A stretch of DNA of 37,675 nt, taken from positions 1 through 37,675 of the forward strand of contig JADIMU010000017.1 of NCBI GenBank assembly GCA_017694495.1, read 5' to 3'. This document shows positions 1-37,675 of this stretch, in pieces. A model generated the notes under the pieces. The model saw nothing but the letters and a program-made list of their open reading frames with translations, was not told the origin of the DNA and did not search any database. Positions within the stretch are counted from its first letter, which is position 1. The number at the start of each line of letters is the position of its first letter. The translations under genes and the position numbers were made by a program. Origin of the DNA: Candidatus Aphodenecus pullistercoris. Its GTDB lineage: Bacteria; Spirochaetota; Spirochaetia; Sphaerochaetales; Sphaerochaetaceae.

Positions 1-153
1 GTAGCAGAAGATGTGCTTGAGATACTCCGATATGATGTCGGTGATGACTTCTCTCCTGTATTTGACCGTGATGACGAGATGGTAGTGCAGGCTGAACACC
101 GAATGGTTGTTCCCGTCCAGCTGTGTCATCATGTAGCTCTTGCCTCTGCTCAT
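1..153 (-). CDS. tnpA: IS200/IS605-family transposase TnpA, N-terminal part (runs off window)
   Basis: The minus strand encodes 51 residues from ATG at 153 to the window edge without a stop. They include 'HSVFSLHYHLVITVKYRR' (about residues 17-34), the first beta strand of the small Y1/HUH transposases of the IS200/IS605 family. These single-strand transposases cut and join IS ends using a tyrosine and an HUH motif; both would lie beyond the edge, so activity cannot be judged. No upstream Shine-Dalgarno sequence is clear and I could not define the terminal hairpin of the element. The neighbouring broken binding-protein gene suggests the insertion sits in or beside a damaged sugar-transport locus. 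Confidence 0.8.
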   Translation of the reverse strand, partial: MSRGKSYMMTQLDGNNHSVFSLHYHLVITVKYRREVITDIISEYLKHIFCY

Positions 154-204
154 CCTGATGCAATCATATCATGAAAACTGGGTTTACAATAGTATTTTCT
201 TCAT

Positions 205-480
205 TCAGAGCGGATTGTTTTCATACCACTTTAGCCTAGAAGACATCTGGAACAGACGGATTCCAGCCGTCATGGCATACGATATCCTTGGCATACATGT
301 AAGAGCCACCGACGTTCCTCCGGTCGCCTCCATCCTCTTGCCCTGTGTGAACGAGTGCCAGAAAGTGATTGTTCCATTCAGTTCCCCATCGGAAGACTGT
401 GTCGATTCAGCTGAACCGTTGGCGAAAACCAGAGAGAGCGACAACAGCAGCATGAGGGCAACAATTGAGAGTTTCTTCAT
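205..480 (-). pseudogene. Truncated sugar ABC transporter substrate-binding protein
   Basis: A good Shine-Dalgarno sequence (GGAGG, 8 nt upstream) precedes ATG at 480. The product starts with a signal peptide (MKKLSIVALMLLLSLSLVFA-NG), then a linker and 'GTITFWHSFTQGKRMEA' (about residues 36-52), the N-terminal strand of family 1 extracellular sugar-binding proteins. Those proteins usually have about 400-430 residues. After residue 52 the similarity stops and the frame runs to a stop at 205-207 with unrelated residues. A shifted frame stays open to a TAG at 236-238. This fits a deletion, probably linked to the adjacent IS200-type element. No permease genes follow within the window. The AraC regulator next door may once have controlled this importer (inference). 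Confidence 0.75.
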
Positions 481-603
481 CAAATTTACCTCCGTTTTTT
501 CCTTTTGCATTCTCAGGATAACCCGCTGTTCCGCGAAGTGCACAAGAATAGGATTCGCCTAATAATAGGAGAAAACGCTTAGGAATTAGCGGATTTTTAG
601 GTA

Positions 604-1488
604 CTATTCAGCGCTTCGCCGGTACTCCTGAGGAGAAACTCCGAAGTTCTCACGGAAGAGCCTGCTGAAGTAGTTCGCATCCCCTATTCCAACGGAATAG
701 GCGATCTGCGCAATGTGCTCGTTCGAGACGAGAAGTCGTCTTGCAGCGACAGTCAGTCGCGACTCCGTGATGTAGTCGACAGGGCTCTTTCCCGTATGCT
801 TCTTGAAGAGCCGGCGCAATGACGACTCGCTCAGGCCAACCATAGCGGCAAGCTGGCTGCAGCTCAGGTCCTCGTCAAGATGGGCAAGTATGTACTCCGT
901 CAAGGCATTGATCCTCGGATCCTGTGTGCGGCTGCTCACAAGTTCAGCCCGTCTCACGACCTCCTCCGCAGAGAAGGCCTCAGACTGCCCCTCATCGTCC
1001 AAGCATGTCTCGTCATTGCCGCCATGCTCGCACAGCCAGGCGATTATGAGTTCCAGATTTCCCCTGATCCGGAAGACCTTTGAAGGCCCTCCTTCCCTGG
1101 CAAATGAAATGACCTGGCAGAAATAAGTGCTGATGAGCTCATCCCCGCCAGTATCGGTCACCCTCTTTATGTGGTAGTAGTCGGCGAGGAAGTCGCTCGC
1201 ATCCAGCTGGGCACGAAGACGGAAGCGGATCGAGATGAACTGGAAATCCTCGGAGCTGGTCTCGCAGAAGAGTCTGCACCCTTGCGGAATGTATACGACC
1301 TGGCCCTCGGTGACCTCGAACTCCTCTCCGTCTATGATGAAGAGGCCCCTGCCCTTCTCGATCAGCCGGACCATGCAATATGGGATGTAGCTCTCAGGAT
1401 AGACCCAGCCTTTCTGGAAGTTGTAGCGCCCGACATAGAGGAAGTCGAAGCGCATGGATGTGTAGAGCGTGTTCTTGAAGTCCATCAT
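604..1488 (-). CDS. AraC-family transcriptional regulator
   Basis: This 294-residue protein has an N-terminal cupin-like ligand-binding half (about residues 25-110, with 'GEEFEVTEGQVVYIPQG') and a C-terminal pair of helix-turn-helix motifs (about residues 190-290). The second ends in 'IAYSVGIGDANYFSRLFRENFGVSPQEYR', the AraC/XylS signature. Regulators of this shape usually activate carbohydrate uptake and degradation genes when sugar binds the cupin domain. It lies just upstream, on the same strand, of the broken sugar-binding protein gene, its likely former target. Two Met codons are adjacent. A TAGACT hexamer lies 4 nt before the first and 7 nt before the second (1485), and no Shine-Dalgarno sequence is seen, so a leaderless start at 1485 is possible. 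Confidence 0.88.
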   Translation of the reverse strand: MMDFKNTLYTSMRFDFLYVGRYNFQKGWVYPESYIPYCMVRLIEKGRGLFIIDGEEFEVTEGQVVYIPQGCRLFCETSSEDFQFISIRFRLRAQLDASDFLADYYHIKRVTDTGGDELISTYFCQVISFAREGGPSKVFRIRGNLELIIAWLCEHGGNDETCLDDEGQSEAFSAEEVVRRAELVSSRTQDPRINALTEYILAHLDEDLSCSQLAAMVGLSESSLRRLFKKHTGKSPVDYITESRLTVAARRLLVSNEHIAQIAYSVGIGDANYFSRLFRENFGVSPQEYRRSAE

Positions 1489-1618
1489 GCACAGTCTAGC
1501 ATCCTCTACAAGCGGAATGTTGCTCCACTTTCAGCTTTTTCGCACATTTCGGGTGTTTTCCAGCCGTCTGGGGGAATCGGAATGCCTCAGCCAAGGATGG
1601 AAGCGTGGCCGGAGTGCA

Positions 1619-3394
1619 TCACAAGGCCAGCTGATGCAATATCCTCTCGGCCACAGTCAGCGGGATGGAGCACTTCTTCGCGAAGTCATGGGCGTCGAGG
1701 GCCAGCACGCCTTCGATCGAGCCGCACTCCTTCATGATCCGCTCCGCCCTCTTCTGGCCGACGCCGTCTATGGAGCGCAGCAGCGCGAAGCCGGCGTCCC
1801 TGCTGCGCATCCGCTGGTTGGCGCTGGTCGCGAAGCGATGGCACTCGTCTCTCAGCGCGATCAGGATGCGCAATGCCGGATCGGCCTTGTCGAGGACGAG
1901 GTTCGGCCTGTCGTCTGGAAAGACGATCTCCTCGTTGCGCTCTGCCAGTCCGACGACCGGGATGTAGTCGAGTCCAAGGGCCTCAAGCTCGTCGACGGCC
2001 ACGTGGACCTGTCCCTTGCCGCCGTCGACCATGATGAGGTCGGGCATTGGCTTCTCCTCGTTGTACAGCCGGCTGTAGCGGCGGCTCACGGCCTCACGCA
2101 TCGACTGGAAGTCGTCGATGCGGCCATCCAGGGTCTTCATGTTGAAGCGGCGGTACTCCTTCACGCTCGGATTTCCGCCGCGGAAGACGATGCAGCTGGC
2201 CGTCGTGTACTTTCCCGCCAGCTGCGCGATGTCGAAGCCTTCGATGTAGACGGGAGCCTTGTCCAGGCCGATGAGCTCTGCCAGACGCTCGAGCGATGGC
2301 GAGTTGTCGATCCTTCCCAGCCTCTTGTCGACATCCTCACCTGCGTTGACCTCTGCCATGCGCAGGATGCGGTAGTGCTTCCCGTCCTTCGGGAAGCCGA
2401 TGTACAGCGGCACGCCGAGCTCCTTGCGGAAGTAGTCCGAGATCAGGCTGGCGTCGATCTCCTGGTTGACGTAGAGTTCCTGAGGCAGGTTCGCACCGTC
2501 GCTGTAGTACTGGATGAGGAAGGACAGCAGCGCCTCCGTCTCGTCGGCCATCGTCTCGGCGCGGTACAGGGCCTTGCCGACGAGCCGGCCGTCACGCAAT
2601 TGCATGATGGCGACGGTGCACAGATTGCCGCGCAGGGCGACTGCGGCGTAGTCGCGGCTGTCGTTCGAGAGGGCCTGCTCCACGCTCTGCCCCTTGCCCA
2701 CGTTGTCGATGGCCTTGATCAGGTCCCGCTTCCTGGCCGCCTGCTCGAAGCGCAGCTCCTTCGCATCCTGCCTCATCTCCTTCTCGAGGCGCTCGCGCGT
2801 CCTCATGTCGTTGCCTGAAAGCAGGTCGCGGATCTCGTCGATGTAGGCCTTGTACTCCTTCTCGTCGACAGCCCCTATGCACGGTGCGCAGCACTTGTGG
2901 ATGTGGTGGTAGAGGCAGGGACTCCTGTGGCGCTCGAGTGGTCCTGAGCACAGGCGCAGCGGATAGGTCTGGCGGATCAGGTCGAGGAAGGTCTCGAGGT
3001 CTCCTGTGGCGGCGAAGGGGCCGTAGTATGTGGAGCCGTCGTCGACGATTCTCCTCGTCTTGAAGACGCGTGGATACTTCTCTCCCGTGATCCTGATCAT
3101 CGGATAGCTCTTGCCGTCCTTGAGCAGGATGTTGTAGTGGGGCTTGTACTGCTTGATAAGGTTGTTCTCGAGGACGAGGGCCTCGTACTCGTTGCCCGTC
3201 ATGATGTAGTCGATGTGGTCGATCTTCTGGACGAGGGCAGCCGTCTTGGCGTCGCGGTTGGGAAGGAAGTAGCTCGAGACGCGCCGGCGGAGGTTCTTCG
3301 CCTTGCCCACGTATATGACCTTGTCGTCACTGTTCTTCATCATGTAGATTCCCGGAGACTCCGGGAGGGCGTGGGCCTGGTCTTTCGCACTCAT
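1619..3394 (-). CDS. uvrC: Excinuclease ABC subunit C (nucleotide excision repair)
   Basis: UvrC makes both incisions around a DNA lesion marked by UvrA and UvrB. From ATG at 3394 the protein has 591 residues, normal for the family. It has an N-terminal GIY-YIG nuclease domain (about residues 12-90, 'PGIYMM' and 'IYVGKAKNLRRRV'), a UVR motif that contacts UvrB (about 195-230), a C-terminal RNase H-like nuclease domain ('MVDGGKGQVHVA', 'VGLAERNEEI') and terminal helix-hairpin-helix motifs ('SIDGVGQKRAERIM'). The frame stays open to a GTG at 3439. I prefer ATG 3394 because TTGACG and GATATT hexamers with a 17-nt spacer lie just upstream, which would make the longer start untranscribed. It is divergent from the esterase, with only 64 bp between starts. 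Confidence 0.95.
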   Translation of the reverse strand: MSAKDQAHALPESPGIYMMKNSDDKVIYVGKAKNLRRRVSSYFLPNRDAKTAALVQKIDHIDYIMTGNEYEALVLENNLIKQYKPHYNILLKDGKSYPMIRITGEKYPRVFKTRRIVDDGSTYYGPFAATGDLETFLDLIRQTYPLRLCSGPLERHRSPCLYHHIHKCCAPCIGAVDEKEYKAYIDEIRDLLSGNDMRTRERLEKEMRQDAKELRFEQAARKRDLIKAIDNVGKGQSVEQALSNDSRDYAAVALRGNLCTVAIMQLRDGRLVGKALYRAETMADETEALLSFLIQYYSDGANLPQELYVNQEIDASLISDYFRKELGVPLYIGFPKDGKHYRILRMAEVNAGEDVDKRLGRIDNSPSLERLAELIGLDKAPVYIEGFDIAQLAGKYTTASCIVFRGGNPSVKEYRRFNMKTLDGRIDDFQSMREAVSRRYSRLYNEEKPMPDLIMVDGGKGQVHVAVDELEALGLDYIPVVGLAERNEEIVFPDDRPNLVLDKADPALRILIALRDECHRFATSANQRMRSRDAGFALLRSIDGVGQKRAERIMKECGSIEGVLALDAHDFAKKCSIPLTVAERILHQLAL

Positions 3395-3404
3395 TCTGGA
3401 TGGA

Positions 3405-3433
3405 AATATCTGGTGAAAAGACCTTTTCGTCAA
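3405..3433 (-). promoter_or_regulatory. Probable promoter of uvrC, near-leaderless
   Basis: On the minus strand TTGACG (3433-3428) is followed after 17 nt by GATATT (3410-3405). The uvrC ATG lies 10 nt further on, so the transcript would have only a few leader bases. The elements overlap those proposed for the divergent esterase. This is pattern matching only. Confidence 0.45.
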
Positions 3434-3452
3434 CCGCACTCCGGCCTAGAAT
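3424..3452 (+). promoter_or_regulatory. Possible promoter of the esterase gene, leaderless
   Basis: TAGAAT (3447-3452) lies 6 nt before the ATG at 3459. A weak -35 candidate TTTTCG (3424-3429) sits 17 nt upstream. The -35 matches consensus at only 3 of 6 positions. Confidence 0.3.
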
Positions 3453-3458
3453 GGGCTC

Positions 3459-4205
3459 ATGAGACTCGAGACATTCACCGTCGGCGCCCTCTCCTGCCCT
3501 GTGGACGCCTATCTTCCAGGCCGGCTCACGGACCGTCCCAGCCCGGCCCTCATCATCGTCCCCGGAGGCGGCTACAACCACGTCTCCCCACGCGAGGGCG
3601 AGCCGGTGGCCTTGCGCTTCCTCGCCCACAGCGTCGCATGCTTCGTCCTCCACTACCCTGTGGGTGACGCGATTGCGTCAGAGCGTCCGCTCGACACCAT
3701 CACACAGCTTGTCGACACGCTGGTGGAAAGGGCCGATGAGCTGGCAATCGACAAGGACAGGATGGCCATCCTGGGCTTCTCTGCCGGAGCCCACCTGGCG
3801 GCGAGCTACGGCACGCTGCGCAAGGGACGGCATCTCAAGGCCATGCTCCTGGGCTACCCTGTGATAACAAGCGGACAGTTCGCCCACCGCGGCTCCTTCG
3901 ACAAGCTGTGCCAGAGTGGTGAAGAGCGATCCATGTACAGTCTGGAGGACCAGGTCGACGCCCAGACGCCTCCCACCTTCATCTTCCACACGGCAGACGA
4001 TGCGACGGTGCCTGTCGAGAACAGCCTCCTCTTCGCCATGGCCCTCTCGAAGGCCAAGGTGCCCTTCAGCATGCACATCTACCCGAGCGGCATCCACGGC
4101 TCGTCAATCGGGACCGAGTCCGTAGGCACGCCGAACGCCCAGCTCGCAGGCTGGGTCGACGAGGCGCTCACCTGGCTATTCGGCATCTGGGACTTCAGGG
4201 AGTGA
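3459..4205 (+). CDS. Alpha/beta-hydrolase esterase (acetyl-xylan esterase / BD-FAE type)
   Basis: The 248-residue protein has the alpha/beta-hydrolase esterase layout. 'IIVPGGGYNHVS' (about residues 32-43) forms the oxyanion-hole loop, 'LGFSAGAHLAASYG' (about 104-117) contains the nucleophile Ser, 'HTADDATVPVENS' holds the acid Asp and 'YPSGIHG' the catalytic His. There is no signal peptide, so it should act in the cytoplasm, probably deacetylating imported oligosaccharides or short acyl esters; the substrate is unknown. It is a single gene divergent from uvrC. No Shine-Dalgarno sequence precedes the ATG, and a TAGAAT hexamer lies 6 nt upstream. A peptidase role of the S9 type is less likely at this length. 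Confidence 0.85.
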   Translation: MRLETFTVGALSCPVDAYLPGRLTDRPSPALIIVPGGGYNHVSPREGEPVALRFLAHSVACFVLHYPVGDAIASERPLDTITQLVDTLVERADELAIDKDRMAILGFSAGAHLAASYGTLRKGRHLKAMLLGYPVITSGQFAHRGSFDKLCQSGEERSMYSLEDQVDAQTPPTFIFHTADDATVPVENSLLFAMALSKAKVPFSMHIYPSGIHGSSIGTESVGTPNAQLAGWVDEALTWLFGIWDFRE

Positions 4206-4253
4206 GGACCAAGGTGGACGGCGGACAAGGACCATGCTTATCATTGAATTGCT

Positions 4254-5213
4254 ATGAAGAAATGGATTCCAATCCCCAGCGAGGAGAAGCTGCGCGCCCA
4301 GCTTGACGCCTACTACAAGTCGCTCGCGACGATCGACACGCTCAGCGAGAAGGAGCAGGAGAAGCTCTACAAGGACATCGACAAGACGGTCGCCAGACTG
4401 CGTGACGAGGCCGAGAAGGCCAAGGAGAAGGCACGTTTCCTCTCCGCTTCCCAGGACGAGCTCGAGGCCAGGGCCAAGGACACGGCCAACAGCCTCAAGA
4501 AGGGCTTCATCATCCGCCGTGCTCCGGCAAACGGCACGATCGACTACCGCGAGGCGAAGACGGACCACTTCGCGCGTGGCATGAACGGCTACAAGCTCTT
4601 CATCGTCTTCTTCGTCGGATCCTTCGTAGGCGTCGTCGTCGAGACGCTCTGGTGCATCGTGAGCAACGGCTACATCGAGAGTCGCCAGGGCCTCGTCTGG
4701 GGACCCTTCAGTCCCATCTACGGAGTGGGAGCCGCAGTGCTCGCCATCTGCCTGTACCGCTTCCGCAACCGCTCGTCGATCTACTCCTTCATAGGAGGCT
4801 TCCTCACAGGCAGCGTCGTCGAGTACATCTGCTCCTGGCTGCAGGAGACGCTCTTCGGCTCCACCAGCTGGGACTACTCACACATGCCGCTGAACATAAA
4901 CGGAAGGGTCTGCCTCGTCTACTCGATCTTCTGGGGCTTCCTGGGCATCTTCTGGATCAAGTCCATCTACCCTCGCCTGTCCGTCTGGATCCTCAAGATT
5001 CCAAACAGGATCGGCAAGATCCTCGTCTGGATCCTCCTCGTCTTCATGGTCCTCAACTGCATCGTCTCGGCCCTGGCGGTCTACCGCTGGTCAGAGCGCG
5101 AGCAGGGCATCATGGAAGCATCGAACGCCATCGAGGCCTTCATGGACCGCCACTTCCCGGACGACAGGATGTGGAGCATCTATGCGAACATGGACTTCAA
5201 GTCCGATCAGTGA
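4254..5213 (+). CDS. CmpB-like multi-pass membrane protein (putative ABC-transporter type IV, PF06541)
   Basis: This 319-residue protein begins with about 100 charged, mostly helical residues, followed by a membrane region of about six segments. The membrane part holds the conserved 'FFVGSFVGVVVETLW' and 'RQGLVWGPFSPIYGVGA' segments and 'SVVEYICSWLQETLFGSTSWDYS', which define the family. The function is not known; the ABC-transporter name rests on weak early similarity and no ATPase is adjacent. The charged N-terminus is longer than in most family members I recall. A TATCAT hexamer lies 9 nt before the ATG and no Shine-Dalgarno sequence is visible. Its stop overlaps the end of the convergent DUF2200 gene by 7 bp. 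Confidence 0.8.
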   Translation: MKKWIPIPSEEKLRAQLDAYYKSLATIDTLSEKEQEKLYKDIDKTVARLRDEAEKAKEKARFLSASQDELEARAKDTANSLKKGFIIRRAPANGTIDYREAKTDHFARGMNGYKLFIVFFVGSFVGVVVETLWCIVSNGYIESRQGLVWGPFSPIYGVGAAVLAICLYRFRNRSSIYSFIGGFLTGSVVEYICSWLQETLFGSTSWDYSHMPLNINGRVCLVYSIFWGFLGIFWIKSIYPRLSVWILKIPNRIGKILVWILLVFMVLNCIVSALAVYRWSEREQGIMEASNAIEAFMDRHFPDDRMWSIYANMDFKSDQ

Positions 5214-5548
5214 GGCAGGATGGCATCCAGCCTCCTGCCCTTGGCCAGGCGGTCGACGATGAGGTCGAGCGTCCTCACATCCCGCCACAGGCCATCCTCG
5301 ATGTCGGCGACGGAGACGCCGCACACCTTGCCAACGATCTCCAGCCTCAGAGGATTCGGTTCCGGGGCCTGGCGGAAGAAGTCGCCGTAGCTGACTGGAG
5401 AGGCCTTCGCCTCATCCAGCGCCTCCTTGGCATAGCCTGTCAGCCAGAGCGTCGCCCTGTCGACGTCGGCGCCATCGCCACACTTGCGCACGACCTTCTG
5501 GACGAGAAGGTCGTAGATCTTGCCGAAAGGCATTGCGAGTACATCCAT
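5207..5548 (-). CDS. DUF2200 family protein
   Basis: This protein of 113 residues reads 'MDVLAMPFGKIYDLLVQK' at the start, then 'WLTGY', 'FFRQAPEPNP' and 'IEDGLWRDVRTLDLIVDRLAKGR', matching the small cytoplasmic DUF2200 family. No function is known. I chose ATG 5548 because it overlaps the stop of the upstream glycosylase gene (TGATG) and has AGGAG 6 nt before it; the frame extends further upstream, but only inside that gene. It is the last gene of the six-gene malQ operon and meets the CmpB-like gene tail to tail. Confidence 0.82.
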   Translation of the reverse strand: MDVLAMPFGKIYDLLVQKVVRKCGDGADVDRATLWLTGYAKEALDEAKASPVSYGDFFRQAPEPNPLRLEIVGKVCGVSVADIEDGLWRDVRTLDLIVDRLAKGRRLDAILPH

Positions 5549-6171
5549 CACAGTCTCCTCATGCATCCGCCACAAAGCGGACAGCTGTCGCACAGCGGCC
5601 TTCCGCGGCACCAGGCCTTGCCAGTCTCAAGGATGAGCCAATGGAGGGCTCCAAGTTCCATGAAGCCGAGCGAAGAACAGAAGAAGCTGCGTATCGAATC
5701 ATCGTCATCGAAGCTGTAGCCGAAACGGGAGAGAATCCTCCTCGTGTACGCATCGACGACCATGACAGGTTTGTGGAATGCGTACAGCGCGATGACTGAG
5801 GCGGTCTCCATCCCCACCCCTTTGATGCTCTGGAGCTGACTGGTCAGATCCTGTGCACCAATGGCCATGACGGCATCGCGGTCGAAGGCGAAGCTGCGCC
5901 ACCAGGCGGTGAGCGCCCTGATCGTGCGCGCCTTGGCCTTCTGGAAGCCGCATGAGCGGATGGCTTCCTCCAGCTGCACGTCGTCAAGCGACTCGACCCA
6001 CTGCGGCGAAAGCCTGTCCCCGATACCTTCCCTCGTCCTAAGCACATTCTCCCAGGCCGTGTTCTGCACGAGGACGGCCTCGACCATGACACGGTAAGGG
6101 TCCTCAGACCACCAGGGAGGCGTGCCGTGGACCGACGAGAGCAGAGAGAGGAAGCCGAGTGCGTCCCTCAA
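5548..6171 (-). CDS. Endonuclease III-like DNA glycosylase with 4Fe-4S cluster (MagIII-like)
   Basis: The 207-residue protein belongs to the HhH-GPD superfamily of base-excision repair glycosylases. 'VLVQNTAWENV' lies near residue 35, the helix-hairpin-helix 'LQSIKGVGMETASVIALYA' near 112-130, the catalytic Asp in 'VMVVDAYTRRI', and four C-terminal Cys ('CRGRPLCDSCPLCGGC') for a 4Fe-4S cluster. The Lys that gives endonuclease III its lyase activity is replaced by Glu in 'GVGMET', as in MagIII-type alkylpurine glycosylases. It is therefore probably monofunctional, and the lesion is uncertain. The start is TTG at 6171, overlapping the upstream stop (TTGA); the next Met is too far inside the fold. 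Confidence 0.87.
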   Translation of the reverse strand: MRDALGFLSLLSSVHGTPPWWSEDPYRVMVEAVLVQNTAWENVLRTREGIGDRLSPQWVESLDDVQLEEAIRSCGFQKAKARTIRALTAWWRSFAFDRDAVMAIGAQDLTSQLQSIKGVGMETASVIALYAFHKPVMVVDAYTRRILSRFGYSFDDDDSIRSFFCSSLGFMELGALHWLILETGKAWCRGRPLCDSCPLCGGCMRRL

Positions 6172-6551
6172 CGCTTGGCCTCGCTGAAATCGTAGGCCTC
6201 GGCGACCCAGGCCATGAGCTCCTCGTCGACATCAGCCTCGAGCGAGAGCGTCAGGTGATGCGTCCACCGTCCAGGATATGGCTCAGTCGCGACATCGACG
6301 CGTGGCGTGTCCAGCCTGAACGGCAGGCCGACCGTCAGCGTCAGGTAGACGGGAGGACGGTCAGCCGCCTTCCTCGCCTTGAGGAAGGAGACGGCCGCGA
6401 ACATGTGGCGGCCATAGAAGGAGAGCTGGCTCCTGCCGACCCTCACCTCAATCCCCTCGTCGAGCGCGCATACGGCTTCCCTCAGCCTCTCGTAGATCGG
6501 GAGTGCCGACTCGTGGCCGATGAAGAAGGCGCGCTCTGAGGCAGGAATCAT
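6168..6551 (-). CDS. DUF5655 domain protein
   Basis: This 127-residue protein has the DUF5655 pattern: 'FFIGHESALPIYERLREAV' at residues 9-27, 'SQLSFYGRHMFAAVSFLKAR' in the middle and 'YPGRWTHHLTLSLEADVDEELMAWVAEAYDFS' near the end. The family also occurs as a tail on DNA-binding or restriction-linked proteins, and its role is not established. The ATG overlaps the thyX stop (ATGA) and its own stop overlaps the TTG of the glycosylase gene, so translation is probably coupled. Its place beside a DNA glycosylase and thymidylate synthase is suggestive of nucleic-acid work but proves nothing. Confidence 0.8.
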   Translation of the reverse strand: MIPASERAFFIGHESALPIYERLREAVCALDEGIEVRVGRSQLSFYGRHMFAAVSFLKARKAADRPPVYLTLTVGLPFRLDTPRVDVATEPYPGRWTHHLTLSLEADVDEELMAWVAEAYDFSEAKR

Positions 6552-7369
6552 TTCAGCTTCTCCAGGAAGATCTCCCTCTCGCGCCCCTCCAGAGGATTCT
6601 CCCCTCCCTCGGCGAGGGCCCTGATGGCCTCGACCTCACGGGCGCTGAAGCTCCGCCCATGGAGGCGGTGGTTCTCGAAGGCCTCGCATGCAATGGGGCA
6701 GACCTTGCACGCGATGTCGAACATCGTCTGGGCATAGGCGCGGATCTCGGCCTGGGCGTGGCCGTCGAGACGCAACTGGAGGAAGTGGAAGAGGTTGTGC
6801 AAGTCGATCTGCCAGTAGAACTCGGTATAGACGGACAGGGGCAGGTTGATGCGGCTGATCTCCCTGGCGATGCCCATGTCCAGCAGCTCATGGTAGGCTT
6901 CGAAGGTCGCCTTCGCGTTGTCAGAAAGGATTGTGCGGACCTTCTCGGCCGTCGCGCTGTCGACAGGCTCTGCCTTCCTTCCCTGCTTGTTGTCCTCGCT
7001 CTGCAATGCGATCGAGTCCTCGGCGGGCAGGTAGACCTCGTCCCTCATGACGGAGTAGCGGCCGCTGATCTCGTTCATCCTGGCCGTGCGGTGGCGCACC
7101 CACTGCCTGGCCACGAAGATGGGCGCCTTCACATGGAAGGTGAAGACGACCTGCTCGAAGGGCGAGGTGTGGTCGTTGCGCATGAGATAGTTGATCAGGC
7201 CCTTGTCCTGACGGTAGCTCTTCGTCCCCTCGCCGTAGCTGACGCGGGCGCTCTGGACGATCCTCTGGTCGCTGCCAAGATAGTCGACGAGGCGGACGAA
7301 GCCCTTGTCCAGAACGGGGAAGCTCTGGTCGAGGATCTTCTCGGCCTCCTCTACGATGCAATGTGACAT
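6548..7369 (-). CDS. thyX: Flavin-dependent thymidylate synthase ThyX
   Basis: ThyX makes dTMP from dUMP using methylene-tetrahydrofolate, FAD and NADPH, and replaces ThyA in many anaerobes. The 273-residue protein carries the signature 'RHRTARMNEISGRYS' (RHRx7S, about residues 92-106) and 'NDHTSPFEQVVFTFHVKAPIFVARQWV' before it. 'REISRINLPLSVYTEFYW' and 'HFLQLRLDGHAQAEIR' form the rest of the active site. A strong Shine-Dalgarno sequence (AGGAGGAATC-ATG) sets the start. It lies 8 bp after rsmE and overlaps the DUF5655 gene, so it is in the middle of the malQ operon. Confidence 0.96.
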   Translation of the reverse strand: MSHCIVEEAEKILDQSFPVLDKGFVRLVDYLGSDQRIVQSARVSYGEGTKSYRQDKGLINYLMRNDHTSPFEQVVFTFHVKAPIFVARQWVRHRTARMNEISGRYSVMRDEVYLPAEDSIALQSEDNKQGRKAEPVDSATAEKVRTILSDNAKATFEAYHELLDMGIAREISRINLPLSVYTEFYWQIDLHNLFHFLQLRLDGHAQAEIRAYAQTMFDIACKVCPIACEAFENHRLHGRSFSAREVEAIRALAEGGENPLEGREREIFLEKLK

Positions 7370-7377
7370 GATTCCTC

Positions 7378-8088
7378 CTAGATAAGGCCCTGGCCTGCGA
7401 GGGCCAGGCTCACGGCGGAAACGGCCGCCGTCTCTGTCCTGAGTATCCTTCCTCCAAGACTGGCCGGAGTGTAGCCTTCCTTCTGGAAGAGGGCGCGCTC
7501 CCCAGCGCTCCAGCCCCTCTCGCCGCCGATGGCGAGAGTCAGTTCCCTTCCGGCCAGGTCCATGCGCGACAGGCTCTGGGCACCGGGCACGACGTCGAGG
7601 ACGAGGTGCTCCCCCTCCCTTCCCGCCTCCCTTATGGCTGAGGCCATGTCGTCGGTGAAGACGACGTCGCTGAGCCCCGTGTGGCCGCTCTGCATGGCTC
7701 CGCTCTTCATGATCTCGAGGTACTCGCCGCTCGTGTAGAGCGTCGCGCCCCTGTAGCTCTTCTCACCCAGGTCGCTGCCGCTGACGATGAGCCGGCCGAC
7801 GCCAAGCGAGACGAGCTCGCGCAAGATGCGCTTCATGCATATGGGGCGCACCGAGGCCAGGATGACGGTCAGCGGATGGAGGGCGCCGTCAAAGCGCTCG
7901 GGGACGAAGTCGAAGGCGATGCCCTCCCCGTCAGCCGATGTGATCGTCGCGCGCCCCCTCCAGCCCTTGTACTCGCCGGCCAGGAAGCTGTCCCCCACAC
8001 TCATGTGGAGGACGGAGCCTATGTGGCGGCAGCGCTCGTCAGCTGCGGGAAAGAAGCGCTGACCCTCGTCGAAGAGTATGATGTTCAA
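7378..8088 (-). CDS. rsmE: 16S rRNA (uracil1498-N3)-methyltransferase RsmE
   Basis: RsmE methylates U1498 of 16S rRNA with S-adenosylmethionine. From TTG at 8088 the protein has 236 residues. An N-terminal PUA-like region ('ILFDEGQRFFPAADERCRHIGSVL') is followed by a SPOUT knot domain with 'LAIGGERGWSAGE' and 'LGGRILRTETAAVSAVSLAL'. The SPOUT loop reads GGERG where most members have GPEGG. I chose the TTG because it overlaps the malQ stop (TTGA); the frame continues upstream only inside malQ and no ATG precedes the conserved start. AAGGA lies 11 nt upstream. This is one of two TTGA-coupled starts in this operon. Confidence 0.9.
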   Translation of the reverse strand: MNIILFDEGQRFFPAADERCRHIGSVLHMSVGDSFLAGEYKGWRGRATITSADGEGIAFDFVPERFDGALHPLTVILASVRPICMKRILRELVSLGVGRLIVSGSDLGEKSYRGATLYTSGEYLEIMKSGAMQSGHTGLSDVVFTDDMASAIREAGREGEHLVLDVVPGAQSLSRMDLAGRELTLAIGGERGWSAGERALFQKEGYTPASLGGRILRTETAAVSAVSLALAGQGLI

Positions 8089-9590
8089 CGGTCGTACATC
8101 CTTATGTAGTACTTGAGACGGCCGAAGTTGTCGTCCTCGAGCATGCCCTGGCTCATCTTCCAGGACCAGTTCGAGGTCCCGCATGTGGAGGGGACGTTCA
8201 TCCTGGCCTCAGTGCCCAGGGCCATGACGTCCTGGGCGGGGATGACCGCATAGCGCGAGCGCGAGGAGAGGGCCGCCCTGATCAGACGGTAGACGATGTC
8301 CTCGTCCGAGCACTCGAAGTAGCGGCGCACGATGTCCTTCATTCCGTCGTCCAGGCTGAGGTACCAGCCCAGCGTCGTGTCGTTGTCGTGCGTGCCGGTG
8401 TAGATGACGCTCCTCTCGTCGACATTGTGCGGCAGGTAGGCGTTCGTCGCGTCGATCTCGCCGTCATCCGCAGCCGAGAAGGCGAACTGGAGGATCTTCA
8501 TTCCGGGCAGGCCGTTGTCGTCCCTGAGCTTCTCCACGTCCGGCGTGATGACGCCCAGATCCTCGGCGATGATCGGCAGATCGTCACCAAGGGCCTTGCG
8601 GAAGGCGTCGAGCAGCTTCTGGCCGGGGCTGGCGACCCACTTTCCGTTCATGGCAGTATCCTCTCCAGCGGGGACCTCCCAGCAGGCGGCAAAGCCCCTG
8701 AAATGGTCGATGCGCACAATGTCGCACATCTTCAGCGTCTCCCTCAGGCGGCTGACCCACCAGCTGAAGCCGTCCTTCTCATGCTCGGCCCATCTGTACA
8801 GCGGGTTGCCCCACAGCTGGCCCGTGGCCGAGAAGGCGTCAGGCGGAACGCCTGAGGAAGCCTCCTGATGACCCTCATCGTCTATCTTCAGAAGCCTCGT
8901 GTTCGTCCAGGCGTCGACCGAGTCGGGCGCGACGAAGATGGGGATGTCGCCTATGATCTCAATGTCCCTCTCATTGGCATAGCCCTTGAGCTCAAGCCAC
9001 TGATGGAAGAAGAAGTACTGGTAGACCTTGTACAGCTCGATCTCTTCGGCGTGCTCGGCCCTGGCCTTGGCGAGGGCGGAGGGCTCCCTCCTCCTCAGGT
9101 CCTCGTCCCAGACGCTGAACCACCGCGAGTCGCCGTACCAGTCGCACAGGACCTGGTAGAGGGCGTAGTCGTCGAGCCACCAGGCATGCTCGGCGCAGAA
9201 GGAGGCATAGTCCTCGGCAGGCTCGGCCAGGAAGGCCTTCGCCGCCTTCCTCAGCAACGGAGTCTTGACTTCCCTGGCCTGGCCGTAGTCGACGCGCTCC
9301 CTCTCCTCGACCTGGGGCTTGAGGATGTCGACGAGCTCGAGCCAGCCCTCCTCATAGAGCTTGTCGAGACTGATCAGGAGCTCGTTGCCCGCGAATGTCG
9401 AGCGGGAGGCGTATGGACTGTCGCCGAAGCCTGTCGGACCGAGCGGGAGGACCTGCCAGAGCCTGACGTGGGCCTTCTCCAGCTTGTCGACGAAGGCGTA
9501 GGCATTCTCACCAAGATCACCTATTCCCCACTTCGAGGGGAGACTTGTCGGGTGCAGCAGCACACCGGCCTTTCTGGATGCGTTTCTCAT
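8085..9590 (-). CDS. malQ: 4-alpha-glucanotransferase (amylomaltase, GH77)
   Basis: MalQ transfers maltosyl and longer glucan units between malto-oligosaccharides in the cytoplasm. The 501-residue protein begins 'RKAGVLLHPTSLPSKWGIGDLG', the usual start of the family, and carries the nucleophile Asp in 'DIVRIDHFRGF' (about 290), the acid/base Glu in 'IIAEDLGVITPDV' (about 338) and the third Asp in 'TGTHDNDTTLGWY' (about 390). It is the first gene of a six-gene minus-strand operon. ATG 9590 lies 8 nt after a TATAAT hexamer, so the mRNA would be leaderless or nearly so. A TTG at 9599 lies within the -10 region and is unlikely to be used. Confidence 0.95.
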   Translation of the reverse strand: MRNASRKAGVLLHPTSLPSKWGIGDLGENAYAFVDKLEKAHVRLWQVLPLGPTGFGDSPYASRSTFAGNELLISLDKLYEEGWLELVDILKPQVEERERVDYGQAREVKTPLLRKAAKAFLAEPAEDYASFCAEHAWWLDDYALYQVLCDWYGDSRWFSVWDEDLRRREPSALAKARAEHAEEIELYKVYQYFFFHQWLELKGYANERDIEIIGDIPIFVAPDSVDAWTNTRLLKIDDEGHQEASSGVPPDAFSATGQLWGNPLYRWAEHEKDGFSWWVSRLRETLKMCDIVRIDHFRGFAACWEVPAGEDTAMNGKWVASPGQKLLDAFRKALGDDLPIIAEDLGVITPDVEKLRDDNGLPGMKILQFAFSAADDGEIDATNAYLPHNVDERSVIYTGTHDNDTTLGWYLSLDDGMKDIVRRYFECSDEDIVYRLIRAALSSRSRYAVIPAQDVMALGTEARMNVPSTCGTSNWSWKMSQGMLEDDNFGRLKYYIRMYDR

Positions 9591-9598
9591 GAGAGGCA

Positions 9599-9627
9599 AT
9601 TATAAGTGAGGGCAGAGGGGCTTGCAA
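9599..9627 (-). promoter_or_regulatory. Promoter of the malQ operon, predicted leaderless
   Basis: On the minus strand TTGCAA (9627-9622), a 17-nt spacer and a perfect TATAAT (9604-9599) match a sigma-70 promoter. The malQ ATG begins 8 nt after the -10 hexamer, where transcription should start. There is no Shine-Dalgarno sequence between them. This is the best-matching promoter of the window's leaderless set. Confidence 0.65.
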
Positions 9628-9726
9628 CTCGTGCGGTGAGCATAAACCTATGGTAGAATTGATGGCAGGAAGAGGGGAAGAGGCGTCTGCACCTCCTGAC
9701 ATCTATCGTTGTCGGTAGGAAATAGC

Positions 9727-9755
9727 TTGTGGAATCCTCTCCCAGGGAGTAGAAT
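9727..9755 (+). promoter_or_regulatory. Probable promoter of carD-ispD-ispF, leaderless
   Basis: TTGTGG (9727-9732), a 17-nt spacer and TAGAAT (9750-9755) lie directly before carD. The ATG at 9762 is 6 nt after the -10, the expected transcription start. If real, it rules out the alternative TTG start at 9756. Confidence 0.45.
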
Positions 9756-9761
9756 TTGCCC

Positions 9762-10265
9762 ATGGAAGCCAAGAGTGGGAAGAACAGTTTCAGCATAGGC
9801 CAGAGCGTCGTCTATCCCCAGCAGGGGATGGGAATAATCCAGGCGATCAGGGACAGGGTCAAGGATGGCGTGACGATACACTACTACGCCATCTACCTCC
9901 AGTCCTCCGACATGACGCTGCTCATCCCTGTGGACAAGGCCGGCGAGCTGGGAGTGCGCGCCGTCGTCTCCAGCCAGGAGGCCCAGAAGGCGATCGCCTC
10001 GATGTCCGGCAAGCCCGACCCTCTTCCCGCCGACTGGAAGCTGCGCTACCAGCGCAACCAGGACCTGATCCGCAAGGGGACCATAGCCGCGATTGCAAAA
10101 GTGGTCCAAAGCCTCTATCATCGCTCGAAGGTCAAGGAGCTCCCGATCCAGGAGCGCAAGCTCTATGAGAACGCCCTGGGACTGCTCATCGACGAGGCCA
10201 GCTGCGCGATGAGGAAGGACAGGGACGAGATCTCCAGCCTGATACTTTCGAAACTCGAGAAATAG
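9762..10265 (+). CDS. carD: CarD-family transcriptional regulator
   Basis: CarD-type proteins bind the RNA polymerase beta subunit and stabilise open promoter complexes. The 167-residue protein has the N-terminal RNA-polymerase-interacting (TRCF-RID) domain (about residues 10-65: 'FSIGQSVVYPQQGMGIIQAI', 'YYAIYLQSSDMTLLIPVDKA') and a helical C-terminal half with 'LPADWKLRYQRNQDLI', the usual DNA-contacting region. The start is either ATG 9762, 6 nt after a -10-like hexamer, or TTG 9756, which has GGGAG 7 nt upstream; I prefer the ATG. ispD follows after 2 bp. A carD-ispD-ispF arrangement is known in spirochaetes. Confidence 0.9.
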   Translation: MEAKSGKNSFSIGQSVVYPQQGMGIIQAIRDRVKDGVTIHYYAIYLQSSDMTLLIPVDKAGELGVRAVVSSQEAQKAIASMSGKPDPLPADWKLRYQRNQDLIRKGTIAAIAKVVQSLYHRSKVKELPIQERKLYENALGLLIDEASCAMRKDRDEISSLILSKLEK

Positions 10266-10267
10266 CC

Positions 10268-11065
10268 ATGAGCATGCCAGCATTCGCACTTGTCCTTACT
10301 GCCGCAGGCTCCTCGCTGCGCTTCAATGAGGCCGTCAGCGGAGGTGAGACGGTCAAGAAGGAATTCCTCAAGATAGACGGCCACAGCGTCCTGTACAGGG
10401 CCGCGGCCCCCTTCTTCGCCCTGCCCAACCTCGCCGCCGTCGTCGTCACGTGCAAGGAAGGCTGCGAGGACGAGGCCATCGTAGCGATGGAGGACCTCGC
10501 AGACATCTCCACGATTCCGATGCTCTTCATCAAGGGTGGCCAGACGCGCCAGGAGTCGGTCCATCTGGCCCTGGAGAGCCTTGCCAGGCTGGACGTGCCC
10601 TTCTCCCTCGTCGCCGTCCATGACGGAGCCAGGCCCTACGTCAGCCAGGAGCTGATCATAAGGACCCTGGCTCTGGCCTTCACCCACTCCGCCGCCATCC
10701 CGGCGCTGGCCGTGACGGACTCGGTGAGGAGGATCGACCGCAGCGGAAAGATAGTCGAAGTCGTCGACCGCAAGGGGCTGGTAAGGGTCCAGACCCCGCA
10801 GATCTTCGACTTCCAGGCCCTTCTGGAGGCCCATCGTCTGATGGACGGCATGCAGGCAGGCGACGACGCCGAGGTCATGATCGCCGCCGGCGGCGAAGTA
10901 TATGTCACCCAGGGCGAGGAGGAGAACATCAAGATCACGCACGAAGGCGACATCCCCGATGCCCGCGCCCAGATCGCACAATACCTCGAAGAGAGGCGCA
11001 AGGGCCGTGAGGAGAGGGAGCACGGCGAGCTCTTCCGCCGCCTGCTCAACGGAGGTGAGGCATGA
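10268..11065 (+). CDS. ispD: 2-C-methyl-D-erythritol 4-phosphate cytidylyltransferase
   Basis: IspD joins CTP and methylerythritol phosphate in the non-mevalonate isoprenoid pathway. The 265-residue protein begins with the nucleotide-binding 'LVLTAAGSSLRF' and has 'GGQTRQESV', 'VAVHDGARPYVS', 'RVQTPQIFDFQALLEAH', 'DDAEVM' and 'GEEENIKITHEGD' in the family order. It is somewhat longer than the usual 230 residues because of an insertion after residue 20 and a charged C-terminal tail. It is 2 bp downstream of carD and overlaps ispF by 4 bp (ATGA), so the three genes should be co-transcribed. A second Met at codon 3 is an equally possible start. Confidence 0.95.
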   Translation: MSMPAFALVLTAAGSSLRFNEAVSGGETVKKEFLKIDGHSVLYRAAAPFFALPNLAAVVVTCKEGCEDEAIVAMEDLADISTIPMLFIKGGQTRQESVHLALESLARLDVPFSLVAVHDGARPYVSQELIIRTLALAFTHSAAIPALAVTDSVRRIDRSGKIVEVVDRKGLVRVQTPQIFDFQALLEAHRLMDGMQAGDDAEVMIAAGGEVYVTQGEEENIKITHEGDIPDARAQIAQYLEERRKGREEREHGELFRRLLNGGEA

Positions 11066-11529
11066 GGATAGGCTCCGGCTGGGACCTCCACCGCCTCGTG
11101 CCGGGGCGAGCCCTCGTGATCGGGGGCGTGGACATCCCCAGTCCGCTCGGCGAGGAGGCCCACTCCGATGGAGATGTGCTGCTGCACGCCCTGATCGACG
11201 CCATCCTGGGCGCCCACGCCAAGGGAGACATCGGCTCCCACTTCCCTCCAGACGACATGAAGTGGAAGGATGCGGACAGCAAGGCCTTGCTGAAGGCGGT
11301 GCTCGAGGACTGTCCGACAAGCTTCGTCAACATTGATTGCACAATCGTCCTCCAGCGCCCGAAGCTGAGGGAGCATGTGGACTCGATCCGCGCCTCGCTG
11401 GCCCAGCTGCTGGACATCGACGTCCAGCTCGTATCGGTCAAGGCGAAGACTGCAGAGCACTGTCTGGCAGAATTGGGCAGCGGAGAGGCGATAAGCGCCT
11501 CGGTCACGATACTCACATCGACACCTTAG
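11062..11529 (+). CDS. ispF: 2-C-methyl-D-erythritol 2,4-cyclodiphosphate synthase
   Basis: IspF closes the cyclodiphosphate ring in the non-mevalonate isoprenoid pathway. The 155-residue protein has the family's usual length. 'RIGSGWDLHRLVPGRALVIGGV' at the start gives the Asp-x-His metal ligands, 'EEAHSDGDVLLHALIDAILGA' the third ligand and 'KGDIGSHFP' the substrate loop. The C-terminus has 'VKAKTAEHCLAELGSGEAI'. It is the last gene of the carD-ispD-ispF unit and is followed by a bidirectional terminator. Confidence 0.96.
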   Translation: MRIGSGWDLHRLVPGRALVIGGVDIPSPLGEEAHSDGDVLLHALIDAILGAHAKGDIGSHFPPDDMKWKDADSKALLKAVLEDCPTSFVNIDCTIVLQRPKLREHVDSIRASLAQLLDIDVQLVSVKAKTAEHCLAELGSGEAISASVTILTSTP

Positions 11530-11534
11530 AACAC

Positions 11535-11562
11535 GGAAAGGGCACCCGAAGGCGCCCTTTCC
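11535..11562. terminator. Bidirectional terminator between ispF and the RecA-fold ATPase gene
   Basis: GGAAAGGGCACC and GGCGCCCTTTCC form a 12-bp stem with one mismatched or wobble pair and a CGAA loop, which is a C(UUCG)G-type tetraloop on the minus strand. It sits between two convergent genes. The T-runs are short in both directions. Confidence 0.6.
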
Positions 11563-11581
11563 CGCTTTCCGTCGTCAGCCG

Positions 11582-12289
11582 TCAGTGGCTGATGAGCATC
11601 GTCTTGGGGTCGAGTTTGACCTGCATGGGCTTCGGCACTTCCTTGCCATGGGCCCTGACGACGGTCATGACGACCTTGTCGATCGCCTCCTGGTATCGCA
11701 GGCCGACCAGGACGTCGATGTAGGAATAGTACTTCTGCAGCGAAGAGGGGACGCCGTACTCGTCGTAGACGACGTCGGGATCGGAGGGGGATACGCTGAA
11801 CCAGACCTCGAGGTCCATCTCCTTGGCGAACTCGCGGATCTTGACGATGTCGTCCTCGTCTGCGCTCGTGAGCTTGTAGCCGTCGAAGAGGATGGCGTCG
11901 GCGGCGAAGGCGCCCTGCTCGATCAGGCTCTTGAGCGAGGAGAGGACCTTCTCGATGGAAATCTGGGTCTGGGAGAAGTTCATCACGACCCTGTTGGCCA
12001 GGATGCTGGCATAGACGTTGTGGGCGTCGTCGAGGCTCTGGAGCTCGGCGATCTCCTTGAAGACCTCCTTGTACCAGTTCATGACGTGCTCGACGTTGCC
12101 GGAGAATGATACGTGGATGACATGCTCGTTCCTGAGGAGCTTGTCGGTGGCCAGGTGGACCAGACAGGCCGTCTTGCCTACACCATGGCGGGAGACGATG
12201 ACGCCGAGGTTGCCCTTTCCGAGGCCACCGTTGATGGCGTCATCGAAGACGCGAAGCGGACTGATCTTGTTGAGTTCTTGGATGTCCAT
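11582..12289 (-). CDS. RecA/KaiC-fold P-loop ATPase, function unknown
   Basis: The 235-residue protein looks like a single RecA-fold NTPase. 'NLGVIVSRHGVGKTACLVHLA' (about residues 27-47) holds a Walker A loop (GVGKT) whose usual first Gly is replaced by Ser. 'FAADAILFDGYKL' (about 148-160) resembles a Walker B strand ending in Asp, and 'LEVWFSVSP' a sensor strand. It lacks the DNA-binding domains of RecA or RadA and the partner domain of DnaB, so I give no function. It starts with a strong Shine-Dalgarno sequence (GGAGG) and has its own promoter; it is a single gene that ends at a bidirectional terminator. Confidence 0.7.
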   Translation of the reverse strand: MDIQELNKISPLRVFDDAINGGLGKGNLGVIVSRHGVGKTACLVHLATDKLLRNEHVIHVSFSGNVEHVMNWYKEVFKEIAELQSLDDAHNVYASILANRVVMNFSQTQISIEKVLSSLKSLIEQGAFAADAILFDGYKLTSADEDDIVKIREFAKEMDLEVWFSVSPSDPDVVYDEYGVPSSLQKYYSYIDVLVGLRYQEAIDKVVMTVVRAHGKEVPKPMQVKLDPKTMLISH

Positions 12290-12318
12290 GAAACTTACCT
12301 CCGTTCCTTTTTGTGCAA

Positions 12319-12346
12319 ATTATAGCATGCCGGAAGGCCAATACAA
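12319..12346 (-). promoter_or_regulatory. Probable promoter of the RecA-fold ATPase gene
   Basis: On the minus strand TTGTAT (12346-12341), a 16-nt spacer and a perfect TATAAT (12324-12319) are followed by about 22 nt of leader with a GGAGG Shine-Dalgarno sequence. It is a conventional leadered promoter, unlike several neighbours. Confidence 0.5.
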
Positions 12347-12660
12347 GCGATGAAAACAGAAAAAGAGGACAAGGGAGTGTACAAAAGTGCAAAACATGGC
12401 CACCAAAGCACAAGGACCGACGCTTGACGATGCCTGACGTGCGACCTTATCATTTGGAAAGAATCTTTCTACAAGGAGTTTTGCTTACAAAGTGGACGAA
12501 GGCCCTGGCAATGCGGCCAAGTGCGATTCCTCCAAGGATGACCCTTACAGTAGCCGCATGAGCTCTCATCTTCTGGCACTGATGCATCTGGACATGCTCC
12601 TCTGACGCCATCCGGCGGTCGGAGAAATGAAAAGAAAAGACATAAGGAGCATGCACACAT
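12347..12660. other. Intergenic stretch with no convincing gene
   Basis: About 310 bp separate the ATPase promoter from the CNNM-type gene. Short open frames exist on both strands, but none has a Shine-Dalgarno sequence together with recognisable protein features. One minus-strand frame around 12480-12560 has a hydrophobic run and is the only mildly suggestive piece. I see no strong promoter for the gene at 12661, although AAGGAG lies 11 nt before its ATG. Confidence 0.5.
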
Positions 12661-14013
12661 ATGATATCAGTACCAAGACAACTTTTGATTCAGGCAATCT
12701 TCATTGCCATCAATGCGATATTCGCGGCCCTCGAGATGGCCATGGTATCGCTCAGCACGACCAGACTCAAAATGCTCGAGGAGGAAGGCGACAAGGCCGC
12801 CATCCGGCTGCTTAAGATGCTGGAGAACCCGGCAGGCTTCCTCTCGGCGATCCAGGTGGCGATCTCGCTGTCCGGCTTCCTCGGTTCGGCGTTCGCCGCC
12901 GACAGCCTCTCCGAGCCGCTGACCGACTGGTTCATCTCCCTGGGACTCACGATGATCCCCTACCAGACGCTCAACAGCATCTCGGTCGTCATCATCACGA
13001 TCATCCTCACGCTCGTGACCATCATCTTCGGCGAGCTGGTGCCCAAGCGCATCGCCCAGCAGAAGAGCTATGAGGTCGCGAAGGTCTTCATGAAGCTCCT
13101 GATGGTCATCTCGACCATCCTCAAGCCCATCATCTGGTTCACGAGCTCCACGACGAACCTCATCCTGCGCATCCTCCACCTCAAGACGAGCAGCGAGGAC
13201 GAGTCCGTCTCCGAGGCCGAGATCCGCATGATGGTCGACGCCGGAAGCGACAACGGAACCATCGAAGAGGACGAGAAGGAGATGATCCAGAACATCTTCG
13301 AGTTCAACGACATCAAGGTCAGCGAGATCATGACGCGCATCGGAGACGTCAACTACTTCAGCGTCGACGACGACGAGGAGACGATCATCCGGACGATCAA
13401 GGAGAGCGGGAACTCCCGCTATCCCGTCTACGAGGACGACATCAACAACATCATCGGCATCCTGAACGCCCGCGACTTCCTCATCAACATCAACGATGGA
13501 CGCAGGAAGAGCCTGCGCGAGATGCTGCGCAGCGCCTACTTCGTGCCCGAGTCGATCAAGGCCGACCAGCTCTTCTCGGACATGCAGAAGAAGAAGGTCC
13601 ACATCGCCATCGTCATCGACGAGTACGGCGAGACGCGCGGCATCGTGACGCTCGAGGACCTGCTCGAGGAGATCGTCGGCAACATCTACGACGAGTTCGA
13701 CGAGGCCGAGGCTCCCGAGATCGAGAAGATCGGCGAGAACCGCTGGCGCGTCTCGGGCACCCTCACGATCGAGGACCTTGAGGACGAACTGGGGATCGAC
13801 ATCCCGGACGACAGGGACTACGGCACAGTGGGAGGCATGGTCTTCAGCTGCCTGCACGAGATTCCCGAGGATGGCCAGACCTTCACCGTCGAGATCCACG
13901 GCCTGCGCATCACAGTGACCAAGGTCGAGGACAAGAGGATCGCCCAGGCCGAGATCGAGAAGATCGAGAAGGACGAGGCCTGCGAGGAGGACGAGAAGAA
14001 GAAGGAGGACTAG
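12661..14013 (+). CDS. CNNM/CorC/HlyC-family membrane protein with CBS pair
   Basis: This 450-residue protein has an N-terminal CNNM (DUF21) membrane domain of about four segments (residues 1-190, '[20 protein letters not shown]', '[12 protein letters not shown]'), a CBS domain pair (about 205-330, '[15 protein letters not shown]', '[30 protein letters not shown]') and a C-terminal CorC_HlyC domain (about 345-425). Family members are linked to magnesium or other divalent-cation efflux; older hemolysin names are not reliable. The tail ends in an acidic-lysine run (EEDEKKKED). It converges with tetR, with only 6 bp between stops. Confidence 0.92.
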
Positions 14014-14019
14014 TTCCCC

Positions 14020-14607
14020 CTACTCTCCCACCAGCTGAAGCATGAGGCCCCTGATGAGCAGACGCCAGCTCTCCAGGGGCTTTTCCATCCTCTCGGCCCC
14101 CTCCATCGAATACACGATGGCGAGGAAGGCCGACCAGAAGGCGGCGATGTCGTCCTTGTCCTCGATGGCGAAGAAGCCGAAGAGTTCCCGGAAGAAGGCG
14201 ATGAGCTCATCCTCCTCCCTCCTTACGACATCCACCTCGCTCTTGCGCGTGGCCACCGCCAGCTCATCCTCGGCCAGCAGCCTATAAATTCCTTTCCTGT
14301 ATATGTTCTCCACCAGGTGCATGAAGACTGTCGTCAACGAGCTGACGATGTGGTTCTCGTCAAGCTCCTGCAGCATGGAGAGCATCTCGTCCTGCATCGT
14401 CGTCCTGAAGTCGGTCAGCACGTCGATGTAGAGGTCCTCCTTCGTCCTGTAGAAGAGGTAGAAGGTCGCCTTTGGTATGGCGGCCTGGCGCACGAGGTCC
14501 TCGACGCTCGTGCCACGGACCCCCTTGTGGAAGAGGCTGCGCTGTGCGGCCCGTCTCAGGTCGCGCCTTATGTTCGTCTTCTCCGTCTCGCTGTATTTCT
14601 TCGGCAT
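14020..14607 (-). CDS. TetR-family transcriptional regulator
   Basis: The 195-residue protein has a TetR N-terminal DNA-binding domain (about residues 10-57: 'LRRAAQRSLFHKGVRGTSVEDLVRQAAIPKATFYLFYRTKEDLYIDVL') and a variable helical ligand-binding half. The ligand is unknown. The start at 14607 lies 6 nt after TATCAT, with TTGATT 17 nt further up, so the mRNA is probably leaderless; the frame extends 10 codons further without a better start. It is divergent from the sugar-importer ATPase gene, 175 bp away, and could control it (inference). Confidence 0.88.
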   Translation of the reverse strand: MPKKYSETEKTNIRRDLRRAAQRSLFHKGVRGTSVEDLVRQAAIPKATFYLFYRTKEDLYIDVLTDFRTTMQDEMLSMLQELDENHIVSSLTTVFMHLVENIYRKGIYRLLAEDELAVATRKSEVDVVRREEDELIAFFRELFGFFAIEDKDDIAAFWSAFLAIVYSMEGAERMEKPLESWRLLIRGLMLQLVGE

Positions 14608-14613
14608 ATGGCA

Positions 14614-14642
14614 ATGATATACCCTCTTTCTGACCAAATCAA
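14614..14642 (-). promoter_or_regulatory. Probable promoter of tetR, leaderless
   Basis: On the minus strand TTGATT (14642-14637), a 17-nt spacer and TATCAT (14619-14614) are followed after 6 nt by the ATG at 14607. No Shine-Dalgarno sequence is present. Confidence 0.5.
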
Positions 14643-14782
14643 TTCATATGGTCGACAAAAGGGCGTTTTCGGCCCATCTGGAGCAAAAAAAGATTCGTGG
14701 ATGACGATTTTTTCCTTTCTTTCCTGCCACAGGAGCATCATACTTGGGTCATAAATTCAAAAAAGGAGTAGAACCCAGACAA

Positions 14783-15877
14783 ATGGCTACAGTAAAGCTT
14801 GAGAACATTTGCAAGATTTACGATGGCGGCGTCAAGGCGGTCGACAATGTCAACATCGACATTGAGGACCAGGAGTTCGTCGTCCTCGTCGGTCCTTCAG
14901 GCTGTGGAAAGTCCACGACGCTGAGAATGATCGCAGGTCTTGAAGACATCTCGTCCGGTACCCTCACCATCGATGGAAAGGTCGTCAACGACGTTCCCCC
15001 GAAGGACAGGGACATCGCCATGGTCTTCCAGAACTACGCCCTCTATCCTCACATGACTGTCTATGACAACATGGCATTCGGACTGAAGATAAGGAAGTTC
15101 GACAAGGCCGAGATCGACAAGCGCGTGCGCGAGGCCGCCAAGATCCTCGACATCGAGCAGCTGCTCGAGAGGAAGCCCAAGGCCCTCTCCGGTGGCCAGA
15201 GGCAGCGTGTCGCAGTCGGACGCGCCATCGTCCGCCAGCCCAAGGTCTTCCTCTTCGACGAGCCGCTGTCGAACCTCGACGCCAAGCTCCGTGTCCAGAT
15301 GAGGGCCGAGATCAGCGGCCTGCACCACAGGCTGAAGGCGACCATGATCTACGTCACCCACGACCAGGTCGAGGCTCTGACCATGGCCGACAAGATCGTC
15401 GTCATGAAGCTCGGCGTCATCCAGCAGATTGGTGGACCGCTTGAGCTGTACAACAACCCCGACAACAAGTTTGTCGCTGGCTTCATCGGAAGCCCTCCGA
15501 TGAACTTCGTGAACGTGACCGTCGGAGAGGACGCCCAGGGCATCTTCGTCGACGAGGGCACATTCATCCTCTATGTCACCCCCGACCAGGCCAAGGTCCT
15601 CAAGCCCTATGTCGGCAAGCAGGTCACCTTCGGCATCAGGCCTGAGGATGTGGAGTTCACCCACACTTCCGAGCGCGGCAAGACCATCGACGGACACGTC
15701 TCCGTCGTCGAGCCCCTCGGAGCTGAGACCCACGTCTACATCGCCACCAGCACGGCCAGGGTCATCGGCAAGATCGACGGAACCGTCATTCCTGCCATCG
15801 ACGAGAAGATCAGCCTGATCCCCAACATGGACAAGGCCAAGTTCTTCGATGTCGAGACCGAGCTCGCCATCCGCTGA
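14783..15877 (+). CDS. ugpC: Sugar ABC importer ATP-binding protein (UgpC/MsmK/MalK type)
   Basis: The 364-residue protein is an importer ATPase of the CUT1 family. It has Walker A 'GPSGCGKST' (about residues 36-44), the Q-loop 'MVFQNYALYPHMTV', signature 'LSGGQRQRVAVGRA', Walker B 'VFLFDEPLSNLDAKL' and the H-loop His in 'IYVTHDQVEALTMAD', followed by a C-terminal OB/TOBE regulatory domain (about 240-364). Such ATPases often stand alone and serve several sugar permeases. That fits here: no permease is adjacent, and the only binding-protein gene for sugars in the window is broken. AAAAGGAG lies about 13 nt before ATG 14783; an in-frame TTG at 14744 is less likely. Confidence 0.93.
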   Translation: MATVKLENICKIYDGGVKAVDNVNIDIEDQEFVVLVGPSGCGKSTTLRMIAGLEDISSGTLTIDGKVVNDVPPKDRDIAMVFQNYALYPHMTVYDNMAFGLKIRKFDKAEIDKRVREAAKILDIEQLLERKPKALSGGQRQRVAVGRAIVRQPKVFLFDEPLSNLDAKLRVQMRAEISGLHHRLKATMIYVTHDQVEALTMADKIVVMKLGVIQQIGGPLELYNNPDNKFVAGFIGSPPMNFVNVTVGEDAQGIFVDEGTFILYVTPDQAKVLKPYVGKQVTFGIRPEDVEFTHTSERGKTIDGHVSVVEPLGAETHVYIATSTARVIGKIDGTVIPAIDEKISLIPNMDKAKFFDVETELAIR

Positions 15878-15900
15878 AACGGGAAGCGCTGACAAAAGAA

Positions 15901-15930
15901 GGGAGTCGTCGAAAGGCGGCTCCCTTTCTT
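15901..15930 (+). terminator. Terminator of the ugpC-type gene
   Basis: GGGAGTCGTC and GGCGGCTCCC form a 10-bp stem with two G-U wobble pairs closed by a GAAA tetraloop, followed by TTTCTT. It lies 23 bp after the stop codon. Confidence 0.75.
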
Positions 15931-15965
15931 CATGTCCTCATGCCTTCTCCTCGGCACATGGGTAT

Positions 15966-15995
15966 GAGAAAGCTCCCGGCACGGATGCTGGGAGC
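15966..15995 (-). terminator. Terminator of the aspartate kinase gene
   Basis: On the minus strand GCTCCCAGCA and TGCCGGGAGC form a 10-bp stem (one wobble pair) with a TCCG loop, followed by TTTCTC. It lies about 20 bp after the aspartate kinase stop. Read on the plus strand it is followed by a later T-run, so it may work in both directions. Confidence 0.65.
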
Positions 15996-16016
15996 CTCAT
16001 CGTTTTTGGGCTGTGC

Positions 16017-17312
16017 TCAGAAGAGCGCCTTGTAGATCACTTCGACAGCCCTCTTCGCGTCGCTGTCGTTGACGCCGATCAGGGTCGTCGTGTTGGACGA
16101 GCCGTAGTTGACGTTGTTGATCCTGATTCCCGCCTCCTTCAGCGCGGCGCAGGCCGTGATGAACGAAGTGTCGTCGTCAAGGTGTCCACCGACGATGCCG
16201 AGCATGGCATGGTCCCTCTCGTAGTAGGCGTAGTCGAGCTGGAAGTCCTTCTTGAGCCTCTCGACCATGCTCTTGAGCACGCTGTCGTTGGCCTGGCCGC
16301 TCTCGAAGTACCAGACGATCGAGTCGATGCCGAAGAAGGAGAAGCTGGGCCTGACTCCATACAGGTGGAGCATGGTGAGCATGGCGTGGCGCATTCCAGG
16401 GCGCTTGAACATCATGAGCTTGCGCAGCTTCAGCTTGCTGTAGCCGCCCTTGGCGCTGACGCCGATGATGCCCTTCTTCTCGCTGGAGGGGCGGATCATC
16501 GTTCCCGGATCCTCGGGCGCGTTCGTATTGCGGATGTTGATCGCGATCCCCTTCTCGATGACGGGGGCGATGGCCTCCTCGTGGAAGACGGAGGCGCCCA
16601 CATCGCTCAGCTCACGCACCTGGGTGTAGGTCAGCTCCTCGATGACCTTGGCGTCCTTGACGATCCTGGGGTCGGCTGCGTACATGCCGCTGACGTCCGT
16701 CCAGTTCTCGTAGAGGTCGGCTCCGGCGGCACGGGCGACGATGGCTCCACTGATGTCGCTGCCGCCGCGGGAGAAGGTCTTGACCACTCCCTGCTCGTTG
16801 GCTCCGTAGAAGCCGGGGATGACGTAATGGCCACCCTCCTCCAGCCTGCCTGCCAGACGCTCGTAGCTGAGCGGATTCACAGTGCCATCACCATTGATGA
16901 CAATGCACTCGGCGGCATCGATGAACTCCCAGCCGAGGTAGCTGGCCATGATCCTGGCCGAGAGGTACTCGCCACGGCTTGCGGCGTAGTCCGTTCCACG
17001 TCCGGCGTCGATGTTCTGCCGGATCTCGTCCAGGGCGGCGGCAAGCTTGACCGTATCGAGCTTGAGGCCCTTCGCGATGTCGATGTAGCGGCGTGCGATA
17101 TTGTCGAAGACATGGCGGCATGAGCGGTTCTGCTGGGCAAGGGCATTGCACTCGTAGAGCATGTCGGTGACCTTCTCGTCATCCGCATTGCGCTTGCCTG
17201 GAGCGCTGACCACAGCTATGGTGCGGCTGCTGTCCGCCTCGAGTATGGCACGTACCTTCCGAATCTGGGCGTCATCCGCGAGGGAGGAGCCTCCGAACTT
17301 GCATACTGTCAT
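16017..17312 (-). CDS. lysC: Aspartate kinase
   Basis: Aspartate kinase phosphorylates aspartate as the first step towards lysine, threonine and methionine. The 431-residue monofunctional protein begins with the kinase motif 'VCKFGGSSLADDAQIRKV' and has 'RGEYLSARIMASYLGWEFIDA', 'VKTFSRGGSDISGAIVARAAGADLYENWTDVSGMYAADPRI' and a C-terminal pair of ACT regulatory domains (about residues 290-431, 'VGGHLDDDTSFITACAALKEAGIRINNVNYGSS'). No homoserine dehydrogenase is fused. The Shine-Dalgarno sequence AGGAG 8 nt before ATG 17312 is good. It has its own promoter and terminator and is divergent from the MATE gene. Confidence 0.94.
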   Translation of the reverse strand: MTVCKFGGSSLADDAQIRKVRAILEADSSRTIAVVSAPGKRNADDEKVTDMLYECNALAQQNRSCRHVFDNIARRYIDIAKGLKLDTVKLAAALDEIRQNIDAGRGTDYAASRGEYLSARIMASYLGWEFIDAAECIVINGDGTVNPLSYERLAGRLEEGGHYVIPGFYGANEQGVVKTFSRGGSDISGAIVARAAGADLYENWTDVSGMYAADPRIVKDAKVIEELTYTQVRELSDVGASVFHEEAIAPVIEKGIAINIRNTNAPEDPGTMIRPSSEKKGIIGVSAKGGYSKLKLRKLMMFKRPGMRHAMLTMLHLYGVRPSFSFFGIDSIVWYFESGQANDSVLKSMVERLKKDFQLDYAYYERDHAMLGIVGGHLDDDTSFITACAALKEAGIRINNVNYGSSNTTTLIGVNDSDAKRAVEVIYKALF

Positions 17313-17350
17313 TGCGAAATCTCCTGTAAGGGGGCATGATGCAAGGCCAT

Positions 17351-17356
17351 ATTATA
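17351..17356 (-). promoter_or_regulatory. -10 element of the aspartate kinase promoter
   Basis: A perfect TATAAT on the minus strand lies 38 nt before the lysC ATG. The best -35 candidate, TTGCTA, is only 15 nt upstream, shorter than usual. Confidence 0.45.
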
Positions 17357-17398
17357 GACAAACCATGGCTTTAGCAAGACTTCCGTCCGTCTTGTCGC

Positions 17399-17428
17399 TT
17401 GACAGCCATTCCGTTTTTCCGCTAATAA
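17399..17428 (+). promoter_or_regulatory. Probable promoter of the MATE gene, leaderless
   Basis: A perfect TTGACA (17399-17404) is followed after 18 nt by TAATAA (17423-17428), a weak -10. The ATG at 17436 lies 7 nt after it, and there is no Shine-Dalgarno sequence. Confidence 0.4.
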
Positions 17429-17435
17429 GACCGAC

Positions 17436-18797
17436 ATGCAGAAAGAGAATATCATGGGTACGGCCAAGATACCCAACCTCATCATGCGCATGTCATTGCC
17501 CATGATGCTGAGCATGCTTGTCCAGGCCCTCTACAATGTGGTCGACTCCATCTTCGTCGCCAGATACTCGGCTGACGCCCTCACTGCCGTCTCGCTCGCC
17601 TTCCCCCTCCAGAACCTGATCATCGCCTTCGCCGTAGGCACAGGTGTCGGCGTCAATTCCGTCCTGGCGCGCCGCCTTGGCGAGAAGAGGCATGAGGATG
17701 CCGACAAGGCCGCCTCGACAGGCATCTTCCTCGCCCTGGTCACCTACGTCGTCTTCGCACTGGCCGGCCTTGCGCTGGCCAAGCCCTTCCTCGCGATGTT
17801 CACCTCCGACGCGACGCTGCTCGACCTTTCGACGCAGTATGCCATGATATGCATGTGCTTCTCGCTCGGCTGCTTCGTCGACATCATGGGCGAGAGGATA
17901 CTCCAGGCGACCGGAGACAGCTTCCACCCCATGATCATCCAGGGGGCCGGAGCCATAACGAACATCATCCTGGACCCCATCTTCATCTTCACCTTCGACA
18001 TGGGTGTCGCAGGAGCCGCCATCGCGACAGTCATCGGCCAGTGGGTCTCGATGTTCCTCGCCATCTACTGGGTCAGGAAGAACAGCTACGTCCACGTGCG
18101 CATGCGCCGCCTCAAGCCCAGCGCGCGCCTGATCCGCGACATCTACGCCGTCGGAGCGCCGACGATCGTCATGAACAGCGTCTCTACCGTCCTCGTCTCG
18201 GCCCTCAACGGCATCCTGATCCGCTTCTCCAACATGGCCGTCTCCGTCTTCGGCGTCTACTACAAGCTCCAGTCCTTCGTCTTCATGCCCGTCTTCGGCC
18301 TGAACAACGGCCTGATTCCGATCCTGGCCTTCAACTACGGCGCGATGAGCCGCAAGAGGATGACGAGCGCAATGAAGTACGGCATAGTCATCGCAGTGGC
18401 CATCATGCTCTTGGGCACACTCATCTTCCAGCTCTGCCCCTCCCTGCTGCTCTCATTCTTCAACGCGGACGAAAGCATGTACGAGATCGGTATCCCGGCA
18501 TTGAGGGTCCTCTCGATCTGCTTCGTCCCCGCAGCCTTCTCGATCGTGATGTCAGCCGCCTTCCAGGCGACGGGCTATGGCATCTTCTCCATGCTCGTGT
18601 CCGTCATCAGGCAGCTCATCATCCTTTGTCCCTGCGCCTACCTCCTGGGCGCTCTGATCGGACTGTCCGGCGTCTGGCTGAGCTTCACTGTGGCCGAGGT
18701 CTTCGGACTTGCCAGCGCGAGCGTCTTCTTCCTCTACGTCTACAGGAAGAAGATCGTTCCTCTCTCCCAGGGCGTGCAAGAATATTCAGAGAGCTAG
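17436..18797 (+). CDS. MATE-family efflux transporter
   Basis: The 453-residue inner-membrane protein has the twelve-segment layout of multidrug and toxin extrusion (MATE) transporters, with two repeated halves. 'MSLPMMLSMLVQALYNVVDSIFVARYSADALTAVSLAFPLQNLIIAFAVGTGVGVNSVLARRLG' at the start is typical of the DinF/NorM-like branch. Such proteins export cationic drugs or metabolites in exchange for sodium ions or protons; the substrate here is unknown. Codon 1 (17436) follows a -10-like hexamer by 7 nt; a second Met at codon 7 is possible. It stands alone, divergent from lysC. Confidence 0.92.
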   Translation: MQKENIMGTAKIPNLIMRMSLPMMLSMLVQALYNVVDSIFVARYSADALTAVSLAFPLQNLIIAFAVGTGVGVNSVLARRLGEKRHEDADKAASTGIFLALVTYVVFALAGLALAKPFLAMFTSDATLLDLSTQYAMICMCFSLGCFVDIMGERILQATGDSFHPMIIQGAGAITNIILDPIFIFTFDMGVAGAAIATVIGQWVSMFLAIYWVRKNSYVHVRMRRLKPSARLIRDIYAVGAPTIVMNSVSTVLVSALNGILIRFSNMAVSVFGVYYKLQSFVFMPVFGLNNGLIPILAFNYGAMSRKRMTSAMKYGIVIAVAIMLLGTLIFQLCPSLLLSFFNADESMYEIGIPALRVLSICFVPAAFSIVMSAAFQATGYGIFSMLVSVIRQLIILCPCAYLLGALIGLSGVWLSFTVAEVFGLASASVFFLYVYRKKIVPLSQGVQEYSES

Positions 18798-18806
18798 GAT
18801 AGTTTC

Positions 18807-18820
18807 TGCATAAAAATGCA
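18807..18820 (+). promoter_or_regulatory. ArgR-like operator (ARG box) upstream of binding protein 1
   Basis: TGCATAAAAATGCA is a 14-bp palindrome. With its flanks it matches every position of the classical 18-bp ARG-box consensus WNTGNATWWWWATNCANW. It lies 9 bp upstream of the TTGACA of the next promoter. No argR gene is in the window, so the factor is inferred. Confidence 0.5.
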
Positions 18821-18828
18821 ATAATCCC

Positions 18829-18857
18829 TTGACAAGATGAATGCAAAGTGCAAACAT
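18829..18857 (+). promoter_or_regulatory. Probable promoter of amino-acid binding protein 1
   Basis: TTGACA (18829-18834), a 17-nt spacer and AAACAT (18852-18857) form a promoter with a perfect -35 and weak -10. A TGCA-AAG-TGCA repeat (18842-18852) lies inside the spacer and may be a second half-operator. Confidence 0.45.
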
Positions 18858-18859
18858 GG

Positions 18860-18890
18860 CCCTCGTCACAACAAGTGACGGGGGTTTTCT
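18860..18890 (+). terminator. Hairpin between promoter and start codon of binding protein 1
   Basis: CCCTCGTCAC and GTGACGGGGG form a 10-bp stem (one wobble pair) with an AACAA loop and a TTTTCTT tail that runs into the ATG at 18892. It resembles an intrinsic terminator. Its 3' arm contains the only G-rich Shine-Dalgarno-like sequence (GGGGG, 7 nt before the ATG). It may end the MATE transcript, attenuate the binding-protein gene, or hide its ribosome site; the sequence does not decide among these. Confidence 0.5.
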
Positions 18891-18891
18891 T

Positions 18892-19638
18892 ATGAAGAAG
18901 ATATTCGCATTCACCATTGTCGCTCTCACTGCCATCACGATGGTCTTCGCTGGTGGAGCCAGCGAGGACGATGGAGTCTATACATTCGCAACCGACGCCA
19001 CCTGGCCGCCCTTCGAGTTCATCGACGAGAACGGTACGCTCACCGGCTTCGAGGTCGAGCTCATACCTCTGATCGGCGAGCATGTCGGCGTCACCATGAC
19101 TGTCGAGAACATTCCTTGGGACACGATCTTCGCCGGACTGGCCAACGGCCAGTATGACGGTGTCGCCAGCGGCGTCACGATCACCGACGAGAGGAAGATG
19201 ACCATGGACTTCTCCACTCCGATCGCCAACCAGGGACAGGTCGTCATCGTCATGACCGACTCCTCCGTCCAGAGCGTCGATGACCTCACGGGCCTCAAGG
19301 TCGGCGTCCAGATCGGTACGACCGGCGACTTCGCCCTGGACGACTACGATGTCGACAGGAGACAGTATGATGACATCGGACTGGCCATCCAGGATATGAT
19401 CAACGGCAACATCGACGCCTGCGTCTGCGACAGCCAGATCGCTTCCGACTTCGTCCTTGCCAACGAGAACTACTCCGGCATCCTGCGCATCGCTGGCGAG
19501 CCCTTCACCGACGAGCTGATCGCCATCGCCGTCCAGAAGGGAAACACGGAGCTGCTCGACCTGATCAACCAGGGCCTCGCCGCCATGGAGGAGGACGGTT
19601 CCCTCGCGGCCCTCAAGGCCAAGTGGAACATTCTCTGA
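18892..19638 (+). CDS. Polar amino-acid ABC transporter substrate-binding protein 1
   Basis: This 248-residue family 3 binding protein has a signal peptide (MKKIFAFTIVALTAITMVFA-GG) without a lipobox Cys, so it should be a soluble periplasmic protein. 'YTFATDATWPPFEFIDENG', 'WDTIFAGLANGQYDGVASGVTIT' and 'GLKVGVQIGTTGDFAL' follow the usual order. The ligand is a polar amino acid; an ArgR-like box upstream favours arginine or a related compound (inference). It is a paralogue of the next gene, has its own promoter and terminator, and probably shares the permease and ATPase encoded further down. A hairpin runs up to its start codon. Confidence 0.92.
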   Translation: MKKIFAFTIVALTAITMVFAGGASEDDGVYTFATDATWPPFEFIDENGTLTGFEVELIPLIGEHVGVTMTVENIPWDTIFAGLANGQYDGVASGVTITDERKMTMDFSTPIANQGQVVIVMTDSSVQSVDDLTGLKVGVQIGTTGDFALDDYDVDRRQYDDIGLAIQDMINGNIDACVCDSQIASDFVLANENYSGILRIAGEPFTDELIAIAVQKGNTELLDLINQGLAAMEEDGSLAALKAKWNIL

Positions 19639-19655
19639 TCGGGCTTGCATCAGAG

Positions 19656-19683
19656 ATACCGGGGCCAGCGCCCCGGTATTTTT
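19656..19683 (+). terminator. Terminator of binding protein 1
   Basis: ATACCGGGGC and GCCCCGGTAT form a perfect 10-bp stem with a CAGC loop and a TTTTT tail. It separates the first binding-protein gene from the following operon. Confidence 0.85.
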
Positions 19684-19684
19684 A

Positions 19685-19734
19685 TGCATTGATTATGCAA
19701 AATGCTTGACCTTGATTGCATAAGTTTGCATACT
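19685..19734 (+). promoter_or_regulatory. Promoter with ArgR-like boxes for the amino-acid importer operon
   Basis: TTGACC (19706-19711), a 17-nt spacer and CATACT (19729-19734) form the promoter. Two TGCA palindromes flank or overlap it: TGCA-N7-TGCA at 19685-19699 and TGCA-TAAGTT-TGCA at 19717-19730, the latter matching 16 of 18 positions of the ARG-box consensus. The second box covers the spacer and -10, a typical repressor position. Confidence 0.5.
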
Positions 19735-19765
19735 TGGGCCTATATTCAATCTTTGGGGGTGTAAT

Positions 19766-20515
19766 ATGAAAAAGACTCTGCTCTGCCTCATCTGCCTCGT
19801 GCTGACATCAGCCCTCTTCGCCAACGGTGCCGGAGAGGATGAGGGATACACATTCGCGACCAACGCGAACTGGCCACCACTTGAATATGTTGACGAGAAC
19901 GGCGACATCGTCGGCTTCGAGATCGACCTCATCAATGCGATGAGCGAGGTCAGCGGCGTGCCCATGGACTATGTGAACACGAGCTGGGACACGATCTTCG
20001 CCGGCCTGGCCAACGGCCAGTATGACGCGATCGCCAGCGGCGTCACCGTCACCGAGGAGAGGAAGCTCACAATCGACTTTTCCACGACGATCTACCAGGT
20101 GACCCAGTCCATCCTGACGAAGAAGGAGAACAGCGACCTGTCCACTGTCGAGTCGCTCTTCGGCAAGACTGTCGGCGTACAGATGGGAACGACGGGCCAC
20201 TTCGCCATGGAAGAGTACCCCGAGATCACGATCATGGCCTACGAGGACATCGCGCTGGCCATCCAGGACATGATCAACGGCAACTGCGATGCGGTCGTGT
20301 GTGACAGCGTCATCGCCTCGGACTATGTGCTTGCCAATGAGAACTACAAGGACATGCTCACAGTGACAGGTACGGCCAGCGAGACGGTCGAGGACATCGC
20401 AATCGCCGTCGAGAAGGGAAACACTGAACTCTTGGACATCATCAACTCCTCCATCGAGACGCTGCGCGAGAGCGGCCAGCTCGACGAGTTGTATGCCAAG
20501 TGGAATCTGATTTAG
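19766..20515 (+). CDS. Polar amino-acid ABC transporter substrate-binding protein 2
   Basis: The 249-residue protein is a close paralogue of binding protein 1. It shares 'WDTIFAGLANGQYDAIASGVTVTEERKLTIDFST' and 'IALAIQDMINGNCDAVVCDSVIASDYVLANENY'. It has a cleavable signal peptide ending at LFA-NG and no lipobox Cys. A GGGGGTG Shine-Dalgarno sequence precedes the ATG. It leads an operon with the permease (10 bp downstream) and ATPase, so it is the primary binding protein of that importer. The ligand is probably a polar or basic amino acid; the ArgR-like boxes upstream point to arginine (inference). Confidence 0.93.
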   Translation: MKKTLLCLICLVLTSALFANGAGEDEGYTFATNANWPPLEYVDENGDIVGFEIDLINAMSEVSGVPMDYVNTSWDTIFAGLANGQYDAIASGVTVTEERKLTIDFSTTIYQVTQSILTKKENSDLSTVESLFGKTVGVQMGTTGHFAMEEYPEITIMAYEDIALAIQDMINGNCDAVVCDSVIASDYVLANENYKDMLTVTGTASETVEDIAIAVEKGNTELLDIINSSIETLRESGQLDELYAKWNLI

Positions 20516-20525
20516 GATCTTGAAC

Positions 20526-21389
20526 ATGGAAAAAGAGAAACTGGAAGAGGAGATCAGGACTGAGACCATCAGGAAGAAGGTCCTGAGCGTCGACTCGGCC
20601 GCACTGGCCGCCCAGAAGCCGCAGACCATCACGATGACCGACGGCCCCCTGATCCCGAAGAAGGGCGAGAAGCATGTGCTCTCCGCCTGGAGGGTGACCT
20701 TCATCGGAGCCGTCGTCCTGCTCGCGGGCCTGGTCATCTTCAAGCCCCAGCCCTACAGGCAGATCTTCCTGATCTGCATCGAGGGCGCTCCCGTGACCTT
20801 CGAGGTCACAATCTTCGCCATCATCGGGGCTGTCATAATCGGAACCTTCGCAGGTCTTGGCTCGGTGTCCAGGCACCGCTGGATCAACATGATAAGCGGC
20901 GTCTACGTCGAGCTGATCCGCGGCATCCCCCTCCTGGTCCAGCTGATCTTCATCTACTACGCCCTCGGCCGCTTCCTCCATCTGGAGGGAATGGTCGCGG
21001 CCATCATCGCCCTGTCGGTCTGCTTCGGCGCCTACATGGGCGAGATCATCCGCGCCGGCATCCAGGCCATACCCAAGGGCCAGACGGAAGCCGCGACCGC
21101 CCTGGGCATGTCGTCCAGCCAGACCTTCATCCACATCATCCTCCCGCAGACGGTCAAGGTCGTCCTGCCCGCCATCGGAAACGAGTTCATCTCCATGCTT
21201 AAGGACTCCTCCCTGGTCTCACAGCTGGCGCTCGCCGACATCCTGCGCAAGGGACGAGAGTACATCTCCAGGACCTTCCTCTCCCTTGAGACCATGCTCG
21301 TCGTCGCACTGATCTACCTCATCCTGACCCTGGTCCTCTCCAGACTGGTGGGTATGCTTGAAGAGAGGCTGCACAAGAACAATGGCTAA
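20526..21389 (+). CDS. Polar amino-acid ABC transporter permease
   Basis: The 287-residue inner-membrane protein has the HisM/GlnP-type permease domain. Membrane segments begin near residue 55 and the ATPase-contact loop is '[41 protein letters not shown]'. About 50 charged residues precede the first segment, where most GlnP/HisM proteins start almost at once; this cytoplasmic extension is unexplained. AGGA lies 8 nt before ATG 20526; an in-frame TTG at 20520 is the alternative. The single permease gene implies a homodimer. Its end overlaps the ATPase start by 8 bp. Confidence 0.93.
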
Positions 21390-22125
21390 GATCGAGATAA
21401 AGAACCTCTACAAGGACTACACGGTCGAAGGGCTCAAGACCGTGCATGCCGTCAGGAACGCGAGCCTGACGGTCGACGACGGCGAAGTCGTCGTCATCAT
21501 CGGCCCATCGGGAAGCGGCAAGTCGACATTGCTCAGATGTGTCAACAAGCTCGAGGAGCCGACGAGCGGAAACATCCTGATCGACGGCGTGGACGTCACC
21601 GACCCCGCGACCGACCTCAGGAAGGTCCGCGAGGAGGTTGGCATGGTCTTCCAGTCCTTCAACCTCTTCCCTCACCTCAGCGTCCTGGACAACATCACAC
21701 TGGCTCCACGCAAGGTCCTCAAGATGGACCGCAAGAAGGCAGAGGAGCTTGGAATGGAGCTGCTCGAGCGCGTCGGGCTCGCAGACAAGGCGAAGAACCG
21801 CCCACCCCAGCTTTCAGGTGGCCAGCAGCAGCGCGTCGCAATCGCCCGCTCCCTCGCCATGAAGCCGAAGGCCATGCTCTTCGACGAGCCGACCAGCGCC
21901 CTCGACCCCGAGATGATCAAGGAAGTCCTCGATGTCATGACTGACCTCGCCCACGAGGGCATGACCATGCTCCTCGTGACCCATGAGATGGGCTTCGCCC
22001 GCGCGGCGGCCGACAAGGTCGTCTTCATGGACTCGGGCGAGATCATCGAGATGGCGAGTCCTGAGGAGCTCTTCACGAATCCCAAGTCGCCCAGGACGAA
22101 ATCCTTCCTCGACCACATCCTGTGA
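21382..22125 (+). CDS. glnQ: Polar amino-acid ABC transporter ATP-binding protein
   Basis: The 247-residue ATPase powers the importer encoded just upstream. It has Walker A '[15 protein letters not shown]' (about residues 34-48), the Q-loop '[18 protein letters not shown]', signature '[17 protein letters not shown]', Walker B '[15 protein letters not shown]' and the His in '[27 protein letters not shown]', all typical of the GlnQ/HisP/ArtP branch. The ATG lies inside the end of the permease gene, and the gene converges with the HTH protein gene 6 bp downstream. The symbol reflects the subfamily; arginine transport (artP) is also possible. Confidence 0.94.
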
Positions 22126-22131
22126 AACGTC

Positions 22132-22728
22132 TCAGCCCGTCACCTTGCGCTGCCAGGCGCGCTTGGCGCACTTGGGGCATCTGAGGTAGCGGGTACGCCC
22201 CATGTGGGGCGAGAAGACCATGGCCGCCAGGCTTGGCACATGGCGGCTGTGGCACAGCGGACACTCGTACCAGCCGGCCTTCCACTCGATGAGCAGCGCC
22301 TGCCAGATGCCGACTCCCATGATCGCACATGCAAGGACGATCAGGATGATGGCCACAGGCGCGCTCACCTCATGCACGATGAGGCCGGCTGTCAGGATGA
22401 GGGCGAAGAACGAGGTGAAGGATACGCCTCCGATCACCCACTCCAGATCCAGCAGCCTCCTGTCCGCCTTCTCCGCCTTGGCCTTGAGCTCCACAAGCAG
22501 TCCATCCGTGTCGCCATTTCCCACCTCTCCCTGAAGGAGGTCCTCCACGCTGATGCCCAGGATCGAGCACAGCGGCAGCATGAATGAGGCGTCCGGCAGG
22601 CAAAGCCCCCTCTCCCACTTCGACACTGCCCTGTCGCTGATTCCAAGCCGGGAGGCCACATCAGCCTGAGTGAGGCCCTTCTCCTTCCTCTTCGCGGCGA
22701 TGAGCCGCCCTGTCTTGATCTGGTCCAT
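22132..22728 (-). CDS. HTH (XRE-family) membrane-anchored protein with C-terminal zinc ribbon
   Basis: The 198-residue protein has an N-terminal Cro/CI-type helix-turn-helix ('LIAAKRKEKGLTQADVASRLGISDRAVSKWERGLCLPD', about residues 9-46), a short coiled segment, two membrane segments (about 105-150) and a C-terminal ribbon with two Cys pairs, 'CPLC' and 'CPKC'. This design, a DNA-binding head on a membrane anchor, is known from many gut bacteria, but its signals and targets are unknown. The Shine-Dalgarno GGAGG lies 7 nt before ATG 22728; the frame extends 10 codons further without support. It is divergent from the small hydrolase, 92 bp away. Confidence 0.85.
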   Translation of the reverse strand: MDQIKTGRLIAAKRKEKGLTQADVASRLGISDRAVSKWERGLCLPDASFMLPLCSILGISVEDLLQGEVGNGDTDGLLVELKAKAEKADRRLLDLEWVIGGVSFTSFFALILTAGLIVHEVSAPVAIILIVLACAIMGVGIWQALLIEWKAGWYECPLCHSRHVPSLAAMVFSPHMGRTRYLRCPKCAKRAWQRKVTG

Positions 22729-22808
22729 TGACCACCTCCATCGGCCCAATGGTGGCATTGGCGGCCCTGGCGGTCAACAAACCAGTGGTCGAGGGGACCC
22801 ATGTGTGC

Positions 22809-22814
22809 GACAAT
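22809..22814 (+). promoter_or_regulatory. -10-like hexamer before the small hydrolase
   Basis: GACAAT lies 6 nt before the ATG at 22821, with no Shine-Dalgarno sequence between them. The -35 region (TGGTCG, 17 nt up) is poor. It fits the window's leaderless pattern. Confidence 0.3.
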
Positions 22815-22820
22815 CACCTT

Positions 22821-23456
22821 ATGGAACTGGTACTTGTGCACGGATCAGGCCAGAAGGCCGACAGCTGGTCGAGGACGGCGGCCCTTCTTGAGGGCGAGGC
22901 GAATGTCCACTGTCCACAGCTTTCGCAGCTGACGGAAGGTGGACCTGCCAGCTGGTTTCGTCTGTCATCAGGCTTCGAGTCCTACATGGACCAATGGGAA
23001 GGAAAGCCCATCCTGGTCGGCCTCTCCCTCGGAGGCATGCTCGCGCTCGACTACGCTTCACGCCATGGAAAGAAGCTTGCCCACCTCGTCCTCATTGGCA
23101 CGCCGCACCGCATACCCCGCCTGGCTCTGGGCTTCCAGAACCTCGTCTTCCACGCCCTGCCGAAATCGACATTCGACTCGATGGCATTCAGCAAGGCCGA
23201 CACATTCGCCCTCTCCCGCTCGATGAAGGATGCGAATCTGGAAGCGGCCATAGCCGCACTCAGAGTCCCGACGACGGTCGTATGCGGCTCGAAGGACAGG
23301 ACAAACCTGGACTCGGCACGCTACATCGCAAGTCATGTCGAAGGTGCCAGACTCATCATTCTGGAAGGCGTCGGCCACATCGTGAACGAGGAGGCGCCAC
23401 AACTTCTCGCCCCTGTCATCAAGGAGGTGCTGGTGGAGGTGGGACACAGAGGCTGA
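22821..23456 (+). CDS. Small alpha/beta-hydrolase
   Basis: The 211-residue protein has an alpha/beta-hydrolase fold with the oxyanion loop 'LVHGSGQKADSW' (about residues 5-16), the nucleophile elbow 'LVGLSLGGMLALDYA' (Ser at about 74), the acid Asp in 'VCGSKDRTN' and the catalytic His in 'LEGVGHIVNEEAP'. The cap domain is short. The substrate is unknown; serine esterases and lipase-like hydrolases are both possible. The frame is open upstream to 22728, but the protein fold begins at ATG 22821. It converges with glnN at a strong hairpin. Confidence 0.83.
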   Translation: MELVLVHGSGQKADSWSRTAALLEGEANVHCPQLSQLTEGGPASWFRLSSGFESYMDQWEGKPILVGLSLGGMLALDYASRHGKKLAHLVLIGTPHRIPRLALGFQNLVFHALPKSTFDSMAFSKADTFALSRSMKDANLEAAIAALRVPTTVVCGSKDRTNLDSARYIASHVEGARLIILEGVGHIVNEEAPQLLAPVIKEVLVEVGHRG

Positions 23457-23481
23457 TGGGATCTTCCTCTGTAATGACAAG

Positions 23482-23510
23482 GCATGGCCACCCGCAGCGG
23501 GTGGCCATGC
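23482..23510. terminator. Bidirectional hairpin between hydrolase and glnN
   Basis: GCATGGCCACCC and GGGTGGCCATGC form a perfect 12-bp stem with a 5-base loop between convergent genes. T-runs are weak on both sides, so it may act mainly as an RNA 3' stabiliser. Confidence 0.55.
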
Positions 23511-23534
23511 AAAGGAACAAACGCCAGAACTTCT

Positions 23535-25610
23535 TCAATAGAAGAGGATATCGCTGTATGTCGGCATGGGCCAGGCGTCCTTCGCGACCAATGTCTCGAG
23601 GCTGTCGGCCAAGGCACGGCAGCTGTCCATCTGGGGGATGAGGACGTCAGCGGCCTTGCGGCTCGCCTTGTAGACGTCGTCGTCCTCCTCCTTGGCCAGC
23701 TTCTCCAGTTTGTCAGTCTCGTCGATCAGACGTCCAGTCAGGTCGTTGATCTTGCCCACAAGCTCCTTCTCGGCCCTCGACTCCAGACCAAGCGAGGCCT
23801 TGGATGCAACCGAGTCGGCGACCTCGCCGGAGAAGCGGATCGAGGCGGGGATGACCTGGCGGCGGAGCATCTCGGCCAGCGTTCCAGCCTCGATGTGGAT
23901 CGTCTTCCTGTATTCGTCCAGGAGGATCTCCATGCGGCTGACGACCTCTTCCTTCGTGTAGATGTGGTGGCGGGCGAAGAGGTCGACGTTCTTCGCGTCG
24001 CTGTAGTGGACGAGGGCGTCAGGGGTCTTCCTGAGGTTCAGCAGTCCCCTCTTCTCAGCCTCGACCTCCCAGTCCTTCGAATAGCCGTTGCCGTTGAAGA
24101 TGATCCTCCTGTGCGCGCTGAGCTCGCGGCGCAGCAGGACGGAGAGGGCCTCATCGAAGTCGGATGCACCCTCCAGCTCGTCGCAGAAGGCCTTGAGGCT
24201 GTCGGCGACGGCCGTATCCAGCATGATGTTCGTGCATGCGATGTTGAAGGAGGAACCGGGCATGCGGAACTCGAACTTGCTGCCGGTGAAGGCGAAGGGG
24301 CTCGTCCTGTTGCGGTCCGAGTTGTCGCGCGAGAGACGCGGCAGGACTCCGACTCCGATGTCCAGGAAGCGCTTCTTCTCTCCCTTTTTGCCGCTGTGCC
24401 CCTCGATTATGCCATCGATGACCTCCTCAAGCTCCTCGCCTACGAAGATCGAGACGATGGCGGGAGGAGCCTCGTTGGCACCGAGCCTGTGGTCGTTTCC
24501 GGCGCTGGCGACCGAGATCCTCAACAGATCCTGGTAGTCGTCAACCGCCTTGATGACGGCCGTCAGGAAGAGGAGGAACTGTGCGTTCTCAATCGGAGTG
24601 CTGCCCGGGTCGAGCAGGTTCTCACCCTCGTCCGTGCTGAGCGCCCAGTTGTTGTGCTTGCCTGAACCGTTGATTCCAGCGAAGGGCTTCTCGTTCAGCA
24701 GACAGGCGAAGCCGTGGCGGTCGGCGACCTTCTTCAGGATCTCCATCGTCAGCTGGTTGGCGTCAGTCGCCCTGTTGGCGTTGTCGTAGATGGGGGCAAG
24801 CTCATGCTGGCATGGCGCGACCTCGTTGTGCTCCGTCTTGGCGCTGACGCCAAGCTTCCACAGCTCCTGGTCCACGTCCTCCATGAAGGCCTTGACGCGG
24901 GGCCTGATCGAACCGAAGTAGTGGTCCTCCATCTCCTGCCCCTTGGAGGCGGGAGCTCCGATCAGGGTGCGTCCTGCGACCTTGAGGTCGAGCCTCTTCT
25001 GGTAGTCCTTCTTGTCGATGAGGAAGTACTCCTGCTCGGCGCCGACCGTCGCGTTGACGCGGCGCACTTCCTTCCTGAAGAGTCTGAGGGCCCTGACAGC
25101 CTGCTCGGAGAGCGCGTCCATGCTGCGCAGCAGGGGCGTCTTCTTGTCGAGGATCTGTCCAGTGTAGGAGCAGAAGGCCGTCGGAATGCACAGCGTGTCG
25201 TCCTTGATGAAGGCGTAGCTCGTCGGGTCCCAGGCCGTGTAGCCGCGCGCCTCGAAGGTCGCCCTCAGACCTCCAGAGGGGAAGGATGAGGCGTCGGGCT
25301 CGCCCTTCACGAGCTCCTTGCCCGAGAAGTCCATGATCACCTGTCCGTTCCTGTCGAAGGACAGGAAGGCGTCATGCTTCTCGGCAGTTATTCCAGTCAT
25401 GGGCTGGAACCAGTGGGTGAAATGGGTGGCGCCCTTTCCGATGGCCCAGTCCTTCATCGCACTGGCGACGACATCGGCGACGTCCTCATCTAGGCTCTTG
25501 CCCTCTGTCCGGGTCCGCTTGAGCGACTCGTAGACAGCCTTGGGCAACACGTTCCTCATCACACGGTCGGAGAAGACCATGCTTTCGAAGATCTCGTCAA
25601 TCCTTTCCAT
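23535..25610 (-). CDS. glnN: Type III glutamine synthetase
   Basis: GSIII condenses ammonia and glutamate into glutamine. The 691-residue protein matches the long GSIII class (about 700 residues) and not the 450-residue GSI. It begins with the GSIII N-terminal domain ('AIGKGATHFTHWFQPMTG', about residues 75-92) and carries 'NATVGAEQEYFLID', 'NEVAPCQHELAPIYDNANRATDANQLTMEI', 'NEKPFAGINGSGKHNNWAL' and 'NRTSPFAFTGSKFEFRMPGSS'. It is the third gene of the glnA-ANTAR-glnN operon, 9 bp after the regulator, so its expression should also pass through the glnA leader. Confidence 0.96.
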   Translation of the reverse strand: MERIDEIFESMVFSDRVMRNVLPKAVYESLKRTRTEGKSLDEDVADVVASAMKDWAIGKGATHFTHWFQPMTGITAEKHDAFLSFDRNGQVIMDFSGKELVKGEPDASSFPSGGLRATFEARGYTAWDPTSYAFIKDDTLCIPTAFCSYTGQILDKKTPLLRSMDALSEQAVRALRLFRKEVRRVNATVGAEQEYFLIDKKDYQKRLDLKVAGRTLIGAPASKGQEMEDHYFGSIRPRVKAFMEDVDQELWKLGVSAKTEHNEVAPCQHELAPIYDNANRATDANQLTMEILKKVADRHGFACLLNEKPFAGINGSGKHNNWALSTDEGENLLDPGSTPIENAQFLLFLTAVIKAVDDYQDLLRISVASAGNDHRLGANEAPPAIVSIFVGEELEEVIDGIIEGHSGKKGEKKRFLDIGVGVLPRLSRDNSDRNRTSPFAFTGSKFEFRMPGSSFNIACTNIMLDTAVADSLKAFCDELEGASDFDEALSVLLRRELSAHRRIIFNGNGYSKDWEVEAEKRGLLNLRKTPDALVHYSDAKNVDLFARHHIYTKEEVVSRMEILLDEYRKTIHIEAGTLAEMLRRQVIPASIRFSGEVADSVASKASLGLESRAEKELVGKINDLTGRLIDETDKLEKLAKEEDDDVYKASRKAADVLIPQMDSCRALADSLETLVAKDAWPMPTYSDILFY

Positions 25611-25619
25611 GCTATCCCC

Positions 25620-26189
25620 CTAGCGCCTGTCCTCCAGCTGCCGTCTGATCAGGTCGGCGGCGTCGGCCAGGCCTATCCTTTCATCCATCGCCTTCTTCTC
25701 GATGAAGTGATGGGCCTCCTCCTCGCTCATCTCGAGCCTGAGCGCGAGCAGGCATTTGACCTCGCTGAGCTTCCTCTCCTCCGAGAGTCGCCTCAGCAGT
25801 CGGGCATTCTTGTCCTCAAGTGCCGCCATCCGTCCACGCGCCACCTGGAGCACGGAGATGGTGCGTGTGAACTCCTCGGGGCCGATCAGGCGGCTGACCA
25901 CATAGACCCCGAGCTTGCCGAGCCCAGTGGAGAGGGCCTCCACCTGGCTCGCATTGGCCAGAAGGACGACGTCCAGACTGCTCTGGCTGGACGCCATCGT
26001 GGCCAGTTCCCGTCCTCCACCGTCCACGAGCGGCGGCTGGATGACGACCAGGTTGAAGTCCATGTCGAGGATCATGGCGCGGGCCTGCTGGCAGCTCGAG
26101 GCCTCGCTGACCTCAAGCCCCATGCGGGACAGCAGCGACACGACATCCAGCGTGCGGCTGATGTTTCTTACGACCAGTGCCCTTGCCAT
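25620..26189 (-). CDS. ANTAR-domain RNA-binding regulator with pseudo-receiver
   Basis: ANTAR proteins prevent transcription termination by binding hairpins in leader RNAs. The 189-residue protein has an N-terminal receiver-like domain (about residues 1-115), a coiled-coil linker ('LQVARGRMAALEDKNARLLRRLSEER', about 114-139) and a three-helix ANTAR domain at the C-terminus ('KCLLALRLEMSEEEAHHFIEKKAMDERIGLADAADLI'). The strand that should end in the phosphoacceptor Asp reads 'FNLVVIQPPLVDGGG', so phosphorylation at the usual place is unlikely and another signal may control it. It sits between glnA and glnN. The leaders of glnA, pyrG and asnB all carry ANTAR-like hexaloop hairpins overlapping terminators, so these are its probable targets. 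Confidence 0.85.
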   Translation of the reverse strand: MARALVVRNISRTLDVVSLLSRMGLEVSEASSCQQARAMILDMDFNLVVIQPPLVDGGGRELATMASSQSSLDVVLLANASQVEALSTGLGKLGVYVVSRLIGPEEFTRTISVLQVARGRMAALEDKNARLLRRLSEERKLSEVKCLLALRLEMSEEEAHHFIEKKAMDERIGLADAADLIRRQLEDRR

Positions 26190-26199
26190 GCGACCTCTC

Positions 26200-27504
26200 C
26201 TAGATGTGCTCGAAATAGCGGCGGCGTTCCAGCATGTCCCTGTCGGCGCTGCCGCTGTACTCCACCCACTGCCTCTCCTTCAGGGAGAGGAAGCTGTCGA
26301 GTGTCCTTTCAGGCAGGACTGAGCGCACGAAGGCGCTTGCCCTCGCCTCCTCCACCGCCTCGCCAAGGTTTGTGGGCAGGCCAGAGAGCAGGCTGTGCGC
26401 CTCCTTGCTGTTGGAGTCCTGGTCGTAGGAGGCGCCCAGGACCAGAGACTTCTCCAGTCCTTCCATGCCTGCCGCCAGAAGGAGGCTGAAGGCGAAGTAG
26501 GGATTGCATGCGCAGTCGGGAGAGCGCAGCTCCATGCGGCAGCTCCTGCCCCTGGCGAATGGCAGACGCACCAGGCTTGAACGGTTCTGGCGCGACCAGC
26601 TGACGAGGCTCGGAGCCTCCTTGGCCCCCAGCCTGTCGTATGAGCCGGGCAGCGGGTTGAGGAAGACTGTGATCTCCTTGATGTGCTCGAGGATGCCGGC
26701 CATGAAGGCGCCAGCGCCCTCCTCGAGGTCCTTCGCAAAGAGGTTGTCCCCATTCCTGTGCACCGAGATGTTCACATGCAATCCGCTTCCGCTCTCTTCC
26801 TTGAGCGGTTTGGGAAGGAAGGAGGCGAAGAGTCCGTTCGAAGAGGCGATCGCCTTGACCGCCATCTTGAATGTCAGGTAGTCGTCGGCCGCAGCCAGCG
26901 GTGCGGAGGGAGAGAAGTCTATCTCGTTCTGGCCCGGACCCGACTCGTGGTGGCTGCGCTGGGGGACGATGCCAAGCTCCTCCAGGGCGAAGCAGATGTC
27001 GCGCCTGACGTTCTCGCCCCTGTCCAGTGGAGCAAGGTCGAAGTAGCCGGCCCTGTCGAAGGGGCGCAGCGTCGCTTCCCCCCTCTCGTCCGTCTCGAAA
27101 AGGTAGAACTCGCACTCAGGGCCGATCAGGAAGCTGTATCCTCCCTCGGCGGCACGGGAGACGGCATCGCTGAGGATGCGTCGGCCGTCACCCTCGAAGG
27201 GTCTGCCGTCCGGATAGCTCACCGAGCAGTAGAAACGGGCGACGGAGCGCTGTGCCGGCCTCCAGGGCAGGATGGCGAAGGTGTCGAGGTCGGGATGCAG
27301 CAGGAGGTCCGACTCGTTGACCTTTCCGAAGCCCTCGACCGACGAGGCGTCGAAGGAGACGCCGTACTCGAGCGCATCCTCGAGCTGGTCGGCCATGATC
27401 GCGATGTTCTTCAGGCTTCCGAAGATGTCGCAGAAGCACAGGCGGACGAACTTGACCTCCCAGTCATCCATCAGAGCCTTGACCTCACCCAGCGTCCTCT
27501 TCAT
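26200..27504 (-). CDS. glnA: Type I-like glutamine synthetase
   Basis: The 434-residue protein is a glutamine synthetase of the GSI fold. It has the ammonium-site region 'FDASSVEGFGKVNESDLLLHPDL' (about residues 51-73), 'LIGPECEFYLFET', 'HHESGPGQNEIDFSPSAPL', 'SGSGLHVNISVHRNGDN', 'NRSSLVRLPFARG' and 'RSPDCACNPYFAFSLLLAAGMEG'. The usual HxH of 'GNGMHxH' reads HVN, as I recall in some clostridial-type GS, so it is a divergent branch. It leads the operon with the ANTAR regulator and glnN. Its GGAGG Shine-Dalgarno sequence lies directly after a terminator hairpin in the leader, which suggests control by antitermination. Confidence 0.93.
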   Translation of the reverse strand: MKRTLGEVKALMDDWEVKFVRLCFCDIFGSLKNIAIMADQLEDALEYGVSFDASSVEGFGKVNESDLLLHPDLDTFAILPWRPAQRSVARFYCSVSYPDGRPFEGDGRRILSDAVSRAAEGGYSFLIGPECEFYLFETDERGEATLRPFDRAGYFDLAPLDRGENVRRDICFALEELGIVPQRSHHESGPGQNEIDFSPSAPLAAADDYLTFKMAVKAIASSNGLFASFLPKPLKEESGSGLHVNISVHRNGDNLFAKDLEEGAGAFMAGILEHIKEITVFLNPLPGSYDRLGAKEAPSLVSWSRQNRSSLVRLPFARGRSCRMELRSPDCACNPYFAFSLLLAAGMEGLEKSLVLGASYDQDSNSKEAHSLLSGLPTNLGEAVEEARASAFVRSVLPERTLDSFLSLKERQWVEYSGSADRDMLERRRYFEHI

Positions 27505-27518
27505 CGCAAACCTCCAGG

Positions 27519-27570
27519 AAAAAAGAGAAAGGCGCTGCGGATAGTAGTCCCATCTGCAGCGCCCTTGCCA
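27519..27570 (-). promoter_or_regulatory. glnA leader: ANTAR-like hexaloop hairpin overlapping a terminator
   Basis: In the minus-strand RNA, UGGC-AAGGGC-GCUG (27570-27557) can form a 4-bp stem (two wobble pairs) with a hexaloop having A1 and G4. The alternative is an 8-bp terminator stem, GGCGCUGC (27563-27556) with GCAGCGCC (27538-27531), followed by UUUCUCUUUUUU. The two structures share bases 27557-27563 and exclude each other. The Shine-Dalgarno sequence follows immediately. The hexaloop stem is the weakest of the three in this window. Confidence 0.6.
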
Positions 27571-27581
27571 ATATGGTGCAC

Positions 27582-27610
27582 ATTCTTTCCAGCTCGCTCC
27601 ACTTTGTCAA
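27582..27610 (-). promoter_or_regulatory. Promoter of the glnA operon
   Basis: On the minus strand a perfect TTGACA (27610-27605), a 17-nt spacer and AAGAAT (27587-27582) predict transcription from about 27575, only a few bases before the hexaloop hairpin. Confidence 0.6.
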
Positions 27611-27658
27611 GGGCTGAAGAAGGCTTGTGGAAAAAAGCGCACCCGAGGGCATGTGACG

Positions 27659-29263
27659 TCATTTCCCCATCCCTGCCGCGCGCACGAAGGCGTCGAAGAG
27701 CGGATGGACCTTGTTAGGCCGGCTCTTGAACTCGGGATGGAACTGGACGGCGACGAAGAAGCGGGATGAAGGGATCTCCATGGCCTCGACGAGCTTGCCG
27801 TCCGGACTGCTGCCGCTGAAGACGATGCCCGCCGCCTCAAGCCGCCCTCTGAAGATGGGAGAGACCTCGTAGCGGTGCCTGTGGCGCTCCTGGATGAGGT
27901 CGCAGCCGTAGATCTCGTGCAACATCGTGCCCTGCTCTATGCGACATGGATAGGAGCCCAGACGCATCGTTCCGCCCTTGCTCACGACGTTGCGCTGTCC
28001 GTCCATCAGGTCGATGACGCACTCGCTTCCTTCCTCGTCGAACTCCCTGGAGTTGGCCTTCTCAAGTCCGGCAAGGTCCCTCGCCGCCTCGATCACTGCA
28101 ATCTGCATGCCCAGACAGATGCCGAAATATGGTATGCCTGTCTCGCGCGCATAGCGTGCCGCGGCAACCATGCCCTCTATGCCTCGGCTGCCGAAGCCTC
28201 CAGGCACCAGGATGCCATCGACGTCCCCAAGCAGCTTCTCTGGCCCCTCCTCCTCTATCTGCTCGCAGTCGACGAAGCGCAGGTCCAGCTCGTAGGAATT
28301 GTGGCCTGCGGCATGAAAGAGCGCCTCGTTGATCGAGATGTAGGCATCGTGGAGTTTCACATACTTGCCGCAGATGGCTATCGTGACCCGGCCCCTCTTC
28401 GGCCCCTTCATCAGGCGGACGGCCTCGCTCCAGCCAGTCAGGTCGCACGGCCCCGCCTCAAGACCAAGACGGGAGACGACGTAATCGTCGAAACCCCTGT
28501 CATGCAAGAGCATAGGTATTTCGTAAAGTGGACTTACATTCTCATTCGCGATGACGGCCCGCCTCTCGACGTTGCAGAAGTGGGCAAGCTTGTCCAGAAG
28601 GCTGTCCTCAAGCAGACGGTCGCTGCGCGCGATCACGCAGTCGGGCATGATGCCCATGCCCTGCAGCTCGTGGACGGAGTGCTGTGCAGGCTTGGTCTTG
28701 TACTCTCCCGAACACGAGAGGTAGGGAACAAGGACGACGTGGATGAACATCGAGTTCTGGATGCCGACCTCGCTGCGCAGCTGCCTGACAGCTTCAAGGA
28801 AGGGCTGGCTCTCGATGTCTCCGATCGTGCCTCCGATCTCGGTGATGACGACATCAGCCTTCGTAAAGTCCCCCAAGGCCCTGATGTAGGATTTGATCTC
28901 GTCGGTGACATGGGGAATGATCTGGACCGTCTTGCCCAGGTACTCGCCCCTCCTCTCGCGCGTCAGGATGTTCCAGTAGACACGGCCGCTTGTGAGGTTG
29001 CTCATCCGGTTCAGGTCCTCGTCGATGAACCTCTCGTAATGGCCGAGGTCCAGATCCGTCTCGGCGCCGTCCTCGGTGACATAGACCTCTCCATGCTGGT
29101 AGGGGCTCATCGTCCCAGGATCGACGTTCAGATAAGGGTCGAGCTTCTGGGCCGCAACCTTGAGTCCACGCTGTTTGAGCAGCAGCCCCAGACTGGCGGC
29201 GCTCACACCCTTGCCCAGTCCCGAGACGACTCCTCCCGTGACGAAAATGTACTTTCTTTCCAT
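27659..29263 (-). CDS. pyrG: CTP synthase (glutamine-hydrolysing)
   Basis: PyrG makes CTP from UTP using ATP and the amide nitrogen of glutamine. From ATG 29263 the protein has 534 residues, the usual length. The synthetase domain (about 1-265) begins '[22 protein letters not shown]' and has '[19 protein letters not shown]'. The class I glutaminase domain (about 290-530) has the nucleophile Cys in '[16 protein letters not shown]' and the His-Glu pair in '[11 protein letters not shown]'. AGGAGG lies 5 nt before the ATG, directly after a leader terminator. It is divergent from asnB, and both leaders carry the same hexaloop element. Confidence 0.97.
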
Positions 29264-29276
29264 GCCATCCTCCTGA

Positions 29277-29323
29277 AAAGAGGAAAGGACGCCCACCCTT
29301 GTTCAGAGTGGACGTCCTTGTCC
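29277..29323 (-). promoter_or_regulatory. pyrG leader: ANTAR-like hexaloop hairpin overlapping a terminator
   Basis: In the minus-strand RNA GGAC-AAGGAC-GUCC (29323-29310) forms a perfect 4-bp stem with a hexaloop having A1 and G4. The competing terminator pairs GGACGUCCAC (29317-29308) with GUGGGCGUCC (29296-29287), 10 bp with one wobble, followed by UUUCCUCUUUU. They share bases and exclude each other. I do not see a G-run at the 5' end of the transcript, which argues against the reiterative-initiation control known for pyrG in Bacillus. Confidence 0.65.
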
Positions 29324-29332
29324 ATGGGCAGT

Positions 29333-29362
29333 GTCATAGCATCGGCAAGCGGAAAGTGTCAA
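29333..29362 (-). promoter_or_regulatory. Promoter of pyrG
   Basis: On the minus strand TTGACA (29362-29357), an 18-nt spacer and TATGAC (29338-29333) predict a start near 29326, 2-3 nt before the hexaloop hairpin. A 17-nt spacer with CTATGA is the alternative. Confidence 0.55.
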
Positions 29363-29369
29363 CGCCCTC

Positions 29370-29398
29370 TTTTCACAATCGCCGCTTTGCGCTATCTT
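29370..29398 (+). promoter_or_regulatory. Probable promoter of asnB
   Basis: TTTTCA (29370-29375), a 17-nt spacer and TATCTT (29393-29398) predict a start near 29405. Its -35 lies only 7 bp from the -35 of the divergent pyrG promoter, so one bound factor could affect both. Confidence 0.4.
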
Positions 29399-29414
29399 TT
29401 GCCATCCGAATTCG

Positions 29415-29469
29415 GGACAAGGATGTCCAGAAGGGAAGAGTCGTCTTCTCGTCTGGACATCCTTTTTTT
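29415..29469 (+). promoter_or_regulatory. asnB leader: ANTAR-like hexaloop hairpin overlapping a terminator
   Basis: GGAC-AAGGAU-GUCC (29415-29428) forms a perfect 4-bp stem with a hexaloop having A1 and G4. The competing terminator pairs GGATGTCCAGA (29421-29431) with TCTGGACATCC (29452-29462), 11 perfect pairs with an inner GAAGA/TCTTC stem, and ends in seven T. The element is followed by GGGAGG and the asnB ATG at 29488. A short CCG-AATT-CGG hairpin lies just upstream but lacks the A1/G4 loop. Confidence 0.7.
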
Positions 29470-29487
29470 CTTTCTGGGAGGTGCATC

Positions 29488-31074
29488 ATGTGTACGGTAT
29501 TCGCATACAGCGGCAGAAGGCTCGACGAGATGGGCGTCCTGGCCCGCCTCGAGCTCACGAAGAGGCGTGGTCCAGACGGCCAGAGGGTGCTGGCCCTGCC
29601 TGAAGGCGGCTTCCTCGCCTTCCAGCGCCTTTCAATAATGGGTCTGGACGAAAGCGGCATGCAGCCCTTCACATCACAGGGTGTCTCGAGCGTCACGAAC
29701 GGAGAGCTCTACGGCTTCAGACCACTCAGGTCCCTGCTCATGGCCAAGGGCTACAGCTTCAAAAGCGGAAGCGACTGCGAGCTCGTCAACCCGATGTACC
29801 GCGAGTACGGCACAGCCATGTTCGCACTGCTCGACGCCGAGTTCGCGACCGTCATCCACGACCCTGACAAGGGACTCGTCGCCGCACGCGATCCGATCGG
29901 CATCCGCCCCCTCTTCTACGGCTATGATGAGGATGGAGAGATAGCCTTCGCAAGCGAGGCGAGACTGCTGAAGGGTCTATGCACCCGCGTCATCCCATTC
30001 CCTCCCGGACACTGGTACGCACAGGGGGAGTTCCACTGCTACAACAGGATCTGGCACGCCGACAAGGTCTGTGCCGACAGCCAGGAGCAGGCCTTGCACA
30101 AGATCAGGCAGCTCCTGATCCGCGCCGTCGAGAAGCGGCTCGACAGCGACGCTCCACTCGGATTCCTCCTATCGGGCGGACTGGACAGCTCCCTCGTATG
30201 CTCCATAGCCACCCGCCTGATGGGCCGCCCGGTACGCACCTTCGCCATAGGCATGGACAAGGACCCGATCGACGCGAAATACGCCCAGATCGTCAGCGAC
30301 CACATAGGAAGCGAGCATACGCTCGTGAGCATGAGCATGGACGAAGTCCTCTCGGCCCTTGATGGAGTCATCGAGGACCTGGCGACCTGGGACATAACGA
30401 CGATAAGGGCATCGCTGGGCATGCATCTGCTGTGCAAGTGGATCCACGAGCACACTGATGTGCGCGTCCTGCTTACGGGAGAAGTCTCCGACGAGCTCTT
30501 CGGCTACAAATACACGGACTACGCACCATCCCCGCGCGCCTTCCAGGAAGAGAGCGAGAAGAGGGTGCGTGAGCTCTACGCCTACGATGTGCTCAGGGCC
30601 GACAGGTGCATCGCGGACAACTCGATCGAGGCCCGTGTCCCCTTCTCAGACCTCGACTTCGCCTCCTACATCATCTCGCTCCAGCCGGAGATGAAGATGA
30701 ACAGGACCGGCATGGGCAAGTACCTTCTGAGGAAGGCCTTCGAGGACGATGACTGGCTTCCGGACTCGATCCTCTACAGGCAGAAGGCGGCCTTCAGCGA
30801 TGCTGTAGGGCACAGCATGGTCGACCACCTCAAGGCCTACGCCGAGGACCACTTCCGTGGTCAGGACTGGAAGTCGATGTGCATGGAATACCCAAGACAT
30901 GGACGGCCCTTCACTCCCGAGTCGCTGCTCTACCGCCAGATCTTCGAGCGCCACTACCCTGGCATGGCAAGCATGATACCCGACTTCTGGATGCCGAACC
31001 GGGACTGGGAAGGCTGCCAGGTCAGCGACCCATCTGCGAGGGTTCTGGCGAACTACGGCGACAGCGGAAAGTGA
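29488..31074 (+). CDS. asnB: Asparagine synthase (glutamine-hydrolysing)
   Basis: AsnB transfers the amide nitrogen of glutamine to aspartate. The 528-residue protein starts 'MCTVFAYSGR', exposing Cys2 as the class II glutaminase nucleophile, with 'KRRGPDGQRVLA' and 'TNGELYGF' in the glutaminase half (about residues 1-190). The synthetase half has the PP-loop 'GFLLSGGLDSSLVCSIA' (about 225-241) and 'LLTGEVSDELFGYKYT'. The GGGAGG Shine-Dalgarno sequence sits 6 nt before ATG 29488; the frame extends further upstream only through the leader. Its leader has a hexaloop hairpin and terminator like those of pyrG and glnA. Confidence 0.95.
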   Translation: MCTVFAYSGRRLDEMGVLARLELTKRRGPDGQRVLALPEGGFLAFQRLSIMGLDESGMQPFTSQGVSSVTNGELYGFRPLRSLLMAKGYSFKSGSDCELVNPMYREYGTAMFALLDAEFATVIHDPDKGLVAARDPIGIRPLFYGYDEDGEIAFASEARLLKGLCTRVIPFPPGHWYAQGEFHCYNRIWHADKVCADSQEQALHKIRQLLIRAVEKRLDSDAPLGFLLSGGLDSSLVCSIATRLMGRPVRTFAIGMDKDPIDAKYAQIVSDHIGSEHTLVSMSMDEVLSALDGVIEDLATWDITTIRASLGMHLLCKWIHEHTDVRVLLTGEVSDELFGYKYTDYAPSPRAFQEESEKRVRELYAYDVLRADRCIADNSIEARVPFSDLDFASYIISLQPEMKMNRTGMGKYLLRKAFEDDDWLPDSILYRQKAAFSDAVGHSMVDHLKAYAEDHFRGQDWKSMCMEYPRHGRPFTPESLLYRQIFERHYPGMASMIPDFWMPNRDWEGCQVSDPSARVLANYGDSGK

Positions 31075-31113
31075 ATGCATTAATCACAATGCTTATATTG
31101 CCGATATCGGCTT

Positions 31114-31119
31114 TATAAT
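31114..31119 (+). promoter_or_regulatory. -10 element of the probable smsCB promoter
   Basis: TATAAT lies in an AT-rich stretch 40 bp after asnB. No convincing -35 is found at 16-18 nt. An AATGCATTAATCACAATGC segment just upstream carries two TGC repeats that loosely resemble the operators at the amino-acid importer. Confidence 0.35.
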
Positions 31120-31148
31120 ACTATTTTCTAACGTTTCTCCTGGAAACT

Positions 31149-31187
31149 GCGGTCAGGGCCAAGCCATCCGGTCCTGGCCGCTTTCTG
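31149..31187 (+). terminator. Strong hairpin between asnB and the SUF-like genes
   Basis: GCGGTCAGGGCC (31149-31160) pairs with GGTCCTGGCCGC (31170-31181) over 12 bp with two wobble pairs, followed by TTTCTG. It can end asnB transcription. If the TATAAT at 31114 is used, it lies in the leader of the SUF-like operon and could attenuate it. The T-run is short. Confidence 0.55.
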
Positions 31188-31248
31188 TCAGCATTGCGCC
31201 TTTCCCATCGCCCACTCTTTGACTATGCTTGCTTCAGGAGGCATACAC

Positions 31249-31977
31249 ATGCTTGCTTTGCACGACATACACTGGTCCACACCCGAGGGCGTGCCCATAC
31301 TCAAGGGGCTCGACCTCGAGATCGGGGACAGGGGACTTGCCGTCATCACAGGACCCAACGGAGGTGGAAAGACGACGCTCGCCAAACTGGTCGCCGGACT
31401 GATCCACCCCGACAGCGGAAGGATCCTCCTCGACGGCGAGGATATCACGGATCTTGACGTCACCGAACGGGCGAGGAAGGGAATCAGCTACGCCTTCCAG
31501 CAGCCGGTGCGCTTCAAGGGACTTACAGTACGCGACCTTCTGTGCCTGGGCAGCGGAAGGCAGCTCGACGAGAAGGATGTGTGCTCACTACTGTCCAAAG
31601 TCGGGCTGTGCGCCAAGGACTACAAGGACAGGGAGGTCAACGCCTCCCTCTCAGGTGGTGAGATCAAGCGCATCGAGATCGCATCCGTCCTCGCCCGCCA
31701 GAGCCGCCTCGTCATCTTCGATGAGCCGGAGGCTGGAATCGACCTGTGGTCGTTCAACGGCCTGATCGAGGCCTTCGAGGAGATGAAGAGGAGCCACGAT
31801 GCAAGCGAGGTCATCATCAGCCATCAGGAGAGGATACTCGCCGTGGCGGACCGCATCATCGTCGTCGAGGGAGGCAAGGTCGTCAAGGACGGCCCCAGGG
31901 AGGAGGTGCTCCCGACGCTCGCGACGATCTCGCCCTGTCCCATGGGACGCGATGCCATTACGGGGGTGAGGCTATGA
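31249..31977 (+). CDS. smsC: SufC-like ATPase (SmsC) of a two-gene iron-sulfur assembly system
   Basis: The 242-residue soluble ATPase of the SufC type has Walker A 'GPNGGGKTTLAKLVAGL' (about residues 35-51), the Q-loop 'ISYAFQQPVRFKGLTV', signature 'LSGGEIKRIEIASVLAR', Walker B 'LVIFDEPEAGIDLWS' and 'VIISHQERILAVAD'. SufC drives the shape change of the SufB scaffold during Fe-S cluster assembly. AGGAGG lies 7 nt before ATG 31249; an upstream Met lacks a ribosome site. It overlaps the SufB-like gene by 4 bp. Only these two genes are present, as in the SMS (SUF-like minimal) systems. Confidence 0.88.
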   Translation: MLALHDIHWSTPEGVPILKGLDLEIGDRGLAVITGPNGGGKTTLAKLVAGLIHPDSGRILLDGEDITDLDVTERARKGISYAFQQPVRFKGLTVRDLLCLGSGRQLDEKDVCSLLSKVGLCAKDYKDREVNASLSGGEIKRIEIASVLARQSRLVIFDEPEAGIDLWSFNGLIEAFEEMKRSHDASEVIISHQERILAVADRIIVVEGGKVVKDGPREEVLPTLATISPCPMGRDAITGVRL

Positions 31978-32897
31978 GCACACGTGATGAACTGCTTGAC
32001 CTGATCTCCGACTGGAAGAAGATCAAGAAGGAAGGCTGCGCCCACAACATCAGAGAGAACGGAAAGAGCGTAGAAAGGCTGAGCACAGATGAGATCGAGA
32101 TCACGCCCAAAGCCGACGGCAGCGGTCTCGACATCCACGTCAAGGCGGGAGTCAAGGGAAAGAAGGTCGCCATCCCCGCATGCGTCACAGCGGCCGACAT
32201 AGACGACCTGGTCTACAACGACTTCTTCATCGCGGAAGGCGCCGATGTCACGATCATCGCAGGCTGCGGCATCCACGTCCACAACGGAGAGGCAGCCAGG
32301 CACAGCGGCATCCACCGCTTCTTCCTGGCCCCACACAGCAAGGTGCTCTATCTGGAGAAGCATGTCGGAACCGGAGGAACGAGGGACACGAAGCGTGTGA
32401 TCGACCCTGTGACCGAGGTCACTCTGGGGGAAGGCAGCACGCTCGAGATGGACACGAGCCAGATCGGAGGCGTCGATGAGACGAGGCGCGTCACACGTGG
32501 CAGCCTCGCGTCCGGCGCCAGGCTCATCGTCAAGGAACACCTCCTCACGGAAGGTGTGGAGAAGGCCTCCACCGACTTCGAGATCACATTGGAAGGGGAT
32601 GACAGCGCTGTCGACCTCGTCTCCCGCTCCGTCGCCAGAGGCCACTCGAGCCAGAGCTACCGCTCTGTGATCACAGGCAAGGCGCGGTGCACAGGACACA
32701 GCGAGTGCGACGCCATAATCACGGAGGAAGGACGCGTCAGCGCGAGTCCGGCCCTCAACGCGGAAAGCCAGGACGCTTCCCTGATCCACGAGGCCGCAAT
32801 CGGCAAGATCGCAGGCGAGCAGATCATGAAGCTGCGCACCTTCGGCCTCAGCGAGGAGGAGGCGGAGCAGAAGATAATTGAGGGCTTCCTCAGGTAG
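31974..32897 (+). CDS. smsB: SufB/SufD-like scaffold (SmsB)
   Basis: The 307-residue protein has the SufBD beta-helix core, with 'IAEGADVTIIAGCGIHVHNGEAARHSGIHRFFLAP' (about residues 85-120) and a C-terminal 'GKARCTGHSECDAIITEEGRVSASPALNAESQDASLIHEAAIGKI' that holds the conserved Cys and His-Glu region. It is shorter than E. coli SufB (495 residues) and lacks its long N-terminal part. It should form a complex with the preceding ATPase and build Fe-S clusters in the cytoplasm. No cysteine desulfurase or SufE/SufU gene is adjacent. The ATG overlaps the smsC stop (ATGA) and a terminator follows. Confidence 0.88.
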   Translation: MSTRDELLDLISDWKKIKKEGCAHNIRENGKSVERLSTDEIEITPKADGSGLDIHVKAGVKGKKVAIPACVTAADIDDLVYNDFFIAEGADVTIIAGCGIHVHNGEAARHSGIHRFFLAPHSKVLYLEKHVGTGGTRDTKRVIDPVTEVTLGEGSTLEMDTSQIGGVDETRRVTRGSLASGARLIVKEHLLTEGVEKASTDFEITLEGDDSAVDLVSRSVARGHSSQSYRSVITGKARCTGHSECDAIITEEGRVSASPALNAESQDASLIHEAAIGKIAGEQIMKLRTFGLSEEEAEQKIIEGFLR

Positions 32898-32906
32898 CCC
32901 ACCACA

Positions 32907-32941
32907 GGCCGGGCCATGACGACCATGTGCCCGGCCATTTT
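32907..32941 (+). terminator. Terminator of the SUF-like operon
   Basis: GGCCGGGC (32907-32914) and GCCCGGCC (32929-32936) form a perfect 8-bp stem followed by ATTTT. It lies 10 bp after the stop codon. Confidence 0.75.
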
Positions 32942-32955
32942 ACAAGCGGAAGTAC

Positions 32956-32983
32956 TTGACAGAACAGTTGACAAATCAATAAT
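32956..32983 (+). promoter_or_regulatory. Promoter of the marR-exporter operon
   Basis: A perfect TTGACA (32956-32961), a 16-nt spacer and AATAAT (32978-32983, 5 of 6) form the promoter. Its -10 lies in the centre of a long palindrome, so a bound regulator would block RNA polymerase. Confidence 0.6.
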
Positions 32984-32994
32984 TGACTTGTCAA
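32968..32994 (+). promoter_or_regulatory. 27-bp palindrome, likely MarR operator
   Basis: Arms of 12 bp starting TTGACAA and ending TTGTCAA flank a TAA centre with a single mismatch. Another TTGACA copy lies 12 bp upstream. The site covers the -10 of the promoter and is the likely autorepression operator of the MarR protein encoded 13 bp downstream. Confidence 0.6.
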
Positions 32995-33006
32995 GGAAAA
33001 ACTGCG

Positions 33007-33441
33007 ATGACACTCACACTCCATCAACTGCTCTTCCGCACCTTCCATGCGCAGAACAACGTCCTCCAGCCGCTTCGGGAGGAGCTCGGTCTGGGACGTG
33101 GCCAGCCCAAGATGCTGACCTACCTCGCGGATCATGGCCCAAGCAGCCAGGGCGCAATGGCCAACCACTTCGACATAGACCCCGCCGCAGTCTCACGCAT
33201 GGCGGAGACGCTGAGCCAGAACGGCTTCCTTACCCGCACCGAGGACGAGGGAGACAGGAGAAGCAAACGTCTTGAGCTCACGGCGAAGGGCCAGAATGCC
33301 GCCGAGATCTGGAAGGAGCGCTGCGCCAGCATGGAATCGCGCATGCTCGACGGCTTCAGCGAGGAGGAGAAGAGCGAACTCGTGAGGCTGCTGAACAGGC
33401 TCTACCTCAACGTGAGGAATGGAGGTCTGGAACGTGGCTGA
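33007..33441 (+). CDS. MarR-family transcriptional regulator
   Basis: The 144-residue protein has the MarR winged-helix domain: 'GLGRGQPKMLTYLADHGPSSQGAMANHFDIDPAAVSRMAETLSQNGFLTRTEDEGDRRSKRLELTAKG' (about residues 29-95), with helical dimer arms at both ends. It probably represses its own operon through the 27-bp palindrome just upstream and senses a substrate of the exporter. ATG 33007 is preceded by AAGGA 10 nt upstream; the in-frame TTG at 32983 overlaps the -10 and is unlikely. Its end overlaps the first exporter gene by 8 bp. Confidence 0.92.
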   Translation: MTLTLHQLLFRTFHAQNNVLQPLREELGLGRGQPKMLTYLADHGPSSQGAMANHFDIDPAAVSRMAETLSQNGFLTRTEDEGDRRSKRLELTAKGQNAAEIWKERCASMESRMLDGFSEEEKSELVRLLNRLYLNVRNGGLERG

Positions 33442-35164
33442 CCTCAGAAAGCTTCTTGGCATGCTCGGCCCCTATCGCAGGGACCTCGTCCTGGCCTGCC
33501 TCCTCATCATAGTGGAGACGAGCTTCGAGCTGATCATTCCCACGATGATGGCCTCCCTGATCGACATCGGAGTGGCCAACGGCGACGTCGGCTACATGCT
33601 CCACAAGGGTGGACAGATGGCCCTGTGCGCCATCCTCGCCCTGGCGACAGGCTTGGCCTATGCGCGCTTCGCGGCCCGCGCCGCCTACGGCTGGGGCGCC
33701 GGGATAAGGGAGGCGGAGTACTCCAGCCTCCAGAACTACGCATTCTCGAACATCGACAAGTACGAGACGAGCTCCCTCGTCACGAGGATGACCAGCGACG
33801 TGACCGTCATGCAGAACACGATCAACAACGGACTCAGACCGCTGGTCAGGGCTCCTGTGATGCTCATCCTCGGCATAGTATTCTCCTTCTCGATGAACGC
33901 CCAGCTGGCGCTCGTCTTCATCATCCTGACCCCAATCCTGGGCTTCGTCCTCTTCTCCATCGTCCGTCGGGTGGCTCCGATGTACTCCATCCTGCAGAAG
34001 ACAGTCGATGGCCTGAACTCCGTCGTAGAGGAGAATCTGCGCGCGATCAGGACGGTGAAGGCTTTCGTAAGGGGGACTTTCGAAGAGGAGAAGTTCGATG
34101 AGGTCAACGATGGACTGCGCTCGACGGCCACGAAGACGAACGCCACCGCCGTCCTCAACATGCCAGTCTTCCAGACCGTCATGTACTTCTGCGTCGTGTG
34201 CATCATGTTCTTCGGCGGCTCGATGATCCTCCTGGGCAGGCTGCAGGTGGGAGAGCTGACCGGCTTCCTGAGCTATGTGATGCAGGTGCTGAACTCGATG
34301 ATGATGCTCTCCAACGTCTTCCTTCTCCTGACACGCTCGCTGGCATCGGCCTCAAGGATTGCGGCCGTCCTCGATGAGGAGCCCGCCTTGAAGGAAAGAA
34401 AGGATCCGGTGATGGAAGTCGCATCCAGCGATGTCGTCTTCGACCATGTGAGCTTCAAATACTCGCAGGATGCCAAAGAGGAGACGCTCGAGGACATCAC
34501 ACTCACCATGCCCGCCGGCTCGACGATAGGCATCCTCGGTGGAACCGGAAGCGGCAAGAGCTCGCTCGTACAGCTCATCGACCGCCTCTACGACGTGGAC
34601 AAGGGAGCAGTACGCATTGGGGGCGTGGACGTCAGGGACTACAGCCTGAGCGTGCTGCGTGATGCCGTCGGCATGGTCCTCCAGAAGAACCTCCTCTTCA
34701 GCGGAAGCGTGCGCGACAACCTGCGCTGGGGCGCCGAGGAGGCCAGCGACGATGAGATCTGGGCCGCGTGCGGCATCGCAGGAGCCGCAGAGTTCCTGAG
34801 GCGTTTTCCACAGGGACTCGACACCGAGCTCGGCCAGGGAGGCGTCAACGTATCGGGTGGCCAGAAACAGAGGCTGTGCATAGCCCGCGCCCTCTTGAAG
34901 AAGCCGCGCATCCTGATCTTCGACGACTCGACGAGCGCAGTCGACACTGCCACCGAGAAGGAGATCAGGGACAGCCTCAAGAAGCTTGAGGGTGTGACGA
35001 AGATCTTCATAGCGCAGCGCATCTCCAGCGTGATGGAGGCGCAGCGGATCTTCATCCTGGACAATGGACGCCTCGTCGACAGCGGCACCCACGACGAACT
35101 GCTCAGGACAAGCAGGATCTATCAGGAGATATACGAATCGCAGATCAAGGGAGGAAGCCTCTGA
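33434..35164 (+). CDS. Heterodimeric ABC exporter, subunit A (degenerate Walker B Glu)
   Basis: This half-transporter of 576 residues has an N-terminal six-segment export domain (about 1-310) and an ATPase domain with Walker A 'GGTGSGKSSLVQLI', signature 'VSGGQKQRLCIARAL' and Walker B 'ILIFDDSTSAVD'. The residue after the Walker B Asp is Asp instead of the catalytic Glu, which marks the non-hydrolysing site of heterodimeric exporters such as TM287. I chose GTG 33434, which has GGAGG 8 nt upstream; ATG 33419 has no well-spaced Shine-Dalgarno sequence. The gene is coupled to marR and to subunit B. The substrate may be a drug, lipid or peptide. Confidence 0.9.
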   Translation: MADLRKLLGMLGPYRRDLVLACLLIIVETSFELIIPTMMASLIDIGVANGDVGYMLHKGGQMALCAILALATGLAYARFAARAAYGWGAGIREAEYSSLQNYAFSNIDKYETSSLVTRMTSDVTVMQNTINNGLRPLVRAPVMLILGIVFSFSMNAQLALVFIILTPILGFVLFSIVRRVAPMYSILQKTVDGLNSVVEENLRAIRTVKAFVRGTFEEEKFDEVNDGLRSTATKTNATAVLNMPVFQTVMYFCVVCIMFFGGSMILLGRLQVGELTGFLSYVMQVLNSMMMLSNVFLLLTRSLASASRIAAVLDEEPALKERKDPVMEVASSDVVFDHVSFKYSQDAKEETLEDITLTMPAGSTIGILGGTGSGKSSLVQLIDRLYDVDKGAVRIGGVDVRDYSLSVLRDAVGMVLQKNLLFSGSVRDNLRWGAEEASDDEIWAACGIAGAAEFLRRFPQGLDTELGQGGVNVSGGQKQRLCIARALLKKPRILIFDDSTSAVDTATEKEIRDSLKKLEGVTKIFIAQRISSVMEAQRIFILDNGRLVDSGTHDELLRTSRIYQEIYESQIKGGSL

Positions 35165-36966
35165 TGCCAAGGATAGTAAGCGCGAAGAAACCACAAAGGC
35201 TCGGCTACACGGTCAGACGGCTGCTGGGCTACATGGGACGCCACAAGTTCTCCCTGCTCGCAGTCGCCCTCCTCGTCATCCTGAGCGTCGCATGCAACCT
35301 GCTCGGTACCTATATGATCAGTCCCGTGATCGACGGCCTTGTCGATGGAGGTGGAATGGCATCCCTCGTCAAAGGCGTCGCGCTGACTGCGCTGATCTAC
35401 ATCATCGGAGTGCTCGCGGCCCTGGGCTACAGCCAGATCATGGCGCGCAGCAGCCAGCAGATCGTCTACGACATCCGCGCCGACCTCTTCAACCACATGC
35501 AGGACCTGCCGCTCAGCTACTTCGACAGCCACCAGCATGGCGATGTGATGAGCTACTACACAAACGACGTCGACACGATCAGCGATGCTCTGAACAACAG
35601 CTTCGCCGCCGTAGTCAAGAACGGCTTCCAGATTCTGGGCACGATGAGCATGCTCATCATCCTGAACTGGAGGCTGTCCCTGATCGTCGCAGTCTCATAC
35701 ACATTCATGTTCCTCTACGTCCGCTTCTCGGCAGGACGGAGCAAGTCATACTACAAGAGGCAGCAGGCCAGCCTCGGCGCCCTGGACGGATACATACAGG
35801 AGATGGTCGCAGGCCAGAAGGTCATCAAGGTCTTCAACCACGAGAAGGCGAATCTCGAAGGCTTCAGGAAGCTCAACAGCGAGCTCCAGGCCATGGGTGG
35901 AGCAGCACAGGCCTATGCCTCCACCATGATTCCCGCCGTCGTGAGCATCTCCTTCCTCACCTACACCATAGTCTCCTTGTGTGGCGGCTTCATGGCCCTT
36001 GGCGGCCTGACCACCCTTGGAGCGCTGGCAAGCTATCTGGTCTTCGTCCGTCAGGCGGCGGCTCCAATCAACCAGTTCACACAGCAGAGCAACTTCCTCC
36101 TCTCCTCACTGGCAGGAGCGGAGAGGATCTTCATGCTCATAGACAGGAAGAAGGAAGTCGACGAGGGCACGGTCAGACTCGAGACGACCTCACACGGCTG
36201 GGTCTGGAGGGACGGCGACGCCATCATCCCATTGAAGGGAGATGTGCGCTTCGACGACGTCTCCTTCTCCTATGTCGAGGACCATCCTGTGCTCAAGCAT
36301 GTGACGCTCTATGCGAAACCGGGCCAGAAGATCGCCTTCGTCGGTTCGACAGGAGCTGGAAAGACGACGATAACCAACCTGATCAACCGTTTCTATGACG
36401 TCGACAGCGGACGGATCCTCTTCGATGGCATAGACGTCAGGAGGATAAGGAAGGACGACCTGAGACGTTCTCTGGGCATGGTGCTCCAGGACACTCACCT
36501 CTTCACTGCGACGATAAGGGAGAACATCCGCTACGGGCGTCTTGATGCGAGCGACAGCCAGGTCGAGGAGGCCGCGCGCATCGCGAACGCCGACTCCTTC
36601 ATCAGGCGTCTTCCCAATGGCTATGACACGATGGTCGTCGCTGATGGAGCGAACCTCTCCAGTGGGCAGAGGCAGCTGCTCGCCATCGCCAGGGCGGCTG
36701 TCGCAAATCCTCCCGTGCTCATCCTTGACGAGGCGACAAGCAACATCGACACCAGGACGGAGGATCTGATAGAGCGAGGCATGGACAGCCTCATGGAGGG
36801 TCGTACCGTCTTCGTCATAGCCCATCGGCTCTCGACGGTCAGGAATGCGGATGCCATCATGGTGCTGGAGCATGGACAGATTGTCGAAAGGGGCGACCAT
36901 GACGACCTGATGAGCCAGCGCGGGCGCTACTACAAGCTCTACACAGGCATGTTTGAGCTCAGTTAA
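35164..36966 (+). CDS. Heterodimeric ABC exporter, subunit B (canonical Walker B, altered signature)
   Basis: The 600-residue half-transporter has a six-segment export domain (about residues 20-330) and an ATPase domain with Walker A 'GSTGAGKTTITNLINRF', signature 'LSSGQRQLLAIARAA' and Walker B 'VLILDEATSNIDTRTE' with the catalytic Glu. The signature has LSSGQ instead of LSGGQ. This altered signature with the Asp in subunit A builds one degenerate ATP site, while the other site is intact, as in TM287/TM288. ATG 35164 overlaps the stop of subunit A (TGATG). An AT-rich hairpin after the stop may end the operon. Confidence 0.92.
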   Translation: MPRIVSAKKPQRLGYTVRRLLGYMGRHKFSLLAVALLVILSVACNLLGTYMISPVIDGLVDGGGMASLVKGVALTALIYIIGVLAALGYSQIMARSSQQIVYDIRADLFNHMQDLPLSYFDSHQHGDVMSYYTNDVDTISDALNNSFAAVVKNGFQILGTMSMLIILNWRLSLIVAVSYTFMFLYVRFSAGRSKSYYKRQQASLGALDGYIQEMVAGQKVIKVFNHEKANLEGFRKLNSELQAMGGAAQAYASTMIPAVVSISFLTYTIVSLCGGFMALGGLTTLGALASYLVFVRQAAAPINQFTQQSNFLLSSLAGAERIFMLIDRKKEVDEGTVRLETTSHGWVWRDGDAIIPLKGDVRFDDVSFSYVEDHPVLKHVTLYAKPGQKIAFVGSTGAGKTTITNLINRFYDVDSGRILFDGIDVRRIRKDDLRRSLGMVLQDTHLFTATIRENIRYGRLDASDSQVEEAARIANADSFIRRLPNGYDTMVVADGANLSSGQRQLLAIARAAVANPPVLILDEATSNIDTRTEDLIERGMDSLMEGRTVFVIAHRLSTVRNADAIMVLEHGQIVERGDHDDLMSQRGRYYKLYTGMFELS

Positions 36967-36987
36967 GTTGTTGCATGAAAGCATCTT

Positions 36988-37009
36988 GCAAAAATCTTTC
37001 AATTTTTGC
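36988..37009 (+). terminator. Possible AT-rich hairpin after the exporter operon
   Basis: GCAAAAAT and ATTTTTGC form an 8-bp stem with a 6-base loop 21 bp after the stop. The 3' side has no T-run, so a terminator role is uncertain. Confidence 0.3.
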
Positions 37010-37020
37010 CGACTTTCTTG

Positions 37021-37049
37021 TTGACAATCACTCTGGATTCTGGTAGTTT
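37021..37049 (+). promoter_or_regulatory. Probable promoter of tRNA-Asp
   Basis: TTGACA (37021-37026), a 17-nt spacer and TAGTTT (37044-37049) lie 12 bp before the tRNA. The -35 is perfect and the -10 weak. Confidence 0.45.
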
Positions 37050-37060
37050 TAGCCTCGCAT

Positions 37061-37134
37061 GTGGGAGTAGCGAAGCTGGTTATCGCGCTGGCCTGTCACG
37101 CCGGAGATCGCGGGTTCGAGCCCCGTCTCTCACG
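37061..37134 (+). tRNA. tRNA-Asp (anticodon GUC)
   Basis: A 74-nt cloverleaf can be drawn. The acceptor stem is GTGGGAG with CTCTCAC (one G-U pair), the D arm GCG...CGC, the anticodon arm CTGGC-CTGTCAC-GCCGG with anticodon GTC, and the T arm GCGGG-TTCGAGC-CCCGT. The discriminator base is G73, an identity element of tRNA-Asp. The CCA end is not encoded. A strong terminator follows 8 bp later. The 3' half of tRNA genes is a common integration site for mobile elements, and IS remnants lie downstream. Confidence 0.93.
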
Positions 37135-37142
37135 AATGTATA

Positions 37143-37175
37143 ATAACTCTATACGTTGTATAGAGTTATTTTTTT
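37143..37175 (+). terminator. Terminator of tRNA-Asp
   Basis: ATAACTCTATAC and GTATAGAGTTAT form a perfect 12-bp stem with a GTT loop, followed by seven T. Confidence 0.88.
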
Positions 37176-37200
37176 ATTCGTGGGTCTGTTTTGTGGGAAG

Positions 37201-37233
37201 GCTGACCAAAAGCTGACCAAATGCTGACCAATT
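37201..37233 (+). repeat. Three tandem 11-bp direct repeats
   Basis: GCTGACCAAAA, GCTGACCAAAT and GCTGACCAATT follow one another without gaps. They lie between the tRNA terminator and an IS66-like end. They may be remnants of an integration module or binding sites; no gene covers them. Confidence 0.75.
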
Positions 37234-37257
37234 GCGATTTCCGTTGCACACTTTTGC

Positions 37258-37274
37258 GTAAGCGGAACTTAACC
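37258..37274 (+). mobile_element. Left terminal repeat of an IS66-family element (candidate)
   Basis: GTAAGCGGAACTTAACC begins with GTAA, the usual outer end of IS66-family terminal repeats, and lies 42 bp upstream of an IS66 TnpB-like frame in the correct orientation. The other end is outside the window, so the match cannot be confirmed. Confidence 0.5.
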
Positions 37275-37316
37275 TCTAGTTACAGAAGCAGGGTATCAGG
37301 CAGTAGTCTATGAGGC

Positions 37317-37499
37317 ATGGAAATAAAACTCGAAGAATACGACTACTACATCCATTCGGGCTACACCGACATGAGGAAACAGGCCAGGACACTGGCACTG
37401 CTGGTACAGAACGAGATGGAGCTCAATCCATTTGACAGGAGCATCTTTGTCTTCTGCGGTCTATGCGAAGACATCGTCACTGGAGTACTGGAGCAATGA
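37317..37499 (+). pseudogene. tnpB: IS66-family TnpB (Orf2)-like fragment
   Basis: The 60-residue frame contains 'IHSGYTDMRKQARTLALLVQNEMELNPFDRSIFVFCG' (about residues 12-48), the hallmark of IS66 Orf2 proteins. These usually have about 110-120 residues and continue with a conserved 'LYW...F...KRLE' region. Here the frame ends after 12 unrelated residues, while a shifted frame reads 'LEYWSNEVFHWP' over the same place, so a frameshift is likely. No Orf1 precedes it, and TnpC would be beyond the window. TnpB is essential in some IS66 elements but its biochemical role is unclear. Confidence 0.7.
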
Positions 37500-37675
37500 G
37501 GTCTTCCATTGGCCCTGCCGGATACATGTCTATACATCCGACAACGAAGATGCCGGCAGGAGGGGGATGAAGCTGGACATGAAGCTTGCCGAATGCTTCA
37601 GGGAGCTCAATGCAGGAGACTGGAACGAGGCCCATGTCGCCCTTTATGCAAAGTATTTCGACATGAATGTGGAGA
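37500..37675 (+). other. Open frame to window end, unrecognised
   Basis: One plus-strand frame, entered by a shift near 37465, stays open to the edge. It includes an ATG at 37567 with AGGAGG three bases before it, encoding 'MKLDMKLAECFRELNAGDWN' and beyond. I do not recognise it. It may be the shifted remainder of the IS66 region or a separate small gene. Confidence 0.3.

Follow-up and report, generated by a model that had tools for sequence, protein, structure and literature searches.

Described ANTAR antiterminators act through two hexaloops in the leader RNA (PMC3369931; PMC8934654). In the case of EutV, phosphorylation by EutW is reported to be needed, and the EutV targets likewise have two hexaloops (PMC3369931; PMC8934654). 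According to PMC8934654, EutV touches one hexaloop at a time, with K149, E160, and Y164 contacting G4 of the loop, yet during transcription it needs the two of them; the first is argued there to be a recruitment hairpin, and further work on single-hexaloop targets is called for. For NasR, binding to the single P2 hairpin has been described as having poorer affinity, about 12 uM, and the same source presents ANTAR proteins with a pseudo-receiver as a prevalent subclass, with AmiR, whose targets are described as two-hairpin, as an example (PMC7496416).

ANTAR proteins have also been placed close to nitrogen metabolism. In Clostridia, ANTAR genes are described beside glutamine synthetase (GS) and GOGAT genes, including NitR/glnA and Clo1313_2030 in the GS-GOGAT cluster of C. 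thermocellum (PMC4676874), and Ramesh et al. (2012) reported terminator-overlapping ANTAR motifs before genes for glutamate/glutamine synthase and ammonium transporters (PMC3369931). Our literature search, with subscription journals mostly outside its coverage, yielded no report of a spirochaetal ANTAR regulon.

Here we describe such a locus in the window, i.e., the whole stretch of DNA analysed (37,675 nt, contig JADIMU010000017.1 of Candidatus Aphodenecus pullistercoris). As the original prediction had stated, an ANTAR gene lies between the genes for two classes of GS, glnA (GSI) and glnN (GSIII), all on the (-) strand. That prediction missed the RNA side, where hexaloops that overlap terminators together mark out a regulon; the window holds three of these elements. 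We observed an ANTAR domain, a degenerate receiver, a covarying RNA element placed between promoter and terminator, a consistent gene set, and co-occurrence of the element with the ANTAR gene, and we regard it as probable that glutamine metabolism is governed here by single-hexaloop antitermination, through an ANTAR protein that acts independently of phosphorylation and has a regulon of its own.

The ANTAR Protein and Its Degenerate Receiver

The 189-residue protein, which includes LVVIQPPLVDGGG, provides the sole PF03861 (ANTAR) match of the 2.07-Mb genome (33 bits against a Pfam cutoff of 27.3, residues 130-180), and its Response_reg score of 16.7 bits falls below the cutoff of 30.2. EutV, Rv1626, and AmiR are the nearest solved proteins by sequence; the predicted structure, which is of moderate reliability (mean pLDDT 74, from an alignment of n = 2 sequences), matches EutV with RNA (6ww6) best, and also EutV, AmiR (1qo0), and Rv1626. 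The EutV residues that contact G4 align with K145, E156, and H160, respectively, so that His replaces the EutV Tyr, and these positions are kept among the relatives (Lys in 85/85, Glu in 85/85, His in 84/85). Domain, contact residues, and loop place the protein in the ANTAR family, its architecture places it in the pseudo-receiver subclass, and judging from its sequence it most likely binds RNA.

The phosphoacceptor Asp, predicted from the outset to be missing from the receiver, is indeed absent. With the family motif (N/D)-x-P-L-P-D-E-x-G as the anchor of the alignment, Gln51, at the end of predicted strand 3 (residues 47-51), occupies the Asp site; in a phmmer alignment the EutV Asp falls opposite Val49, which is likewise not an Asp. 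A shifted Asp at the phosphosite was ruled out, as the nearest, Asp56, lies five residues past Gln51 in a loop. The loss is real, but describing it as the loss of Asp is too narrow, because the acid pair is replaced by Arg8/Asn9, the Thr by Ala78, and the Lys by Arg100.

We surveyed 86 ANTAR proteins (relatives and the window protein), 85 of which could be scored at most positions. An acid is present in 0/85 at the first acid position and in 23/85 at the second, and no protein in this survey has acids at both; Thr or Ser occupies the Thr/Ser position in 5/85, and the Lys is retained in 54. The Asp site itself carries Asn in 43/85, Asp in 31/85, and Glu in 6. A pseudo-receiver thus characterises the whole family, and Gln51 is one of its local forms, the site being mostly Asn or Asp in the relatives. 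Since no relative keeps the acid pair, classical phosphorylation of the receiver, already doubted for the window protein, is very unlikely for the whole family. No histidine kinase gene is nearby, as had been noted, none of the 15 HATPase_c matches of the genome being on the contig of the window. A kinase encoded at an unlinked locus might still act on those family members that bear Asp, an idea for which the 31 Asp and 54 Lys residues speak, but which has only a slight chance of being correct given the Gln in the window protein, the fact that no surveyed protein is acidic at both Mg positions, and a contig without a kinase.

The Gene Neighbourhood

The three genes of the operon lie on one strand with gaps of 10 nt (glnA-ANTAR) and 9 nt (ANTAR-glnN); coordinates of all features are collected in Table 1. 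Within a set of 61 genomes (own and relatives), 22 matched the ANTAR protein, of which 20 were counted as ANTAR proteins. Across 86 ANTAR loci, a GSI gene is directly upstream of the ANTAR gene in 81 (77 by search and four more by inspection); of the remaining five, L027, L043, and L207 are at contig ends, and L040 and L041 lack a GSI gene in this position. The downstream gene is pyrG in 37 loci, glnN in 34, asnB in two, and an ABC ATPase in one, and in 12 it matches none of the query proteins. Of the order glnA-ANTAR-glnN, the first part is conserved (81/86) and glnN is not (34/86, with pyrG in 37); as GSI is constant upstream and the downstream gene varies, the conserved unit is the glnA-ANTAR pair.

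An amino-acid ABC transporter (two family-3 binding proteins, a permease, and an ATPase; 18841-22125) is encoded near the glutamine operon, and no hexaloop element was found upstream of these genes. In the GSI of the window and its relatives, Asn, Gln, Asp, or Lys stands where the motif of solved GSI proteins has Arg, and clade-A GSI proteins end in a conserved Y-F/L-x-x-I/V-like tail.

Table 1. Features of the window considered in this study.
Feature	Coordinates	Strand	Description or basis
ANTAR regulator gene	25620..26189	(-)	189 aa; ORF, Pfam, predicted structure
Parts of the ANTAR regulator			degenerate receiver, residues about 1-100; long helix, 100-152; ANTAR domain, 130-180
ANTAR RNA-binding domain	25650..25802	(-)	Pfam place, EutV alignment
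glnA, type I (alpha-like) glutamine synthetase, 434 aa	26200..27504	(-)	first gene of operon
glnN, type III glutamine synthetase, 691 aa	23535..25610	(-)	last gene of operon
Terminator-like hairpin downstream of glnN	23482..23510	(-)	terminator scan
pyrG, CTP synthase (glutamine-dependent)	27659..29263	(-)	proposed regulon member
asnB-type asparagine synthase (glutamine-dependent)	29488..31074	(+)	proposed regulon member
glnA promoter-like site TTGACA-17-AAGAAT	27582..27610	(-)	promoter scan
glnA single hexaloop hairpin GGC-AAGGGC-GCU	27558..27569	(-)	leader reading, R2 model
glnA leader intrinsic terminator and U tract	27519..27566	(-)	-27 kcal/mol
pyrG single hexaloop hairpin GAC-AAGGAC-GUC	29311..29322	(-)	R2; TTGACA at 29362-29357
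pyrG leader intrinsic terminator	29279..29319	(-)	scan, R2, folding; pyrG ATG at 29263
asnB single hexaloop hairpin GAC-AAGGAU-GUC, one extra G-C pair	29416..29427	(+)	R2, folding
asnB leader intrinsic terminator and U tract	29419..29469	(+)	R2, folding; asnB ATG at 29488

Leader RNA Elements in the Genome

The elements before glnA, pyrG, and asnB all lie inside 2 kb of the window, and in the glnA leader the terminator's 5' arm takes in both the loop and the 3' side of the hexaloop hairpin, so that the two structures overlap. A promoter/terminator scan picked up the promoter of glnA and, for pyrG, the leader terminator, whereas that of glnA escaped it. With the R2 model (see below), the genome gives five matches at E < 0.01 at four places, namely glnA (27522-27581, (-)), asnB (29404-29470, (+)), pyrG (29279-29334, (-)), and gltB, the last being on contig C8 and matched on both strands of one terminator. 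This gltB gene was recognised by its translated start, and its element has an A-C mismatch at the middle stem pair.

The three window terminators have folding energies of -27.4, -26.7, and -32.3 kcal/mol, and the isolated hexaloop hairpins -1.3, -1.5, and -6.1 kcal/mol, i.e., they are weak in two of three leaders. With weak hairpins set against strong terminators, the terminator would be the default structure, and binding would have to act during RNA synthesis and win kinetically.

The divergent asnB and pyrG genes, with an element on each side (29260-29490; also in L031 and L073), form a compact two-way control region. A glutamine riboswitch was considered and rejected, as no Rfam match up to E = 1 occurs within 27440-29560.

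A Covarying Hexaloop Family

Nine readable clade-A glnA leaders, several of them near-identical, all carry [A/G]GC-AA[A/G/U]G[G/A]C-GCU just before the terminator 5' arm. Their hexaloops share A1 and G4 and match the ANTAR consensus AGCAANGRRGCUY given for eut leaders (PMC3369931). In clade B, where GSI follows the GOGAT genes, the same loop is found on a GAC/GUC stem before a GOGAT gene and, in L049, on a CAC/GUG stem before amtB. A first model, R1, was built from 13 elements and encodes only the terminator as structure, not the hexaloop stem; the first five clade-B seeds were chosen with a hairpin filter, which biases the first alignment and not the later matches, so that the latter are a fair test of the stem. 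Among 19 inspected R1 matches, 18 pair at 3/3 stem positions (one, L071, being a seed again, and another, L081, having no gene after it), and the failing one, L076, is chance-like.

R1 found elements before glnN, gltB, amtB, asnB, and pyrG in relatives, the downstream genes being named from protein starts and similarity to window proteins, with no family scan per gene. It missed the asnB and pyrG elements of the window, both of which were recovered by R2, a model of 38 elements. The 52 R1 matches, less nine antisense duplicates and with the window asnB element added, give 44 elements, and 43 after removal of the L045 match. The 38-element alignment, A6, further leaves out the near-duplicates or close relatives L030 glnA, L068 +, L070 -, and L028 -, together with L081, which has no downstream gene; the pyrG and gltB elements of the window's own genome are outside both the 43- and the 38-element counts. 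Matches set aside as chance are L076, L045:11165, L216-L221, and L233.

In the 38 elements, all 114 of 114 stem cells hold standard pairs, of types AU, GC, GU, CG, and UA. Stem covariation is 0.693, compared with 0.326 +/- 0.040 after shuffling (0/500 shuffles as high), and slid versions of the stem reach at most 0.135 in the same 38 elements. A1 and G4 are present in the loop of 41 of the 43 elements, and the inspected elements overlap intrinsic terminators.

Two further arrangements were seen in relatives. In genome G032 (L049, 7310-7476), two tandem elements on CAC/GUG and AUC/GAU stems, each with its own terminator, precede amtB, and in L080 and L227 the element is followed by a gene for an apparent BMP-type binding protein, which does not belong to the obvious nitrogen set.

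A Single Hexaloop at the Predicted Transcript Start

In 34/43 elements a TTGACA box (at least 5/6 matching) precedes the hairpin by 38-49 nt, compared with 6.5% in shuffled sequence, and a -10 match (at least 4/6) follows 16-18 nt after the -35 in 31/36, where 7.5 are expected. From the -10 position, the predicted start is 0-16 nt before the hairpin, and it is <12 nt before the hairpin in 33/36, so that the hairpin would begin at about +1 to +10. A hidden first hairpin was sought and rejected, since an upstream A--G-- hexaloop within 60 nt occurs in 4/43 elements compared with 3.2 expected, i.e., at chance level. In this the 43 elements depart from known ANTAR targets, which feature tandem P1 and P2 hexaloop hairpins. 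On the predicted starts, the leaders carry one hexaloop, and the first hairpin of the two-hairpin ANTAR targets is missing; these leaders are under the same time constraint as known ANTAR targets and have one hexaloop.

The elements are strong terminators, and R2 also matches chance terminators in ANTAR-negative genomes (L216-L221, L233), from which one might argue that they are ordinary terminators of the upstream genes with a hexaloop by chance. This is extremely improbable in view of the upstream promoter matches (34/43 and 31/36), the stem covariation, the gene set, and the co-occurrence with ANTAR.

Co-occurrence of the Element and the ANTAR Gene

Among 139 genomes of the window's family, 84 have both the RNA element and the ANTAR gene, 2 ANTAR only, 6 RNA only, and 47 neither (66, 2, 5, and 47 without the genomes that seeded the model), where a genome counts as ANTAR-positive at E ≤ 1e-15, and weaker matches (mostly proteins of about 460 aa) were set aside. 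The corresponding numbers for 394 genomes of the class, a sample that overlaps the family sample and to which stricter filters were applied, are 93, 11, 10, and 280; beyond the family of the window, both occur in 32 genomes, ANTAR only in 9, and RNA only in 8. Fisher tests on these counts treat as independent genomes that are related. In another family, elements precede gltD-like and asnB genes (nine loci inspected).

No PF03861 match was found in the six RNA-only family genomes. Five of them (G130, G138, G107, G115, and G010), and not G028, have convincing elements, and G130, G138, G107, and G010 are fragmentary or less complete. G115, which is 95% complete in 10 contigs and has convincing elements (L215, L229, L238; amtB and a binding-protein gene), is a real puzzle against the model, its regulator having diverged or been lost. 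Conversely, the ANTAR gene is present in G068 and G069, where even lax settings revealed no element; as GSI stands behind another gene in both, the leader may lie out of reach.

Proposed Antitermination Circuit

The target of the ANTAR protein would be one hexaloop hairpin at the extreme 5' end of the leaders of glutamine genes. Without active ANTAR protein, the leader would fold as a terminator and transcription would halt before the gene. Binding of the ANTAR protein to the hexaloop emerging from the polymerase would hold the terminator's 5' arm, and transcription would go on. Besides gltB, which lies elsewhere in the genome, the regulon would comprise glnA-ANTAR-glnN, pyrG, and asnB, all in the window, and in relatives additionally glnN alone, amtB, and asnB. 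The ANTAR gene, lying behind its own attenuator, would be autoregulated.

Judging from the leaders and the genes that they precede, antitermination is the likely direction, with a shortage of nitrogen or glutamine as the activating condition: the presence of GS, GOGAT, and AmtB in one set suggests shortage of glutamine or ammonium as the trigger, and AsnB and PyrG, which consume glutamine, would also fit a glutamine-related signal. Standing against the circuit are the stem mismatch of the genome's own gltB element, the G115 elements without PF03861, and the ANTAR genes of G068 and G069 without an element.

What Sets ANTAR Activity

AmiC holds AmiR, and in Bacillus feedback-inhibited GS controls TnrA and GlnR. 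By analogy, our leading guess, offered tentatively, is that the signal comes from a protein partner, with GSI as the first candidate, in the manner of AmiC and AmiR. GSI would then be the sensor, and its glutamine-loaded or otherwise inactive form might bind the pseudo-receiver and keep the ANTAR protein off the RNA, a possibility short of an even chance. The constant GSI gene upstream of ANTAR next to a variable downstream gene is in keeping with such a role, as is the finding that the position equated with Bacillus Arg62, which we take to be the feedback Arg, is Arg in 1 of 76 motif-bearing GSI proteins (80 proteins in all), so that the control of GSI may have changed. In addition, GSI is the more rapidly diverging of the two synthetases when compared over the same loci (mean distance 0.30 vs 0.22 for GSIII). 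However, the distance correlation with ANTAR is not GSI-specific (partial r of 0.35 for GSI and 0.42 for GSIII), L040 and L041 have an ANTAR gene without adjacent GSI, and adjacency may reflect shared regulation only.

Direct signalling by a small molecule, glutamine or 2-oxoglutarate, bound to the receiver would account for a domain that is kept in the relatives examined in spite of its degenerate phosphosite; we consider it unlikely, as the whole protein diverges fast (mean distance among relatives 0.53) and the invariant columns of the family lie mainly in the ANTAR domain. Similarly improbable is a vestigial receiver on a constitutively active ANTAR protein that is autoregulated by its own attenuator only: the lost active site, the contig without a kinase, and the autogenous arrangement suit it, but the receiver is full length in most relatives (matches over positions 1-188).

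Returning to GSI as the partner, the most far-reaching form of the proposal would be that a large part of the spirochaete class controls glutamine metabolism by one-hexaloop antitermination, with a phosphorylation-blind ANTAR protein set by the adjacent GS as nitrogen sensor, a hairpin at the first nucleotides, and a terminator beaten without a recruitment hairpin. In this full form it is rather doubtful.

Comparison with Known Systems and Significance

If the proposed circuit is correct, a nitrogen regulator and its regulon (GS, GOGAT, AmtB, AsnB, and PyrG) would be assigned to spirochaetes. The natural leaders described here have one hexaloop on a terminator and a sensible gene set, and therefore make the need for a second hexaloop directly testable.

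Among described systems, NitR of Clostridium, which is reported to be coupled with an antisense RNA (PMC4676874), resembles the window gene in its gene context. The search of Ramesh et al. (2012) used a dual-hairpin model, unlike the single-hexaloop models used here, and the main text of that paper does not mention spirochaetes (PMC3369931). AmiR resembles the window protein in having a pseudo-receiver fused to ANTAR and differs in its partner AmiC, since the operon here has no AmiC-like gene and its constant neighbour is GSI; the present protein would, after AmiR, be another degenerate receiver taking its signal from something other than phosphate. EutV/EutW of the Enterococcus faecalis eut operons share with this locus the ANTAR domain, the terminator-overlapping A1/G4 hexaloop, and the G4-contact residues, whereas they rely on phosphorylation by EutW and on two hexaloops, and here there is no phosphosite and one hexaloop. 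Overall, the spirochaete leaders would represent a simpler version of a switch that has been thought to need two hairpins.
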